Positions 1 to 64,000 of a DNA stretch of 64,000 nt are shown here, in pieces. This stretch comes from Gaetbulibacter sp. S0825 (GTDB lineage: Bacteria; Bacteroidota; Bacteroidia; Flavobacteriales; Flavobacteriaceae), in the NCBI RefSeq assembly GCF_011777505.1, contig NZ_JAATJT010000001.1:992001-1056000 (forward strand), written 5' to 3'. The first letter of the stretch is position 1. Each line of letters begins with the position of its first letter. Below the pieces are notes generated by a model that had not been told where the DNA came from, did no database searches, and saw nothing but the letters and a program-made list of their open reading frames with translations. The position numbers and the translations under genes are program-made.

Positions 1-1898
1 GCTAAACTTTGAAATAACTCTAAACCGTTAAACGACTTTGCGATATCAAAACTATCAACTCCTAAGTTAATATTAAATGTTGGTGTTGCTTCTTGGGTCG
101 ATACATTTCCAGTAATTGCTAAAATACCTTCAAATAGCTTTGAGGTCAAGCCTTTTAAATGGGCTTGCTGGTTATTAATAGCTAATGAGCCACTTACGTC
201 TTTTAAATTAAGATTATCATAAATAACAGTATTGACATCAGCCGTGATATTACAATCTAAAAACTCAGGGATTTTGAGGGATTCTGTATTAGCTGTTGTT
301 TTGTTTTCTTCGGCAGTGTCATCCTGTGCGACCATAAAATCGTTCACTGCAAATACGTTTGACTTTACTTTAAAGTCACCTTGCAATTTATTTTTCTGCA
401 TTAAAAAACCAATGAGGTTTTTAATAGTTCCAGTGGCATTAATGTCACTTTCGCCAGTTTTAGCAGCAAAATTGTTTAGCGAAATGGTTCCTGGTTTAAA
501 AGTTAAATCAGCCTTTGAAATATGAATTGGGTTTACAATATCTTCCGAAGAGAAAATAAAATCGGTAATACTTACGGAGCCATTATTTTTTATTCGATTA
601 TACGAATTAGTTTCAATGGCATTCATATCGAAAGAGGTGTTTAGTTTCCCTTTTAAAATACCACTAAGTTCTTTGTTAATCTCAATTGGGTAGGCTTTTG
701 ATATGTTTGCAAGATTAAGAGTTCCGTCTAAATCGGCATTGACTTGCGTGTTATCTCCTAAGTTCTTGAAAATAGCAGATGATTTAAATACATCTTGGTC
801 TATTTTAAAATTAAGTGTGCTTAAATCAACATAAGTGTCGTCTGGATTACCGTTATCATTTTTAACTGTTGCATTAATGTTTATGTTCTCGACGCGTTTA
901 GGAAGATTAGGATATTTAAACGATGCATTGTTAGACATCATCTTTATATCGATAGTTGGAATTGTTATATCAGTCATTAATCCTTTGATAATGCCTTCAA
1001 CCTTAAAATCGCCTGATGTTTCTACATCATTTAAGTTTTTAGCATAACGTTCTGGCATGACAGCTAGAAAATCTTTAAAAGATGACTCAGGGTTTTTAAA
1101 AGTGATATCTATTAATTGCCCTTCGTCTTTGAGTTGTACAAAACCATCAAATTCTAAAGATAACTGATTAATAAAACCTTTATTTTTTTTAAATGTGTAG
1201 GTATTACTTTTTAGGTTTAAATCGATTAGAGCATCTAAAGTCACATGGTTGTTTTCAAGGTAAGACGTGCTGTCTATACTTAAACTTACGTTAGCTTCAG
1301 ACTTAGTATCTAGCTCAGAAACTACATCAGTAAACTTAGCATTCCCAGAGTGGTTTAAATTGGTGACATACACTGTTGTGTTAGAGCTTTCGTCAATATA
1401 TGTTAGAGCACTATTATCAATTGTGTAGTCTTCAATGTTAATTTTAAAACCGCTGCTTTCAGCAGAAGAAGCACTTGTGTTTTCGTTGGTTTCTGTTTTA
1501 AAAATATCCCAGTTAGAGCTTCCAGCGGTATTTTCTTTTAAGGTCATTAAGGCTTCATCAATAGTGACACTTGTAATAGCAATAGGTTCATCTTCTTGGT
1601 TTTTAAAAAGCTCTTTTATAGCCATTTTTAAACCAATAGATTTTGCTGTTGTAAAAATTTCATCCTTAAATGGTTCGTTATTGGTAATGGTAAGATTCTC
1701 TATGGTCACTTTGGCATTAGGGAAACTACTAATTAGACTTAAACTAACATCGTCAAATTCTACTTTGGCATTAATATTTTCATCAGCATAGTTTTGTACA
1801 ATAGCATCTATTTTAGATTCCAATACAAAAGGAATTGCCACTAAAATCGCAACAAAAATTAATAATATAATGCCAATAATCTTAAATACTTTCTTCAT
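1..1898 (-). CDS. AsmA-like membrane-anchored protein (C-terminal part beyond window)
   Basis: The minus-strand frame opens with MKKVFKIIGIILLIFVAILV at 1898 and stays open to the window edge, so about 632 N-terminal residues are visible and the C-terminus is missing. An N-terminal membrane anchor (about residues 5-27) is followed by repetitive beta-rich sequence such as the segment ending SSFPNAKVTIENL, typical of the AsmA/TamB-like superfamily. Known members are inner-membrane-anchored periplasmic proteins linked to outer-membrane lipid transport and biogenesis. The assignment rests on architecture, not on catalytic residues. The gene is convergent with nothing visible; the next gene upstream (transporter ending at 1958) lies on the same strand. 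Several apparent open frames on the opposite strand inside it are shadows. Confidence 0.8.
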   Translation of the reverse strand, partial: MKKVFKIIGIILLIFVAILVAIPFVLESKIDAIVQNYADENINAKVEFDDVSLSLISSFPNAKVTIENLTITNNEPFKDEIFTTAKSIGLKMAIKELFKNQEDEPIAITSVTIDEALMTLKENTAGSSNWDIFKTETNENTSASSAESSGFKINIEDYTIDNSALTYIDESSNTTVYVTNLNHSGNAKFTDVVSELDTKSEANVSLSIDSTSYLENNHVTLDALIDLNLKSNTYTFKKNKGFINQLSLEFDGFVQLKDEGQLIDITFKNPESSFKDFLAVMPERYAKNLNDVETSGDFKVEGIIKGLMTDITIPTIDIKMMSNNASFKYPNLPKRVENININATVKNDNGNPDDTYVDLSTLNFKIDQDVFKSSAIFKNLGDNTQVNADLDGTLNLANISKAYPIEINKELSGILKGKLNTSFDMNAIETNSYNRIKNNGSVSITDFIFSSEDIVNPIHISKADLTFKPGTISLNNFAAKTGESDINATGTIKNLIGFLMQKNKLQGDFKVKSNVFAVNDFMVAQDDTAEENKTTANTESLKIPEFLDCNITADVNTVIYDNLNLKDVSGSLAINNQQAHLKGLTSKLFEGILAITGNVSTQEATPTFNINLGVDSFDIAKSFNGLELFQSL

Positions 1899-1957
1899 AC
1901 ATGTTGGTTTACATCTATATATACGATTAAAATTAGAAAATAAGTCTTAAAGAACTA

Positions 1958-2662
1958 TTAAAGGAGTGAAATTTCTTCGTTTACTTTTAGATTGAAACGT
2001 TTTCTAAATAGATACACACCTAAATACAAGAAAGGTGTGTCAAATGCAGCAACCATCACTTTGAATAGGAAACCACTAATTAATAAGCCTTTAAAGCTTT
2101 CCCATGGCAAGACTTCAAAAGTGCATAATAAAGTAAGGATGGAAAAGGTGTCAATGAATTGCGAAAACCAAGTGGAAAAATTATTTCGCAGCCATAAATG
2201 CTTGCCTTTGGTTAGGCGTTTCCAAAAGTGATAAATTTGAATATCGATAAACTGAGCAAATAAATAGGCAGTCATGCTTGCAAATACTGCAATGGCTGAT
2301 TGCCCAAAAACTTTAGTGAATAAGGCATCATCTACTGGAGAATTATTTATTGCAGGAACATTATCTGCCACCAGAATTATTAGAAGCGAAAAGATGGATG
2401 CAAAAATCCCAGTAACTACTACTTGGTTGGCGCTCTTTTTGCCATAAATTTCACTTATTAAATCCGTGATTAAAAAGGTAATTGGGTAGGGCAAAATACC
2501 TACTGAGATTTCAAAAAGACTCGCACCAAAAATTTCCATATCAAAAGGATACCAATAAAAAAACTTTTGAAAAATTAAGTTTGAAACCACTAAAGACGTA
2601 ATAAACAAAGCTCCTAGTAGCATGTAAATACGTTGGGCTAGAAGTTTGTCTTTTAGTGTCAT
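1958..2662 (-). CDS. yhhQ: Queuosine precursor transporter, YhhQ/VUT family
   Basis: A 234-residue polytopic membrane protein with about six hydrophobic segments. Family hallmarks are visible: an early segment with SNLIFQK, the loop SVGILPYPITFLITDLISEIYG, and the C-terminal region WLRNNFSTWFSQFIDT. The family imports queuosine precursors (preQ0/preQ1) for tRNA modification; the function here is by homology. The length matches the family. The start ATG at 2662 sits 72 bp from the divergent folK-dNK fusion, so the two probably share a promoter region. I looked for a preQ1-type aptamer upstream and did not see one. Confidence 0.88.
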   Translation of the reverse strand: MTLKDKLLAQRIYMLLGALFITSLVVSNLIFQKFFYWYPFDMEIFGASLFEISVGILPYPITFLITDLISEIYGKKSANQVVVTGIFASIFSLLIILVADNVPAINNSPVDDALFTKVFGQSAIAVFASMTAYLFAQFIDIQIYHFWKRLTKGKHLWLRNNFSTWFSQFIDTFSILTLLCTFEVLPWESFKGLLISGFLFKVMVAAFDTPFLYLGVYLFRKRFNLKVNEEISLL

Positions 2663-2734
2663 TTAAAATTGTGAATAAATACGCTATGTAAATATAAACT
2701 AATAAATTTTCTTTTAGTTAATTTGCCATTGCTT

Positions 2735-3871
2735 ATGAACCAACCACAGCAAGTATATATATCATTAGGAAGTAACGAAGGCGATAGATTTAAAAATCTA
2801 CAAGATGCCATTGACCTTATTCATTTAAAAATCGGGACTGTTAAAATTATATCTAAAGTGTATAACACACCTGCTTTTGGTTTTGATGGAGACGATTTTT
2901 ATAATGCTTGCCTTCATGTATCAACCTATTTGAAGCCAAAAAAGGTAATGCAAGAATTGTTGTCGATTGAGAAAAGTTTAGGCAGAATTAGAAGCAGTAA
3001 AAAAGGTTACCAAGCACGAACAATTGATTTAGATATTTTGCTAATTGATGATGAAGTAATCAACACAAAAACGCTTAAAGTGCCTCATCCTGAAATGTAT
3101 AAAAGGCGTTTTGTATTACGTCCTTTAAACAACATTGCTCCAAAAGTTGAGCATCCAAAACTTAATAAGTCTGCAAGTTTACTTTTAGAAGTATGTGAGG
3201 ATGTTAGTGAATTGGAAGGCATTAATATTTGGCTTAAGAATCCAAGTAAAGTATTTAATTTTTCTAAGCATAACTATATTGCTATTGAAGGGAATATTGG
3301 TGCAGGAAAAACAAGTTTGGCAACAAAAATATCACAAGATTTTAATGCTAAATTGGTATTAGAACGTTTTGCAGATAATGCCTTTTTACCAAAATTTTAT
3401 AAAGAACCACAGCGTTATGCTTTTGCATTAGAAATGTCTTTTTTGGCTGATAGATACCAACAAATAAGTGACGATTTATCACAACTGGATTTGTTTAAAG
3501 ATTTTATTGTAAGTGATTATGATGTGTTTAAGTCGCTTATTTTTTCTAAAATCACCTTACCAGAAGATGAATTTAACCTATACCGAAAGCTATTCTATTT
3601 AATGTATAAAGACATTGCAAAGCCAGACTTATATGTCTATTTATATCAGAATACAGAGCGTTTACAAGCAAATATTAAAAAGCGAGGACGCGATTACGAG
3701 CAGAATATTGAAGACGATTATTTAGAAAAAATTAATGCGGGTTATTTAGAATTTCTGAAAAATCAAACGGAGATTAAAGTCAAGATTATTGATATTTCTG
3801 ATGTAGATTTTATTAAAAATAGAGCAGACTATTTATGGTTACTAAACCAAATTTGTGAAGATGACGCATAG
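2735..3871 (+). CDS. folK: FolK (HPPK) - deoxynucleoside kinase fusion
   Basis: Two enzymes in one chain of 378 residues. Residues 1 to about 160 are 6-hydroxymethyl-7,8-dihydropterin pyrophosphokinase, with YISLGSNEGDR, the central RTIDLDILL and PHPEMYKRRFVLRPL motifs; it pyrophosphorylates the pterin in folate synthesis. After a short linker, residues from about 175 form a deoxynucleoside kinase with P-loop GNIGAGKTS and the KRGRDYEQNI lid region, which phosphorylates salvaged deoxynucleosides. A TTG lies 12 bp upstream in frame, but ATG at 2735 gives the conserved start and was chosen. The 3' end overlaps the next gene by 11 bp, suggesting translational coupling. A second, free-standing kinase of the same family lies at 46021-46635. 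Confidence 0.9.
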   Translation: MNQPQQVYISLGSNEGDRFKNLQDAIDLIHLKIGTVKIISKVYNTPAFGFDGDDFYNACLHVSTYLKPKKVMQELLSIEKSLGRIRSSKKGYQARTIDLDILLIDDEVINTKTLKVPHPEMYKRRFVLRPLNNIAPKVEHPKLNKSASLLLEVCEDVSELEGINIWLKNPSKVFNFSKHNYIAIEGNIGAGKTSLATKISQDFNAKLVLERFADNAFLPKFYKEPQRYAFALEMSFLADRYQQISDDLSQLDLFKDFIVSDYDVFKSLIFSKITLPEDEFNLYRKLFYLMYKDIAKPDLYVYLYQNTERLQANIKKRGRDYEQNIEDDYLEKINAGYLEFLKNQTEIKVKIIDISDVDFIKNRADYLWLLNQICEDDA

Positions 3872-4340
3872 AATTATTCAATCACCTGAAATTTTAATTG
3901 TTGGCATGAAAGCAACAATGTCTTTCAGCAACATTAGCGAAGAAACGGGTAAGTTAGCAAGACAGTTTATGTCTAGACTGAAAGAGATTAGAGGTCGAGT
4001 AGATGACAATACTTTGTCGCTTCAAAACTATGATGATTTTGATTATACCAAAGTATCACCAACCATGACTTTCGAAAAATGGGTTGGTGTTGAAGTTGAT
4101 AACTTAAATGATGTTCCAGAAGGAATGGAAACGCTTACTATTAATTCAGGCAGATATTTGGTAATTGATTTTAAAGGTTCTATACAAGAGTTTGTGAAAA
4201 ACTGGAATTATCTACATTCGCAATGGTTGCCAAATTCTGAGTATGAATTAGACAACAGGCCGCATTTTGAAAAACTAAGTCCAAGTTACAGTCCAATGAA
4301 CGCTGTTAATCAAGAAGAGATTTGGATTCCTGTTATTTAA
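3861..4340 (+). CDS. GyrI-like/AraC effector-binding-domain protein
   Basis: About 159 residues. The pattern of an N-terminal IVGMKATMSFSN strand, a central FEKWVGVEVDNLNDVPEGMETLTI segment and a C-terminal HFEKLSPSYSP/EIWIPVI block fits the GyrI-like small-molecule-binding (effector-binding, Bacterial_EffB) domain without a DNA-binding domain. The biological ligand cannot be read from sequence. The start chosen is ATG at 3861; a GTG two codons upstream is also in frame. It overlaps the folK-dNK stop by 11 bp, so it is likely in the same operon. Its end overlaps the convergent methyltransferase gene by 8 bp. Confidence 0.7.
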   Translation: MTHRIIQSPEILIVGMKATMSFSNISEETGKLARQFMSRLKEIRGRVDDNTLSLQNYDDFDYTKVSPTMTFEKWVGVEVDNLNDVPEGMETLTINSGRYLVIDFKGSIQEFVKNWNYLHSQWLPNSEYELDNRPHFEKLSPSYSPMNAVNQEEIWIPVI

Positions 4341-4860
4341 GTTTACAAAACAAATCCCAAATTACAACACCAGCACTTACAGAGATATTTAACGAATGTT
4401 TTGTACCATATTGTGGAATTTCAATTACCACATCACTAGTATCAACAACCTCTTGTTGAACACCTTTCACTTCATTGCCAAAAACAATCGCGTATCTTGT
4501 TTCTTTATCAGGCGTAAAGTCATTAAGCATTGTGGCGTTTTCGGCTTGTTCGATTGATATAATTTTAATGTTTTTTGTTTTTAATTTTTCAACTAGCGTT
4601 AACGTATCTTCAACATATTCCCAATCAACAGTTTCGGTACTTCCCAATGCTGTTTTATGAATATCCTTATGAGGTGGTTTGGCAGTAATACCGCATAAAT
4701 ATATTTTCTCTATTAAAAACGCATCACTTGTTCTAAAGACACTTCCAATATTGTTGAGACTTCTAATGTTGTCTAAAATCATAATTAGAGGCGTTTTCTT
4801 AGATTCTTTGAATTTCTCAATGGACAATCTATCTAGTTCGCTATTTTTTAGTTTTCGCAT
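4333..4860 (-). CDS. TrmH/SpoU-type RNA 2'-O-methyltransferase
   Basis: A 175-residue SPOUT methyltransferase. All three SpoU motifs are present: motif 1 NIGSVFRTSDAF, motif 2 YAIVFGNEVKGV and motif 3 IEIPQYGTKHSLNISVSAG, which build the trefoil-knot SAM site. The enzyme is expected to methylate a ribose in tRNA or rRNA; the exact target is not determinable. There is no N-terminal RNA-binding extension, so it is the short TrmH/TrmL-like type. The start is ATG at 4860; a TTG directly before it is also in frame. It converges with the effector-binding protein, with 8 bp of 3' overlap. Confidence 0.88.
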   Translation of the reverse strand: MRKLKNSELDRLSIEKFKESKKTPLIMILDNIRSLNNIGSVFRTSDAFLIEKIYLCGITAKPPHKDIHKTALGSTETVDWEYVEDTLTLVEKLKTKNIKIISIEQAENATMLNDFTPDKETRYAIVFGNEVKGVQQEVVDTSDVVIEIPQYGTKHSLNISVSAGVVIWDLFCKLK

Positions 4861-4874
4861 CAAAATTTTTTTTT

Positions 4875-4901
4875 GTCATGCTGAGCGCAGTCGAAGCATC
4901 T
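4875..4901. repeat. REP-like intergenic repeat unit
   Basis: A GC-richer island in an AT-rich gap reads GTCATGCTGAGCGCAGTCGA followed by AGCATCT. It contains the imperfect hairpin TGCT...AGCA. From general knowledge, very similar units are scattered through Bacteroidota genomes as REP-type repeats. Only one copy is visible here, between the TrmH gene and mutS. The rest of the 4861-5068 gap shows nothing else recognisable. Confidence 0.5.
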
Positions 4902-5068
4902 TTTTAGTGAAGATTCTTTACCTTGTTCAAAATGGTTATCAACTGTTGTTAAAATCTCCTAATAATTGTAAATAACTTATAATGTTAAGCCTTCACTAAA
5001 CATGAAATATTAGTTACATTAGCATTCTTACAATCTTTGCAAAAGTAACATTTAAAAATCACTTAAAA

Positions 5069-7678
5069 TTGGCTAAAAAAGCAAAAAAGGTAACACCATT
5101 AATGAAACAATACAATGCCATAAAGGTAAAGTATCCTGATGCGTTGTTGCTTTTTAGAGTTGGTGATTTTTATGAAACATTTGGTAGTGACGCTGTAAAA
5201 GCATCCAAGATATTAGACATCATTTTAACCAAGCGTGGTGCAGGAAGTGAAAGTGAAACCGAACTTGCTGGATTCCCACACCATTCATTAAATACCTATT
5301 TACCAAAATTGGTAAAGGCTGGTGAGCGTGTTGCTATTTGTGACCAACTAGAAGACCCAAAGCAAACTAAAACCATTGTAAAGCGAGGTGTGACAGAACT
5401 GGTCACTCCTGGAGTTGCCTTAAATGATGAGGTGTTAAACTCAAAATCTAACAACTTTTTAGCATCGGTATATTTTGGTAAATATATTGGCGTGTCGTTT
5501 TTGGATGTCTCTACTGGAGAGTTTTTAACTTCTCAAGGGAATGCTGAATATATAGATAAACTGCTTCAAAATTTTAATCCAAGTGAGGTCTTAATTGAAA
5601 AGCAAAAACGCACAGCATTTTCTGAAACATTTGGCAACGATTTTCACACATTTTATTTAGAAGATTGGGTATTTCAAGATGATTATGCCAACGAGACATT
5701 GAATAATCATTTTCAAACAAAGTCATTAAAGGGGTTTGGTATTGAAGATTTATACGAAGGCATTGTTGCATCTGGTGCTATCATGCATTATTTAGGAGAA
5801 ACACAACATCACAAATTACAGCATATTACATCCATTCAACGAATAGCCGAAGATGCCTATGTGTGGATGGATAAGTTCACCATTAGAAATCTTGAATTAT
5901 ATCATTCTACAAATGCAAATGCAGTTACATTAATTAACGTTATTGATAAAACCATTTCTCCAATGGGAGGAAGAATGCTCAAACGATGGTTGGCATTGCC
6001 TTTAAAGAATGCCAAGAAAATTAAGAGCAGACATGAAGTGATACAGTATTTGCTTGACAATGAAGCCGTATTACATAAAGTACAGCATCAGATAAAGCAT
6101 ATAGGAGATATTGAGCGTTTAATATCTAAAATAGCGACAGGAAAAGTGAATCCTAGAGAGGTTATTCAGCTTAAAAATTCTTTAGAAGCGATTGTTCCAA
6201 TAAAAGCCTTGGCAAGCAATTGTAATAATGAAGCGCTAAAAGTTATTGGAGATAATATCCAGAACTGTGAAGTCTTAAGAGAAAAAATAAAGGAAACCTT
6301 AAATGAGGATGCTCCAGTAAATATATTAAAGGGGAATTCTATTTCATCTGATTTTTCTTCTGAATTGAAAGAACTAAGAGCATTGGCTTTTTCTGGGAAA
6401 GATTACTTAGATAAAATGCTAGAAAGAGAGAGCGAACTCACAGGTATTACCTCTTTAAAAATTGCCTCTAATAATGTATTTGGATATTACATTGAAGTAA
6501 GAAACACTCATAAAGATAAAGTTCCAGAAACTTGGATTCGAAAACAAACTTTGGTAAATGCAGAGCGTTATATTACTGAAGAGCTTAAAGAATATGAAGC
6601 TAAAATTCTTGGAGCCGAAGAGCGTATTTTAGCCATAGAACAGCAGCTATTTGCTGAGTTAGTAGGCTGGATGAACCAATACATTAAACCAGTACAACAA
6701 AACGCCAGTTTAATTGGTCAATTAGATTGTTTATGTGGTTTTACGCAATTGGCAAAAGAAAATAATTATGTGTATCCAACAATGGATGAATCGTTCGATT
6801 TGGATATTAAAAATGGACGCCATCCAGTTATTGAAAAACAATTGCCAATAGGCGAGCCTTATATTGCTAACGATTTATTTTTAGATAGAACTTCACAACA
6901 AATCATTATGATAACTGGACCTAACATGTCTGGTAAATCAGCTATTTTACGTCAAACTGCATTAATAGTTCTATTAGCACAAATAGGAAGTTTTGTATCA
7001 GCAGATTCAGCTAGAATAGGTTTAGTAGATAAAATATTTACTAGAGTAGGAGCCAGTGATAATATTTCTATGGGAGAATCAACCTTCATGGTTGAAATGA
7101 ATGAAACTGCGTCTATTTTAAATAACATTTCTGAGCGTAGTTTGGTATTGTTAGATGAAATTGGTCGAGGAACAAGTACTTATGATGGTATTTCTATAGC
7201 TTGGGCAATTAGTGAATACTTACATGAGCATCCAAGTAAAGCTAAAACGCTTTTTGCGACGCATTATCATGAGCTTAATGAAATGACCGAAACCTTTGAA
7301 CGCATTAAAAATTATAATGTGTCTATTAAAGAGTTAAAGGATAATGTCTTGTTTTTAAGAAAATTGGTTGAAGGTGGAAGTCAGCATAGTTTTGGTATTC
7401 ATGTTGCAAAAATGGCAGGCATGCCACAACAAGTGATTCATAGAGCCAATAAAATATTAAAGCAATTAGAAAAGTCACATTCAAGTGAAGAGCTAACAGA
7501 TAAAGTTAAGTCCCTAAATGATGAAATGCAGTTAAGCTTTTTTAATTTGGATGACCCTCTTCTTGAGGAGATTAAGGATGAGATTTTGCATATAGATATC
7601 AATACCTTAACACCTGTTGAAGCTTTAATGAAGCTCAATGAAATTAAGCGAATGTTGCAAAAAAAGAAAAGAGCATAA
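5069..7678 (+). CDS. mutS: DNA mismatch repair ATPase MutS
   Basis: 869 residues, normal MutS length. The N-terminal mismatch-recognition domain carries [11 protein letters not shown], with the intercalating Phe34 and Glu36. The C-terminal ABC-type ATPase carries Walker [15 protein letters not shown], the STFMVEM signature region, Walker [17 protein letters not shown] and the ATHYHEL histidine. It binds mismatches and recruits MutL. The start is taken as TTG at 5069 because [16 protein letters not shown] fits the usual N-terminus; the first in-frame ATG (5102) would leave a shorter but still intact recognition domain. It is followed closely by two tRNA genes. Confidence 0.97.
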
Positions 7679-7761
7679 AAATTATAAAAAAGCCTTTGCT
7701 ATTATTAGAATTGTTTTAAATTTGCATCCGCAATCATTGGATTGCACGTTCTTTAAAAACT

Positions 7762-7833
7762 GCGAAAGTAGCTCAGGGGTAGAGCATCACCTTGCCAAGG
7801 TGAGGGTCGCGGGTTCAAATCCCGTCTTTCGCT
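7762..7833 (+). tRNA. tRNA-Gly (GCC)
   Basis: A 72-nt cloverleaf. The acceptor GCGAAAG pairs with CTTTCGC, the D arm has GCTC/GAGC, and the anticodon stem CACCT/AGGTG encloses anticodon GCC. The T arm carries GGGTTCAAATCCC. The discriminator is T and CCA is not encoded. Confidence 0.96.
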
Positions 7834-7863
7834 CTGAAGACTTTCTTTAAAATATACCAAGAT

Positions 7864-7947
7864 GCTGAAGTGGTGGAATTGGTAGACACGTTGGACTTAA
7901 AATCCAATGAACATTAGTTCGTGCGGGTTCAAGTCCCGCCTTCAGTA
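7864..7947 (+). tRNA. tRNA-Leu (TAA)
   Basis: An 84-nt class II tRNA with a long variable arm. The acceptor GCTGAAG pairs with CTTCAGT (G1-U72 wobble). The anticodon stem TTGGA/TCCAA has loop CTTAAAA, giving anticodon TAA. The T arm is GCGGGTTCAAGTCCCGC, and CCA is not encoded. It lies 30 bp after tRNA-Gly, probably co-transcribed. Confidence 0.96.
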
Positions 7948-7948
7948 C

Positions 7949-7981
7949 AAAAGCCTTTATCGAAAGATAAAGGCTTTTTTT
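7949..7981 (+). terminator. Rho-independent terminator after the tRNA pair
   Basis: A 12-bp stem (AAAGCCTTTATC / GATAAAGGCTTT) with a GAAA tetraloop is followed by a T run. It starts 2 nt after the tRNA-Leu 3' end. Confidence 0.9.
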
Positions 7982-8006
7982 GTAAAATTTGAACTTAAAA
8001 TAGGTC

Positions 8007-8408
8007 CTAGTTTTTTATCATATCAGCTGCTTTGTCAGCATCTTTTTTAGCGTCTTCCATCGCATTTTTTGCTTTTTCAACAGATTCTTTTGAAAGAGCT
8101 TTTAGTTCTTCAAGAGCCTTTTTAGCTTCTTCAACTTTTTTGTCAGCTGCTATCTTAGCGTCACCAACAGCATTTTTTGCAGCTTCTTGAGCTTCCATTA
8201 ATGCTTTTTCCGCATTAGCAACTAGTTCGCTACCTGCTTCTTTAGCTTTAGTTACAGCATCTTCAGTGTTTTCTACAATCTCTTTAGTGTTTTCCACAAC
8301 CTCAGTCATAGTTTCTTCAACTTCTTCTGAAGCTTTTTTGTCTTTACAAGATGTAAATGTTAAGCTTAATGCTAAAACAAATGCAGTACTTAAAATCAAT
8401 TTTTTCAT
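8007..8408 (-). CDS. Small Ala/Lys/Glu-rich lipoprotein
   Basis: 133 residues. The N-terminus has a lipoprotein signal with lipobox LTFTSC (Cys21), followed by a charged helical body made of repeats such as AKEAG, AEKAL, AKKAL and AKNAM, reminiscent of LEA-like or apolipoprotein-like amphipathic helices. It is predicted to be lipid-anchored in the envelope and alpha-helical. No enzymatic motif is present and the function is unknown. It stands alone between the tRNA terminator and the next minus-strand gene. Confidence 0.75.
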   Translation of the reverse strand: MKKLILSTAFVLALSLTFTSCKDKKASEEVEETMTEVVENTKEIVENTEDAVTKAKEAGSELVANAEKALMEAQEAAKNAVGDAKIAADKKVEEAKKALEELKALSKESVEKAKNAMEDAKKDADKAADMIKN

Positions 8409-8538
8409 TTTTAGTGAATTTTAGTGTTTAAATTAGTTTTTATGAATTATAAATAGTTGTATTAGAGATAATATATTTCCAATAACTACACTATTTACGA
8501 ATGAAATATGGATTTGGATGTTTATAAATAAAAAAGTT

Positions 8539-8835
8539 TTACAGTTTAGGAAGGTCTTCTTTATTTTTAATCTTATTGATTTTTGTATTCATACCCTCTA
8601 GCCATTTAAAATGTTCTTTAATTTTTAAACGTCTTTCCTCAACGGTTTGAAATTTTTCTTCTCTTAACTTTTGTAGCTCAAGTTTTTTGGCTTCTCTAAG
8701 GGCTAACTTTTGAAGTTTTAGCTTTTCTCGCTTTTTTTCTCGGCGAGCTTCAATGATTTCAGGCATCCAAGAATATAAATACATAGCTCCGAAAAAAAGA
8801 GCCATAGCGAGAATCATTTTTAAACCATCTGCCAT
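8539..8835 (-). CDS. Membrane-anchored coiled-coil protein of unknown function
   Basis: 98 residues. A single N-terminal hydrophobic segment (about residues 5-25, ILAMALFFGAMYLYSW) is followed by a long Lys/Glu/Leu/Arg-rich helix with heptad-like spacing. I do not recognise the family. The composition suggests a small inner-membrane protein with a cytoplasmic coiled coil. The start ATG at 8835 and the absence of overlapping genes support it being real. Confidence 0.6.
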   Translation of the reverse strand: MADGLKMILAMALFFGAMYLYSWMPEIIEARREKKREKLKLQKLALREAKKLELQKLREEKFQTVEERRLKIKEHFKWLEGMNTKINKIKNKEDLPKL

Positions 8836-8910
8836 ATTCTAGAAAGTTAGTAAACATGTTTTGCCACAGATTTTATACTTCTAATGTCAATTATGTTTAC
8901 TTAAATATAT

Positions 8911-8944
8911 AAAAAAAAGCTCTAAACATTTTATTTAGAGCTTT
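8911..8944 (-). terminator. Terminator of the M14 gene pair
   Basis: The inverted repeat AAAGCTCTAAA / TTTAGAGCTTT is followed, on the minus strand, by a run of eight T. It lies 31 bp past the stop of the minus-strand gene ending at 8975. Confidence 0.85.
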
Positions 8945-8974
8945 ATAATTTTTAGTAGAAACTAAATTAGAGCA

Positions 8975-10711
8975 TTATTTATTTGATACAACACCTCCTT
9001 TTTCACTGTCTACAATAATAGTATAATTGGAATTTCCTTTAATAATCCAACGTACTTTAACAATGCTATTTCCAGGAATATTAGCAACTTCTATTGTTTC
9101 AGGATTCATTTTTTGTTCTTCTGTGAATCCAAAATCCTCATTAGTAACAATCATTCCTGCGACTACTTTTGCACCTTTTATGGAGATGTAATCTGGTCTA
9201 GTAATCTTATACTTTAAATCTTGACTTGCATGAGTTGGCATTAATCGTTCATTTTTAATGTATGCTGTAACTTCAGTTAAACCACCACCTAATTTTTTCT
9301 CTTTAACAGAGTCAACACTCAAGAGAGGCATGTGAAATGCATGATAAAATGTAAACGCCATATTACGATGTAATTCTTCTTCTAGCATAAAACCAGGAGT
9401 TGCACGACCAATATTCTTTCTAAAACCACCAATTTCAATCTCTCCATAGGTTGGATGATTGTAAGGTTTCCAATCGGTAAATGCATCACCCATTAATAAA
9501 TCTTTTTCAAAATTATACATTTGGTTAGGGTCTCTTTCTTTTGTTTTATAATAAGCAAAAGAGCTAAATATTTCGTTGGTGAAAGTGTAAATACCCCGTC
9601 CACCGTAAAACCAATCTAATTCACCACCAAACACAGAATATAAATCTTTATAAACTACCATATAACGGTATCCAGGCATCATTTTTTCACCTTTTTTTCC
9701 AATAGCATCATATATAGCAATATCAGCTCTATTATAAGTTGATAGATCTTCTTCTGCGCCTGGACCTCTTAAAATCATACCTCCAGAGTTATGAAAACTT
9801 TGGGCTCCTGCAATATTTGGATGCTTCAATACAAAATCTGCAACAGCTCTTGTTTCTGGGGCCGAAAAAGGGTATTTATAGGCTCCACCTTGAATATAAT
9901 CTGGTTGCCATTTCCAAGCCCAATCTCTATTTGGGTCGTAATAACCTGGACGATCTTCATTTACACGACCATCACCATCATTATCAATACCTTCAGATCC
10001 TAAAAATTCATAGCGTTGAGCAGTAACTACATCATCTGGTCCAATTTCAATCATCATTCTTGGGTCTTTAGGATCTACAATCATATTCCCATTCGGATTT
10101 TTTCGACGCATTCTTGTAACCGAACCATCACCATCTAAATCTTCAAGACCATCTTCATCAAATAAACCGTCTCTGTCGTCGTCTAAAGGAATCATTCCAG
10201 CTCTAGGACTGCTTCCAGTGTTAGCAGCTTTCATATAATTGTTTCTTGCATCTGGATTGATTGTTGGAACAATGTAGAATATGCGGTCGTTAAGCATGTT
10301 TGTGATGTAGTCAATATCTCCAAAATTTTCGGTTAAATACCAAGCCGTATAAGTGCTTATTTCGGCACCTTGAATTTCGTTTGAGTGTATGTTACCATCA
10401 ATATAAAACCCTGGTTTTCTATCGGCATCACCTACTTTGTAATTGGTAATTGCCATCATCCAAATGTCTCTACCTTCGGTAGATTTTCCAATAGATTCTC
10501 TTTTAACAAGATTGGGATGCGCATCAGCAATTTTTTTGCTTATGGCAGCTAAACCTTCTGCTGTGTAATATTTATTAAAAGAAATTTGAACTTTTGGATT
10601 ATGAGGTGAGCCTGCTGCTCTATAAATGTCTTCGGTTTTTTGTGCTAATATTGCTAATGGAAACATCATTGAAAGCAATACTACTTGTAATATATATTTG
10701 TGTGATTTCAT
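8975..10711 (-). CDS. Secreted M14 zinc carboxypeptidase
   Basis: 578 residues with an N-terminal signal peptide ending near ILAQ. The carboxypeptidase A fold is shown by GNIHSNEIQGAE (zinc ligands His109 and Glu112), third ligand His307 in QSFHNSGGM and catalytic Glu380 in YTFTNEIF. Two Asp/Gly-rich insertions (about 176-197 and 242-254, for example DLDGDGS and GIDNDGDGR) look like calcium-binding loops of the thrombospondin-3/EF type. It should cleave C-terminal residues from peptides outside the cytoplasm. It is the second gene of a pair, 6 bp after a catalytically empty paralogue. Confidence 0.92.
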   Translation of the reverse strand: MKSHKYILQVVLLSMMFPLAILAQKTEDIYRAAGSPHNPKVQISFNKYYTAEGLAAISKKIADAHPNLVKRESIGKSTEGRDIWMMAITNYKVGDADRKPGFYIDGNIHSNEIQGAEISTYTAWYLTENFGDIDYITNMLNDRIFYIVPTINPDARNNYMKAANTGSSPRAGMIPLDDDRDGLFDEDGLEDLDGDGSVTRMRRKNPNGNMIVDPKDPRMMIEIGPDDVVTAQRYEFLGSEGIDNDGDGRVNEDRPGYYDPNRDWAWKWQPDYIQGGAYKYPFSAPETRAVADFVLKHPNIAGAQSFHNSGGMILRGPGAEEDLSTYNRADIAIYDAIGKKGEKMMPGYRYMVVYKDLYSVFGGELDWFYGGRGIYTFTNEIFSSFAYYKTKERDPNQMYNFEKDLLMGDAFTDWKPYNHPTYGEIEIGGFRKNIGRATPGFMLEEELHRNMAFTFYHAFHMPLLSVDSVKEKKLGGGLTEVTAYIKNERLMPTHASQDLKYKITRPDYISIKGAKVVAGMIVTNEDFGFTEEQKMNPETIEVANIPGNSIVKVRWIIKGNSNYTIIVDSEKGGVVSNK

Positions 10712-10717
10712 GATATC

Positions 10718-12346
10718 TTATTTTAAGTTGATGGTTGTTGAGTCTGTTCCTGTGTGTGAAGCACCTGCTTGAATTGTTAAGGAGCCTTTTCCTTTAATTA
10801 ACCATGTTAATTCTTTAGAGCTGTCACCATCAATACTATTTATAAGCTGCACTTTTCTTCCAGAAATAACTTCTTGATTGCTATTCAATTTTAAGTCAAC
10901 TTTTATGCGCCTTAACCATCGTGAACGTTTACCCATTTCGGTGTGTGTTGGTAACAATCCTTTGTTGTGAATGTTAAGTGTAACTCTAGTAAGTCCGTTA
11001 TCTACTTTTTCGGTAGTGACGTTTTCTATAGAGATATTTGGTTGCATTTTAGTGACTTCTACAACAAAATCTGTATGTTTTTTACTTATCTCATCTACCA
11101 TACTATATGGAGGGTTGGTCATTACAAAAGGTGCAATACCACCAACTTCAACTTTTTTATTTGGAAAATCAGGATGACTTACTTCTTTCCAATCTACGAA
11201 GTAGTTTGATAGACCTTCTTGTTCTGCCCACTGTAAAAAATTAGCTTTATAATTCTTTTTGGCTTTTACTGTAGAATCGCCTTTAAATTTTGGTGCCCAC
11301 CAACCTGGAGTACTCATGGCTAATTTTCCAAAATGGAAGTACGACCATTCAAAAAAGCCACCATCTTTTCCTTTAGCAGGAGGCGCTCCTTTAGTGTCAG
11401 TGATTTTAGAATATTTTTCTGAAAGAAATTTGTTTAATGCTTCATCATCTTTTAAAATACTGGTAACAACTCTTTTTTTGGCATTTGCTGCATTATACTT
11501 TAACGGATTTGATAGATTATTTGTTGGTCCCAAAGTAAGTATGGCATATATATTCCATTGTTCGTAAAGAAAATCTAGAAGAGCTCGATGTTCTTTTTCA
11601 GACACAGAATGCTCACCAGCACCTGGTTTAAAATAAGGGTAGTTATAACTAAGGTTTTTATTAAAATGAACGCCACCTTCTCCATCTTCATTATAATTTC
11701 CGTCTTTGTCATTGTCAATTCCTTCACTAAAAACTTTATAAGTGCCTAATTCGCCTTCTTTAGCATTAGCCTTAGACATGATTCTTTCATCTTCTTTCAG
11801 TTTTATGTAATCTCCAGTAACGTCTTCAACTCTAATCATGGTAATTAACCCATCATTGTTTAAGTCTTCAAAACCGTCTTCATTTATACGACCATCTCTA
11901 TCATCATCTGTTTTTTTAGCATTACCAAGTTTATGATATTTAAGTTTTGAGAAATATTGCTCAGATGCATTAGGACTCATGTTTGGAAAAATATAAAACG
12001 TGGTATTATCTAATATTTCTTTATGATTGTTTAAAATGTTTTCGGCAATATTAACAGCCATGTCTCTGCTTAATAACAAACTACCGTCAACACCACCAAC
12101 AATAGCTATAGCGGGATTATTTTCAGGGTTTCCTTTAAATAGAGTTAAAGCCCAAATATCATGTCCTCCAACAGTTTTTGTTAGAGACTGTAATTTTACA
12201 TTGGCTGCATGTTTACTTTTAATTTGTTTGAGTGCATTGGTTAACTCGTTATTGGTTCTGTAATCTGATTGCGCAAAAGTGTTTACAGAAACGAGACACA
12301 TACATATCCAAAATAGTTTGAATATGGGTTGGTTGGTTTTAAACAT
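10718..12346 (-). CDS. M14-fold protein lacking the catalytic residues (pseudopeptidase)
   Basis: 542 residues with a signal peptide ending near NTFAQ. It aligns along its length with the downstream M14 peptidase, including the TDDDRDGRINEDG and GIDNDKDG loops. At the zinc site the HSNE of the neighbour is replaced by DGSL (Asp87, Leu90), the third-His region reads LTLGPTNN, and the catalytic Glu region reads AMSTPGW. It therefore cannot bind zinc in the usual way. It is probably a non-catalytic partner or peptide-binding protein; this is inference. It is first in a two-gene operon with the active enzyme. Confidence 0.85.
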   Translation of the reverse strand: MFKTNQPIFKLFWICMCLVSVNTFAQSDYRTNNELTNALKQIKSKHAANVKLQSLTKTVGGHDIWALTLFKGNPENNPAIAIVGGVDGSLLLSRDMAVNIAENILNNHKEILDNTTFYIFPNMSPNASEQYFSKLKYHKLGNAKKTDDDRDGRINEDGFEDLNNDGLITMIRVEDVTGDYIKLKEDERIMSKANAKEGELGTYKVFSEGIDNDKDGNYNEDGEGGVHFNKNLSYNYPYFKPGAGEHSVSEKEHRALLDFLYEQWNIYAILTLGPTNNLSNPLKYNAANAKKRVVTSILKDDEALNKFLSEKYSKITDTKGAPPAKGKDGGFFEWSYFHFGKLAMSTPGWWAPKFKGDSTVKAKKNYKANFLQWAEQEGLSNYFVDWKEVSHPDFPNKKVEVGGIAPFVMTNPPYSMVDEISKKHTDFVVEVTKMQPNISIENVTTEKVDNGLTRVTLNIHNKGLLPTHTEMGKRSRWLRRIKVDLKLNSNQEVISGRKVQLINSIDGDSSKELTWLIKGKGSLTIQAGASHTGTDSTTINLK

Positions 12347-12446
12347 AATGTGTGTGAATTTAGTTTATGATTATGAATTACCCTATGAATAAGGTATCTA
12401 ACAAACCTATTTGATATTTATATATAATCCAAACAAATTAAAGGCT

Positions 12447-13709
12447 TTAACGTTTGTTTAAGTAGCTCATAATTTGTTTTACTGCACCTCTGTTTTTAGA
12501 AATATAGTCAGCATTAAGTTGACCAGATTTTATTCTAAAACCAGCATCATTTATCAATTCATTTAAGATTACATCAAACTTTTCTTGAGTTTTAATACTA
12601 AACATGCCTTTATTAGAAATCATTGATTTGGCTTCGGGAAATTTATTATGATTATACCCAATAATAATTGGAACGCCAAACACAGCAGGTTCTAGAGTGT
12701 TGTGCAACCCAGTAGAACCCATTGCGCCACCTACATAGGCAATATCAGCATAACTATATATTTTTGATAGCAGACCAATAGTATTAACAATAAGCACTTT
12801 TACTTTTGCTAAATCAGCAGTGTCTTTTTCAGAATAAAGTATGGTTCCTTTATTAAGTTTACTCTTTAAGCTCGAAATTTGACCACTTTTTATGTTGTGT
12901 GGTGCAATAATATATTTGGTTTTTGAGCTATCATTGTTAATAAAATCAATTAGTAACGCCTCATCTTCTGGCCAAGTGCTACCAGCTACCACACATAGAT
13001 TATCTTGCTTGAAGGTTTCAACAAAATGGAATTTATTATTGATGTTTAATTGATTTGAAACCCTATCAAAACGTGTGTCACCAGAAACTGTTACTTCATT
13101 ATAGTCAATTTGCTTAAGCAATTCCTTAGACTCTTCATTTTGAACAAAAATATGATTGAAAGCAAACAACGCTTTTTGCATCCATTTTCCAGTAGGTTTA
13201 AAAAAGCTCTGATTTTTTCTAAATAATGCAGAAATCAACACTGCTTTTATCTGTCTTTTTTTAATTTCTAAAAGATAGTTGGGCCAAATTTCATACTTTA
13301 CAAAAACCACTAATTCTGGATGGACTAAATCAAGAAATTGTTTTGCATTTTGTTTTGTGTCTAAAGGTAAATAGACCACACAATCTGCAATAGGTGCATT
13401 TTTTCGTATTTCATAACCAGAAGGAGAAAAAAATGACAGCACAATTTTATGGTTAGGATGTGAAGCTTTAATCTCTTCAAAAACTGGAAGTCCTTGCTCG
13501 TATTCGCCCAAGGAAGCGCAATGAAACCAAATTACGTTATCTGCAATAGTAATATTATCTTTTAAAACAGCAAAGGTTTTTGCTCTACCTTTTACACCAA
13601 GTTTTATCTTATTATTAAAAATGGCTGCTATTTTTATGTGGAAAGCTGCAATATGAGTTAATATGTTGTAAAGTCCTTTCAAAGTAATTTCTATAAAGCT
13701 AAAATACAT
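12447..13709 (-). CDS. waaA: 3-deoxy-D-manno-octulosonic acid (Kdo) transferase
   Basis: 420 residues, family length. An N-terminal membrane-associated helix is followed by the GT30 N-domain (FHCASLGEYEQG, HKIVLSFFSPSGYEIRK) and C-domain (CVVAGSTWPEDEALL, the acceptor/CMP-Kdo region YVGGAMGSTGLHNTLEPAVFG). It transfers Kdo from CMP-Kdo to lipid A precursor at the inner membrane. Also known as kdtA. It diverges from the aminotransferase gene across 75 bp. Confidence 0.93.
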   Translation of the reverse strand: MYFSFIEITLKGLYNILTHIAAFHIKIAAIFNNKIKLGVKGRAKTFAVLKDNITIADNVIWFHCASLGEYEQGLPVFEEIKASHPNHKIVLSFFSPSGYEIRKNAPIADCVVYLPLDTKQNAKQFLDLVHPELVVFVKYEIWPNYLLEIKKRQIKAVLISALFRKNQSFFKPTGKWMQKALFAFNHIFVQNEESKELLKQIDYNEVTVSGDTRFDRVSNQLNINNKFHFVETFKQDNLCVVAGSTWPEDEALLIDFINNDSSKTKYIIAPHNIKSGQISSLKSKLNKGTILYSEKDTADLAKVKVLIVNTIGLLSKIYSYADIAYVGGAMGSTGLHNTLEPAVFGVPIIIGYNHNKFPEAKSMISNKGMFSIKTQEKFDVILNELINDAGFRIKSGQLNADYISKNRGAVKQIMSYLNKR

Positions 13710-13784
13710 TCTTTAATCTAAAATACATTCGCAAAAACCTATGAATTTTGTATTTTCGCTATCTAAGAAATTCAAATTCTACTG

Positions 13785-14939
13785 ATGAAAAAAATACAAA
13801 TGGTAGACCTTAAAGGTCAGTATGAAGAAATTAAAGAAACGGTTAATTCTTCAGTATTAGAAGTTATAGATTCTACAGCTTTTATTAATGGACCAAAGGT
13901 TCATGAATTTCAAAAACATTTAGAAGATTATTTAGGCGTAAAACATGTTATTCCTTGTGGCAATGGTACAGATGCGTTGCAAATAGCCATGATGGGGTTA
14001 GGTTTAAAACCAGGAGATGAGGTTATAACTGCCGACTTTACCTTTGCAGCAACTGTTGAGGTTATTGCATTATTAGGCTTAACACCAGTTTTGGTTGATG
14101 TTGAACCAGATACTTTTAATATAGATATTGAAGCAATAAAAAAGGCTATTACACCTAATACTAAGGCGATTGTACCTGTGCATTTATTTGGGCAATGTGC
14201 CAATATGGATGCTATTATGGCAATTGCAAAAGAGCACAACCTTTATGTTATAGAAGATAATGCGCAAGCAATTGGAGCAACTTACACCTCGAAAGATGGA
14301 ACAAAACAGAAAGCAGGAACCATTGGTCATGTGGCTTCTACATCATTTTTCCCATCTAAAAACTTAGGTTGTTATGGTGATGGTGGTGCTATTTTTACTA
14401 ATGATGATGATTTAGCTCATACTATTAGAGGTATTGTAAACCATGGAATGTATAGACGCTATTATCATGATGTAGTTGGCGTAAATTCTAGATTAGATTC
14501 TATTCAGGCTGCTGTTTTGAATACAAAACTCCCAAAACTCAACTCTTATAATAAAGCAAGACAAGATGCTTCAAGAAAGTATAATGATGCTTTTAAAGGT
14601 GTAAAAAACATTATCACTCCAGTAACAAAACAATCTTGTGATTCTATATGCGCCGATTGTGATTGCCATGTATTTCATCAGTACACTTTAAAAATAACAA
14701 ATGGTAAACGAGACGCACTTGTTGAGCATTTAAATAGTAATAACATTCCTTGTGGTGTGTATTACCCTGTGCCACTGCATAGTCAAAAAGCGTATCAGGA
14801 TTCAAGATATAATGATGAAGACTTTACTGTAACAAATCAGCTTATAAAGGAAGTGATTTCATTGCCAATGCATACAGAGTTAGATGATGAACAAATAGCA
14901 TTTATAACTACTACAGTAATAAACTTTGTAAATGGCTAA
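13785..14939 (+). CDS. DegT/DnrJ/EryC1-type sugar aminotransferase
   Basis: 384 residues. This is a PLP-dependent aminotransferase for nucleotide-sugars: GNGTDALQIAM near the N-terminus, IEDNAQAIGA binding PLP, and the Schiff-base Lys192 in STSFFPSKNLGCYGDGG. It probably makes an amino sugar for LPS or polysaccharide. A cluster of four cysteines (285, 289, 292, 294) precedes HVFHQYTL, which is unusual for this enzyme family and could bind a metal (inference). Its stop overlaps the start of galE by 8 bp, so the two are co-translated. Confidence 0.9.
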   Translation: MKKIQMVDLKGQYEEIKETVNSSVLEVIDSTAFINGPKVHEFQKHLEDYLGVKHVIPCGNGTDALQIAMMGLGLKPGDEVITADFTFAATVEVIALLGLTPVLVDVEPDTFNIDIEAIKKAITPNTKAIVPVHLFGQCANMDAIMAIAKEHNLYVIEDNAQAIGATYTSKDGTKQKAGTIGHVASTSFFPSKNLGCYGDGGAIFTNDDDLAHTIRGIVNHGMYRRYYHDVVGVNSRLDSIQAAVLNTKLPKLNSYNKARQDASRKYNDAFKGVKNIITPVTKQSCDSICADCDCHVFHQYTLKITNGKRDALVEHLNSNNIPCGVYYPVPLHSQKAYQDSRYNDEDFTVTNQLIKEVISLPMHTELDDEQIAFITTTVINFVNG

Positions 14940-15957
14940 AATACTTGTAACAGGAGGTTTAGGGTTTATAGGTTCTCATACAGTTGTAGAACTACAAAAC
15001 GAAGGGTTTGAAGTGGTTATTATTGATAATTTATCAAACTCTTCAGAAGATGTTTTAGATAGAATTACTTCAATAACAGGCATAAAACCTCTTTTTGAAA
15101 AACTTGATTTAAAGGAAAAATCTAAAGTTCAATCTTTTTTTGAAAAGCATAGCGATATACAAGGCGTTATTCATTTTGCAGCAAGCAAAGCCGTTGGAGA
15201 AAGTGTAGAAAACCCACTTTTATATTACGAAAACAATATAAACACCTTGGTTTACGTACTTCAAGAAATGCAACAGCTTGAAACAGCTAACTTTATTTTC
15301 AGCTCCTCTTGCACAGTTTATGGACAAGCAGATGTTATGCCTATAACTGAAGATGCACCTGTAAAAAAAGCCGAGTCACCTTATGGAAATACTAAACAGA
15401 TAGGAGAGGAGATTATTCAAGATGTATGTAATATAAATAGTGATTTTAATGGTATAGCTTTGCGTTATTTTAATCCTATTGGTGCACACGAAGGTGCAAA
15501 AATTGGGGAATTACCAATTGGAGTACCTCAAAACTTAGTGCCTTTTATTACTCAAACAGCCATTGGTTTAAGAGAACAGTTATCTGTTTTTGGTGATGAT
15601 TATCCTACACATGATGGTACTTGTATTAGAGATTATATTCATGTGGTAGATTTAGCAAAAGCACATGTTGTTGCGCTTCAAAGATTGTTAGTTAAGAAAA
15701 ACACTTCCAATTATGAAACTTTCAATATTGGCACAGGAAAGGGCAGTAGTGTGTTGGATGTTATAAAATCTTTTCAAAAAGTTTCTGGACAAAAGCTCAA
15801 CTATAAAATAGCTGATAGAAGAGCAGGTGATGTTATTGAAGCCTATGCAAATACCGAAAAAGCCAATAATATTTTAGGATGGAAGTCACAATCTAGTTTG
15901 GATGATGCTTTAGCCTCTGCATGGAAGTGGGAACAGAACATTCGAAAAAATTCCTAA
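14932..15957 (+). CDS. galE: UDP-glucose 4-epimerase
   Basis: 341 residues, an extended short-chain dehydrogenase. The NAD-binding motif is GGLGFIGSH at residues 8-16; the catalytic SSSCTVYG and Tyr151-x3-Lys155 (SPYGNTK) follow; the sugar-binding NPIGAHEG and GTCIRDYIHVVDLA blocks are typical of GalE. It interconverts UDP-glucose and UDP-galactose, feeding surface polysaccharide. The 8-bp overlap with the aminotransferase supports a shared surface-sugar role. Confidence 0.95.
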   Translation: MAKILVTGGLGFIGSHTVVELQNEGFEVVIIDNLSNSSEDVLDRITSITGIKPLFEKLDLKEKSKVQSFFEKHSDIQGVIHFAASKAVGESVENPLLYYENNINTLVYVLQEMQQLETANFIFSSSCTVYGQADVMPITEDAPVKKAESPYGNTKQIGEEIIQDVCNINSDFNGIALRYFNPIGAHEGAKIGELPIGVPQNLVPFITQTAIGLREQLSVFGDDYPTHDGTCIRDYIHVVDLAKAHVVALQRLLVKKNTSNYETFNIGTGKGSSVLDVIKSFQKVSGQKLNYKIADRRAGDVIEAYANTEKANNILGWKSQSSLDDALASAWKWEQNIRKNS

Positions 15958-15996
15958 CTTAGAGGTTTATTAATACAAACTTCTAACCAACCAATT

Positions 15997-17274
15997 ATGA
16001 AGAACATATTTTTTTTATTAGCAGTATTACTGTCTTTCAGTATTACAGCACAAAACACCTATTTACATTGCGGAAAATTAATAGATACTAAAACTGGAAA
16101 AGTTCTAGAAAATAAAACGGTTGTAGTGTCTGGCAACAAAATACAATCGATATTAAACGGATTTGTTAATCCTAAAAGCGAAGACGATAAAGTAATCGAT
16201 TTAAAAAGCAAAACCGTTATGCCTGGACTTATCGATATGCACGTACATATTGAAGGTGAATCTAGCCCAAGCAGATATATGGATGCATTTACTAAGAACG
16301 ATGCAGATGTAGCTTTTGGATCTCTTAAATATGCAAAAAAAACACTTATGGCTGGCTTTACAACCATTAGAGATTTAGGTGGAAGCGGTGTTAATATTTC
16401 GTTACGGAATGCTATTAATAGCGGCGAAATTAAGGGTCCTAGAATTTTTACCGCCGGAAAGGCAATAGGTACAACTGGAGGGCATGCAGATCCAACCAAC
16501 GGATTACGAAAAGATTTAATGGGAAATCCTGGACCAAAAGAAGGTGTAGTAAATAGTGTTGATGATGCAAAAAAAGCAGTAAGACAACGCTATAAAGATG
16601 GTGCAGATAATATTAAAATAACTGCTACAGGAGGTGTTTTGAGTATGGCTAAAAATGGTCAAAACCCGCAATTTACGCTTGAAGAAATACAAGCTATAAC
16701 TCAAACGGCTAAAGATTATGGAATGATAATCGCAGCCCATGCACATGGTGACGAAGGAATGCAACGTGCAGTAATTGGAGGTGTCACTACCATTGAACAT
16801 GGAACTTTGATGAGTGAAGAAACTATGGACTTAATGATAAAGCATGGTACCTATTATGTGCCGACAATTATTGCAGGAAAAAAAGTAGTTGAAAAAGCAA
16901 AAATTGAAGGCTATTTCCCAGCAATTATAGTTCCTAAGGCTTTAGAAATTGGTCCTAAAATTCAAGCTACTTTTGGAAAAGCTTATAAAAAAGGTGTTAA
17001 AATAGCTTTTGGTACAGATGCAGGTGTTTTTAATCATGGAGAAAATGGGGAAGAATTTGGTTATATGGTTGAAGCAGGAATGCCAGCAATTGAAGCCATT
17101 CAATCAGCAACTATTACAAATGCTAAAGTGTTAGGAATGGATAATGAACTTGGGCAGATATCAGATGGTTTTTTAGCAGATATCATTGCTACTGATGACG
17201 ACCCAACAACAAATATTAATACCATGACAAACGTAGTTTTTGTTATGAAAGAAGGTAAAATCTATAAAAAATAG
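15997..17274 (+). CDS. Secreted metal-dependent amidohydrolase (Xaa-Pro dipeptidase/imidazolonepropionase-like)
   Basis: 425 residues with a signal peptide ending near SITAQ. Amidohydrolase superfamily signatures: metal ligands His82/His84 in GLIDMHVHIE, a bridging-lysine region NIKITATGGV, IAAHAHGDEGM, TTIEHGTLM and the catalytic Asp in AFGTDAGVFNHG. Related secreted enzymes cleave Xaa-Pro dipeptides; the substrate here is not certain. It follows galE by 39 bp on the same strand but is functionally distinct. Confidence 0.88.
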   Translation: MKNIFFLLAVLLSFSITAQNTYLHCGKLIDTKTGKVLENKTVVVSGNKIQSILNGFVNPKSEDDKVIDLKSKTVMPGLIDMHVHIEGESSPSRYMDAFTKNDADVAFGSLKYAKKTLMAGFTTIRDLGGSGVNISLRNAINSGEIKGPRIFTAGKAIGTTGGHADPTNGLRKDLMGNPGPKEGVVNSVDDAKKAVRQRYKDGADNIKITATGGVLSMAKNGQNPQFTLEEIQAITQTAKDYGMIIAAHAHGDEGMQRAVIGGVTTIEHGTLMSEETMDLMIKHGTYYVPTIIAGKKVVEKAKIEGYFPAIIVPKALEIGPKIQATFGKAYKKGVKIAFGTDAGVFNHGENGEEFGYMVEAGMPAIEAIQSATITNAKVLGMDNELGQISDGFLADIIATDDDPTTNINTMTNVVFVMKEGKIYKK

Positions 17275-17453
17275 GCGAATAGTAATTTAAAATTTGTTAA
17301 AGATTATTGCTTTTTATTGTCAAAATCACAGCTATTGACTAATATAGCTATTGATATCATATTTAACACATTGATTAACAATGATTTAATATTTTAAATT
17401 AGGAGTTAGTCTTTAGCTTACGTTTCTTTGTAGCTAATGATAAATGATTTACA

Positions 17454-17645
17454 ATGAAATTGATTAGTATTAAAAGAGAAACAAAACTTGAAGACAGGTA
17501 CACCCCTAAGATGGGTTTACTACATGCAAAAGTTACTTACATTAAGAAACAATTTCTAAGTATTCCTTACAAAACACTTCACAAATACCGTGAAACTTAT
17601 TACGGTGAAGTTAAAGACTGCGAAGATTGTGTTTTAGCAAGATAA
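17454..17645 (+). CDS. Conserved-looking small basic protein, function unknown
   Basis: 63 residues, basic, with a Cys-x2-Cys pair near the C-terminus (DCEDCVLAR). There is no signal peptide or membrane segment. I do not recognise the family. Support for being real comes from an ATG start, an independent position in a 400-bp gap and a strong terminator immediately after its stop. The 179 bp upstream (17275-17453) are AT-rich and hold only a possible promoter. Confidence 0.6.
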   Translation: MKLISIKRETKLEDRYTPKMGLLHAKVTYIKKQFLSIPYKTLHKYRETYYGEVKDCEDCVLAR

Positions 17646-17682
17646 AAAAAAAGAGCCTCTAATATGGAGGCTCTTTTTTTTA
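17646..17682. terminator. Bidirectional terminator between small ORF and lspA
   Basis: The stem AAAGAGCCTC / GGAGGCTCTTT has an A run on the left and a T run on the right, so it can end both the plus-strand small gene and the minus-strand lspA operon. Confidence 0.9.
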
Positions 17683-17683
17683 T

Positions 17684-18181
17684 TTAAGCATTTATTTTAT
17701 CTTTTTTACGTTGTTTTAAGCTTGACCAAAGAATTAATATCATTCCAGTGGTAACAGATAAATCGGCGATATTAAAAATGCCTGTTCTTACAAAACCTAA
17801 ATCAATAAAAAGAAAATCGGTTACTGAACCATAGATAAACCTATCAAAAACATTGGCAATACCACCTCCGACAACACACGAAAAACCTATTATTGACAGT
17901 TTATCCATTTGTTTTTCTTTAAACATATAATATAAGACAAATAGTAGTACTGCTGCAGGAATAATTAATAGAACAAAGAATTTTAATGTCGGATTTAAGT
18001 CACTTCCCATTCCTAAAAAAGCACCTTCATTTTCAACATTCCTTAAAGTAAGATAGTCACCAATTATAGGAGAACTACTGTAAGGCTCTACCATAGCTCT
18101 AACCCAAAATTTTGAAATTTGGTCTGCTGCAATATTTGCAATAACCAATAGAATAATTGATACGTTACGAGATATATTCAT
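17684..18181 (-). CDS. lspA: Lipoprotein signal peptidase (signal peptidase II)
   Basis: 165 residues with four transmembrane segments. Motifs of the aspartyl peptidase: AADQISKFW, RNVENEGAFLG, GGIANVFDRF followed by VTDFL (Asp122), and GIFNIADLSV (Asp140). It removes signal peptides of prolipoproteins after lipidation, consistent with the many lipoproteins in the window. It is 4 bp downstream of fabD, probably one operon. Confidence 0.95.
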   Translation of the reverse strand: MNISRNVSIILLVIANIAADQISKFWVRAMVEPYSSSPIIGDYLTLRNVENEGAFLGMGSDLNPTLKFFVLLIIPAAVLLFVLYYMFKEKQMDKLSIIGFSCVVGGGIANVFDRFIYGSVTDFLFIDLGFVRTGIFNIADLSVTTGMILILWSSLKQRKKDKINA

Positions 18182-18185
18182 TCAA

Positions 18186-19073
18186 TTAAGCTTCTAAAGT
18201 CGCAGATGCTGTTTCGGCGTCACGATGTATTTTCTTTACTAACCCTTGCAATACTTTTCCTGGACCTACTTCAGTAAAATGTGTAGCTCCATCAGCAATC
18301 ATTTGTTGTACAGATTGCGTCCATCTCACAGGTGCTGTTAATTGTGAAATTAAATTCGCCTTTATCTCATTTTCATCTGTTACTGCACTAGCAGTTACAT
18401 TTTGATAAATAGGACAATTAGGTTTGCTAAAGGTTGTGTTTTCAATGGCTGCTGCCAATTCTTCACGAGCGGGCTCCATCATTGGAGAGTGAAATGCACC
18501 ACCAACTGGTAATACCAAAGCACGTCTTGCGCCTTCTTCTTTTAAAGCCTCACAAGCTCTATTAACAGCATCAATCTCACCTGAAATTACTAACTGCCCT
18601 GGACAATTATAGTTAGCAGCCACCACAACACCATCGGTTGTAGCGCATATTTTTTCAACGACATCATCTTCCAAACCTAAAACGGCAGCCATAGTACTTG
18701 GTTGAATTTCGCAGGCTTTTTGCATAGCTAAAGCGCGTTGAGAAACTAGTTTTAAACCATCTTCAAAAGTTAAAGCACCAGCCGCTACCAATGCAGAAAA
18801 TTCGCCTAACGAATGTCCTGCAACCATATCTGGTTTAAAATTATCTCCTAAGGTTTTTGCTAAAATTACAGAGTGTAAAAAAATGGCTGGTTGCGTGACT
18901 TTGGTTTCTTTTAAATCTTCAGCCGATCCTTCAAACATGATGTCTGTAATTGGAAATCCTAAAATAGTATTGGCTTTTTCAAATAACTCTTGCGCTAATG
19001 GAGAGTTTTCGTATAAGTCTAAACCCATTCCTGAAAATTGGGCTCCTTGACCTGGAAAAATATATGCGTTCAT
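18186..19073 (-). CDS. fabD: Malonyl-CoA:ACP transacylase
   Basis: 295 residues from ATG at 19073 (a TTG seven codons upstream is less likely). Signatures: YIFPGQGAQFSGMG at the N-terminus, nucleophile Ser88 in VAGHSLGEFSAL, and the substrate region GGAFHSPMMEPA. It loads malonyl groups on acyl carrier protein for fatty-acid synthesis. It precedes lspA in a probable two-gene unit. Confidence 0.96.
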   Translation of the reverse strand: MNAYIFPGQGAQFSGMGLDLYENSPLAQELFEKANTILGFPITDIMFEGSAEDLKETKVTQPAIFLHSVILAKTLGDNFKPDMVAGHSLGEFSALVAAGALTFEDGLKLVSQRALAMQKACEIQPSTMAAVLGLEDDVVEKICATTDGVVVAANYNCPGQLVISGEIDAVNRACEALKEEGARRALVLPVGGAFHSPMMEPAREELAAAIENTTFSKPNCPIYQNVTASAVTDENEIKANLISQLTAPVRWTQSVQQMIADGATHFTEVGPGKVLQGLVKKIHRDAETASATLEA

Positions 19074-19111
19074 GTGTTTTATTTTGAGTTGCAAAAATAA
19101 GAATTATAATA

Positions 19112-19501
19112 TTATTTATTTTCAGATTTTTTAAAACTAGAAGCAAGGTAAAGAAAGATTATAGCATTAAAGGCAATTGTTAATGCATCATCAACACTCG
19201 TTCCAAAAGTGATTCTTGTAATAAGTGCACCAACCATTACAACAAATAATATAATGCCTCCAAGATGTCTAGTTTTTGGGATGATTAAAAGTAATGCACC
19301 TAGTGTTTCGAAAACACCGATTAATGTTCTAAACCAATCGGGATAACCCCATTTTATAAAAGCGTTAGTCCAAAACCCTTCAGGATCTAGTTTTTGAAGG
19401 CCATGATACCCTAATCTATAAGCAAACCATAATGAGATTAGCCATAATAATATAGGTTGGATTTTTGTAATAAAATCTCGAAATGCATTTAAATATTTCA
19501 T
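19112..19501 (-). CDS. DoxX-like integral membrane protein
   Basis: 129 residues with four predicted transmembrane helices. The pattern WFAYRLGYHGLQKL, GVFETLGALLLIIPKTRHLGGIILFVVMVGA fits the DoxX/DoxD-like family. Relatives act in redox or quinone-related processes or have unknown roles; none can be assigned here. It lies between the FAD oxidoreductase and fabD on the same strand. Confidence 0.8.
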   Translation of the reverse strand: MKYLNAFRDFITKIQPILLWLISLWFAYRLGYHGLQKLDPEGFWTNAFIKWGYPDWFRTLIGVFETLGALLLIIPKTRHLGGIILFVVMVGALITRITFGTSVDDALTIAFNAIIFLYLASSFKKSENK

Positions 19502-19567
19502 GATATTTGGATTGGTTTGCAGAACATCAAATTATAAAATATTAATTCTAAAAATGTGAATAAAAAC

Positions 19568-21121
19568 TTAAATATTAGTTGCTGCTTCCGCACAACGTTC
19601 ACCATCCATTGCTGCCGATACTATTCCTCCAGCATAGCCACCACCTTCACCACATGGAAATAAGTTATGTATGTCTGGATGATGTAATTTTTCATTTCTT
19701 GGAATACTTACTGGAGAAGATGTTCTGGATTCTACACCAACAACATTGGCTTCGGCTGTGTAATAACCTTTCATTTTCTGTCCAAATACAGCAAAGCCTT
19801 TTCTTAAGTTACTTCCAATTAATTTTGGTAATAACGAATGTAATGGTGCCGATTTTAATCCTGGTTGATACGAAGTTGAATTTAAATCTCGAGATAAATT
19901 TCCTTCAACAAAATCGGTGAGTCTTTGTGCTGGAGCTGTCTGTGTCCTTCCACCTGAAGTAAAGGCTAATCGTTCTAAATTCTTTTGGTACTCGAGACCT
20001 TTTAAAGCGCCAAATTGTTCATATTTTGGAAGGTCTTTATCAATATTTATTTCTACAACAATGCCTGAGTTGGCAAATTCGTTGTTTCGTTTTGAAGGCG
20101 ACATACCGTTAACAACCACTTCACCATTGGCCGTAGCAGCTGGCACAATAAAACCACCAGGACACATGCAAAACGAATATACGCCTCTATCATTTACTTG
20201 TTGCACTAAACTGTAAGCAGCAGCAGGAAGTAATTCATCTCTTTTACCTAAGCAATGATATTGTATAGAATCTATAATATGTTGCGGATGCTCCACACGA
20301 ACTCCCATAGCAAACGATTTTGCCTCTAGTGCAATGCTTTTTTTATCTAATAAATAAAAAATATCTCTTGCTGAATGTCCCGTTGCTAGAATCACTTTTT
20401 CGGTCGTAAATTCTTTACCGTTTTGTAATTGAATGGCCTGTATGGTATTATCTTTAATAATAAAATCAGTAACACGGCTTTCAAAATGAATTTCACCACC
20501 ATATTTTAAAATAGTTTCTCTAATATTTTGGACCACTTTTGGCAATTTGTTTGTGCCAATATGTGGGTGTGCATCAATTAAAATTTGCTCTGTGGCTCCA
20601 TGAAATACTAAATTTTCAAAAATGCGTCTTACATCACCACGTTTTAAACTTCGGGTATATAATTTGCCATCACTATAAGTTCCTGCACCACCTTCTCCAA
20701 AACAGTAATTGGAATCTTCATTCACAAAATGGTCTTGATTAATAGCTTTTAAATCACGACGCCTGTCCTGTACATTCTTTCCTCGTTCTAAAACTATTGG
20801 TTTATACCCTAACTCAATGCAGCGTAAAGCAGCATACATGCCTGCTGGACCAAAGCCAATAATATGAATAGGTTTAGCTTTCGATACATCTTTGTAATCA
20901 AATTGATATTCGGAAGTTTCTGGTAATGGTTCTTTTATAAAAACAGTAACTTTATAATTGAACATGATTTTAGGCTTTCTGGCATCAATGGATTTTCTAA
21001 GAATTTTAATGCCAGAAATATCACGACGTGGTATATCTAGAAATTCGGCAGATTTCTTTAGCAGAATATCTTTAATTCTTTCTTCTTTTAAAGAAATGCG
21101 AAGCTGAATGTCTTTTACCAT
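19568..21121 (-). CDS. FAD-dependent dehydrogenase-like flavoprotein (COG2509 type)
   Basis: 517 residues. An N-terminal ~90-residue domain with the segment DIPRRDISGIKILRKSIDAR precedes a Rossmann FAD site IIGFGPAGMYAALRC. Further family motifs are YCFGEGGAGTYSDGKLYTR, VILATGHSARDIFYLL, CPGGFIVPAAT and a C-terminal FPCGEGGGYAGGIVSAAMDG. These match the widely conserved FAD-dependent protein family of unknown substrate. The length agrees with the family. The start ATG at 21121 is unambiguous. Confidence 0.88.
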   Translation of the reverse strand: MVKDIQLRISLKEERIKDILLKKSAEFLDIPRRDISGIKILRKSIDARKPKIMFNYKVTVFIKEPLPETSEYQFDYKDVSKAKPIHIIGFGPAGMYAALRCIELGYKPIVLERGKNVQDRRRDLKAINQDHFVNEDSNYCFGEGGAGTYSDGKLYTRSLKRGDVRRIFENLVFHGATEQILIDAHPHIGTNKLPKVVQNIRETILKYGGEIHFESRVTDFIIKDNTIQAIQLQNGKEFTTEKVILATGHSARDIFYLLDKKSIALEAKSFAMGVRVEHPQHIIDSIQYHCLGKRDELLPAAAYSLVQQVNDRGVYSFCMCPGGFIVPAATANGEVVVNGMSPSKRNNEFANSGIVVEINIDKDLPKYEQFGALKGLEYQKNLERLAFTSGGRTQTAPAQRLTDFVEGNLSRDLNSTSYQPGLKSAPLHSLLPKLIGSNLRKGFAVFGQKMKGYYTAEANVVGVESRTSSPVSIPRNEKLHHPDIHNLFPCGEGGGYAGGIVSAAMDGERCAEAATNI

Positions 21122-21172
21122 AGCACAAAATTAGGTATATTTAGTAAGTTTAAAAGATAATTAAGAATAAAG

Positions 21173-21562
21173 ATGGAGTTTACATTAACTACAACCATAA
21201 AAGCGACTGCAAAGCAAATTTATAAATCTTGGTTAAGTACTCAAGGACATACAAAAATGACAGGAGGTGTTGCCTTTGTGTCTGATAAAGTTGGCGACAA
21301 ATTCACAGCTTGGGAAGATTATATTACAGGCGAAAATTTAGTGTTAGAACCTTACTACAGAATTGTACAATCATGGCGAAGCAAAAATTTTGAAGACCAT
21401 GAACCAGATTCTCAAATAGAAATCACATTATCAGAAAACGAAGATGACACCACTCTAACTTTAAAGCATAGCACTGTGCCAGAATCTGGAGAGCATTATA
21501 AAAAAGGTTGGGAGGAGCATTATTTTATGCCAATGAAACGTTATTTTGAAGTTTTGAAGTAG
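21173..21562 (+). CDS. SRPBCC/AHSA1-like ligand-binding-fold protein
   Basis: 129 residues forming a START/Bet v 1-like fold: IKATAKQIYKSWLS at the N-terminus, GGVAFVSDKVGDKFTAWEDYITGENL, RIVQSWRS and the C-terminal helix YKKGWEEHYFMPMKRYFEVLK. Members of the Activator of Hsp90 ATPase homologue 1-like group bind hydrophobic ligands or have no known role. It diverges from the flavoprotein gene across 51 bp. Confidence 0.82.
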   Translation: MEFTLTTTIKATAKQIYKSWLSTQGHTKMTGGVAFVSDKVGDKFTAWEDYITGENLVLEPYYRIVQSWRSKNFEDHEPDSQIEITLSENEDDTTLTLKHSTVPESGEHYKKGWEEHYFMPMKRYFEVLK

Positions 21563-21569
21563 GATTTTC

Positions 21570-22435
21570 GAAAGTAGGCTAGAACTAGCGATTGATTATA
21601 TACCTTGTTAGTATGTTTATTAGATATTTTTTCTTTTTTAAGAAGAATAATTCGCAAAATTATCCATTAATGCTTTCCACCAAACCCAATCATCAACGTA
21701 ATACATTAATCCGTGTTGTACAATTATAAAAACCAGAAAAGGGACATAAGTTAGCTTTATTTCCTTTTTATTTCTCTCTTTCCAAATAATAAATAAGAGT
21801 ACTAGTTCAATAGCTAGGTAGGAGTAGGTTAGAGCTTGATTAAAGTTAGAGGCAATTCCAAATGTAAATAAGAACATCCTTGCAAGCGCAGGAAGTAGGG
21901 GGCCAAATATTGTTGCTACCATAAAACGAGAATGAAGCATTAGCTTCTTTCGGAAATATAATGCTAATACATACAATAAGGCAAAACTTAGTAAAGTACA
22001 AGCATCAATAAAAGCAAGTTGATAGACCAATTTCGGAGGGTAATTTGCTTGACCCTGTATCATTAATCTCATCATTATTACTCCACAAATCACTATCAGA
22101 GGAACTAACAATAATGAGATCCAGCCCAAATATCTATGAGTTTTTAGTTTACCTTTTTGAAATAAATAAGGTTGTACAATAAGTAAAATCATCCATAGAG
22201 TTGCACTAATTCCATGAACATGATATGGAAGAGAAAAATCACCTAATCTACTAAAATAGGTAGTACTAAATCCTAATAACACAATTACTAAGCCCAGCGT
22301 TAAATATAGGTGTGCATATTTGTAAAATGCTTTTCTAGGCATAGCCTTAGATTTAAATTACCGTCAATTCAATGTTTTAATAACAGACGTTAAACGAAGT
22401 TAGTTGTTTTTTGCTAGAAAGTCAAGCCTACTTTC
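21570..22435. repeat. Inverted-repeat-flanked single-gene unit
   Basis: GAAAGTAGGCT at 21570-21580 recurs inverted as AGCCTACTTTC at 22425-22435, and CTAGC at 21585-21589 recurs inverted at 22413-22417. The only gene inside is the seven-helix membrane protein gene. The right arm contains the stop codon of the DHFR-fusion gene. The arrangement resembles an inserted or inverted gene cassette; no recombinase is visible nearby. Confidence 0.45.
21638..22342 (-). CDS. Seven-transmembrane protein, DUF2306-like
   Basis: 234 residues, nearly all hydrophobic, with about seven transmembrane helices. A histidine pair (HVHGISATLW) and the KTHRYLGWISL motif after the second to third helices resemble DUF2306 or related predicted membrane proteins, where His residues may bind heme; this is tentative. 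It lies alone between inverted repeats and has unrelated neighbours, which hints at acquisition as a cassette. Confidence 0.6.
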   Translation of the reverse strand: MPRKAFYKYAHLYLTLGLVIVLLGFSTTYFSRLGDFSLPYHVHGISATLWMILLIVQPYLFQKGKLKTHRYLGWISLLLVPLIVICGVIMMRLMIQGQANYPPKLVYQLAFIDACTLLSFALLYVLALYFRKKLMLHSRFMVATIFGPLLPALARMFLFTFGIASNFNQALTYSYLAIELVLLFIIWKERNKKEIKLTYVPFLVFIIVQHGLMYYVDDWVWWKALMDNFANYSS

Positions 22436-23363
22436 TCGTGTAAGTTAAAAACGAAAAGGCATACTCATGATTCTCGTCTTTATCATGAAAGGTATTACTG
22501 GTTTCTTGCCATATGGAGGTGTCTATCTTTGGAAAAAAGGTATCTGCCTCAAAGGAGTGATGTACCCTAGTCAGTTCAATTATATCGGCCAAAGGCATGG
22601 CTTGTTTGTAAATTTCGCCACCTCCAATCACAAAAGGTTGTGTGTCGCTTTTAGACGCATCAATAGCATCTTCAAGAGAGTTAACTACAATAACACCATC
22701 TGGAACTTTGTAATTTGCTTGACGCGTAATGACTACGTGAATTCTATTTGGTAAAGGCTTTGGGAAGCTTTCAAACGTTTTACGTCCCATGATAATATGG
22801 TGATTATTAGTTAGACGTTTAAAACGTTGTAAGTCGTCACTTAAATGCCAAATAAGCTTATTGTCTTTGCCAATAGCATCGTTTTCTCCCGCAGCTACAA
22901 TAATTGTGAGTTTATTTGTTTTTTTTTTGGAGATAACTTCTGTGGTATTTTCAGGATTAACTTCGTTATAAGCTTGACTTTGTGCTATGAGTTTTCCCTC
23001 TTTTATAAAACCTTCTTTTAGTTTGGCAATGCGCTCCTGTTGTTTTGTAACTAACTTATCTAACTGTTGTTTTTCCCAATCTTTCCCCATAAATTTATTG
23101 GTAATAAACACGTTAAATAAATGGTATAGAAATAAGAATAACCATATAATTATAGCAAAAAGAAACCACTCTTTACCAAAGAATTTGAGGTCTTTGCCAA
23201 TCCCTAAAACAGTATTTGCTAGTATTAAAAACACAGAGCCAATTAAAAAAATAACAAAGTGAATGTATAAGCGTTTTTTTTGCTTAACACGTCGTTGTGC
23301 ATTTTGAATTAACTCTAATTGTTCACTATCTATTGATGGTGTCCTTTTCTTTTTTCCAAACAT
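22428..23363 (-). CDS. 2TM-domain / dihydrofolate reductase fusion
   Basis: 311 residues. Residues about 15-110 form a 2TM domain: a basic QNAQRRVKQKKRLYIHF helix, two transmembrane helices (LIGSVFLILANTVLG and FLFAIIIWLFLFLYHLFNVFI) and the WEKQQLDKL tail. From about residue 150 a complete DHFR follows, with IVAAGENDAIGKDNKLIWHLSDDLQRFK, IIMGRKTFESFP, VVITR and FVIGGGEIYKQAMPLAD. DHFR regenerates tetrahydrofolate from the dihydrofolate made by ThyA (thyA is at 26382). The fusion would tether the enzyme to the membrane. A translation restart inside cannot be excluded. Confidence 0.9.
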   Translation of the reverse strand: MFGKKKRTPSIDSEQLELIQNAQRRVKQKKRLYIHFVIFLIGSVFLILANTVLGIGKDLKFFGKEWFLFAIIIWLFLFLYHLFNVFITNKFMGKDWEKQQLDKLVTKQQERIAKLKEGFIKEGKLIAQSQAYNEVNPENTTEVISKKKTNKLTIIVAAGENDAIGKDNKLIWHLSDDLQRFKRLTNNHHIIMGRKTFESFPKPLPNRIHVVITRQANYKVPDGVIVVNSLEDAIDASKSDTQPFVIGGGEIYKQAMPLADIIELTRVHHSFEADTFFPKIDTSIWQETSNTFHDKDENHEYAFSFLTYTRK

Positions 23364-23420
23364 ATCAATATGCTTTATGTACTATGATTAAGAATTGTAA
23401 ATTTAATCAAATAGATTAAC

Positions 23421-23462
23421 AAAAAGAAGGGTTTTAACTTTCGCTAAAACCCTTCTTTTTTA
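23421..23462 (-). terminator. Terminator of the T9SS propeller gene
   Basis: A 13-bp stem (AAGAAGGGTTTTA / TAAAACCCTTCTT) is followed on the minus strand by an AT-rich tail. It sits 13 bp past the stop at 23476. Confidence 0.85.
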
Positions 23463-23475
23463 ATATTTACGTATT

Positions 23476-26262
23476 TTATTTTTTAATAAATCGTTTAACA
23501 CCATTTTTTCCATTAGAAGAAATTTGAATAAAATAAATCCCAGTATTTAAACTATTAACATCTACTTGACTGTTTTCTAATGTACCTCTCATAACATTTT
23601 GTCCCAAGATGTTATTAATTATAAATGAGGCATTATCACTTAATTCGTTAGGCATGCTTAAGTTTAATCTGTCACTAACAGGGTTAGGATACACTTTAAT
23701 GCTTTCACTAATTTCGTTGTCTTCTAAACTTAGTACATGATTAATAGTTGCTTCAAACATACCATTACCATGCGTTCCAATCAATAACTTATTATCTGCA
23801 GGTCTATAAGCCATAGATCTTACTACTGCATAGCCAATTAAATTTGGAGCTTCTCTAGTCCAATCAACACCTCCTGCGTTAAGAGGGTTTGTAGAACTAT
23901 AAAGACCTCTTCCAGTACCTACAAGATACAAAGCTTCTCCAGCTGTATTTACAGTAATTGCTGCAGATCTTATGGAGTGGGCTGATAAATTACGTTCGGC
24001 AACAGCCCACACTGGTGAAGCTACCGTAACATCTTGAGTAATGTAGATACTCGTAATCCCATAATTAGAATATGTTAACATTACAATTTTATTATCTGTT
24101 GGATGAATCGCTAATCCTGAAACAATTCCAGTGGCACCACTCGGTGTGATGTTCACTGAAGAAGCTACAGAAGCTGCATTTTGAGGGTCATCTAACCTAT
24201 GAACAGCACCATTCTCCCCACCTATTAATAAATAACTCGTTCCAGCATTATAGGCTCCCCAACTAGTTCCAAACCTTGAAATATTAGCTAAGCCACTTGG
24301 TGCTCCCATGTTTGTCCAATCTGTAGCGCCAGCGCCAACCACAGTTGTTACATTAGTTGCATCTGTAGTTCTATATAAAATACTGCCTCCACCATAATAC
24401 AAGTTTTTATTATTATCTGGATCTAAATGAAAATAAGTTACAAATTGACTAGTTGATCCAGCTGGCTCAATATTAGTCCATCCGCCAACATTTTTGAAAA
24501 TTCGATAAAATGATCCGAGTTGAGACCCAACAAATAAAGGAACATTTGCATTATCTCTCGAAATACCGACAGCAACACCATCACCACCCCATATTCTTGT
24601 TTGTTCAGTTAAACTGCCACCTGTTCCTCCTTCATTTGTTCCATTATCTTGAAGGCCACCTATTACATAATCTGAAGCTGATTGAGGATCTATAGCCACA
24701 TGATAGAATTGCTGAGTTTGATAGTTGTTGTTTAAACTAGTCCAAGCGACTGAGCCAGCAGTAACATCGGTTGTTTTATGTATACCTCCATCAGTACCAG
24801 AAAATAGAGTATTAAAATTAGGGCTATCTGTTGGGTCAAAAACCAGAGAATGAATATCTGGGTGATGTTCAGTTCCTCCTACACTGTATAGAGCGTAACT
24901 ACCAGCAGATGCATAACCTCCAATTCTACTAAAACTTCCTACAGCAGTAATATCTGCCATTTTATATGCGTTTGTTCCACCAATAACTACAAAATTTTCA
25001 TTATTAGGTTTTACGCTAACTACTAGATCATAACCTCCTTGCACAGCCATTGGGTCATTACCGTTGCTGCATCCAGGTTCATCTGGAAGTTTACTTGAAT
25101 AATCTGTCCAAGTTGTACTTGATTGATCCCACATAAATAAATCTGCTTCAGGAGCTGCTATACCAGCACAATCTGATGACACACCATTTACATAGAGTAC
25201 ATATAATTTATTTTCGTTTGATGGGGAAAGCCCTAAAACCGCTCTTCCTGTAAGTTTGGTATGTAATGGAATTCCTCCTGGATTAGATATTGCAGTTGGA
25301 TAAACTGTATTGTCTGATATTCGAGTCCAACCACCAGTACCAGTAGCTGAGGTCCAAACCCCTTCAATAGCTGCACCAGTTGTACCACCCATAGCAACAT
25401 AAACTCTACCTGTTGAAGTAATTACAACATCAGTATCATTACCAGAATTAAAGCCAGATGGCATTGTTACTTCAGCAACCCAAGATACTCCATTAAATCG
25501 TACAACGCGTCCTACAATAGCAGCAAAAAGTTCACCTGTTGTTGGGTGTACTGCTAATGTGTAAATTTGATCAAAAAGATTGTCAAATGATTCATAAGTT
25601 GAAAAAGTGCCAGCCATTTGCGTCCAAGTCAATCCACTATCGATAGATTTCCAAATTCCTTGGCCTAAATAATAAGTGGCTCCATTTGCAGCTGAACTAC
25701 CTAAGCCCCTTTCTCCAGTCGCATAGTACCAAATATTTTGAAAGCCAACTCTTGGATCTTGTGCAATAGCTGATACATTATGTATCTCATCATTTGCAGA
25801 AACTTTAGTCCAAGAACTGCCACCATTTGTAGTTCTAAAAACACCACCGCTTACACCTCCAGCAATTATTGTATTTCCTGTTCCATCACTTTTATCAAAA
25901 ACTATAGTTCTGGTTCTTCCTCCTAGATTTGTAGGTCCTCTATTAACAAAGCTTGCTACTGGAGCTCTGAGATTGTCATCACCGTCAATTCGGATTTTTG
26001 CTTTTTGAGCATTCTGAAATTCTATAATTGTTTCTTCACGAGGAATTTCTCCAGTCGCAGGATTTGCTAATTGCTTATATTCAAAACGCGCTCTTTCTTC
26101 AGCATATAAAGCTCTTTGCTCAGGCGTTTTTTTAGTTTTCTTCACAAGTTTAGCTTCACTTGCTTTATCGACTACTAAGTTGTTTTCTTCTTCTTGAGTT
26201 GTAAATTTAAAAGCAACAAAAGCTAAAATTAAAAATACTCCGATGGGTAATAGTTTCTTCAT
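23476..26262 (-). CDS. Large secreted BNR/sortilin-type beta-propeller protein with T9SS sorting domain
   Basis: 928 residues. After an N-terminal signal/anchor come many BNR-like repeats (GGVFRTTNGGSSWTKV, GIWKSIDSGLTWTQM, GGIHKTTDVTAGSVAWTSL), as in VPS10/sortilin-like or photosynthesis-stability-type propellers. The last ~75 residues are a type A type IX secretion sorting domain: IKVYPNPVSDRLNLS, NILGQNVMRG, LNTGIYFIQIS, ending KRFIKK. It should be exported through the T9SS to the surface or medium. The substrate or ligand is unknown. It separates the DHFR fusion from thyA. Confidence 0.9.
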   Translation of the reverse strand: MKKLLPIGVFLILAFVAFKFTTQEEENNLVVDKASEAKLVKKTKKTPEQRALYAEERARFEYKQLANPATGEIPREETIIEFQNAQKAKIRIDGDDNLRAPVASFVNRGPTNLGGRTRTIVFDKSDGTGNTIIAGGVSGGVFRTTNGGSSWTKVSANDEIHNVSAIAQDPRVGFQNIWYYATGERGLGSSAANGATYYLGQGIWKSIDSGLTWTQMAGTFSTYESFDNLFDQIYTLAVHPTTGELFAAIVGRVVRFNGVSWVAEVTMPSGFNSGNDTDVVITSTGRVYVAMGGTTGAAIEGVWTSATGTGGWTRISDNTVYPTAISNPGGIPLHTKLTGRAVLGLSPSNENKLYVLYVNGVSSDCAGIAAPEADLFMWDQSSTTWTDYSSKLPDEPGCSNGNDPMAVQGGYDLVVSVKPNNENFVVIGGTNAYKMADITAVGSFSRIGGYASAGSYALYSVGGTEHHPDIHSLVFDPTDSPNFNTLFSGTDGGIHKTTDVTAGSVAWTSLNNNYQTQQFYHVAIDPQSASDYVIGGLQDNGTNEGGTGGSLTEQTRIWGGDGVAVGISRDNANVPLFVGSQLGSFYRIFKNVGGWTNIEPAGSTSQFVTYFHLDPDNNKNLYYGGGSILYRTTDATNVTTVVGAGATDWTNMGAPSGLANISRFGTSWGAYNAGTSYLLIGGENGAVHRLDDPQNAASVASSVNITPSGATGIVSGLAIHPTDNKIVMLTYSNYGITSIYITQDVTVASPVWAVAERNLSAHSIRSAAITVNTAGEALYLVGTGRGLYSSTNPLNAGGVDWTREAPNLIGYAVVRSMAYRPADNKLLIGTHGNGMFEATINHVLSLEDNEISESIKVYPNPVSDRLNLSMPNELSDNASFIINNILGQNVMRGTLENSQVDVNSLNTGIYFIQISSNGKNGVKRFIKK

Positions 26263-26381
26263 AGTTAATGTTTTAGTGTTTCTTATTTCGAGAGTTGTAA
26301 ACTACTAAATTAAAGTTTTATTCGTCAAAGGCAAAACAATTTTCGATGAACTGTAATTGAGTCGTATTTTATTTAAATTAA

Positions 26382-27206
26382 TTACACAGCTACAACACCT
26401 TTTATGTGAGGATGCGGATTATAATCTACAAGCGTAAAATCATCAAAAGTGAAATCGAAAATATTTTTCACCTCAGGATTTAAGATCATTTTGGGCAATG
26501 GTCTTGTGTCTCTAGATAGCTGCAATTCTAATTGTTCATAATGGTTGCTATAAATATGAGCGTCTCCAAATGTGTGTATAAATTCACCAGCTTCGTAACC
26601 ACAAACTTGAGCCATCATCATCGTAAATAAGGCATAAGACGCAATATTGAAAGGCACGCCAAGAAAAATATCGGCACTACGTTGGTATAATTGGCAAGAT
26701 AGTTTGCCATCTGCTACATAAAATTGAAAAAAAGCATGACAAGGAGGTAGTGCTGCTTTACCATTGGCTACATTTTCACTAAATGATACTGAAGTGTCTG
26801 GTAAAACCGAGGGATTCCATGCAGATACTAGCATACGTCTACTATCTGGATTGTTTTTTAAGGTGTCAACTACTTCTTGTATTTGATCAATCTCATCACT
26901 ATTCCAGTTACGCCATTGGCGTCCATAAACAGGTCCTAAATCGCCATTTTCATCAGCCCACTCATTCCAAATTCTAACACCATTTTCGGTTAGGTAATCT
27001 ATGTTAGTATCACCTTTTAAAAACCACAACAACTCATATACTATAGATTTTAAATGTAATTTTTTAGTAGTGACCATTGGAAATCCTTCACTTAAATCGA
27101 AACGCATTTGATGTCCAAACACGCTTTTAGTGCCAGTTCCTGTGCGGTCTGCCTTTTCATTTCCATTTTCTAAAACGTGTTTTACGAGGTCTAAATATTG
27201 CTTCAT
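26382..27206 (-). CDS. thyA: Thymidylate synthase
   Basis: 274 residues. Signatures: [17 protein letters not shown], the [12 protein letters not shown] block, catalytic Cys156 in [30 protein letters not shown] and the C-terminal [10 protein letters not shown]. It makes dTMP from dUMP using methylene-tetrahydrofolate and yields dihydrofolate, recycled by the nearby DHFR fusion. nupC lies upstream on the same strand but is separated by a terminator. Confidence 0.97.
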
Positions 27207-27230
27207 TATCTCTTTAATTTCGTGGAAATA

Positions 27231-27267
27231 AAAGTAAAAAAAAGCTCTAAACCTAAAAGGCTAGAGC
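27231..27267 (-). terminator. Terminator after nupC
   Basis: The hairpin GCTCTA / TAGAGC is followed on the minus strand by a long T run. It lies 30 bp past the stop of the nucleoside transporter gene. Confidence 0.7.
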
Positions 27268-27296
27268 ATATATTTATTTAAAAAGTTATTAACGAT

Positions 27297-28691
27297 TTAT
27301 CCAATAATCATTCCTGCAATTGTAGCCGAAATAAGAGAGGCAATAGTACCACCAATTAAAGCTTTCATTCCAAATTTTGACAAAGTTTTACGTTGTCCTG
27401 GAGCTAAAGAACCAATACCTCCAATTTGAATACCAATGGATGCGAAATTTGCAAATCCACAAAGCATATACGTTGCCATAATAATGGATTTGTTGTATGT
27501 TAAGTGAGTTGCACTAGCTGCATTTTTCAAATCTGCTAATTGAATATAACCAACAAATTCACTTGCTGCAAGTTTGATTCCTAGGAGTTGTCCCATGAGA
27601 GCCATATCTTCCTTAGCTACTCCTAAAAGCCACATTAATGGAGCAAAAGCATAGCCCAAAATAAATTCAAGTGACAAACTTTTATAAGGTGTGTTTGCTA
27701 CTATCCAATCATTTAGACCTCCTATTTGTCCTATTTGTAAAAAAATCCAATTACCCATTGCAATAAAAGCCACAAACACTAACAGCATTGCACCAACATT
27801 TACTGCTAATTTTAAACCTTCGGTTGTTCCATTGGCGATAGCATCAAGAATATTCGTTCCAATCTTCTCTTGTGAAACGGAAACATCTGAATTTATGTTT
27901 TCAGTTTGAGGGTATAATATTTTTGAGATTACTATAGCGCCTGGAGCTGCCATAACAGAAGCTGCTAAAAGATGCTTAGCATACTGTAAACGAAGAACTG
28001 GGTCATCACCTCCAAGGAAACCAATATAGGCAGCCAATACGGCACCAGCTACGGTTGCCATACCACCAATCATTACTAAAAGCATTTCAGATTTATTCAT
28101 CTTTTCTAAATATGCTTTAATTAATAGAGGTGCTTCGGTTTGACCTAGAAAAATGTTTCCAGCCACACTTAAACTTTCTGCACCAGATATTTTAAGTAAT
28201 TTAGAAAGTAACAATCCAAATGCTTTAACAATCCATTGAATAATACCTAAATAAAAGAGAACAGAAGTTAAAGCAGAAAAGAATATTATAGTCGGTAATA
28301 CTTGAAAAGCGAAAATAAAGCCAAAAGTATCCATATCAACCACCAAGCCTTCAAATAGAAACTGACTTCCTGCACGAGTAAAATCTAGCACCTTAACAAA
28401 TAGTTGTCCGACTAATTCAAAAGAATTTTGAACAAATCCAACTTTTAATACACCTATGGCAATTAATAATTGAAATGAAAGCCCAATACCAACCGTTTTC
28501 CAATTGATAGCTTTTTTATTGCTACTAAATAAATAGGCAATAAAGATAAGAGAGATCATTCCTAGAATACCTTTCCAAATACTAGTAAAAGAGGTGCCCT
28601 GACTTGGAACTATTTCAGTTAAAACTTCTTGTGCAAAAGTTGGTGTAATCACAAAAAAAATAGCTATAACAGCTAAGAAACATTTTTTCAT
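27297..28691 (-). CDS. nupC: Concentrative nucleoside transporter (CNT/NupC family)
   Basis: 464 residues from ATG at 28691 (GTG nine codons upstream is also in frame). A signal-like N-terminus (MKKCFLAVIAIFFVITPTFAQ) precedes the CNT core. Family motifs include GNIFLGQTEAPLLIKAYL, MIGGMATVAGAVLAAYIGFLG, LLAASVMAAPGAIVISKI and the C-terminal CGFANFASIGIQIGGIGSLAP. It imports nucleosides by ion symport at the inner membrane. With thyA, DHFR and two deoxynucleoside kinases it fits a salvage theme in this region. Confidence 0.93.
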   Translation of the reverse strand: MKKCFLAVIAIFFVITPTFAQEVLTEIVPSQGTSFTSIWKGILGMISLIFIAYLFSSNKKAINWKTVGIGLSFQLLIAIGVLKVGFVQNSFELVGQLFVKVLDFTRAGSQFLFEGLVVDMDTFGFIFAFQVLPTIIFFSALTSVLFYLGIIQWIVKAFGLLLSKLLKISGAESLSVAGNIFLGQTEAPLLIKAYLEKMNKSEMLLVMIGGMATVAGAVLAAYIGFLGGDDPVLRLQYAKHLLAASVMAAPGAIVISKILYPQTENINSDVSVSQEKIGTNILDAIANGTTEGLKLAVNVGAMLLVFVAFIAMGNWIFLQIGQIGGLNDWIVANTPYKSLSLEFILGYAFAPLMWLLGVAKEDMALMGQLLGIKLAASEFVGYIQLADLKNAASATHLTYNKSIIMATYMLCGFANFASIGIQIGGIGSLAPGQRKTLSKFGMKALIGGTIASLISATIAGMIIG

Positions 28692-28791
28692 AAGATTATA
28701 TTTAAAAGTGAAGGACACTCATAATAATTAGCTTTCAGTAAAATTAGAAAAGCAAGATAAGGATTTATTTTGGTATAGAAGTTAGTAAAAT

Positions 28792-29400
28792 CTAACGCTT
28801 AGACATTTCGTCTCTAATTCTTGCAGCAGTTTCGTAATCTTCGTTTGCAACAGCTTGATCTAGCATTTTTTGAAGTTCTTTTAAAGTCTTGCCTTTAAAA
28901 TTATCTTTACCTGCTGAGGTTTCGATTTCTTCGGCAAGTACTTCATCTACTAAAATATTATCAGCTTTTTCTTCATCTTCTTTATTTACTTTTAAATAAA
29001 TTCCAGCTTTATCTAGAATGTTTTTATAAGTAAATATAGGTGCTTGAAAGCGTAAAGCTAAGGCAATTGCGTCACTGGTACGTGCATCAATAATTTCCTC
29101 AATTTTGTCGCGTTCACAAATTAAACTAGAATAAAAAACACCATCTACCAACTTGTGGATAATAACTTGTTTTACTACAATATCAAATCTGTCGGAGAAA
29201 TTTTTAAATAAATCATGAGTTAGAGGTCTTGGAGGTTTTATCTCTTTTTCTAAAGCAATTGCGATAGATTGCGCTTCAAAAGCTCCAATGACGATTGGAA
29301 GTTTTCGGTCTCCATCAACTTCGCTCAAAATAAGTGCATAAGCACCATTTTGGGTTTGGCTATAAGAGATTCCTTTTATGTTAAGACGTACTAAACTCAT
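28792..29400 (-). CDS. Bifunctional nuclease (DUF151) with C-terminal UvrB/UvrC motif
   Basis: 202 residues. The N-terminal ~135 residues are the DUF151/BFN domain: LPIVIGAFEAQSIAIALE, RPLTHDLFKNF and EEIIDARTSDAIALALRFQAPIFT. The C-terminal ~35 residues (LKELQKMLDQAVANEDYETAARIRDEM) form a UvrB/UvrC interaction motif. Related proteins have DNase/RNase activity or assist stress-linked repair; the role here is inferred. Its 5' region holds a nested inverted-repeat element (29414-29545). Confidence 0.9.
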   Translation of the reverse strand: MSLVRLNIKGISYSQTQNGAYALILSEVDGDRKLPIVIGAFEAQSIAIALEKEIKPPRPLTHDLFKNFSDRFDIVVKQVIIHKLVDGVFYSSLICERDKIEEIIDARTSDAIALALRFQAPIFTYKNILDKAGIYLKVNKEDEEKADNILVDEVLAEEIETSAGKDNFKGKTLKELQKMLDQAVANEDYETAARIRDEMSKR

Positions 29401-29413
29401 AATATTTAAAAGA

Positions 29414-29545
29414 CAAAGAACTGTTTAAATTTAGACTTTACCAACTACAAAAGGTAGAATTAAGATGAACGAACCTCAAATTTCGCTAAAAGTTAGAAAT
29501 TTGAAAAGTCATGGTCATTTTAAAGAAGATTTAAACAGTTCTTTG
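29414..29545. repeat. Nested inverted-repeat element upstream of the bifunctional nuclease gene
   Basis: A perfect 17-bp inverted repeat (CAAAGAACTGTTTAAAT at 29414-29430 and its complement at 29529-29545) encloses GACTTT/AAAGTC (29434-29439/29505-29510) and a 9-bp hairpin TCAAATTTC/GAAATTTGA (29476-29484/29496-29504). TATTTAAA flanks it at 29403-29410 and 29547-29554. It could be a MITE-like insertion or a structured leader RNA of the nuclease gene. Confidence 0.6.
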
Positions 29546-29564
29546 GTATTTAAAGTTAAGAAAA

Positions 29565-30521
29565 TTATGCGTTTTGCGCTTTAAATTCTTTTAATTTTTC
29601 AATTAACTGTGGAACAACTTCAAAAGCATCACCAACTACACCATAATCTGCAGCTTTAAAGAAAGGCGCTTCAGGATCCGTGTTTATAACTACTTTTACT
29701 TTAGAAGCATTAACTCCAGCAAGATGTTGAATAGCTCCCGAAATTCCTATAGCAATATACAAGTTAGATGCCACTGGTTTTCCTGTTTGACCTACGTGTT
29801 CGCTGTGTGGTCTCCAACCAAGATCCGAAACTGGTTTTGAGCATGCTGTAGCTGCACCTAACACTTCGGCTAATTCTTCAATCATTCCCCAATTTTCAGG
29901 TCCTTTTAAACCTCGCCCACCAGATACTACAATATCTGCATCTGCAATAGATACTTTATCTGTGGCTTTATCTACCGATTGTACTTTAGTGTTAGAAGTT
30001 ATTAAACTAGGAGAAAAATCTTCAACTGTTGCACTTCCTGAGTTTTCTACTAACCCAAATGAATTACTTGAAACACCAACAACTTTTACATCTGTATTAA
30101 TTTCAGTAAAATTAAATGCTTTATTAGTGAAGGCTGTTCGTTTTACAGAAAAAGGAGATGTGCTAACAGGTGCTTCAATAACATTAGAAGCATAACCAGC
30201 GTTTAAACCTACAGCTAACAATGGAGCTAAATACTTTGAGTCTGCACTAGAACTTACAATTACAACTTTCGCATCTTCTTTTTCGGCAGCTTGTTTTAAG
30301 GCGTCTGCATAAATTTTAGCGTTGAATTCGCTTGTGTTTGTTATGTTTAATACTTTATCTACCCCATAGTTCCCCAATTCGGAAGCATCACTAACATTAA
30401 AAGTAACAGCAGTAACAGTTGTTCCCATTTGCGAAGCAACTGCTTTGGCATACGAAGCGACTTCTAGAGCTGCTTTTTTTAATTTTCCTTCTTCTGATTC
30501 TGTATATACTAAAACTGACAT
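29565..30521 (-). CDS. etfA: Electron transfer flavoprotein, alpha subunit
   Basis: 318 residues. The C-terminal FAD domain shows IVVSGGRGLKGPENWGMIEELAEVLGAATACSKP, GWRPHSEHVGQTGKPV, YIAIGISGAIQHLAGV and VINTDPEAPFFKAADYGVVGD. With EtfB it carries electrons from acyl-CoA and related dehydrogenases to the quinone pool. It follows etfB by 21 bp in one operon. Confidence 0.96.
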   Translation of the reverse strand: MSVLVYTESEEGKLKKAALEVASYAKAVASQMGTTVTAVTFNVSDASELGNYGVDKVLNITNTSEFNAKIYADALKQAAEKEDAKVVIVSSSADSKYLAPLLAVGLNAGYASNVIEAPVSTSPFSVKRTAFTNKAFNFTEINTDVKVVGVSSNSFGLVENSGSATVEDFSPSLITSNTKVQSVDKATDKVSIADADIVVSGGRGLKGPENWGMIEELAEVLGAATACSKPVSDLGWRPHSEHVGQTGKPVASNLYIAIGISGAIQHLAGVNASKVKVVINTDPEAPFFKAADYGVVGDAFEVVPQLIEKLKEFKAQNA

Positions 30522-30542
30522 GTTTTTAAATTTTGAGAATGA

Positions 30543-31289
30543 TTAAATCACTTTAGCTTCATTGTGAAGTAAGCTTACTAATTCGTCGATATTGTCTGGC
30601 GACACTAATTTCACAGCACCTTTTGGCGCAGGTTTTTCAAATTTTACAGCAGAAGTTTCTGCGCTTGCATCAACTGGTTCCAAAACGTTTAAAGGCTTTT
30701 TACGAGCCATCATAATTCCTCTCATATTCGGTATACGTAAATCACTTTCTTCAACCAATCCTTTTTGACCACCAATAATTAAAGGCAAACTCGTTGAAAT
30801 TGTTTCCTTTCCTCCATCAATTTCTCTAGTCGCAGTCGCATTAGAACCATCAACTTCTAAACCAATACAGTTATTTACAAAATTTGCATCTGTTAAAGCG
30901 GCTAACATTCCTGGAACCATTCCTCCATTGTAATCAATAGACTCACGACCAGCAATTACTAAGTCGTAACCACCATCTTGGACTACTTTTGCTAATTGTT
31001 TCGCCACAGCAAATCCATCAGTTGCATCAGTATTAACTCTAATTGCGCTATCTGCTCCAATAGCTAGTGCTTTACGTAAGGTTGGCTCAGTTTCAGTGCC
31101 TCCAATATTAACCACATCTACGCTAGCTCCTTGTTTCTCTTTAAACCACATGGCTCTTGTTAACCCAAATTCATCATTAGGGTTTATTACAAATTGAACG
31201 CCATTTGTGTCAAATTTTGTGTCACCTTCAGTAAAATTGACTTTTGAAGTTGTGTCTGGCACATGGCTAATACATACCAATATTTTCAT
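30543..31289 (-). CDS. etfB: Electron transfer flavoprotein, beta subunit
   Basis: 248 residues. It starts MKILVCISHVPDTTSKV and contains NPNDEFGLTRAMWFKEKQ, ALAIGADSAIRV and the signature region VIAGRESIDYNGGMVPGMLAALTD with RGIMMARKKPLNVL. It is the AMP-binding partner of EtfA. It is first in etfBA and diverges from pdhB across a 157-bp region containing a perfect 34-bp palindrome, a likely control site. Confidence 0.96.
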   Translation of the reverse strand: MKILVCISHVPDTTSKVNFTEGDTKFDTNGVQFVINPNDEFGLTRAMWFKEKQGASVDVVNIGGTETEPTLRKALAIGADSAIRVNTDATDGFAVAKQLAKVVQDGGYDLVIAGRESIDYNGGMVPGMLAALTDANFVNNCIGLEVDGSNATATREIDGGKETISTSLPLIIGGQKGLVEESDLRIPNMRGIMMARKKPLNVLEPVDASAETSAVKFEKPAPKGAVKLVSPDNIDELVSLLHNEAKVI

Positions 31290-31347
31290 CTTATTTATTT
31301 GATTTATTAAGTGTAAAATTTTGAGGTTACGAAGGTAATTAAAATTC

Positions 31348-31381
31348 TAATAATTTCCTATGCATGCATAGGAAATTATTA
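31348..31381. promoter_or_regulatory. Perfect 34-bp palindrome (putative operator) between etfBA and pdhB
   Basis: The half site TAATAATTTCCTATGCA at 31348-31364 is followed directly by its exact reverse complement at 31365-31381, with core TATGCATGCATA. It lacks a T run and a loop, so it reads as a protein-binding site and not a terminator. It is 59 bp from the etfB start and 66 bp from the pdhB start. Confidence 0.75.
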
Positions 31382-31416
31382 AAGTGAAGAATCTCCAATA
31401 TTTTTCTAATTATTGT

Positions 31417-31424
31417 TATTTTTG
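31417..31424 (+). promoter_or_regulatory. TAnnTTTG -7 box upstream of pdhB
   Basis: TATTTTTG matches the Bacteroidota -7 consensus and lies 22 bp before the pdhB ATG. No clear -33 TTTG is visible, so the call is tentative. Confidence 0.45.
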
Positions 31425-31446
31425 CTGTTCGATTAAAACTTTATAA

Positions 31447-32424
31447 ATGAAAACAATTCAGTTTAGAGAAGCCGTTTGTGAGGCAATGAGTGAAGAGATG
31501 CGTAGAGACGAAAGTATCTACCTAATGGGAGAAGAAGTGGCAGAATATAATGGTGCTTACAAAGCGTCAAAAGGCATGTTGGATGAATTTGGTCCAAAGC
31601 GCGTTATTGATACACCTATTGCAGAACTTGGTTTTGCAGGTATCGCAGTAGGCTCTACAATGACAGGTAATAGACCAATTGTTGAGTTTATGACGTTTAA
31701 CTTCGCCTTAGTCGGTATTGACCAAATTATAAATAACGCAGCTAAAATCAGACAAATGTCTGGCGGACAGTTTAAATGCCCAATCGTGTTTAGAGGACCT
31801 ACTGCATCAGCTGGTCAATTAGCGGCAACACACTCTCAAGCTTTTGAAAGTTGGTATGCCAACTGTCCAGGATTAAAAGTAGTAGTGCCTTCAAATCCTT
31901 ACGATACTAAAGGCTTATTAAAGGCAGCTATTAGAGATGATGACCCTGTTATTTTTATGGAAAGTGAGCAAATGTATGGCGATAAAGGGGAAGTGCCAGA
32001 AGGCGAGTATGTTTTGCCTATAGGTGTAGCTGATGTTAAAAGAGAAGGAACCGATGTGACTGTAGTATCTTTTGGAAAGATTATTAAAGAGGCGTTTAAA
32101 GCAGCCGACGAACTTGAGAAAGAAGGTGTTTCTTGTGAAGTTATCGATTTACGTACAGTTCGTCCTTTAGATATTAACACGATTTTAGAGTCGGTTAAAA
32201 AAACGAATAGACTGGTAATTTTAGAAGAAGCGTGGCCTTTTGGAAATGTATCTACTGAAATCACCTATCAAGTGCAAGAAAAAGTATTTGATTATTTAGA
32301 TGCTCCAATTCAAAAAATTAATACGGCTGATACACCAGCACCATATTCACCTGTTTTACTTGAAGAATGGTTGCCAAACAGCAACGATGTGGTAAAAGCA
32401 GTTAAAAAGGTGCTTTACAAATAA
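31447..32424 (+). CDS. pdhB: Pyruvate dehydrogenase E1 component, beta subunit
   Basis: 325 residues, a transketolase-like E1 beta chain. Motifs: REAVCEAMSEEMRRD, MGEEVAEYNGAYKASKGM, VIDTPIAELGFAGIAVG, FRGPTASAGQLAATHSQAFESWYANCPGLKVVVPS and the C-terminal VILEEAWPFGN. With E1 alpha (not in this window) and ThDP it decarboxylates pyruvate for acetyl-CoA production. It is transcribed divergently from etfBA. Confidence 0.95.
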   Translation: MKTIQFREAVCEAMSEEMRRDESIYLMGEEVAEYNGAYKASKGMLDEFGPKRVIDTPIAELGFAGIAVGSTMTGNRPIVEFMTFNFALVGIDQIINNAAKIRQMSGGQFKCPIVFRGPTASAGQLAATHSQAFESWYANCPGLKVVVPSNPYDTKGLLKAAIRDDDPVIFMESEQMYGDKGEVPEGEYVLPIGVADVKREGTDVTVVSFGKIIKEAFKAADELEKEGVSCEVIDLRTVRPLDINTILESVKKTNRLVILEEAWPFGNVSTEITYQVQEKVFDYLDAPIQKINTADTPAPYSPVLLEEWLPNSNDVVKAVKKVLYK

Positions 32425-32469
32425 AAACATATCTTTTACGTTATATAAACTTCATTAGCACGATTGTTG

Positions 32470-34974
32470 ATGAAGTTTTTTCTTATTATGAAATATAGAT
32501 TAGTAGTACTTCTTTTTTTATTCGGAATAGTTTCTGGATTCACCCAAACAAAAGTTAGTGGTCACGTGCTTGATGAGAACGACGAACCTGTGTCTTTTGC
32601 GAATGTTATTTTTAAAAATTCTTCCGAAGGAACCATCACCAACGAAAATGGACGGTTTTATTTGGAGTCCGATCAAATTTGGGAGACTATTATTGTTTCT
32701 TTTTTAGGGTATGAAACTTTGGAATTGAAACTTGATAAAAAAGTAGCTTTCGATTTAAAAATTATTTTAAAAGAGTCAGCAGCTGAACTTGATGCTGTCG
32801 TTTTAATTTCTGGGAAACAGCCAAAAAAGAATAATCCAGCCATTGACATTCTACGAAAAGTGTGGGAACATAAGCGTAAAAACGGACTTAAACAGTTTAA
32901 ACAATACGAATATGACAAATACGAAAAGGTAGAATTCGACATAAATACCATTGATAGTGCCCTTATAAAAAGCAAACTGTTTAGAGGGATGGAATTTGTG
33001 TTTGACCAAGTAGATACATCTAGTGTTACAGGTAAAACCTATTTGCCAATGTTTATTAATGAGGCGGTTTCTAAAGTATATGGCGATAATACTATTAGTA
33101 AGGAGAAAGAGGTTTTGCAGGGAAACAAAAACTCTGGATTTAGCGATAACCAAGTCATTATAGATTTTGTGGATGATTTGTATTCCGATTTTGATGTTTA
33201 CGATAATTACTTAAAGTTTTTCGACAAGAGTTTTGTTAGTCCACTCTCCAGAACTGGCATACAAACTTATAACTATGTCTTATCCGATAGTGCTTTTATA
33301 GATAACAAATGGTGTTACAATATCATTTACTATCCACGGCGTAAAAACGAATTGACGTTTAAAGGAGATTTTTGGGTGAACGATTCCACCTATGCGATTA
33401 AAGAAATTAATCTGCAAGCCACCAAAAGCGCCAATATTAACTGGGTAAAAGAAATTTATATAGAGCAAGAGTTTGAAGTCCTTAACGACTCCTTGTTTCT
33501 GGTGAAACGTGACTATATGCTATCTGATTTCGCTTTTAATAAAAAAGAAAAATCACGAGGCGTTTACGGAAAGAGAACTACCTTATTTAATAATTACATG
33601 TTCGACGTTAAAAAGGATAAAAAATTCTATGACGAAGAAGTATATTATTACGACAAGGATGTTTATGATCGAGGCGATGAATTTTGGAACGCCAACCGTT
33701 TAGAGGAGCTTAGTAAAGATGAAAAAGGGGTTTATAAAATGTTGGACACTTTAAAAACCGTCAAGAAATTTAAGCGACTCTATAATTTGGGTAGTATTTT
33801 ATCCTCTGGTTATATAGAGTTTAATAGTTTGCCATTAGATTATGGGCCCATATTTTCAACTTTTGGATTTAATGAAGTAGAAGGTATACGCTTGCGAACT
33901 GGAGTGAGAACTTACTTTGGGCGAAATGATATTTGGCGATTAGAAGGTTTTTTAGCTTATGGTTTTAGAGACGATAAATTTAAATATGGTATTTCTGGAA
34001 AATGGTTGCTCGATAAAAAGAATCGACTCATTATTTCTGGAGGTAACCGTCGTGATGTAGAGCAAATAGGAGCAAGTTTAACAACATCAACCGATGTGTT
34101 AGGACGAAGTTTAGCCTCTTCATCAGTAGTTGGGACAGGAAGTAACGACAAGCTTACGTCTATTAATTTAACCAGCGCTGCTATCGAAATGGAGCCATGG
34201 AGAAATTTGATAATGCGACTTGGTGGAAACTATCGAACCTTAGAATCGGCATCTCCAACTTTTAGTTTAGATTATAATACACCAACTGGAATCGCCTCTA
34301 AAATTGAGCAGTTTGAAACCACATTTTCTATGTCTTATTTCCCAGGACGGAAAATGACAGGTTTTGGTGTAGAACGCTATGATGCTAATGATGATTATGC
34401 ACGACTATTTGCTCAAATTAGTTTAGGAAATAAAAATATGTTTAATAGTGATTTTGATTACACGAAGTTACAATTTTCATATTTACAACCATGGCAAATA
34501 GGAGGTTTTGGACGTTTAACCACTACCATTGAAGCAGGAAAAACTATTGGCGATGTACCGCTTGGGTTATTAAGCGTCATTCCGGGAAATCAATCGTATT
34601 TTTCGATTTATAACACCTTTTCGCAGCTTGATTTTTATGAGTTTGTTACTGATACTTATGCGTCTTTACATTTAGAGCATAATTTTAACGGACGCTTTTT
34701 TTCTAGAATTCCATTATTACGTAAGTTGAATTTGCGTGAAATTATTAGTGTGCGTGGTGTTTGGGGAGAACTATCTGATGGAAATATAGCTTTGAATAGT
34801 CCAACCAATATTCCATTAGTGGCGCCTAATGATGAAATTTACTGGGAATACAGTTTGGGTGTTGGTAATATTTTTAAAATCTTTCGTTTAGACTTTAACT
34901 TTAGAGGGAACTATCTTGATAACCCTGATGCCAGAAAATTTGGGGTAACAGGAACTTTTGGGTTTCATTTTTAG
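32470..34974 (+). CDS. DUF5686-type outer-membrane protein with CarboxypepD_reg-like N-domain
   Basis: About 835 residues. A signal peptide (YRLVVLLFLFGIVSGFTQ) is followed by a carboxypeptidase-regulatory-like domain (VSGHVLDENDEPVSFANVIFKN, GRFYLESDQIWETIIVSFLGYETLEL), then a long region rich in aromatic beta strands ending in a C-terminal Phe (GTFGFHF), typical of an outer-membrane barrel. The order fits the DUF5686 family of Bacteroidota; the molecular function is unknown. The start may be ATG at 32470 or 32488; the latter puts the signal peptide at the very N-terminus. Confidence 0.85.
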   Translation: MKFFLIMKYRLVVLLFLFGIVSGFTQTKVSGHVLDENDEPVSFANVIFKNSSEGTITNENGRFYLESDQIWETIIVSFLGYETLELKLDKKVAFDLKIILKESAAELDAVVLISGKQPKKNNPAIDILRKVWEHKRKNGLKQFKQYEYDKYEKVEFDINTIDSALIKSKLFRGMEFVFDQVDTSSVTGKTYLPMFINEAVSKVYGDNTISKEKEVLQGNKNSGFSDNQVIIDFVDDLYSDFDVYDNYLKFFDKSFVSPLSRTGIQTYNYVLSDSAFIDNKWCYNIIYYPRRKNELTFKGDFWVNDSTYAIKEINLQATKSANINWVKEIYIEQEFEVLNDSLFLVKRDYMLSDFAFNKKEKSRGVYGKRTTLFNNYMFDVKKDKKFYDEEVYYYDKDVYDRGDEFWNANRLEELSKDEKGVYKMLDTLKTVKKFKRLYNLGSILSSGYIEFNSLPLDYGPIFSTFGFNEVEGIRLRTGVRTYFGRNDIWRLEGFLAYGFRDDKFKYGISGKWLLDKKNRLIISGGNRRDVEQIGASLTTSTDVLGRSLASSSVVGTGSNDKLTSINLTSAAIEMEPWRNLIMRLGGNYRTLESASPTFSLDYNTPTGIASKIEQFETTFSMSYFPGRKMTGFGVERYDANDDYARLFAQISLGNKNMFNSDFDYTKLQFSYLQPWQIGGFGRLTTTIEAGKTIGDVPLGLLSVIPGNQSYFSIYNTFSQLDFYEFVTDTYASLHLEHNFNGRFFSRIPLLRKLNLREIISVRGVWGELSDGNIALNSPTNIPLVAPNDEIYWEYSLGVGNIFKIFRLDFNFRGNYLDNPDARKFGVTGTFGFHF

Positions 34975-35000
34975 GAGATTCATTTTTATATTAATATTCG

Positions 35001-35537
35001 TCAACTATCTTCAAAATATTTTTTAAAAATGGATGTTTGTATTTTACCAATATTATTTTGTCTTGTATAATTGTAATCGTTTAAAAACACCCAAAACTCC
35101 TTTTTTATTTCTGAATCTTGATGTAATCTCAGTGTTATAGATTTGTTTTGAGATTCAATTTTAATCTCAATTTTTTCTGTTGGATGAGAATTGTGCCCTT
35201 GATAATTATCTATTAGAATTAATTGATTTTTCACATTTTTAAAAAAATCACCATCTAGTTTTTTATTATTAATTTTTAGCACAATATTCGGCTCATTTAA
35301 TAATGACTGAATCTCTTTCAAAGCTAAGTAATCCATGACAAAAAACAAGCTATAACCGACTCCCCAAACAAATACGAATACTCCAATTAATACAAGTCCA
35401 GTCTTTTTTTTGTCTTTATGTTTTTCAAATTTAGACTGATATAGGATTATGTAAATTACACCAATAAATCCGAAAAAGAATCCTGGTATTATTAGCCATT
35501 TTCCCCAAAATGAAGTAATTAAGTCTAGTTCATTCAT
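35001..35537 (-). CDS. Two-helix membrane protein of unknown function
   Basis: 178 residues with two N-terminal transmembrane helices (about 12-34 and 46-70) and a ~105-residue extramembrane domain containing LKINNKKLDGDFFKNVKNQLILIDNYQGH. I do not recognise the family. It starts 20 bp after the stop of the thioredoxin lipoprotein gene on the same strand, so it may be read from the same transcript. Confidence 0.6.
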   Translation of the reverse strand: MNELDLITSFWGKWLIIPGFFFGFIGVIYIILYQSKFEKHKDKKKTGLVLIGVFVFVWGVGYSLFFVMDYLALKEIQSLLNEPNIVLKINNKKLDGDFFKNVKNQLILIDNYQGHNSHPTEKIEIKIESQNKSITLRLHQDSEIKKEFWVFLNDYNYTRQNNIGKIQTSIFKKYFEDS

Positions 35538-35556
35538 TTCATTTTATATCACACAT

Positions 35557-36720
35557 TTATTCCAAAAGCCCATCCAATACAGTAAACGATTCTTCACTAT
35601 CGCCAACAAAACGGTATAGAATTTTGCCTTCAGGGTCTATAATAAACTTGGTTGGGAAACCTGCAACATTAAACTTCAATACAAAATCATCATCGCCATT
35701 ACCATTCATTAAATGTGTCCAAGTATAATTGTTTGGCGTAATAAATTTTTCAACTTGCTCTTTGGTATCTCCTTGGTTTACACCTAGAACTACCAACTTA
35801 TCTTTATACTTTTCTTGGTATTCTTTTACTTTAGGCATTTCGGCAATACATGGTCCACACCAAGTTCCCCAAAAGTCGATTAAGACATATTTTCCTCTTA
35901 AAGAGTTAAACTCAAAAGAATCTCCAGTAAAAGTGTTATTGGTACTGAAGTTAGCAACAGTGTTTCCAATTTTTGTAGATTTAATTCCTGCGACGCGTTT
36001 CGTTACTGCTTTGTAAAAAGGGTAGGTTTTTAAGTTATCACTAAAAGCATTGTAGGCAGTTACTGCATCATAATCAGAGACTTGATTACGCAACATCATA
36101 TCGGATAAATACCAAACAGCCGCTTCCGAATTTGGATTAGATAGTACAAACTCTTTTTTTAAAGCAACTACTTTTTCATCTAAATGCTTTATAGAATCTT
36201 CAAGGACAGATTGCCTTGGGTCATTCTTTTCTAATTTTCCTTTTTCCAATAAGTAGTTTATAGATGTATTCATTAATGGAAAAACTTTACTATTAATACT
36301 TGCTAAATCTTCATTGGCTTTTGTGCCAGAAGGATATGCGTTTATATAATCGGTTACTTTGCCATTAAAAACAATATGGTCTCCAGGGCTTGCTAAAAAA
36401 GCCAATTGAGACGATTTTACAGGATAATAACCTGTCTCTGTCCTCTTCATAGTACTCTCAACATTAGGCCAAAAGAAGATAAAAGTTGGTTGGTCAATTT
36501 TTGCTGTATAAGAGAAGCTTCCATTTTCTACAAAAATAGAATCGGATACGCGATTGCCTTCAGCATCTCTGTAGCTTCTACTCATATATTCTGTATCTAA
36601 ACCTTCTATAGTTCCAGATACTGTAAATGAATCTGCTGGAACTTTAATTTCTTCTTTGCAGGTTTGAAAAAATGCTATTGTAAAAAATGCTACGCCTAGT
36701 TTTATAAAATTCTTGATCAT
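35557..36720 (-). CDS. TlpA/ResA-like thioredoxin lipoprotein with DUF4369 N-domain
   Basis: 387 residues. Lipobox FFQTC near Cys21 predicts a lipid-anchored periplasmic protein. Residues about 30-150 fit a DUF4369-type beta domain (FTVSGTIEGLDTEYM). The C-terminal thioredoxin fold carries the active-site WCGPC (Cys288, Cys291) and the cis-Pro region AGFPTKFIIDPEG. It should reduce or oxidise disulfides outside the cytoplasm. It is 3 bp from the acylase gene upstream, suggesting co-transcription. Confidence 0.92.
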   Translation of the reverse strand: MIKNFIKLGVAFFTIAFFQTCKEEIKVPADSFTVSGTIEGLDTEYMSRSYRDAEGNRVSDSIFVENGSFSYTAKIDQPTFIFFWPNVESTMKRTETGYYPVKSSQLAFLASPGDHIVFNGKVTDYINAYPSGTKANEDLASINSKVFPLMNTSINYLLEKGKLEKNDPRQSVLEDSIKHLDEKVVALKKEFVLSNPNSEAAVWYLSDMMLRNQVSDYDAVTAYNAFSDNLKTYPFYKAVTKRVAGIKSTKIGNTVANFSTNNTFTGDSFEFNSLRGKYVLIDFWGTWCGPCIAEMPKVKEYQEKYKDKLVVLGVNQGDTKEQVEKFITPNNYTWTHLMNGNGDDDFVLKFNVAGFPTKFIIDPEGKILYRFVGDSEESFTVLDGLLE

Positions 36721-36723
36721 AAT

Positions 36724-38919
36724 CTATTGTTTTTCTCCGGGTTTATATGTCTTCGTAGCTCTTTTTTCTACATCTTCTCTGTAATACGCAACTTCTTTAA
36801 ACTCACCATCTGCGTAATGTTGTGCTTGGTCATCGAAATGAGGAGAATTAGGGTCGCCACTTTGCCCTCCAGCTAACATAGATTTAGCTTTCACCTTATC
36901 TCCAAACTCTACAACAGCTACAAAGCTATTTCCAGAGGTTCCATATTGACGCTTGGTATCTTTACCAAAACGTGTTCCGTAAGATGCTAAAGCTCCCCAA
37001 GAACCAGAAGCCATACCTACCGCAATACTAGGTTGAGAGTCGTCAAACTCTTGATTGATTTTACCATCCAAACGTTGAAAACGGTTGAATTCTCCCCAAG
37101 GTGTTTTCCAAGAGCCAAAATCTTCAACTAATTTTTTGATAGCAGTTTGAAAAACCTCTAGACGTTCTTCTGGATCTGCAGTTTTACTCATATAATCAAA
37201 GCGTCCTAATCTGGTAATGCGTTTATTTCCTGTCATTGTTGGAATGTTTCCTGATCGATAATAGGCATTCAAATAAAATTGCGCTAGTGTCATTTCAACC
37301 GATGTTTCAGAAACCCTAAAATCCCAATTTTTTAATAAAGCGATGGCATCTTTAGCTTCTTGAGTTTTAGCAGGTGCTTTTTCGGCAGCATCCAACAATC
37401 CAGAAATCAATAAATCAGCTCCAGGTAAATAGGTGTCGTACGCCAAATCTAGTAATGTGTCTAAAGTTAAATCGTCTGCTTTTTGTAATAAAGGAATAGC
37501 ATGCATACCTCTAAAGTTCTCAGGATACGAACTCATATATTCTGGATAATCCTCTTTTTTAGGACTATATTCTGCTGCACTTGTAAAAGGTGTAGAGTTA
37601 CAATTTTGTATCCAACCATTTGGTGGATTTAGCACTAAAATATTATCCTCTAAAGGATGTAGTCCATCCCAATCCGTTTCAGGATTACTCCCATCTACAG
37701 GTTTTGTGTAATCAAATTTTACGTTTCGTTTTGGAATAAAGTTGCCATGATAATACGCAATAGTACCATCAGCATCCGCGTACACCGTATTGTTTGAAGA
37801 GTTGGTGCGAATATCCATCATATTGTAAAACTCATCATGATTCGATTTTTTTGTTCTTGTAAACGATTGCTCTAAAGCTTTTATAGGACTCCACATTAAA
37901 GCGGTAGAGACCCATTTGTCATCATTGGAATGCGTTATTGGTCCATGATGTGTGCGATACATCATAAAGGTTTTGTCTTTTAAACCATCAGCACTTTTGT
38001 AGTTTAAAGTCACTTCCATAGAATCTACTGGGCGTAATTCCTCACCATATTTATAAGATGTTTTTCCGTTTTCTTGTACAATGGTTTCTTCAAATTCATC
38101 AATAATATCTGTTCCAGTTGAGGTGTGCATCCAACCAGTTTTTTCGTTAAAGCCTTGGTACACGAAAAATTGTCCCCAGGTTACAGCGCCATACGCATTT
38201 AAACCCTCTTCGCTAACGACGTGTACTTCGCCTCGAAAATAAAATGATGTGTGTGGATTAATCAATAACATTGCATTACCAGATTTTGTTTTGTCTCCAG
38301 AAATTGCAAAGCCATTAGAACCGCGTGGCTCATCATCTTTTAGTCTAATTAACCCATCGTTAACAGCAAGAACTTCTTCATTCTCATTATCATAAAAATC
38401 TTTAATTTTTCTAGTAGAAACTCGTTCAATATCTCCGCCAATAGAACCTTCGCTAAAATACATTGGCATCCAAGGTTCAAAGTGAGTTAGTAATTTTGGC
38501 TTCACTTCAGGGTGAGTTTTAAGGTAATAGTTGACACCATCAGCAAAAGCTATACATAAATCTTTTAACCATTGTGGACTATTATTGTAGTTTTCAATGG
38601 CCTCTTCTTTGGTCATGTATAACTTAGCTCTCAAATCACTATAAATAGAAGCTTCGCCTTCAACTTCGGCTAATCTTCCAATAGCCCAAATATAGTTGCG
38701 TTCAACACGATTAAAATCGTCTTCGCATTGTGCATATAATAAGCCAAACACAGCATCAGCATCTGTTTTGCCATAGATGTGAGGTACGCCAAAGTCGCCT
38801 CTAATAATTTCAACGTTTTCGGCATGTTGCTGCCAACGTTTCTCTTCTTTGGTTAACGTTGTTTCATTTTTACAACTGACTAAAATAAAAAGGATAAGAA
38901 GGGTTAATGCACGATTCAT
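36724..38919 (-). CDS. Penicillin-acylase-like (S45) Ntn hydrolase lipoprotein
   Basis: 731 residues. A lipoprotein signal with FILVSC (Cys16) leads into an S45 pro-enzyme. The predicted autocleavage site is Gly200-Ser201 in EPRGSNGFAISGDKT, giving Ser201 as N-terminal nucleophile of the beta chain. Other family blocks are GVPHIYGKTDADAVFGLLYAQCEDDF, GAVTWGQFFVYQGFNEKTGWMHTS, YRTHHGPI and the C-terminal GGQSGDPNSPHFDDQAQHYADGEF. It cleaves an amide-linked acyl group; candidates are N-acyl-homoserine lactones, acyl-peptides or related amides, and the choice cannot be made from sequence. Confidence 0.9.
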   Translation of the reverse strand: MNRALTLLILFILVSCKNETTLTKEEKRWQQHAENVEIIRGDFGVPHIYGKTDADAVFGLLYAQCEDDFNRVERNYIWAIGRLAEVEGEASIYSDLRAKLYMTKEEAIENYNNSPQWLKDLCIAFADGVNYYLKTHPEVKPKLLTHFEPWMPMYFSEGSIGGDIERVSTRKIKDFYDNENEEVLAVNDGLIRLKDDEPRGSNGFAISGDKTKSGNAMLLINPHTSFYFRGEVHVVSEEGLNAYGAVTWGQFFVYQGFNEKTGWMHTSTGTDIIDEFEETIVQENGKTSYKYGEELRPVDSMEVTLNYKSADGLKDKTFMMYRTHHGPITHSNDDKWVSTALMWSPIKALEQSFTRTKKSNHDEFYNMMDIRTNSSNNTVYADADGTIAYYHGNFIPKRNVKFDYTKPVDGSNPETDWDGLHPLEDNILVLNPPNGWIQNCNSTPFTSAAEYSPKKEDYPEYMSSYPENFRGMHAIPLLQKADDLTLDTLLDLAYDTYLPGADLLISGLLDAAEKAPAKTQEAKDAIALLKNWDFRVSETSVEMTLAQFYLNAYYRSGNIPTMTGNKRITRLGRFDYMSKTADPEERLEVFQTAIKKLVEDFGSWKTPWGEFNRFQRLDGKINQEFDDSQPSIAVGMASGSWGALASYGTRFGKDTKRQYGTSGNSFVAVVEFGDKVKAKSMLAGGQSGDPNSPHFDDQAQHYADGEFKEVAYYREDVEKRATKTYKPGEKQ

Positions 38920-39029
38920 AATGGTTGGTTTTTTCAGTGTTTTAATTATTAAAATAACTATTGATTAAGTATGAATTTGGAGGAGCACCAAGTTAGTTTT
39001 TTTTTCTAACAAAATCAATGCGTTTTTTG

Positions 39030-39060
39030 TTGCTAAAAGTTAAAACGATAACTACCTTTG
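39030..39060 (+). promoter_or_regulatory. Promoter of ppa
   Basis: A TTG at 39030-39032 is separated by 20 bp from TACCTTTG at 39053-39060, matching the Bacteroidota -33/-7 pattern. The box ends 23 bp before the chosen ATG at 39084 and lies downstream of an in-frame ATG at 39018, which supports the later start. Confidence 0.65.
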
Positions 39061-39083
39061 CGCACCCAAAAAGAAATGTAATT

Positions 39084-39611
39084 ATGAGTAAGAATAATGA
39101 AACGACATTCGACGTGTTAATCGAAATTCCAAAAGGAAGCCGAAACAAATATGAGTACGATTTTGTCTTGAATAAAATACGTTTTGATAGAATGTTATTT
39201 TCGTCAATGATGTATCCTGGTGATTATGGTTTTGTACCAGAAACATTGGCATTAGATGGTGATCCACTTGATGTATTGGTACTTGGAGCCGAACCAACAT
39301 TTCCAATGTGTGTTATGGAAGTACGCCCAATAGGTGTGTTCCATATGACAGATGAAAAAGGTCCTGACGAGAAACTAATTTGTGTATCAGTAAATGATCC
39401 ATTTTGGAATAAAATAAATGATTTAAGTGAATTAAACCCTCATAGATTAAAAGAAATAGAACACTTTTTTGAAGTTTATAAGGATTTAGAAGAAAAGAAA
39501 GTAGATGTTGGTGGCTGGGGAAATGCCGAAGAAGCAAAAAATATTTATCATAAATGTGTACAACGTTATGATGAAAGTGAGCATAAAAAGAATCGTACTT
39601 TTACAATATAA
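39084..39611 (+). CDS. ppa: Inorganic pyrophosphatase (soluble, family I)
   Basis: 175 residues from ATG at 39084 (MSKNNETTFDVLIEIPKGSRNKYEYDF). Active-site motifs: IPKGSRNKYE, FVPETLALDGDPLDVLVLG with the metal-binding aspartates, and KLICVSVNDPFW. It hydrolyses PPi in the cytoplasm. The membrane-bound pyrophosphatase gene follows after a terminator, so two different PPi-consuming enzymes are neighbours. An in-frame ATG 66 bp upstream was rejected because the promoter box lies between. Confidence 0.95.
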   Translation: MSKNNETTFDVLIEIPKGSRNKYEYDFVLNKIRFDRMLFSSMMYPGDYGFVPETLALDGDPLDVLVLGAEPTFPMCVMEVRPIGVFHMTDEKGPDEKLICVSVNDPFWNKINDLSELNPHRLKEIEHFFEVYKDLEEKKVDVGGWGNAEEAKNIYHKCVQRYDESEHKKNRTFTI

Positions 39612-39634
39612 ATAGTACTTTAATAAAAGTAAGC

Positions 39635-39669
39635 AGGCCATTCTTTATAAATTAAGAGTGGCTTTTTTT
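39635..39669 (+). terminator. Terminator after ppa
   Basis: The stem GCCATTCT / AGAGTGGC (one G-T pair) with a 10-nt loop is followed by seven T. Confidence 0.8.
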
Positions 39670-39685
39670 ATCTGCCATATTTTAC

Positions 39686-39693
39686 TATTTTTG
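39686..39693 (+). promoter_or_regulatory. TAnnTTTG -7 box upstream of hppA
   Basis: TATTTTTG lies 28 bp before the hppA ATG, just after the ppa terminator. The -33 region is a T-rich stretch with no sharp TTTG. Confidence 0.45.
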
Positions 39694-39721
39694 GCGGAGT
39701 TTAAAAATAAACAACTAACAT

Positions 39722-42190
39722 ATGGAATTATTAGTAAAATTATTACCTGCATTTGGTGTTTTGGCCTTGATTTTTGTTTTTATAAAAAGTGGCTGGGTTT
39801 CAAAACAAGACGTTGGTGATGCAAAAATGGCACGTATAGCCAAAAATATTGCAGACGGTGCAATGGCATTTTTAAAAGCCGAATACAAAGTTCTAGCAAT
39901 TTTTGTGGTTGCAGTAGCAATCCTATTGTTTTTTAAAGGAAACAGCGAAGAAGGTTCAAACTGGATGGTAGCAGTATCGTTTATAGTTGGAGCTATTTGT
40001 TCAGCGTTGGCTGGATTTATTGGAATGAAAGTCGCTACCAAAGCAAATGTTAGAACCACACAAGCGGCAAGAACATCATTAGGGAAAGCACTAGAAGTTG
40101 CTTTTGCTGGGGGTTCTGTAATGGGATTAGGTGTTGTAGGTTTAGGTATTTTAGGTTTAAGTGGCTTATTTATGGCATATCAAATGATGTGGCCAGGAGC
40201 AGACAATATTCCAATGGTACTAAACGTACTTTCTGGATTTTCTTTAGGAGCATCATCTATTGCATTATTTGCACGTGTTGGTGGAGGTATTTATACTAAA
40301 GCAGCCGATGTTGGAGCAGATTTAGTTGGTAAGGTTGAAGCTGGTATTCCAGAAGATCACCCTTTAAACCCTGCAACTATTGCAGATAATGTTGGAGATA
40401 ATGTTGGAGATGTAGCTGGAATGGGAGCCGACTTATTTGAATCGTATGTAGGATCTATTATAGGTACAATGGTATTAGGAGCTATTATTATAACTCCTAA
40501 TTTTGATGGTTTAGGAGCGGTATATTTACCATTGGTTCTTGGAGCTGTAGGAATTATAATGTCAATTATAGGAACATTTTTTGTAAAAGTAAAAGATGGT
40601 GGAAATCCACAAACAGCATTAAATATTGGTGAATTTGGTTCAGCAGGATTAATGGCTGTTGCAACTTACTTTTTAATTCAAGAATTTATTCCAGAAACGT
40701 TTAACTTAAATGGCGTTGAGTACACATCTATAGGTGTGTTTTTTGCTGTGATTGCTGGTTTAATAGCTGGTTTGGCGGTTGGAAAAATAACAGAGTATTA
40801 TACAGCTACAGGTAAAAAACCTGTAATGTCTATTGTAAGGCAATCTGAAACTGGATCTGCTACAAATATTATTGCTGGTTTAGGTGTAGGTATGATGTCT
40901 ACAGCAATTCCTATTATTTTAATCGCTGCTGCTATTATTGTATCTCATCATTACGCAGGGTTATATGGTATTGCAATTGCAGCTGTAGGGATGTTAGCAA
41001 ACACAGGTATTCAGTTAGCTGTAGATGCTTACGGACCAATTTGTGATAATGCTGGTGGTATTGCTGAAATGGCAGAATTACCAAGTGAAGTACGTGAGCG
41101 TACAGATAAATTGGATGCTGTTGGTAATACAACTGCAGCAGTAGGTAAAGGATTCGCCATTGCTTCGGCAGCATTAACAGCGTTAGCATTATTTGCCGCT
41201 TTTATGCAGACAGCAGGTGTAACTGCAATTGATGTATCTAAACCAAATATTATGGCAGGATTATTAGTTGGTGGTATGTTGCCATTTGTATTTTCTGCTT
41301 TGTCTATGAATGCAGTTGGTAGAGCAGCTATGGCAATGATTGAAGAAGTTAGACGTCAGTTTAGAGATATTCCTCAATTAAAAGCAGCTTTAGAAGTAAT
41401 GCGTAAGTATGATAGTGATATGTCTAAAGCATCTGACGCAGATAGAAAAATATTTGATGATGCAGATGGCGTTGCGGATTACGGAAAATGTATTGATATT
41501 TCTACGAAAGCGTCAATTAAAGAAATGGTGTTGCCAGGTCTATTGGCAATTGTTGTTCCTGTTGCTGTTGGATTTATTGGAGGAGCAGAAATGTTAGGAG
41601 GTCTTCTAGCAGGTGTAACAACTTGTGGAGTACTTATGGCAATCTTCCAATCGAATGCTGGAGGTGCTTGGGATAACGCTAAGAAAACTATTGAAGAAGA
41701 AGGTAGAAAAGGAACAGAGGCTCATAAAGCTGCTGTTGTTGGTGATACTGTTGGAGATCCGTTTAAGGATACATCAGGACCATCATTAAATATCTTATTA
41801 AAGTTAATGTCTGTAGTAGCATTAGTTATTGCACCAAGTATTGCTTTAACTGGAGACAGTGCTTATGCTGTTGAAGCAAATGAAAAAGTTTGGATTGATG
41901 AAGATGGTAAAAAACACGTTGTTAAAGGAGATATGGCAATGTTAACTGAAGAAGCTGAAAAAATAGTAAAAGTAAACATCGAAAAGAATGACGATGGTAC
42001 TGCTAAAGCAACTGTAACAACTACCGCTACTAAAGATGGCAAAACAACAACTGAAGATAAAGTATATGAAGGTACTTTAGAAGAAGTTAAAGCAAAGTTA
42101 GATGCGCTTGAAGATGTTGGGCAAAAGGTAGAAGGGAAAAAGAAGATGATTAAAAAAGTTATCGAAGAAGTAGAAGAAGAGAAAAGCTAA
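39722..42190 (+). CDS. hppA: Membrane ion-translocating pyrophosphatase, K+-dependent type
   Basis: 822 residues with about 16 transmembrane helices. Core motifs: [40 protein letters not shown] and [19 protein letters not shown]. The segment [13 protein letters not shown] has Ala where K+-independent enzymes have Lys, which indicates the K+-dependent subfamily. It couples PPi hydrolysis to H+ or Na+ export; which ion is not settled. After the usual core ending near LTGDSAYA there is a hydrophilic, Lys/Glu-rich C-terminal extension of about 100 residues, which is unusual. Confidence 0.95.
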
Positions 42191-42212
42191 TACTTCAAAC
42201 TTCATATTAAAT

Positions 42213-42242
42213 AAAAAACCACGCAATTAGCGTGGTTTTTTA
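42213..42242 (+). terminator. Terminator after hppA
   Basis: AAAAACCACGC - AATTA - GCGTGGTTTTT. An almost identical hairpin occurs at 43367-43395 after the next gene. Confidence 0.9.
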
Positions 42243-42246
42243 TTTA

Positions 42247-42254
42247 TAAATTTG
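42247..42254 (+). promoter_or_regulatory. TAnnTTTG -7 box upstream of the phosphodiesterase gene
   Basis: TAAATTTG lies 23 bp before the ATG at 42278. Its -33 position would fall inside the hppA terminator and is not well matched. Confidence 0.4.
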
Positions 42255-42277
42255 AGGTACATTCTAAAATCGTCAAA

Positions 42278-43363
42278 ATGAAAAGATTTTTTTTATTACT
42301 CTTAATAGTTCTTATAAGTTGTAAATCAACAACGGATCAAGAAATTAGCAACACTAATGAACAGCACGTCATCTTGATTACATTAGACGGATTTAGATGG
42401 CAGGAATTGTTTTCAGGAATAGATGAAGATTTGATGACCAATAAAGATTTTTCTAGTGATTCTTCTGGATTAAGGAAGCTTTTCTGGAAAGGCACACCTC
42501 AAGAAAGACGTAAAGCATTGTTGCCTTTTATTTGGGAGACTGTTCCTGAATTAGGTCAAATATATGGTAATAGAATGTTGGGTAGTCATGTTAATCTTAC
42601 CAATTCCTATTGGTTTTCTTATCCAGGGTATAATGAAATTCTCTCTGGGGATGCTGATGATGATAGAATACAAAGTAATGACAAAATACCAAATCCAAAT
42701 AGAACTATTTTGGAGATAGCTAATGCAGATGAACGTTACAAAGGTAAAGTTGGTGCTTTTGCAAGTTGGGATGTGTTTCCATATATAATAAACGAAGAGC
42801 GTAGTGGAGTGCCTGTAAATGCAGGTTTTGATTTAGCTGAAGGAGATTTAACTAGTAACGAAGCCTATTTAAATAAGTTACAAGAAGCAACACCTAGTCC
42901 GTGGAGTACTGTTAGATTAGATGTGTTTACACATCATTTTGCTTTAGAATATCTAAAAAAAGAACATCCAAGTTTGGTATATATTTCTTATGGTGAAACA
43001 GATGATTTTGCTCATGATGGAAATTATGATGCTTATCTAAAATCGGCAAATACGACTGACGGATTTATTAAAGAACTATGGGAGTATACTCAAAATGATG
43101 CTATTTATAAAGATAAAACAACCTTTATCATTACTACAGATCATGGACGTGGAACACAACCAATTGAAACCTGGAGAGGCCATGGTTCAAGTGTAGATGG
43201 TGCAGATGAGGTTTGGCTTATTGCATTTGGAGCAGGAGTAAAGCCTTTAGGCGAAATTACTCAAGGTGAACAATTATATTCTAATCAAATTGCTAGTACC
43301 GTTGCGCAATTATTAAAACTGGATTTTGAATCTAGTAAGGTACCAATTAGCTTAAAAGATTAA
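42278..43363 (+). CDS. Alkaline-phosphatase-superfamily phosphodiesterase-like lipoprotein
   Basis: 361 residues with lipobox VLISC (Cys15). The alkaline phosphatase/nucleotide pyrophosphatase fold is indicated by VILITLDGFRWQELFSG (metal Asp), NLTNSYWFSYPGYNEILSG (nucleophile region), YISYGETDDFAHDGNYD and FIITTDHGRG with a downstream HG metal ligand. It would hydrolyse phosphate esters or diesters on the outside of a membrane. It stands as a single gene between two near-identical terminators. Confidence 0.85.
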   Translation: MKRFFLLLLIVLISCKSTTDQEISNTNEQHVILITLDGFRWQELFSGIDEDLMTNKDFSSDSSGLRKLFWKGTPQERRKALLPFIWETVPELGQIYGNRMLGSHVNLTNSYWFSYPGYNEILSGDADDDRIQSNDKIPNPNRTILEIANADERYKGKVGAFASWDVFPYIINEERSGVPVNAGFDLAEGDLTSNEAYLNKLQEATPSPWSTVRLDVFTHHFALEYLKKEHPSLVYISYGETDDFAHDGNYDAYLKSANTTDGFIKELWEYTQNDAIYKDKTTFIITTDHGRGTQPIETWRGHGSSVDGADEVWLIAFGAGVKPLGEITQGEQLYSNQIASTVAQLLKLDFESSKVPISLKD

Positions 43364-43366
43364 ATA

Positions 43367-43395
43367 AAAAACCACGCTATATGCGTGGTTTTTTA
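43367..43395. terminator. Bidirectional terminator between convergent genes
   Basis: AAAAACCACGC - TATAT - GCGTGGTTTTTT. It serves the plus-strand phosphodiesterase and the minus-strand S9 peptidase genes. Confidence 0.9.
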
Positions 43396-43414
43396 TATTA
43401 TTTAAGAACTCAGC

Positions 43415-45937
43415 TTAATCATTTTTTGGTGTTTCCCTATTCATCTCAGTCATATCTATTTCATTTGGACCAACACCTAATAAGTGTTCGCTGAAATAGT
43501 CAGCCCACATCCAGAAAAAATATTGACTCATATTTCCATAGCCATGACGTTGGGTTGGGAAAAGGAAAAAGTCAAAACGCTTGTTAGCTTTTATTAAGGC
43601 ATTTGCCATTCTAATGGTTCCAGCTGGATGTACATTATTATCAATATCACCTGTGGTTAGCATTAAATGACCTTTTAAATTTGCCGCTAAGGATTGATTT
43701 TTATCGATCATATATTTGTAGCTAATCTTACCGTCAGCATCTTTTTCTTCTTTTATACCATGGTGCGTTTCACTCCACCAGCTATTATATACTGTATTAT
43801 CATGATTCCCAGAAGACGACACCGCAACTTTAAAGAAATCTGGATATACTAACATGGCAGCAGTACTCATAAATCCACCTCCTGAGTGACCAAAGATGCC
43901 TACCTTTTCAATATCTATAAAGGAGTGTCTATCAGCTAATTGCTCAGCAACATATTTCTTATCTGCTAAACCATAATCTCTTAAATTATTGTAACCGTAA
44001 GTGTGGTACCATTTAGAACGCGCAGGATGACCACCTCTGTTACCTAAAGTAACCACAATAAACCCTACTTGAGCTAAACGATCAACCCTATCCATTCGAG
44101 CTGAAAATGATTTATTTACAGCTTCAGTTTGAGGTCCTGGATATACATATTGGATTAATGGATATTTTTTGTTTTCATCAAAATCGAAAGGTTTATATAT
44201 TACGCCATAAATATCTGTGATGCCATCATCTGCTTTAGCTTTAAAAGGTTCAGGGAACTTATAACCAGTTGCCATTAGCTGAGATAAATCAGCTTCTTCT
44301 AATTTCATAACTAAGCCTCCAGTGCTGCTTCTTAACTCAGATTTTGGGACTGTATTTACTCTAGAAAAATTACTTACAAAATATTTATTAGAATCAGATA
44401 CGTCCACACCACTATTGAAGTCGCCTGGATTTAAACTTTTAAAACCAGATCCATTTAAGTTGATTTTATATAAATGGGCATAATAAGGATCTATGTTTTT
44501 ATCGACACCATTAGCTGTAAAATAAACTGTACGTTCACTTTCATTAATCCCTTGGAAAGTATCTACATGAAATTCACCACTCGTAACTTGACGCTTTAAG
44601 TTTCCGTTTGCATCGTATAAATAATAATGACCCCAACCATCTCTTTCAGACCAGAATAAAATTTCAGATTCATTATTAAATAATCTAATACTCTTTCCTC
44701 TACTTTCTATGTATGTATTAAAGTGTTCTTCTATTAAAGTAGTTGCTTCTCCAGTATTAATATCTGCAACATGCACGTCAAATCGTTTACGATCTCTACT
44801 AGTAGTATTGAAGTATACTTTTCCTTTTTTAGAAAGTAATAAAGCAGGTTTATGTTTGCTGTCGTCATTTTTCTTGTATCTATGAGAGTATAACCCAACA
44901 CTTTGTTGTGCAGTAGTATCTAATTTAATTTCTGTCATTCCTTTTGTTGGAATATCAAAAATATGAACATAAGGCTTAGCAAATTCTTGTTCTCCAGCCA
45001 TGTGGTATTTATAGGTTTCGAGAGTTGGACGACCTTTTGAAGCGTTGTTAATTACCCATAAATCTTTTATTTCTCTTGAATCTGAACGCTGTGTAACAAA
45101 TTTCTTAGAATCATGCGACCATAAACCAAAAATACCTTTTCTGTGATCTTTAGTTTTTTCTTTTTCAACATTGGTTTGGCCTCTTCCACCACCTCCATAG
45201 CTAAAATGTTCAATACCATCAGTTGTCCATTGATGCTCAACAATGGTTGAGTCTTTTTCATCCTCTATGGCTTTAAGGAAGTTTTCTTTATCCATCCAAT
45301 ATAAGTTGTGTTTTTTGGAGAATAATACAATAGAGCTATCTGGTGCCACATTTGCCCAACGTATACGTTTTTCGTCATCTTTAGAATTGTCAATGATAGT
45401 TAAACCATTTCCTCCAAGACGATATTCAAGATAATACACCTTTTTTTCCATTTTAGGTTTTTTCTTTTTGGCCTTTTTAGCTTTTGTAGAGTCTTGTTCG
45501 GTTTCTTCTTTTTCTTCTTTTTCGTCGTCTTTAGCCTCAACTTCTTCAGTTGAGGTTACTCTAAAACGAATAGCTGTTTCATTTTTAACGAATTCAAAAT
45601 CAAAACGTGGTAAGTGTTGTGCATCATATGGATCTTTTGTGATTTCGGTTAACCACTTAGCCATTTTAGCATTATCGAATAGTTTAGTTCTAGTACGCTT
45701 ATCTGGATCTACAATGTAGTAGTTAGACCCTTCGGTGGTTTTGTATTGATACCAAAAACGATTGCCAGTTTTTAACCAATTAGGACGCACTGTGGTAGAG
45801 TGTACTAATTTACCAAGGTTGTTTGGTGAATATTTTGCGGCTAATCTATAATTAGGGATTGGCGTTTGACTTTCATCTTGAGCAAAAATGAAAGTTGTGC
45901 TTAAAATACATATAAGCAAGAATGTGAACTTTCTCAT
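43415..45937 (-). CDS. S9 prolyl oligopeptidase/DPP IV-like peptidase
   Basis: 840 residues with a signal peptide ending near TFIFAQ. A long N-terminal beta-propeller (DPP IV N-domain) includes an acidic/lysine-rich insertion near residues 135-165. The C-terminal alpha/beta hydrolase carries Ser685 in GIFGHSGGGFMS, Asp766 in TGDIDNNVHP and His798 in TQRHGYGN. It should cleave dipeptides or short proline-containing peptides outside the cytoplasm. It converges with the phosphodiesterase gene. Confidence 0.92.
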   Translation of the reverse strand: MRKFTFLLICILSTTFIFAQDESQTPIPNYRLAAKYSPNNLGKLVHSTTVRPNWLKTGNRFWYQYKTTEGSNYYIVDPDKRTRTKLFDNAKMAKWLTEITKDPYDAQHLPRFDFEFVKNETAIRFRVTSTEEVEAKDDEKEEKEETEQDSTKAKKAKKKKPKMEKKVYYLEYRLGGNGLTIIDNSKDDEKRIRWANVAPDSSIVLFSKKHNLYWMDKENFLKAIEDEKDSTIVEHQWTTDGIEHFSYGGGGRGQTNVEKEKTKDHRKGIFGLWSHDSKKFVTQRSDSREIKDLWVINNASKGRPTLETYKYHMAGEQEFAKPYVHIFDIPTKGMTEIKLDTTAQQSVGLYSHRYKKNDDSKHKPALLLSKKGKVYFNTTSRDRKRFDVHVADINTGEATTLIEEHFNTYIESRGKSIRLFNNESEILFWSERDGWGHYYLYDANGNLKRQVTSGEFHVDTFQGINESERTVYFTANGVDKNIDPYYAHLYKINLNGSGFKSLNPGDFNSGVDVSDSNKYFVSNFSRVNTVPKSELRSSTGGLVMKLEEADLSQLMATGYKFPEPFKAKADDGITDIYGVIYKPFDFDENKKYPLIQYVYPGPQTEAVNKSFSARMDRVDRLAQVGFIVVTLGNRGGHPARSKWYHTYGYNNLRDYGLADKKYVAEQLADRHSFIDIEKVGIFGHSGGGFMSTAAMLVYPDFFKVAVSSSGNHDNTVYNSWWSETHHGIKEEKDADGKISYKYMIDKNQSLAANLKGHLMLTTGDIDNNVHPAGTIRMANALIKANKRFDFFLFPTQRHGYGNMSQYFFWMWADYFSEHLLGVGPNEIDMTEMNRETPKND

Positions 45938-46020
45938 AATTGTTGGTTGGAAATTTATATAAACTTTAGTTTGAGTGACTAAAGTAATAAATCTAACCTT
46001 AAAAATGAGTAACTATTTTC

Positions 46021-46635
46021 TTAAAATAAACCGTGAATTTCGGCGTCGATAGTGTTTAAGATGCTTCCTAAATCTTCAGGATTATCTACAAAGTCTAGAT
46101 TATCAACATCAATAATAAGTAATTTACCTTTGTCATAACCATGAATCCATGCTTCGTAACGTTCGTTAAGTCTACTTAAATAATCAATACTAATGGAGTT
46201 TTCGTAATCGCGACCTCGCTTATGAATTTGACTCACTAAATTTGGAATTGAGCTTCTTAAATAGATTAATAAATCTGGACCTTTTACTAAAGATTCCATA
46301 AGCTGAAATAATGATGAATAGTTTTCAAAATCACGATTGGTCATTAATCCCATTGCATGTAGGTTAGGTGCAAAAATGTGTGCATCTTCATAAATGGTTC
46401 TATCCTGGATAATTTCTTTCCCACTTTGGTGAATTTGTAAAACTTGACGAAAACGACTATTTAAAAAATATACTTGAAGGTTAAAGCTCCAACGCTCCAT
46501 TTGATTATAGAAATCATCCAAGTAAGGGTTGTCAACGACATCTTCTAATTGAGCTTCCCATTTATAATGTTTTGCGAGTAATTTTGTGAGTGTAGTTTTT
46601 CCTGCGCCAATATTTCCTGCTACTGCAACGTGCAT
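46021..46635 (-). CDS. Deoxynucleoside kinase (stand-alone)
   Basis: 204 residues. P-loop GNIGAGKTTLTKLL at residues 7-20, the QDRTIYEDAHIFA substrate block (ERS-like region of dNKs) and the lid region IHKRGRDYENSI. It phosphorylates a deoxynucleoside with ATP for salvage; the preferred base is unknown. It starts 3 bp after the stop of the propeller-like gene upstream, suggesting an operon. It is paralogous to the kinase half of the FolK fusion at 2735. Confidence 0.93.
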   Translation of the reverse strand: MHVAVAGNIGAGKTTLTKLLAKHYKWEAQLEDVVDNPYLDDFYNQMERWSFNLQVYFLNSRFRQVLQIHQSGKEIIQDRTIYEDAHIFAPNLHAMGLMTNRDFENYSSLFQLMESLVKGPDLLIYLRSSIPNLVSQIHKRGRDYENSISIDYLSRLNERYEAWIHGYDKGKLLIIDVDNLDFVDNPEDLGSILNTIDAEIHGLF

Positions 46636-46638
46636 ATT

Positions 46639-47418
46639 TTATTCGTTTATTAGTTGGTATTGATGAAGCATTTCACCGTCGTAAATATACAAGGTTTCAT
46701 TGGTTACAAAAAACCGTTTTATTAACAATTTTGGTAAATCCAACTCAGTCATTTTACCACTATCTTTAGGTAATATAAACAGACTGTTATTAGATTTTAA
46801 AACTAAACTGCCGTTGGTTTCGGCTAATTGCTCAAAGCCATTATTTGGTTGTTTTGAGATAAGGCTTCCAAAATAATTATAAGTATAAATAAAAGTGTCG
46901 GTTAAAAGCCAACAAAAGTTATAGTTGCTTTTTAAATCTAACACATTTCCGTCTATTGGAAGTGTTGTATGTTTTGTTTTATTATTGATGAAATCAAAAA
47001 GTTCTAATTGCTGTGTGTTGTCATTAAAAAGCCAAATGGCATTGTCATTGGCTGAAGAGATTTTTGTAACAATCCGGAAAGGTGTAAGCAAATTAAAATC
47101 TATCTTTTTTATCTCTGCTAATCGATTGTCGAGAATTACAATAGTATTAAAATCTTTATAAAAAAGATTAATCTTTAAAGGATTAAAAGCATTTACAGAT
47201 GTAATGTCCCCTAACTGTAAATTGCTATACTCAAAGTTTCCTTTTGTGCCTTTTGAGTAAAATGTGTTATCACTAAAGCTATATTGTGTTCCAAACTTAT
47301 CTATCTGGATAATATTTTCACCTTCAAAATTATACTTGGCTATCTGCTTTACAGGAATTTTTTCTTGAGCAAACAACGAAAAAGAAAGAATAATAAATAT
47401 GTACTTAGCGTAATTCAT
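46639..47418 (-). CDS. Secreted beta-propeller-like protein, function unknown
   Basis: 259 residues from ATG at 47418, with signal peptide MNYAKYIFIILSFSLFAQ. Repeating short strand units (NTIVILDNRLAEIKKIDF, NAIWLFNDNTQQLELFDF, DTFIYTYNYFGSLISK) suggest a small six-bladed propeller. There are no catalytic motifs. It sits between the response regulator and dNK genes; an in-frame upstream start would overlap the regulator gene by 7 bp. Confidence 0.7.
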   Translation of the reverse strand: MNYAKYIFIILSFSLFAQEKIPVKQIAKYNFEGENIIQIDKFGTQYSFSDNTFYSKGTKGNFEYSNLQLGDITSVNAFNPLKINLFYKDFNTIVILDNRLAEIKKIDFNLLTPFRIVTKISSANDNAIWLFNDNTQQLELFDFINNKTKHTTLPIDGNVLDLKSNYNFCWLLTDTFIYTYNYFGSLISKQPNNGFEQLAETNGSLVLKSNNSLFILPKDSGKMTELDLPKLLIKRFFVTNETLYIYDGEMLHQYQLINE

Positions 47419-47453
47419 AACAGAATTGAAAAGTACAAAAATCAAACCATTTT

Positions 47454-48140
47454 TTAGCAAATTAGTTTATAACCAAAACCACGAACATTTACAATTTGAA
47501 TACTCTCATCTTGTTTTAATTTTTTACGAAGCTTGGTTATAAAAACATCCATGCTTCGGGCTGAAAAGAAATCGTCGGTTCCCCAAAGTTTATTTAAAAT
47601 TAACGAACGGTCTAAGACTTGGTTTTTATGTTTTATCAAATGATACAATAAATGTGCTTCCCTATGAGTGAGTTGTACTTTTTCGGAGTTTTTAAACGTG
47701 ATGTGTTGTTTTGGAAAGTTAAACGTATACGCTCCAATTTCTAAAATATCAGCTGTTTTTTGTAGTTGCGTTCTATTTAGCAAATTATTAATTCTAGCAA
47801 TAAGCTCCTCAATGCTAAATGGCTTTTTTAAATAATCATTGCCTCCAATATTAAAGCCTTCAACAACATCCTCAGTTTGGGATTTTGCAGTTAAAAAAAG
47901 TATTGGAATAGCATCGTCTTCCAAACGAATTTCTTTTGCCAAAGTGAACCCATCTTTTTTTGGCATCATCACATCAAGCACCAATAATTCTGGACTGCTT
48001 TGTTTATAAGCCTGATAGGCTTTTTCACCATTTTCACAAAGAAGTACGTTAAAGTTTCTGGTTTCTAAACTTTCCTTAATTATTTGCCCCAAAGCAGGTT
48101 CGTCTTCGGCTAGTAATATGGTGTTTTTTGATCTATCCAT
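47454..48140 (-). CDS. OmpR/PhoB-type response regulator
   Basis: 228 residues. Receiver domain with acidic pocket AEDEP, phospho-acceptor Asp56 in LLVLDVMMP and the conserved FLTAK lysine. C-terminal winged helix: QLTHREAHLLYHLIKHKNQVLDRSLILNKLWG and DVFITKLRKKLKQDESIQIVNVRGFGYKL. It overlaps the histidine kinase stop by 8 bp and is its partner. It most likely acts on the divergent GLPGLI promoter, where TTAAC repeats on a 10-bp period are found. Confidence 0.95.
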   Translation of the reverse strand: MDRSKNTILLAEDEPALGQIIKESLETRNFNVLLCENGEKAYQAYKQSSPELLVLDVMMPKKDGFTLAKEIRLEDDAIPILFLTAKSQTEDVVEGFNIGGNDYLKKPFSIEELIARINNLLNRTQLQKTADILEIGAYTFNFPKQHITFKNSEKVQLTHREAHLLYHLIKHKNQVLDRSLILNKLWGTDDFFSARSMDVFITKLRKKLKQDESIQIVNVRGFGYKLIC

Positions 48141-49653
48141 TTGGAACCGAAATTTTAAATGTTGTCCATTGATTATCTAAGTTTAAATGGACGGCACCAT
48201 CATGCTTTTCTATAATTTTTTTTGCGTAATACAATCCAATTCCAAAACCTTTTATGTCGTGGGTATTCCCTTTTGGGATGCGATAAAATTTTTCAAAAAT
48301 CCTATCCTTATTCCCTTCGGTTAACGTTTTTCCATCATCAGAAATAGTTACAGTAAAACCAATGGTGTTTTGTTTCAGACTTACCTTTATGTTTTTTCCA
48401 CCATATTTTAGGGCATTATCGATTACGTTATTTATGGCATTTTCAAAATGAAAGCCATCTATGTTGGCAAAAAACTCTTTTTCTGAATCATCAAACGATA
48501 TAGATTTTTCTTTTAATTCTAACGCATGCTTGCTTATAAGGGTTTGAATTAAATGAGTAACATTACTTTGTTCCTTTTTTAATTCTAAATTTTCGCTATC
48601 AAGCGATGCTGTTTCAAGAAGTTTTTCGACCATAACATTCAATTTTGTTAATTGATTGTTAGACATATCTATGTATGTTTTGGTTTTTTCTTTATCATTT
48701 ATAACATTAAAATTTTTAATACTTTCTAGCGCAACACCAATAGTGGCTATTGGAGTTTTAAACTCATGTGTGATGTTGCTAATAAAATCGTTTTTAACTT
48801 CGGCTATTTGTTTTTGGTGTTTTATAATTTTAAGCAAATAGAACAAGCAACTTATTACAACTAGTACCAGTAATGTAGATAGTAAAATTCCTGTAAGTAT
48901 GCGTTTTAGTATCTCTTTTGTGGAATTGGTAAAATGAATGGTTAAAGTGCTGTTTTTTGGTAAAAAAGTAGATTTTGAAATCGCATTTAAAGAGGCTGCT
49001 TCAATAATTTTTTCATTATACAATTCTCCCTCTTCGTCATTAATAATAAATGACAAGCCAAAATCAACATTCAATTTTTTTCTGAGAACTTCTTGCTTTA
49101 TAAGAGTGTCTATTGAAGCTAAACTTAAAGAATCTTGAGATAATGAAAAAATGACTTTAGAGGTAAGAACTTTAAAGTTGTTAATAATTAAAGAATCTGG
49201 CTTATCTTGATTCAAACTTATATATTCAATTCTCTTACTTACATGACTACTATCATTGTGGTTATTGTGTATGGTTTTTAAAAGTGAATCTGCTTTTAAT
49301 CCTTCAAAAACCTGTATACCATTAGGTTTGTCAACACTAATTTTTAAAGAATCAAAATTTGGCAACTTATTTTCACTGAATTTAATGGCGCCAAAAATAC
49401 TATCAAATTTTCCAGCCTTGGCAAAAATATCATCTTCTGATGTTGCTTCAATGGCAAACCCAATAGTACTTTTTTCTGCTAAATTCGCATAATAGGTCTC
49501 AATAGCATTATCTAAACTAGCTTGTACATCATTAACTAATTGTTGTTTGTTTACGCCATAATTTTTATAGTTCCAATATATTTGAATACCAATGGTGCTA
49601 ATAATTACAGCAATAATAATGTATAGAATTAGTCTATATCTAGTATCATTCAT
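48133..49653 (-). CDS. Sensor histidine kinase
   Basis: 506 residues. Two transmembrane helices (about 8-27 and 250-274) enclose a ~220-residue extracytoplasmic sensor domain of unrecognised type. The cytoplasmic part has the H box SNITHEFKTPIATIG with phospho-acceptor His296 and the ATP-binding N, G1 and G2 boxes (NVIDNALKYG, ISDDGKTL, KGFGIGLYYAKKI). It pairs with the response regulator downstream. It diverges from the GLPGLI gene at 49778 across 124 bp. Confidence 0.95.
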   Translation of the reverse strand: MNDTRYRLILYIIIAVIISTIGIQIYWNYKNYGVNKQQLVNDVQASLDNAIETYYANLAEKSTIGFAIEATSEDDIFAKAGKFDSIFGAIKFSENKLPNFDSLKISVDKPNGIQVFEGLKADSLLKTIHNNHNDSSHVSKRIEYISLNQDKPDSLIINNFKVLTSKVIFSLSQDSLSLASIDTLIKQEVLRKKLNVDFGLSFIINDEEGELYNEKIIEAASLNAISKSTFLPKNSTLTIHFTNSTKEILKRILTGILLSTLLVLVVISCLFYLLKIIKHQKQIAEVKNDFISNITHEFKTPIATIGVALESIKNFNVINDKEKTKTYIDMSNNQLTKLNVMVEKLLETASLDSENLELKKEQSNVTHLIQTLISKHALELKEKSISFDDSEKEFFANIDGFHFENAINNVIDNALKYGGKNIKVSLKQNTIGFTVTISDDGKTLTEGNKDRIFEKFYRIPKGNTHDIKGFGIGLYYAKKIIEKHDGAVHLNLDNQWTTFKISVPNG

Positions 49654-49693
49654 AAATCAAAAGTAAACGTTAAAAGCTTACTAAACCAATCAC

Positions 49694-49720
49694 TTAACAC
49701 ACGTTAACACTAGTTAACGG
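49694..49720. promoter_or_regulatory. Three TTAAC direct repeats, 10-bp period (putative response-regulator site)
   Basis: TTAAC occurs at 49694-49698, 49704-49708 and 49714-49718, exactly one helical turn apart, in the gap between the histidine kinase and the first GLPGLI gene. A CATATTTG box (49741-49748), one mismatch from TAnnTTTG, follows. The placement suits an OmpR-family activator bound at or just upstream of -33. Confidence 0.6.
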
Positions 49721-49777
49721 TAAAATTGTAAATTGCTTGTCATATTTGTAATATCAAATTATTAATCAAAAAATAAA

Positions 49778-50626
49778 ATGAACAGATTTACAAAATTATT
49801 AGTCGTCATCACAGTGCTTATATCTTCAAGTGTCATAGCACAAGATTTTCAAGGAATAGCTACTTATAAGTCACACCGAAAAGTGGATATTAAGTTAGAT
49901 AGCTCTCAAATGAATTCCGATATGCATAAACGCATGATGGATATGATGAAAAAACAATTTGAAAAAACATACAAGCTTACTTTTAATAAGGAAGAGTCTG
50001 TTTTTAAAGAAGAAGAAAAATTAGAAGCACCACAGTCTCAAGGAATGGTTATGGTAATGGTTGAAACAGGTGGCTCAGATGTGTTGTATAAAAACACAAA
50101 AGAAAAGCGTTATACCAATCAAAATGAATCGTACAGCAAGCTGTTTTTAATTCAAGATGAATTAGAAGATTTAGAATGGGAATTGGGTAGTGAAACAAAA
50201 AACATTGGAGAGTATACAGCCTACAAAGCAACCTTAACAAGAGAGGTAGAAGTTCGTGAAAGTGGTATAAGCGTTAATGGAGACAAAGATCTTGATGAAG
50301 AAGCCGCCGAGCCAAAGATGGAAGAAATCACCATTACTGCTTGGTACACACCAGAAATACCTGTAAACTCTGGGCCAAGAAGTTATCATGGTTTGCCAGG
50401 ATTAATTCTTGAGGTTACAGATGGCACCGAAACTTTAATGTGTACAAAAGTTGTTTTAAACCCTGAAAAGACTATAGAGATTAAAGAGCCTACCAAAGGC
50501 AAGAAAATTACTCAAGAAAAATACGATGCCATTATGGAAAAGAAGATGAAAGAAATGAGAGAGCGTTTTAGAAATAATCGTGAAAGAAGAGACGGAAACA
50601 GTGTCGAAATTCGTATTGGAGGCTAA
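49778..50626 (+). CDS. GLPGLI family secreted protein (copy 1)
   Basis: 282 residues with a signal peptide ending near SSVIAQ. It carries the family core YHGLPGLILEVTDG, preceded by ITAWYTPEIPVNSGP, and the upstream FNKEESVFKEEEKLEAP block shared with the next gene. The C-terminus is Lys/Arg/Glu-rich. The GLPGLI family (TIGR01200) is common in Bacteroidota and of unknown function. It diverges from a two-component system and precedes a paralogue and a TonB-type barrel, suggesting an envelope module. Confidence 0.93.
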   Translation: MNRFTKLLVVITVLISSSVIAQDFQGIATYKSHRKVDIKLDSSQMNSDMHKRMMDMMKKQFEKTYKLTFNKEESVFKEEEKLEAPQSQGMVMVMVETGGSDVLYKNTKEKRYTNQNESYSKLFLIQDELEDLEWELGSETKNIGEYTAYKATLTREVEVRESGISVNGDKDLDEEAAEPKMEEITITAWYTPEIPVNSGPRSYHGLPGLILEVTDGTETLMCTKVVLNPEKTIEIKEPTKGKKITQEKYDAIMEKKMKEMRERFRNNRERRDGNSVEIRIGG

Positions 50627-50678
50627 TTTTCTGAAATAATTAACATACCTCGATTAAACTATTCATCAATTTTATAGT

Positions 50679-50703
50679 CAAATACGTGTTAAACGTATTT
50701 TTT
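50679..50703 (+). terminator. Weak intercistronic terminator-like hairpin
   Basis: AATACGT - GTTAA - ACGTATT followed by a short T run between the two GLPGLI genes. It could lower expression of the downstream genes; the stem is only about 8 bp. Confidence 0.45.
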
Positions 50704-50730
50704 AACAAAAACTTTTAGACTTAAAAACAG

Positions 50731-51612
50731 ATGAAATCACAATCTATTAAATTAATAATTAGCGCTTTAGTAATAATTGCGACTACCTTTTCTTATGGAC
50801 AGCAAGATTTTCAAGGAAAAGCATATTATTTCTCTAAAACAACCATGGATATGGGGAACTTTGGCGGAAGAGAAATGAGTCCAGATATGAAAAAACGAAT
50901 TGAAGAAAGAATGAAAAGCATGTTTGAAAAAACATTTATTCTAACTTTTAATAAAGAAGAATCTATTTATAAAGAAGAAGAAAAATTAGAAGCTCCAGGT
51001 GGCGGCGGAATGCGTTTTGGTGGATTTTCTATGACTGGAGGTGACCAATACAAAAATGTAAAAGAAAATAAACTGCTTATAGAACAAGAGTTTTTTGGAA
51101 AGCAATTTTTAATTAACGATGAATTAAAAAAACTAGATTGGGTAATGACTGCCGAAACCAAACAAATTGGGAAGTATATGGCAATGAAAGCTACTGCTGT
51201 AGTAGAATTAGATAACACAGATTTTATGAGCGCAAGAAGAAGAGATAGAGGTCGAGATAATGCAGATAGAGCTAAAGCGAGTGATTCTACAAAAACTAAT
51301 AACCCAATGGATGAGATAGAAATACCAAAAACGCAAATAGTTACTGCATGGTACACACCTCAAATTCCAATTAACCAAGGACCAGGAGAATATTGGGGAC
51401 TTCCAGGACTAATTCTAGAAGTAAGTGCAGGAAGAACAGTTATTTTATGTTCAAAAATAGTGATGAACCCTGGAGAGAAAGAAGAAATTAAACGACCATC
51501 TAAAGGAAAAGAAGTGAACCAAAAAGAATATAGCGATATAGTTAAGGAAAAGATGGAAGAAATGGTGAATATGCGAGGTAGAGGTCGTCCAGGAGGAGGT
51601 AGAAGAAACTAA
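50731..51612 (+). CDS. GLPGLI family secreted protein (copy 2)
   Basis: 293 residues with a signal peptide ending near TFSYGQ. The family core is EYWGLPGLILEVSAG. It shares FNKEESIYKEEEKLEAP and TAWYTPQIPINQGP with copy 1, so the pair is a tandem duplication that has diverged, especially in the middle (SARRRDRGRDNADR) and the Gly/Arg-rich C-terminus. It lies 37 bp before the outer-membrane barrel gene. Confidence 0.93.
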   Translation: MKSQSIKLIISALVIIATTFSYGQQDFQGKAYYFSKTTMDMGNFGGREMSPDMKKRIEERMKSMFEKTFILTFNKEESIYKEEEKLEAPGGGGMRFGGFSMTGGDQYKNVKENKLLIEQEFFGKQFLINDELKKLDWVMTAETKQIGKYMAMKATAVVELDNTDFMSARRRDRGRDNADRAKASDSTKTNNPMDEIEIPKTQIVTAWYTPQIPINQGPGEYWGLPGLILEVSAGRTVILCSKIVMNPGEKEEIKRPSKGKEVNQKEYSDIVKEKMEEMVNMRGRGRPGGGRRN

Positions 51613-51649
51613 AAATCATTAATCAAAAAAATCAACTAAAAACATCTAG

Positions 51650-54364
51650 ATGAAACAATTAATTACAGCAATTATTTTGCTAGTAGCATGCACCTCTTTT
51701 GCTCAAGTGAGAGTAGAAGGCGTTATAAAAGATAGTATTGGTAATCCGCTTGAACTCGCTAATGTGATAGCAATCAATCAAGACACCAAAATTTTAGATT
51801 CTTACGGTATTACCAATGGTCAAGGTAGATATAAATTAAGTCTAAAAGAGAATTCAAAGTATGAGATTCAGGTGAGTTATATAGGCATGAAAACTGCCAA
51901 AGATAGCATTGAAACCAAGACTGAAGCCTTTAATAAGGACTTTACTTTATATGCCGACAATTCATTAGATGCCATAGAGTTGACCTATGAAATGCCTGTA
52001 TCTGTAAGAGGTGATACTTTGGTTTATAATGCAGATTCCTTTAAAACAGGTACTGAAAGAAAACTAGAAGATGTACTTGAAAATTTACCTGGAGTTGAAA
52101 TTAATGATGATGGGCAAATTGAAGTCGAGGGTAAAGTAGTTTCTAAAGTTATGGTAGAAGGTAAAGAGTTCTTTGATGGAGATTCTAAATTAGCAACTCA
52201 AAACATTCCATCTAATGCTGTAGATAAAGTACAAGTACTTAAAAATTATGCTGAGATTGGACAATTAAGTGGTGTTACTAACAATCAAGATAATGTAGCT
52301 ATTAATATTAAACTAAAAGAAGGTAAAACTAATTTCTGGTTTGGTAATATAACAGCAGGTGGAGGTGATTCGCCTAATGGAGGCTTATACATGTTTCAGC
52401 CTAAGTTGTTCTATTATAGTCCAAATTACAGTATCAATGTTATTGGAGATTTAAACAACCTTGGTGAAGTGGCTTTTACAAGAAGAGACTATTTTAATTT
52501 CTCAGGTGGGTTTAGAGGTCCTAGTAGATCTAGCGGAACAAATATTAACTTAGGAAACAATAACTTAGGGTTTTTATCAACTCAAAACAATAGAGCGAAG
52601 GATATCGAAACCAAGTTCGGAGCTGCTAATTTTAGTTGGGCGCCAAACAAAGCTCTTGATTTAAGTGGGTTTGCAATCTTTTCTAATAACAAGACTGAAA
52701 TACAAGAAAATAGAGATTTACAATATGTAGATCCTGATTCAAGTAATCGTGATGAAAGAACAGAAAGCAACACGGTTCAAAATAGTGATTTAGCAATGTT
52801 GAAGTTGTCTGCAAAATACAAGCCAAATACAAATAATCAATTGGATTATGATATTTTTGGAAAGGTTTCAAAAGAAAGGCAAGACCAAGGACTTTTGTCT
52901 TCGCAAATTGGGAATATCAATCAAATAGAAAGTTCTAGCCCTTATAGTATTAATCAGAATGTAAACTATTATTATACACTAGACGCAACCAATATTTTCG
53001 CCTTTGAAGCACAACATTTATTGAGCGATGAAGATCCATTTTACAATGCTATTTTAGCTGATAAAAGTAATTATGATGATACAGCAGTTAAATTAGGTTT
53101 AGATGGTGCGCAATTAGATTATAATATTGGACAAGATAAACGCATAAAATCTAATCAATTAGATGCCAAGCTCGACTATTGGAATATTTTAAATACCAAA
53201 AGCGATATTAATTTCACTCTAGGTACCATATTGAGTAATCAAAAATTTGACTCTAATATTTTTCAATTTTTAGATAACGGTTCAAGGTTTAATCCAACAC
53301 CAACTATTAATGGAGGCTTAGACGACAATAATATAGATTATAGTTTTAGTGATGTGTATTTAGGGATTCATTACCGCTTAAAATCTGGTATTTTCACCTT
53401 TACACCAGGAGTTTCTGCACATGCATATAGTACAAAAAATGACCAGTTTGGAACAGAAACTACAGAAAGCTTCTTTAGAGTGCTCCCAGATTTTAATATG
53501 CGTTTGCAATTAAAAAAGAGTGAACAATTAGTATTTAATTATCGTATGCAAACACAATTTACAGATGTGTCTAAATTTGCTAGAGGTTTGGTGTTAAACA
53601 ATTATAACTCTTTGTTTTCTGGTAATCCAGAGTTGGAAAATGCATTATCACATAATGTTAGCTTAAGTTATTTTAGTTTTAATATGTTTAATTACACTAA
53701 TGTAAATGCTAGAATTGGTTATAACAAAAATATTGATAACATTAGAAATAGGTCAAATTTTGAACCAGGAAGCGTTATAAATATTAGTTCGCCTATTAAT
53801 TCAGACTTTGCAGATGAAAGTGTAAGTGCTTCGGGACGTATGCAACGAACGTTTAATAAAATTCGAGGTACTTTAAGTGGAAGTTTTAATTATTCAAAAT
53901 TCAATCAACTTGTACAAGATGTACCTTCTGTAAATGAAAGTTTTACACAAAACTATAGAGCGCAATTAAGAACTAATTTTAGAACGGCACCAAATGTAGA
54001 AATAGGATATCGATATACAATTCAAGATAATCAACAAGGTAGAGGAGACGATTTAAAATATTATACAAAAGCACCTTCCATAGAAGTGGATGCTTATATT
54101 TTAAAAGCGTTCACGTTTAGAACAGATTATTCGTATAATAACTTTAGCGACGAAGAGAAAACTATAAATACCTATGAGTTTTGGAATGCTTCCTTAGCTT
54201 ATAGAAAAGACCGAGACGCAAAATTTGAGTACGAAATAAAAGCAACAAATTTATTAGATACTAGAGCGCAAAACCGAAGTAGTGCTACGGATTTTGTAGT
54301 GAGTGCCACCGAGTACTTTATACAACCTAGGTTTGTCTCCTTTAGGTTACGATACGAACTTTAA
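51650..54364 (+). CDS. TonB-dependent-receptor-like outer-membrane beta-barrel protein
   Basis: 904 residues with a signal peptide ending near CTSFAQ. An N-terminal carboxypeptidase-regulatory-like domain (VRVEGVIKDSIGNPLELANVIAI) is followed by a plug-like domain (RKLEDVLENLPGVEINDDGQIEVEGK, VMVEGKEFFDGD) and a long barrel ending in an aromatic-rich C-terminal strand. It probably binds or transports a ligand at the outer membrane together with the GLPGLI proteins; the ligand is unknown. Confidence 0.9.
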   Translation: MKQLITAIILLVACTSFAQVRVEGVIKDSIGNPLELANVIAINQDTKILDSYGITNGQGRYKLSLKENSKYEIQVSYIGMKTAKDSIETKTEAFNKDFTLYADNSLDAIELTYEMPVSVRGDTLVYNADSFKTGTERKLEDVLENLPGVEINDDGQIEVEGKVVSKVMVEGKEFFDGDSKLATQNIPSNAVDKVQVLKNYAEIGQLSGVTNNQDNVAINIKLKEGKTNFWFGNITAGGGDSPNGGLYMFQPKLFYYSPNYSINVIGDLNNLGEVAFTRRDYFNFSGGFRGPSRSSGTNINLGNNNLGFLSTQNNRAKDIETKFGAANFSWAPNKALDLSGFAIFSNNKTEIQENRDLQYVDPDSSNRDERTESNTVQNSDLAMLKLSAKYKPNTNNQLDYDIFGKVSKERQDQGLLSSQIGNINQIESSSPYSINQNVNYYYTLDATNIFAFEAQHLLSDEDPFYNAILADKSNYDDTAVKLGLDGAQLDYNIGQDKRIKSNQLDAKLDYWNILNTKSDINFTLGTILSNQKFDSNIFQFLDNGSRFNPTPTINGGLDDNNIDYSFSDVYLGIHYRLKSGIFTFTPGVSAHAYSTKNDQFGTETTESFFRVLPDFNMRLQLKKSEQLVFNYRMQTQFTDVSKFARGLVLNNYNSLFSGNPELENALSHNVSLSYFSFNMFNYTNVNARIGYNKNIDNIRNRSNFEPGSVINISSPINSDFADESVSASGRMQRTFNKIRGTLSGSFNYSKFNQLVQDVPSVNESFTQNYRAQLRTNFRTAPNVEIGYRYTIQDNQQGRGDDLKYYTKAPSIEVDAYILKAFTFRTDYSYNNFSDEEKTINTYEFWNASLAYRKDRDAKFEYEIKATNLLDTRAQNRSSATDFVVSATEYFIQPRFVSFRLRYEL

Positions 54365-54376
54365 TCATATGTATTT

Positions 54377-54409
54377 AAAAGAGCTTGTAAATTACAGGCT
54401 CTTTTTTTG
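54377..54409 (+). terminator. Terminator after the GLPGLI-barrel operon
   Basis: GAGCTTGT / ACAGGCTC (one G-T pair), flanked by A and T runs, 12 bp after the barrel stop codon. Confidence 0.85.
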
Positions 54410-54500
54410 TTAAACTTTATGTTAAAGCCGCATACTTTTAAGGCATATTTGTATATTAGACATCTTATATTTATGAATTTACAACCAATCAATTTTTAAA

Positions 54501-56051
54501 ATGAAAAACGCAATTAAATTATTGTTAGCATTTGCATTACTATTTAGTAGTAATATTTATGCTCAAAGTGACGATCCTGTTATAGAAGGAATCGTTAAAG
54601 AAGCTAATGAAAACTCACAACTAGAGCGATTAGCACACGAACTTTTAGATGTAGTAGGACCAAGATTAGTTGGGACACCTCAAATGGAACACGCAAGTAA
54701 ATGGGCAATCGAACAATATGCTAAATGGGGAATAGAAGCAAGACAAGAAAAATATGGTACATGGCGTGGTTGGGAGCGTGGTATTACGCATATCGATATG
54801 GTATCGCCTCGTGTACAGTCACTAGATGGTACGCAATTAGCCTGGAATCCAAGTACAGGAAGTAAAGGTGTCACAGCCGAGGCAATTACATTGCCAAACT
54901 TTGCCGATGAAGCTGCCTTTAAAGCATGGTTGCCTAGTGTTAAAGGAAAATTAGTGCTTATCTCAATGAACCAACCAACAGGGCGTCCAGATTATAACTG
55001 GGAAGAATTTGCAACTGAAGAATCTTTTCAAAAAATGAAGGATGGTCGTGATGCAATGACTAGAGAATGGAGAGCAAATATTCGTAGAACAGGATATAAT
55101 ACACGTACTATTATTGCCGCTCTTGAAGATGCTGGAGCAGCAGGTCTTGTGTCATGTAACTGGTCTAGAGGATTTGGTGTTAATAAAGTATTTAGTGCAA
55201 GAACAAAAAAGATTCCAACAGTCGATATGGAATTGGAAGACTATACAATGGTATATAGAATGGCAGAATATGGTGACAAGCCAGTACTTAATATTGTTGC
55301 AGAATCTAAAGATTTAGGTGAAGTACCAACGTTTAATACTATTGGAGAAATTAAAGGAAGTGAAAAACCTAATGAGTACATTATACTATCTGCACATTTT
55401 GATTCTTGGGATGGCGGACAAGGAGCTACAGATAATGGAACAGGAACTTTAGTAATGTTGGAAGCCATGCGTATTTTAAAGAAAATATACCCTAATCCAA
55501 AGCGTACTATTATTGTAGGACATTGGGGAAGTGAAGAACAAGGTTTAAATGGTTCCAGAGCTTTTGTTGAAGATCATCCAGAGATTGTAAAAAATGTACA
55601 AGCATTATTTAACCAAGATAATGGTACTGGTCGTGTTGTAAACATTTCAGGATCTGGATTTTTACATGCATACGACTATTTAGGACGTTGGCTAAATGCT
55701 GTACCAAGAAGCATTACCAATCATATAGAAACCAGCTTTCCTGGAACACCAAGTTCGGGAGGGACAGACCATGCAGCGTTTTTAGCTGCTGGAGCACCTG
55801 CATTTAATTTAAGTGCTTTAAACTGGTCTTACTGGAACTATACATGGCATACAAATAGAGATACTTATGATAAGATAGTATTTGACGATGTTCGTAATAA
55901 TGCTATCCTTACCGCTATTTTAGCTTATAAGGCATCTGAAGATCCAGAAAGAGTCTCAAATGAAAAAATGGTAATGCCAATTAATCCAGGAAATGGAGAA
56001 CGCCGCGAATGGCCGGCTCAAAGATCCCCTAATAGAAAAGGTGGCATGTAA
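54501..56051 (+). CDS. Secreted M28 family zinc peptidase
   Basis: 516 residues with a signal peptide ending near SNIYAQ. Residues 50-260 carry a PA-like insertion. Zinc-site motifs: SAHFDSWDGGQGATDNGTG (His299, bridging Asp311), HWGSEEQGLNGSRAF (catalytic and zinc Glu near 345/346), FNQDNGTG and GGTDHAAFLAAGAPAF. It should act as an aminopeptidase or carboxypeptidase outside the cytoplasm. It is a single gene with its own terminator. Confidence 0.93.
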   Translation: MKNAIKLLLAFALLFSSNIYAQSDDPVIEGIVKEANENSQLERLAHELLDVVGPRLVGTPQMEHASKWAIEQYAKWGIEARQEKYGTWRGWERGITHIDMVSPRVQSLDGTQLAWNPSTGSKGVTAEAITLPNFADEAAFKAWLPSVKGKLVLISMNQPTGRPDYNWEEFATEESFQKMKDGRDAMTREWRANIRRTGYNTRTIIAALEDAGAAGLVSCNWSRGFGVNKVFSARTKKIPTVDMELEDYTMVYRMAEYGDKPVLNIVAESKDLGEVPTFNTIGEIKGSEKPNEYIILSAHFDSWDGGQGATDNGTGTLVMLEAMRILKKIYPNPKRTIIVGHWGSEEQGLNGSRAFVEDHPEIVKNVQALFNQDNGTGRVVNISGSGFLHAYDYLGRWLNAVPRSITNHIETSFPGTPSSGGTDHAAFLAAGAPAFNLSALNWSYWNYTWHTNRDTYDKIVFDDVRNNAILTAILAYKASEDPERVSNEKMVMPINPGNGERREWPAQRSPNRKGGM

Positions 56052-56068
56052 TCCTTTTGCATAAATTA

Positions 56069-56101
56069 TAAAGCCTTCTCATAACGAGAAGGCTTTTTTT
56101 T
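56069..56101. terminator. Terminator between M28 peptidase and the convergent ABC operon
   Basis: AAAGCCTTCTC - ATAAC - GAGAAGGCTTT followed by a T run. Confidence 0.9.
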
Positions 56102-56185
56102 GTTTCTTTAAACAATTCGAATATAAATTGTTTTAATGTTTTTAAAGGGAAAAGCTATTTTTAATTTAACTCAAGAAATGCTTAA

Positions 56186-56662
56186 TTAAGATTCTGAAAA
56201 CACTACAGAGGAATTTTCTAAAACATAGAAATATTCATCGTCTTCTTTTACTACAGATAAGGTACCTGTTACGGTAACAATGTCATCGGTTTTAAATTTT
56301 GACTTTTCGTTTTGAAAATCCGCAAGTTCAATAACCGTTTCAGGACCAACACCAGTGCAAAAAAAGCAATTTTCAAAAGGAAATCTTGATAGCATGTACC
56401 ATATAGAATCTGCACCTAAGTCTAAAAAATAGCCTCTAACAGTAATCTGTTTTCCTTCAACATCTTTTAGGGTTAATGTTTTTTCATCGTCATTTTTGTT
56501 AGGAAGATATACGACAGTTGATTTTTTACCGTCATTTTTGTTAGGTAAAATTTCATTGCGATATACGGTAGTGAGTTCTTTCCAAGTTATTTTTTCTTGA
56601 CTAAAAGCAGTAGTGTAAAATAAAGTAAAAAGAAAAAGAAACAATACAGATTTAACTTTCAT
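56186..56662 (-). CDS. Secreted CxxC protein, DUF3299-like
   Basis: 158 residues with a signal peptide ending near TTAFSQ. The middle reads GKQITVRGYFLDL...SRFPFENCFFCTGVGPETVIEL, containing a Cys-x2-Cys pair, and the C-terminal half looks like an OB-type beta barrel (DIVTVTGTLSVVKEDDEYFYVLENS). This is the pattern of DUF3299 proteins that accompany LolCDE-like ABC transporters. It overlaps the permease gene by 11 bp and is last in the operon. The function is inferred to be metal- or envelope-related. Confidence 0.7.
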   Translation of the reverse strand: MKVKSVLFLFLFTLFYTTAFSQEKITWKELTTVYRNEILPNKNDGKKSTVVYLPNKNDDEKTLTLKDVEGKQITVRGYFLDLGADSIWYMLSRFPFENCFFCTGVGPETVIELADFQNEKSKFKTDDIVTVTGTLSVVKEDDEYFYVLENSSVVFSES

Positions 56663-57854
56663 GACTTATAATTTTAGAAATATCCATTTTAAATATTGGA
56701 CGAATGGCTATTAATGTTGCAATAATAATTATGCCAAATATAAACAATAACAATTCTAAGATGTCATTTTGGTATTCTAATAAATAGATCTGTTGTTTAT
56801 AAGTGTCTTTAATTAAAGAAATTATAGTTTGTAAACTAAAAGTAGCTAATAAAACACCTAAGAAAAAACTAAAAACGCCAACTAATAAACCTTCAGAAAA
56901 CACAAGTAAAATTAAGGTGTTTCTATTAGCACCATAGGTTCTAATTAACGCTAATTCTTTGGCTCTTTCTTTTACCATTCTATATAAACTAACAAACATA
57001 CTTATACCAGAAACAAATAGAATGGAAAGAGCAATCCATGTAATTGCTTTTGTGCCTATTGCTGTAAATTTAAAAAGCTTATCTAGCTGATATTTTGGTA
57101 ATGCTGCTTGAAATGGAGTGTTTTCATTAATATTTCTTGGTAGGAATAGCAAGCCTCTTTTGTTTTTAAACTTTATTAATAATGCTGTTATATCTTCGTT
57201 GTCATGAGTGTGATCTTGGTTGCCATTTTCATCTTCATGCTCATGGAGATGCCAAATACTTTCTAGATTTGTTAAAATCAATCGATCTATAACATTTTGT
57301 GTAGGTTTTAAGATTCCTACAACTTTAAGAGGATAATCATCATGACTTTCAACAGCATTTTCAATCATTCCGTGCCCGCTGTAAAAAGTATCTCCAATGT
57401 TTAAGTTCAAGTTTTTAGAAACAGCATTGCCAATAACAACTTCATAGGTTTTATTGAACATAGCTCCAGCTTCTATACTTGTTTTATTCAGATCGACATA
57501 ATCAACAGAAGTACCAACAATTTTATAGCCTTTATAATTATCACCAATTGCAATTGGAATAGCACTTCCGATGTACTTATTTTCTGCAATCTTTTTTGCT
57601 TCATTATAAGGAAAATTCCCAGTAGGATTGTCAATATGTAAAACAGTAGAAAGTACTAATTGTAACGGACTTCCTTTGGCACCAACAACCATATCAACTC
57701 CATTTAAACTTTGCTGTAATTGAGATTCAAAAACTTTGTTTAGTTGTTTTACTCCAAGTAGTAATCCAATACTTAAAGAAAGTATCAAAACCGTTAAAAA
57801 AGTTTGTAACGGTTTGGCAATAATGTTTTTGTAACTAAGCTTTACAATGTTCAT
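56652..57854 (-). CDS. FtsX/LolC-like ABC transporter permease with a His-rich loop
   Basis: 400 residues. An N-terminal transmembrane helix (LQTFLTVLILSLSIGLLLG) precedes a periplasmic MacB-like domain and three C-terminal helices, the FtsX layout. Residues 202-221 form an acidic, histidine-rich stretch (HLHEHEDENGNQDHTHD) with five His, a pattern seen in zinc or other divalent-metal-binding loops. The stop overlaps the DUF3299-like gene by 11 bp and the start overlaps the ATPase gene by 4 bp, so this is one translation-coupled operon. Confidence 0.88.
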   Translation of the reverse strand: MNIVKLSYKNIIAKPLQTFLTVLILSLSIGLLLGVKQLNKVFESQLQQSLNGVDMVVGAKGSPLQLVLSTVLHIDNPTGNFPYNEAKKIAENKYIGSAIPIAIGDNYKGYKIVGTSVDYVDLNKTSIEAGAMFNKTYEVVIGNAVSKNLNLNIGDTFYSGHGMIENAVESHDDYPLKVVGILKPTQNVIDRLILTNLESIWHLHEHEDENGNQDHTHDNEDITALLIKFKNKRGLLFLPRNINENTPFQAALPKYQLDKLFKFTAIGTKAITWIALSILFVSGISMFVSLYRMVKERAKELALIRTYGANRNTLILLVFSEGLLVGVFSFFLGVLLATFSLQTIISLIKDTYKQQIYLLEYQNDILELLLFIFGIIIIATLIAIRPIFKMDISKIISHES

Positions 57855-58477
57855 AAAACAATAGTGTTAGTAAATGAATTTTTTATACGTTGATCATGAG
57901 TAATGATAATCAAATTCGCATTCGACTTTTTTGCCTGACTTTTCAATAAATCAATTACTAATTCACAATTTTCATCATCTAAACTTGAAGTTGGCTCATC
58001 CGCAAGAATAATATCTGGTTTATGAATAACACCTAAAGCAATCCCTAAACGTTGCAATTGACCTGTACTTAATGTATTAGGTTTTTGGTTTTTTACAGAA
58101 ACTAAATCTAATTGATTCAAAATGTTTTCAATCGCTTCTTTTTGCTTGGAAATTCCACTAAAATACAATCTAGCTTGTAAGTTTTCGTAAACGGTTAATG
58201 AAGAAACCGCAATGGTATTTTGAAAAACAATACCAATATGCCTTCCCCTAAAAGCATCTAATTTTTTACTACCAATACTGGTGATATTGGTGTCGTTGAT
58301 GAAAATATTTCCATTATCCGGACTTAAAATTCCTGCCAATAAATGTAAAAGAGTGGTCTTGCCAATACCCGATTTACCAAGAATTAATAATGATTGACTG
58401 CTGGTTAACTCAATATCAGGAAAATTAAAAGAAGATTCTTTAGTATAAGAAAAAGTTACATCTACTGTTTTAAGCAT
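57851..58477 (-). CDS. ABC transporter ATP-binding protein (LolD/MacB-like)
   Basis: 208 residues. Walker A LGKSGIGKTTLLHLL, Q-loop region IVFQNTIAVSSL, signature LSTGQLQRLGIALG and Walker B IILADEPTSSLDD followed by the switch His in IIITHD. It is the ATPase for the permease encoded immediately downstream. First gene of the operon; an operator-like palindrome sits in its promoter region. Confidence 0.93.
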   Translation of the reverse strand: MLKTVDVTFSYTKESSFNFPDIELTSSQSLLILGKSGIGKTTLLHLLAGILSPDNGNIFINDTNITSIGSKKLDAFRGRHIGIVFQNTIAVSSLTVYENLQARLYFSGISKQKEAIENILNQLDLVSVKNQKPNTLSTGQLQRLGIALGVIHKPDIILADEPTSSLDDENCELVIDLLKSQAKKSNANLIIITHDQRIKNSFTNTIVL

Positions 58478-58538
58478 AAAAAACTATATAAGAGTGTAAA
58501 TATATTAAGTTTTAATATTTATGAAGATACTTTATAAA

Positions 58539-58571
58539 CGAATGTAGACATTTTTCTTATAATGATAAGAA
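58539..58571 (-). promoter_or_regulatory. Promoter with embedded palindromic operator for the ABC operon
   Basis: On the minus strand TACATTCG (58546-58539, one mismatch from TAnnTTTG) is preceded by the palindrome TTCTTAT-N4-ATAAGAA at 58554-58571. The palindrome occupies about the -15 to -33 interval, a position where a bound protein would block transcription. It abuts the metK terminator. Confidence 0.5.
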
Positions 58572-58608
58572 TAAAAAACCTCATAACAATCAAGTTATGA
58601 GGTTTTAT
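58571..58608 (-). terminator. Terminator of metK
   Basis: The stem AAAACCTCATAAC / GTTATGAGGTTTT with loop AATCAA has a T run on the minus strand. Confidence 0.85.
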
Positions 58609-58628
58609 TTTTTTATTGAGAAGAGGAA

Positions 58629-59882
58629 TTAGAGTCCGAATTCTGTTTTTACTTTATCCACATAATCCAACTTTTCCCAAGTAAATAACTCAACGTCCAT
58701 AGTAATTGGTTCGCCATTTGGTTGTTCAAAGGTTTTAGTTACAATCTCATGAGGTCGTCCCATGTGTCCATAGGCAGCAGTTTCGCTGTACATTGGGTTG
58801 CGTAGTTTTAAACGTTCTTCAATAGCAGCAGGTCGCATATCGAAAATCTTTGAGACTTTTTCTGCAATTTCACCATCAGTCATATTAAAAGCGCATGTGC
58901 CATAAGTATCTACAAAAATCCCCATTGGTTCAACAACACCAATAGCGTAGCTTACTTGTACTAGTACTTCGTCACAAACACCAGCAGCAACTAAATTTTT
59001 TGCAATATGTCGCGTTGCATATGCAGCACTTCTGTCTACCTTACTTGGATCTTTACCAGAGAAAGCGCCTCCACCATGAGCACCTTTTCCACCATAAGTA
59101 TCCACAATAATTTTACGTCCTGTTAATCCTGTATCGCCATGAGGTCCTCCAATCACAAACTTTCCTGTTGGGTTGATGTGGTATTTAATATCATCTGTAA
59201 ACAATGCTTGTATATCGCTAGGTAATTTTGCTATAACTCTTGGAATTAATATCTCAACAATATCTTTTCTAATTTTAGCTAGCATTGTCTCATCAGTATC
59301 AAAATCATCATGTTGTGTAGATATTACAATAGCCTCAACGCGCTGTGGTACATTGTCGTCGTTATACTCAATAGTAACCTGACTTTTAGAATCTGGACGT
59401 AAATAGGTAATCTCCTTATTTTCACGACGTAATTCAGCAAGTTCCTTTAAAATTAAATGAGCTAAATCCAATGCCAAAGGCATATAGTTTTCTGTTTCAC
59501 GAGTGGCGTAACCAAACATCATACCTTGGTCGCCTGCTCCTTGTTCTTCTTTGTTTTCTCTATCAACACCTCTATTAATGTCCTCTGATTGCTCATGAAT
59601 TGCCGAAAATACACCACAGGAATTACCGTCAAACATATATTCACTTTTGGTATAACCAATTTTATTAATGGTTTCTCTTGCTATTTTTTGAACGTCTAAA
59701 TAGGTGTTCGATTTCACTTCACCAGCTAACACAACTTGACCAGTGGTTACTAAAGTTTCACAAGCTACTTTTGAGTCTTTATCAAAAGCTAAAAAATTAT
59801 CAATTAAAGCATCACTAATTTGGTCTGCTACTTTATCTGGATGTCCTTCAGAAACACTTTCCGAAGTAAATAAATATGCCAT
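58629..59882 (-). CDS. metK: S-adenosylmethionine synthetase
   Basis: 417 residues. Signatures: [20 protein letters not shown] with the ATP-binding His, [12 protein letters not shown], the [12 protein letters not shown] nonapeptide-like loop, [42 protein letters not shown] and a C-terminal AYGHMGRP. It makes SAM from methionine and ATP. The ~127-nt 5' leader carries a SAM-II-like aptamer, predicting feedback repression by its own product. Confidence 0.97.
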
Positions 59883-59918
59883 AAATCACTATTTTGTTTA
59901 ATAAAATAAGAAAAAATG

Positions 59919-59985
59919 TGATTGCTTGGTCGCTAGAGAAGTATCTTGATTACTGCTTTAGCATTTTTTAATGAGGTTGCAATCA
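59919..59985 (-). promoter_or_regulatory. Possible expression platform: pairing of aptamer loop with downstream leader
   Basis: TGATTGC in the aptamer loop (59985-59979, minus) is exactly complementary to GCAATCA at 59925-59919, which is followed by CA and a six-T run. The pairing competes with the SAM-bound fold, so it could switch termination or initiation of metK. Confidence 0.4.
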
Positions 59986-60001
59986 GAACAAATTTTTCCT
60001 C
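59953..60001 (-). ncRNA. SAM-II-type riboswitch aptamer upstream of metK
   Basis: Read on the minus strand: P1 GAGG (from 60001) pairs with CCTC (59976-59973). The loop carries AATTTG and ends ATTGCA, and the 3' tail reads ATTAAA...GCTAAAG then CAG. These blocks (AUUUG, UUGCA, UUAAA, GCUAAAG) occur in the order and spacing of the SAM-II (SAM_alpha) consensus as I recall it. CTG in the loop can pair with the terminal CAG as the pseudoknot. P1 starts within about 10 nt of the predicted transcript start. Confidence 0.75.
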
Positions 60002-60015
60002 TTATAATTTGATGG

Positions 60016-60023
60016 CAAATGTA
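60016..60023 (-). promoter_or_regulatory. metK -7 promoter box
   Basis: TACATTTG on the minus strand fits TAnnTTTG exactly. It sets the transcript start near 60009 and so places the aptamer at the very 5' end of the mRNA. Confidence 0.6.
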
Positions 60024-60072
60024 AATAATATAAGGTAACTAAAAAATGGTTTTTATATAAATTGCGATTAAA

Positions 60073-60128
60073 CAGAAAAATATTCTATAATTAGAAGTTT
60101 ATTGGTTTTATAAACGAATATTTTTCTG
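60073..60128. repeat. Perfect 13-bp inverted repeat with inner hairpin
   Basis: CAGAAAAATATTC at 60073-60085 recurs as its reverse complement at 60116-60128; inside, GTTTAT (60097-60102) pairs with ATAAAC (60110-60115). It lies between the metK and ilv promoters and lacks a protein-coding explanation. It could be an operator pair or a cruciform. Confidence 0.6.
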
Positions 60129-60139
60129 CGGTAATTGAA

Positions 60140-60171
60140 TTTGGTTATTAAAAATATTATTCTAATATTTG
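60140..60171 (+). promoter_or_regulatory. Promoter of the ilv leader
   Basis: TTTG at 60140-60143, a 20-bp spacer and AATATTTG at 60164-60171 (one mismatch from TAnnTTTG). The start site would fall a few bases before the first leader-peptide ATG at 60181. Confidence 0.5.
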
Positions 60172-60180
60172 AACTAACAA

Positions 60181-60243
60181 ATGCAAAAGCAAATATTAAA
60201 TATCATTTCTATTATTAGCGTCGTGATTATTTCGCAACGGTAA
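60181..60243 (+). CDS. ilv leader peptide 1 (attenuator)
   Basis: A 20-codon ORF encoding MQKQ then ILNIISIISVVIIS then QR. It has seven Ile, two Val and one Leu codon, half of the peptide. The reading frame ends in TAA at 60241-60243, overlapping the start of the antiterminator segment AAAAGGATGG (60242-60251). It is too small to be a functional protein and its composition and position are those of a branched-chain amino-acid leader peptide. Ribosome stalling at Ile/Val/Leu codons would leave the antiterminator free to pair with CCTTCCTTTT (60279-60288; nine of ten bases). Confidence 0.8.
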   Translation: MQKQILNIISIISVVIISQR

Positions 60244-60275
60244 AAGGATGGTATCTAAAATTCAAATAAAAATTT

Positions 60276-60305
60276 AAGCCTTCCTTTTTTCGGAAGGCTT
60301 TTTTT
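60276..60305 (+). terminator. ilv attenuator terminator 1
   Basis: AAGCCTTCC / GGAAGGCTT, a 9-bp stem with a 7-nt loop, followed by a T run. Its 5' arm is shared with the antiterminator formed with 60242-60251, so the two folds are mutually exclusive. Confidence 0.9.
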
Positions 60306-60317
60306 ATGAATTACAAA

Positions 60318-60368
60318 ATGAAATACATAGTCAACATTATAATTATTGCCATTATTAACTCAAGTTGA
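60318..60368 (+). CDS. ilv leader peptide 2 (second attenuator)
   Basis: A 16-codon ORF, MKYIVNIIIIAIINSS, with seven Ile and one Val codon; an in-frame ATG at 60306 would add four residues. The stop is at 60366-60368. Three bases later TGATGCAG (60371-60378) can pair with CTGTATCA (60400-60407) over eight bases with one G-U, forming an antiterminator that excludes terminator 2. A ribosome reaching the stop would cover this segment; one stalled on the Ile run would not. Confidence 0.78.
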   Translation: MKYIVNIIIIAIINSS

Positions 60369-60397
60369 GTTGATGCAGCTAGCTATATATAATTTAG

Positions 60398-60427
60398 GCC
60401 TGTATCAATTTGATTCAGGCTTTTTTT
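60398..60427 (+). terminator. ilv attenuator terminator 2
   Basis: GCCTGTATCA / TGATTCAGGC (one T-T mismatch) with a 3-nt loop, followed by seven T. Its 5' arm contains the CTGTATCA that pairs with the antiterminator at 60371-60378. Confidence 0.9.
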
Positions 60428-60444
60428 GTTAGAATTTTTATACG

Positions 60445-60591
60445 TTGAACATCATATATAAAGCAGCTTAAAGTACTGATAAACAATAAAATACAAAAGA
60501 TGAACACATAATGACTTTAGACTAGCTTAATTGATGTTCAATTAGTAAAAGATGGAAACCTCTAATTTCGAAATCTCTAAGCTTTGCTTAG
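60445..60591 (+). promoter_or_regulatory. Structured distal leader of ilvD
   Basis: TTGAACATCA (60445-60454) pairs with TGATGTTCAA (60532-60541); inside, AAGC/GCTT (60461-60464/60525-60528) and TAAAGT/ACTTTA (60469-60474/60514-60519) continue the stem. A separate hairpin CTAAGC-TTT-GCTTAG (60577-60591) ends 15 bp before the ilvD ATG. The role is unknown. Confidence 0.45.
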
Positions 60592-60606
60592 CATCAAAAA
60601 CGTAAA

Positions 60607-62286
60607 ATGAAAGCATTAAATAAATACAGTAGAACAGTTACTCAAGACCCAACACAGCCTGCCGCGCAAGCTATGTTACATGGTATTGGTTTAACAAGAG
60701 AAGACTTTGAAAAACCGTTAGTAGGTATTGCAAGTACAGGTTATGAAGGGAATCCTTGTAACATGCACTTAAATGATTTAGCAAAATTGGTGAAGCAAGG
60801 AACACTTAATGAAAATGTAGTGGGATTAATATTCAACACCATTGGTGTTAGTGATGGAATTTCGATGGGAACTCCAGGAATGCGTTACTCATTACCTTCT
60901 AGAGATGTTATTGCTGATTCTATGGAAACAGTAGTGCAAGCTATGAGTTATGATGGTTTGGTGACTGTAGTTGGATGCGACAAAAATATGCCTGGAGCCT
61001 TAATGGCAATGATTCGTTTAAATAGGCCTTCCATTTTAGTGTATGGTGGAACTATAGACTCAGGTTGTCACAATGGTAAAAAATTGGATGTTGTTTCTGC
61101 TTTTGAAGCTTGGGGAAGTAAAGTGGCTGGAACCATGGAGCAAGAAGAATTTGAATGCATCGTTAAAAAAGCGATTCCTGGTGCTGGTGCTTGTGGTGGA
61201 ATGTATACAGCTAATACTATGGCGTCAGCCATTGAAGCATTAGGAATGGCATTACCTTTTAATTCTTCAAATCCAGCGAGAGGAGAGGCAAAAGAAAAAG
61301 AAGCTGTAAAGGCTGGCGAAGCGATGAGATTGTTGTTGGAAAAAGATATCAAGCCTTCAGATATTATTACCAGAAAATCACTTGAAAATGCTATTCGATT
61401 AGTGACTATTCTTGGAGGCTCTACAAACGCAGTCTTACACTTTTTAGCAATAGCAAGAGCAGCACAAATAGACTTTACTTTAGCGGATTTTCAAAAAATA
61501 AGTGATAATACACCATTCCTTGCCGATTTAAAACCTAGCGGAAAATATTTAATGGAAGATGTTCATGCCGTAGGAGGTATTCCTGCGGTTTTAAAATACT
61601 TATTGAAAAAAGGGTTACTTCATGGTGATTGCTTAACTGTAACAGGAAAAACGCTAGCTGAAAATTTATTAGATGTTGACGATTTAACAGTAGGTCAAGA
61701 AGTAATTAAGCCAATAGAAAATCCTATTAAAATTTCAGGACATCTTAGAATGCTGTATGGCAATTTAGCACCAGAAGGTAGTGTTGCTAAAATCACAGGC
61801 AAAGAAGGATTGAAATATCGTGGAACTGCAAAAGTTTTTGAAGGAGAATACGATGCTAATGATGGTATTCGTGATGGCAAAGTACAAAAAGGAGATGTCG
61901 TTGTGATTCGTTACGAAGGACCAAAAGGAGGTCCAGGAATGCCAGAAATGCTAAAACCTACTGCTGCTATTATGGGGGCAGGTTTAGGAAAAGACGTGGC
62001 TTTAATTACAGATGGTCGTTTCTCAGGAGGAACTCATGGATTTGTTGTTGGACATATCACTCCTGAAGCGCAAGAAGGAGGAACAATTGCTTTGGTAAAA
62101 GATGGTGATATAATTACTATTGATGCCGAAACCAATAGTATTACTCTTGAAGTTTCAGAACAAGAACTTCAACAAAGAAAACAACAATGGAAAGCACCAA
62201 AATTAAAAGTAGAACGAGGTGTATTATACAAATATGCAAGAACAGTTTCATCAGCAGCCAAAGGTTGTGTAACCGATGAATTTTAA
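60607..62286 (+). CDS. ilvD: Dihydroxy-acid dehydratase
   Basis: 559 residues, family length. Signatures: Fe-S and active-site cysteines in [15 protein letters not shown] and [18 protein letters not shown], the SGCHNGKK segment, and the C-terminal [21 protein letters not shown]. It converts dihydroxy acids to the 2-keto precursors of isoleucine and valine. It is preceded by a long leader with two attenuators and followed 3 bp later by the acetolactate synthase gene. Confidence 0.97.
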
Positions 62287-62289
62287 ATT

Positions 62290-64000
62290 ATGATTATGGA
62301 AACATTAACGGTAAAACAAAAGCAATACCTAGAGCAACCAAAAGAACGTATTTCTGGAAGCGAAGCTATTGTGAGATGCTTATTAGCTGAAGGAGTAGAT
62401 GTACTATATGGTTATCCAGGAGGAGCCATTATGCCAGTTTACGATGAGCTTTATAAATATCAAGATAAAATTCATCATGTGTTAACACGTCATGAACAAG
62501 GTGCAACACATTCGGCACAAGGTTATGCACGTATTTCTGGAAAAGTTGGAGTAGCCATGGCAACATCAGGTCCTGGAGCAACAAATTTAATTACAGGTAT
62601 TGCTGATGCACAAATTGATTCTACACCAATTGTATGTATAACAGGTCAAGTACCATCGCATTTATTGGGAAGCGACGCATTTCAGGAAACTGATATTGTT
62701 GGTATTTCAACGCCTGTAACAAAATGGAATCATCAAATCACTAAAGCTTCTGAAATTCCTGAAGTCATGGCTAAGGCATTTTACATTGCAAAAAGTGGAC
62801 GACCAGGACCAGTTTTAATTGATATTACCAAAGATGCTCAGTTTGAAGAGTTTGATTTTCAATATAAAAAATGCGAAGGTATTAGAAGTTACAATCCTGT
62901 TCCCAAAGTTGAAGATTCTAAATTAGCAGCAGCAGCAGATTTAATAAACAATGCCAAAAAACCAATGATTGTTTGGGGGCAAGGTGTGATTTTAGGAAAA
63001 GCGGAAGATGAATTAAAAGCAGTGATTGAAAAAGCAGGAATACCTTCTGCATGGACAATTATGGGAGTATCGGCAATTCCAACATCACATCCATTAAATA
63101 TTGGAATGGTTGGTATGCATGGGAACTATGCACCAAATGTTTTAACTAACGAATGTGATGTATTAATTGCCATAGGAATGCGATTCGATGATAGAGTAAC
63201 TGGAAAGTTAGATGAATATGCGAAACAAGCCAAGGTCATTCATTTTGAAATAGATCCAGCCGAAATAGATAAAAATGTAAAAACTGACGTGGCTGTTTTA
63301 GGCAATTCTAAAGAGAGCCTAACAAAGTTATTACCACTATTAAATGCTAACTCACATACCGAATGGCTTCAAAAATTCAAAGATTTATATACTATTGAAT
63401 TTAACAAAGTGATAAAAAATGATTTACACCCAACAAAGGAAGGTTTAACTATGGGAGAAGTATTGAATGAAATCAATACACAAAGTAAAGGAGAAGCTGC
63501 AATTGTGTCTGATGTTGGTCAGCACCAAATGATAGCTTGTCGTTATGCGGAATTCAATAAAAGTAAAAGCAATATTACTTCTGGAGGATTAGGAACTATG
63601 GGATTTGCCTTACCAGCTGCGATCGGAGCAAAAATGGCTGCTCCAGATAGAGAGGTTGTAGCTATTATTGGTGATGGTGGTTACCAAATGACTATTCAGG
63701 AATTGGGAACTATTTTTCAAACCAAAGTACCTGTGAAAATAGTGGTATTAAATAATGATTTCTTAGGAATGGTTCGACAGTGGCAACAACTGTTTTTTGA
63801 CAAACGCTATGCGTCGACTGAAATGACAAACCCTGATTTTGTAGCTATTGCTAAAGGATATTATGTAGATGCTAAACGTGTGACTAAGCGTGAAGAACTA
63901 GCGTCTGCAGTAGAAGAAATGATGCAGAGTAAAGATGCTTATTTCTTAGAAGTTTGTGTAGAAAAAGAAGATAATGTATTCCCAATGGTGCCATCAGGTG
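62290..64000 (+). CDS. ilvB: Acetolactate synthase large subunit (C-terminus beyond window)
   Basis: About 570 residues are visible; the frame runs off the window edge. Start ATG at 62290 (another in-frame ATG at 62296), 3 bp after ilvD. Motifs: SGSEAIVRCLLAEGVDVLYGYPGGAIMPVYDEL, catalytic Glu in RHEQGATHSAQGYAR, SGPGATNLITGIADA and the ThDP site IIGDGGYQMTIQELGT. It condenses pyruvate (or pyruvate plus 2-ketobutyrate) as the first committed step to valine/leucine/isoleucine. The small subunit ilvN is expected just outside. Confidence 0.97.
   Translation, partial: MIMETLTVKQKQYLEQPKERISGSEAIVRCLLAEGVDVLYGYPGGAIMPVYDELYKYQDKIHHVLTRHEQGATHSAQGYARISGKVGVAMATSGPGATNLITGIADAQIDSTPIVCITGQVPSHLLGSDAFQETDIVGISTPVTKWNHQITKASEIPEVMAKAFYIAKSGRPGPVLIDITKDAQFEEFDFQYKKCEGIRSYNPVPKVEDSKLAAAADLINNAKKPMIVWGQGVILGKAEDELKAVIEKAGIPSAWTIMGVSAIPTSHPLNIGMVGMHGNYAPNVLTNECDVLIAIGMRFDDRVTGKLDEYAKQAKVIHFEIDPAEIDKNVKTDVAVLGNSKESLTKLLPLLNANSHTEWLQKFKDLYTIEFNKVIKNDLHPTKEGLTMGEVLNEINTQSKGEAAIVSDVGQHQMIACRYAEFNKSKSNITSGGLGTMGFALPAAIGAKMAAPDREVVAIIGDGGYQMTIQELGTIFQTKVPVKIVVLNNDFLGMVRQWQQLFFDKRYASTEMTNPDFVAIAKGYYVDAKRVTKREELASAVEEMMQSKDAYFLEVCVEKEDNVFPMVPSG

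Follow-up and report, generated by a model that had tools for sequence, protein, structure and literature searches.

The window analysed here, a stretch of 64,000 nucleotides from Gaetbulibacter sp. S0825, ends within an operon on the plus strand, the first gene of which is ilvD (dihydroxy-acid dehydratase, 60607-62286), followed by ilvB (acetolactate synthase large subunit, 62290-64000), which continues beyond the window end. In the stretch L225, ilvB is seen to be followed by ilvN, ilvC and ilvA, giving an operon ilvD-ilvB-ilvN-ilvC-ilvA that runs in one direction and, by virtue of this gene content, corresponds to the Ile/Val pathway; leuA-C-D-B lies 3' of ilvA on the opposite strand. The first-pass annotation had placed ilvD-ilvB under the control of the leader, which is right for these two genes but incomplete, as ilvN, ilvC and ilvA also belong to the operon. 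On the 5' side, metK (named by eye) is divergent from the leader, and a SAM-II riboswitch precedes it on the minus strand (59948-60007; 64.1 bits, gathering score 44). Between the leader elements described below and ilvD, an AT-rich conserved block extends from 60445 to about 60600, starting with TTGA[AG]CATCAT, a motif with one site on the plus strand and none on the minus strand of the window; the block is found in 39 of 224 loci, 143-229 nt 5' of ilvD, including 10 loci without a detected attenuator unit, and no consensus RNA structure emerged for it among 13 aligned sequences.

The region between metK and this block holds two successive units, A and B. In unit A, leader peptide 1 (MQKQILNIISIISVVIISQR, 60181-60243), for which unit-A relatives were found, terminates within segment 2 of a predicted antiterminator (60242-60251, AAAAGGATGG), which overlaps the stop codon and can pair at 9 of 10 positions with 60279-60288 (CCTTCCTTTT), that is, with the 5' arm of terminator 1. 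This terminator, of the CCTTCC class (60276-60306 including the 3' T tract), forms a hairpin at 60276-60300 (9 bp, -13.3 kcal/mol). A predicted protector (60200-60254) is composed of an outer helix (60200-60210/60245-60254) and an inner hairpin (60219-60226/60232-60239) located within the leader-1 codons. In unit B, leader peptide 2 (MKYIVNIIIIAIINSS, 60318-60368), likewise with unit-B relatives, could gain four residues from an alternative in-frame ATG at 60306. Its protector hairpin (60354-60374) is formed by 60354-60362, starting at the last Ile codon, with 60366-60374, and its antiterminator segment 2 (60371-60378, TGATGCAG) can form 8 pairs, including one G-U, with 60400-60407 (CTGTATCA) in terminator 2. 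The latter, of the CCTGTATC class (60397-60427 including the 3' T tract), has a hairpin at 60397-60421 (-11.0 kcal/mol) that is weaker than that of terminator 1 and is not listed by a simple terminator scan, which lists terminator 1 only. The covariance models described below match unit A at 60167-60306 (R2, 118 bits) and unit B at 60304-60429 (R1, 94.8 bits), each with the sequence itself in its training set. The two Ile/Val-rich peptides, the rho-independent terminator after each and both antiterminator pairings had been reported in the first-pass annotation just as they are found here; the conserved protector helix between leader codons and segment 2, present in both units, had been overlooked.

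The codons near the end of each leader point to the amino acids that would be sensed. Among 79 unit-A instances, the positions -10 to -4 before the stop codon encode Ile or Val in 67-84% and Leu in 0-4%, whereas among 34 unit-B instances Ile/Val accounts for 85-91% at -8, -6 and -5, 65% at -7 and 35% at -4; Val alone occupies codon -6 in 16 of the 34, and Val and Ile together in 91%. Leucine was considered as the main signal and rejected: within codons -13 to -4 of unit A, Leu never exceeds 5%, and although its share in unit B rises to 15% at codon -13 and to 12% at -12 and -9, it is only 0-3% at -8, -6 and -5. Relative to the first nucleotide of the stop codon, the pairing of segment 2 starts anywhere from 6 nt upstream to 9 nt downstream in the instances compared. 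The ribosome of enteric bacteria has a downstream footprint of 12 nt, and in a model assuming this length to be masked from the first base of the A site onward, a ribosome on the last Ile codon would leave the antiterminator free (duplex -11.5 with the A site at 60229 and -14.1 with the A site at 60354), and a ribosome at the stop codon would abolish it (+0.5 in unit A, -2.9 in unit B). The minimum free energy fold of ribosome-free unit A, extended to segment 3, contains the antiterminator and not the outer protector, so that default termination in unit A would require the protector to form first.

The predicted helices were evaluated across relatives by an alignment-free swap test, in which the energy of the duplex that a segment forms with the partner from its own instance is compared with the energies obtained with partners from other instances (79 distinct instances of unit A and 34 of unit B, 4000 permutations; L024, L038, L048, L050, L051 and L062 were omitted by name, and L164 and L178 as unclassed). 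In unit A (n = 79), own partners were favored over swapped ones for the antiterminator (-9.72 versus -8.15 kcal/mol, z -8.2), the outer protector (-6.76 versus -4.73, z -8.9) and the inner hairpin (-5.83 versus -3.84, z -8.7), with 0 of 4000 permutations in each case; the value for the inner hairpin comes from a corrected window, an initial misplaced window having given z -1.7. In unit B (n = 34), the same held for the antiterminator (-11.80 versus -10.93 kcal/mol, z -3.1, 2 of 4000) and the protector (-7.87 versus -5.66, z -6.6, 0 of 4000). Control segments gave z values of -1.2 to +2.1; the B-type protector positions in unit A gave -3.4, and the A-type positions in unit B +2.0 and +0.9. The permutations remove relatedness only partly. 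After thinning at 72% identity, the three helices of unit A (23 sequences) were attained in 0, 0 and 2 of 4000 permutations, and in unit B (13 sequences) the protector in 0 of 4000 and the antiterminator, more weakly, in 85 of 4000, which is attributable to the near invariance of segment 3. The comparison therefore supports partner-specific antiterminator pairing in both units, with weaker support in unit B after thinning.

Pair counts on alignments are in agreement with the swap tests. In unit A, 88.2% of cells were paired (83.8% in shuffles), and 19 of 25 pairs were changed on both sides; the corresponding values for unit B were 95.9% (89.6%) and 10 of 21, and none of 500 shuffles attained any of these measures in either unit. 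The share of paired cells is, however, biased toward the named structures, since those of unit A were taken from the window fold plus the alignment and those of unit B from the alignment consensus; the unit-A protector was named from the window fold and then counted, and it was also tested without alignment. The unit-A alignment comprised 63 of 80 instances, with 17 left out and L005 shortened. RNAalifold, applied to a MAFFT alignment of unit A, found the terminator alone and no other helix, because some rows have the terminator displaced by one column. The first-pass annotation had proposed that ilvD upstream regions of other Flavobacteriaceae be aligned for conserved leader peptides and covarying antiterminator pairs, and this expectation is borne out: the peptides, terminators and antiterminators recur in many genera, with partner-specific pairing.

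To survey the distribution of the units, up to 620 nt 5' of ilvD were read at 223 loci (86 from initial searches and the remainder from family searches), with L131 excluded as too short. A scan for an open reading frame plus terminator, in which unit A was defined by the CCTTCC-class terminator and unit B by the CCTGTATC class, assigned no unit to 114 loci, unit A to 65, unit B to 22 and A followed by B to 12; the rest were one A-A locus (L018, Aquimarina), seven with a single unclassed unit, and two with an unclassed first unit, followed by A in L038 (on a contig titled Ignavibacteriae) and by B in L111. The number of A-then-B loci becomes 14 when L111 (by peptide and position) and L193 (with a second unit added by hand) are counted. 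Among the 15 tandem loci that the scan gave, the leader-2 ATG lies 3-20 nt after terminator 1; the exception is L194, with a 12-nt overlap between terminator 1 and the longest version of leader 2. The scan misses some units, among them the second unit of L193 and those of L199, L211, L219 and L221, which are matched by R2, and 36 of the 112 distinct regions without a unit contain a same-strand open reading frame ending within 150 nt of ilvD, so that a unit could sit further upstream. Attenuation before ilvD is common, not universal.

As the scan depends on ilvD and is incomplete, covariance models were built for unit B (R1) and unit A (R2) and applied to 149 genomes of the family, one per genus (E <= 1e-4). 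R2 matched 62 places in 54 of the 149 genomes, 52 of the 62 being before ilvD or ilvE-ilvD, and R1 matched 32 places in 31 genomes, 30 of them in such positions, as judged by coordinates together with the reading of 17 stretches. This census does not depend on ilvD, but some of the genomes searched also contributed to the models, so that it is not independent of the training set. Unit A is directly followed by unit B in 14 genomes, each of a different genus, and the order B then A occurs in none of the 149; the fact that the order is fixed in 14 of 14 cases suggests that these pairs share an origin. The number of co-occurrences (14, against 10.1 expected; P 0.07) leaves an excess over chance unclear. 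In G017, G081 and G138, the A-B pair precedes an ilvE-like gene and ilvD (ilvE identified by model in G017 only), and in G084 (L264, 1153-1545) three units, that is, A and two near-identical further units with CCTTTCTCA terminators, stand in series before an ilvE-like gene and ilvD. In this record, the ilvE-like sequence of L264 shows up as two separate open frames (1486-1954 and 1978-2473). A rough gene tree (210 rows, without L193 and eight loci classed as other, and with only about 130 residues for L115-L194) requires at least 38 changes for unit A and at least 21 for unit B, and owing to this patchy presence it remains unsettled whether the A-B arrangement is ancestral.

The duplicate-like units of G084 look, from their sequences, to have been gained by duplication. 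In the genus of the window genome, L004 and L006 have unit A only; in L006, the terminator is followed by the sequence that follows unit B in L005, which looks like a loss of unit B by deletion between the T tracts. Within this genus, L005/L006 and L001-L004 represent two ilvD lineages about 69% identical with attenuators that are alike, and L006 retains a hairpin on the metK side that is also seen in L001. These likenesses suggest that the ilvD gene was replaced behind a retained leader.

A putative sigma-A promoter (60141-60171) precedes leader 1, with TTG at 60141-60143, a 19-nt spacer and TAATATTTG at 60163-60171; the last element lies 9 nt 5' of the leader-1 ATG and does not contain an exact TAnnTTTG, the -7 box described in the available passages of PMC9723704, in which leaderless mRNAs are put at only 5.5%. 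The strict motif TAnnTTTG is found in 15 of 78 unit-A leaders (1.0 expected). In a wider test, devised after this result was known, TTTG or TATTG ended 8-11 nt before the ATG in 49 of the 78, compared with 4-9 of 78 in three 8-nt upstream control windows. Of 20 single unit-B leaders, 10 have such an element ending 4-5 nt 5' of the ATG, and of 13 tandem unit-B leaders none has one at either gap (8-11 or 4-5 nt). These motifs suggest that a single promoter lies immediately 5' of the first unit and that the transcript carries very little sequence ahead of its first leader, the start site being inferred.

It is very likely that the ilvDBNCA leader consists of two ribosome-mediated transcription attenuators in series, A then B, as the first-pass annotation had supposed and as the conservation of peptides, terminators and partner-specific antiterminators supports. 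Each unit has the sequence attributes of an attenuator: a leader open reading frame rich in codons for the products, an intrinsic terminator between this frame and the first gene, an antiterminator that excludes the terminator and would be masked by a ribosome at the stop codon (with the footprint assumed), and a protector helix. Comparison of the sequences establishes these elements, their mutually exclusive pairings, the partner-specific complementarity, the codon identity and the A-then-B order. In the predicted mechanism, transcription would begin a few bases before leader 1, and in each unit a ribosome would translate the Ile/Val leader behind RNA polymerase. With ample charged tRNA(Ile) and tRNA(Val), the ribosome would reach the stop codon and cover segment 2, allowing the 3:4 terminator to form and transcription to stop; when Ile (or Val) is short, it would stall on the last Ile/Val codons, breaking the 1:2 protector and freeing segment 2, which would then capture the 5' arm of the terminator (2:3) and permit read-through. 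Without a ribosome, the 1:2 protector would favor termination. Because polymerase must pass both gates, read-through would be the product of two probabilities, from which we infer less leakage and a steeper response than with one gate. The use of the promoter, the translation of the leaders, the stalling of ribosomes, termination itself and the multiplied read-through are all inferred, in the absence of expression data.

Explanations that dispense with attenuation altogether find little support. Short open reading frames are abundant in AT-rich DNA, and terminator-like sites exceed those of shuffles in any case (5 versus 1.6 in 59000-61500), so ordinary terminators beside chance frames, for example at the end of an upstream gene, might be imagined. 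Since metK runs in the opposite direction, no upstream gene needs these terminators, and this identity was rejected. Chance frames were rejected by a scan of the whole window: among 28 terminator-like hairpins on both strands, eight have an Ile/Val-rich short open reading frame 5-75 nt upstream, and only units A and B also have at least six Ile/Val in 10 residues together with a duplex of stop-codon region and terminator 5' arm of -7 kcal/mol or lower (-12.1 and -14.5 kcal/mol); no site in 12 Markov-1 random sequences of window length, one strand each, met the full set. As the peptides, the stop positions and the alternative helices are moreover conserved and covarying, a chance origin is scarcely credible. 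Nor is there much room for an RNA that senses an amino acid directly, or for a T-box, both of which we judge extremely improbable: a biosynthetic operon preceded by a structured leader with terminators would suit them, but what is conserved here is a run of Ile/Val codons ending at segment 2, and an Rfam search of 58000-64000 yielded neither a T-box nor an amino-acid riboswitch among 14 matches up to E = 5. The weak matches lying over the units include two leaders of enteric bacteria, Phe_leader (RF01859, 28 bits) and Thr_leader (RF00506, 24.6 bits), each with a gathering score of 55, and no Rfam leader family reaches its gathering score at units A and B.

Two further explanations accept attenuation and differ in the part assigned to each gate. 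That a single gate is functional in this species and the other is a decaying relic might be argued from the commonness of single-unit leaders (65 A and 22 B of the 223), from the same-genus loci L004 and L006 with unit A only, the latter as if B had been deleted, from the lower stability of terminator 2, and from codon -6 of leader 2, which is Ala (GCC) in the window genome versus Val (GTC) in L002 and L003 of the same genus. We nevertheless regard this as improbable, because unit B retains its leader, protector, antiterminator and terminator, is also intact in L002 and L003, and scores high with its model, as unit A does, although both sequences are in the training sets. The same Ala codon allows another reading, namely that gate 2 of the window genome may read Ile only. 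The gates would then differ in specificity, A reading Val and Ile and B, in this genome, Ile alone, with full opening dependent on a shortage of Ile. Leader 1 has GTC GTG ATT ATT among the codons closest to its stop, and leader 2 has Ile codons plus one for Ala, its sole Val (60330) being far upstream; an Ile-only gate is not general, however, given the Val at codon -6 in 16 of 34 unit-B instances, and we consider a division of this kind rather unlikely. It refines the model of two attenuators in series without contradicting it.

Leaders resembling these units stand before other genes in the family. In L268 (552-680), leader MKHIITNTTTTTTGTS and a unit-A-like terminator precede the gene for a bifunctional aspartate kinase/homoserine dehydrogenase I (thrA), and this is, on the evidence of its letters, a Thr version of the unit-A scaffold; no classic thr leader was recognised upstream of the thrA match of the window genome. 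Seven genomes (L269-L275; about 410-580 in operon orientation) have an Asn-rich leader, M[RKM]NNNNNNNFNNP.., with 9-10 Asn of 15, followed by a GCCTTCC-class terminator, and in the fold the Asn codons pair with a GGTT[AG]TTGTT segment. This leader lies 5' of an open reading frame of 88-90 aa, gatA and gatB, of which gatA and gatB were named by HMM in L270 only, where the frame of the 88-90 aa class had no NCBIfam match. It looks like an asparagine attenuator of tRNA amidotransferase, a subject treated by none among the literature matches listed; the GatA matches of the window genome are only 28-32% identical to the query. In L278 (408-520), leader MKKQILNNNWWCHETSVS, with two Trp codons, and a terminator precede a TrpB-like gene. 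In L276 (414-537, operon orientation), leader MIKSNNIIIAIISIIAIQQ and a terminator precede an ilvA-like gene (by eye, without HMM), and the same genome also has a unit-A match before ilvD (L277).

Serial arrays in Flavobacteriaceae may constitute an adjustable dial, a reading that we put forward tentatively and with slightly more doubt than conviction. Units would be added by tandem duplication (G084) and removed by T-tract deletion (L006 versus L005), the number of gates setting the leakage and steepness of the Ile/Val pathway, and the A-like scaffold would have been adapted to Thr before thrA, to Asn before gatAB and perhaps to Trp before a TrpB-like gene, as a general system in a group in which translation starts do not rely on Shine-Dalgarno sequences.

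The attenuators of enteric bacteria (the trp, his, thr, ilvGMEDA and ilvBN leaders) combine a leader peptide rich in the product amino acid with a 1:2 protector, a 2:3 antiterminator and a 3:4 terminator. The flavobacterial units possess all of these elements, but differ in that two (once three) complete units are arranged serially, that their codons are mainly those of Ile and Val, that a promoter motif lies only a few bases before the first leader, and that they fall below the gathering scores of the Rfam leader families. Tandem attenuators were found in our literature search only for Salmonella mgtCBR (PMC3641672), where, as far as the available text goes, two short open reading frames in one leader are anticipated to control the same operon; as most subscription journals were not covered, novelty is unproven. 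That operon serves virulence and Mg2+ transport, whereas both flavobacterial units carry codons of their own end products. Attenuators of branched-chain operons have been described in Corynebacterium (ilvBNC, PMC11857589) and S. aureus (a leucine-rich attenuator peptide, PMC5794164), which belong to other phyla and, judging from the titles, involve one attenuator each, compared with two serial ones here. Within the same family, 'strong clues' for leader-peptide attenuation before amino-acid operons were presented for Flavobacterium psychrophilum in 2021 (PMC9723704), a paper in which 'ilv' is absent from the main text and no tandem arrangement is given in the passages available. The statement in the first-pass annotation that such attenuation is little described in this phylum agrees with the literature found, but has to be qualified by these clues. 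The mechanism is classical; what seems new, within the literature covered, is the serial arrangement of two RNA families, both with codons of the operon's own products.

If the two gates do act in series, they would represent a natural case in which two RNA switches (once three) that respond to one input are multiplied, and the single, double and triple versions in related genera would allow a direct measurement of how leakage and steepness depend on the number of gates. Two RNA families with testable helices are gained, and the logic of classic attenuation, which we found barely described in this major family of soil, sea and freshwater, appears to be widespread there.
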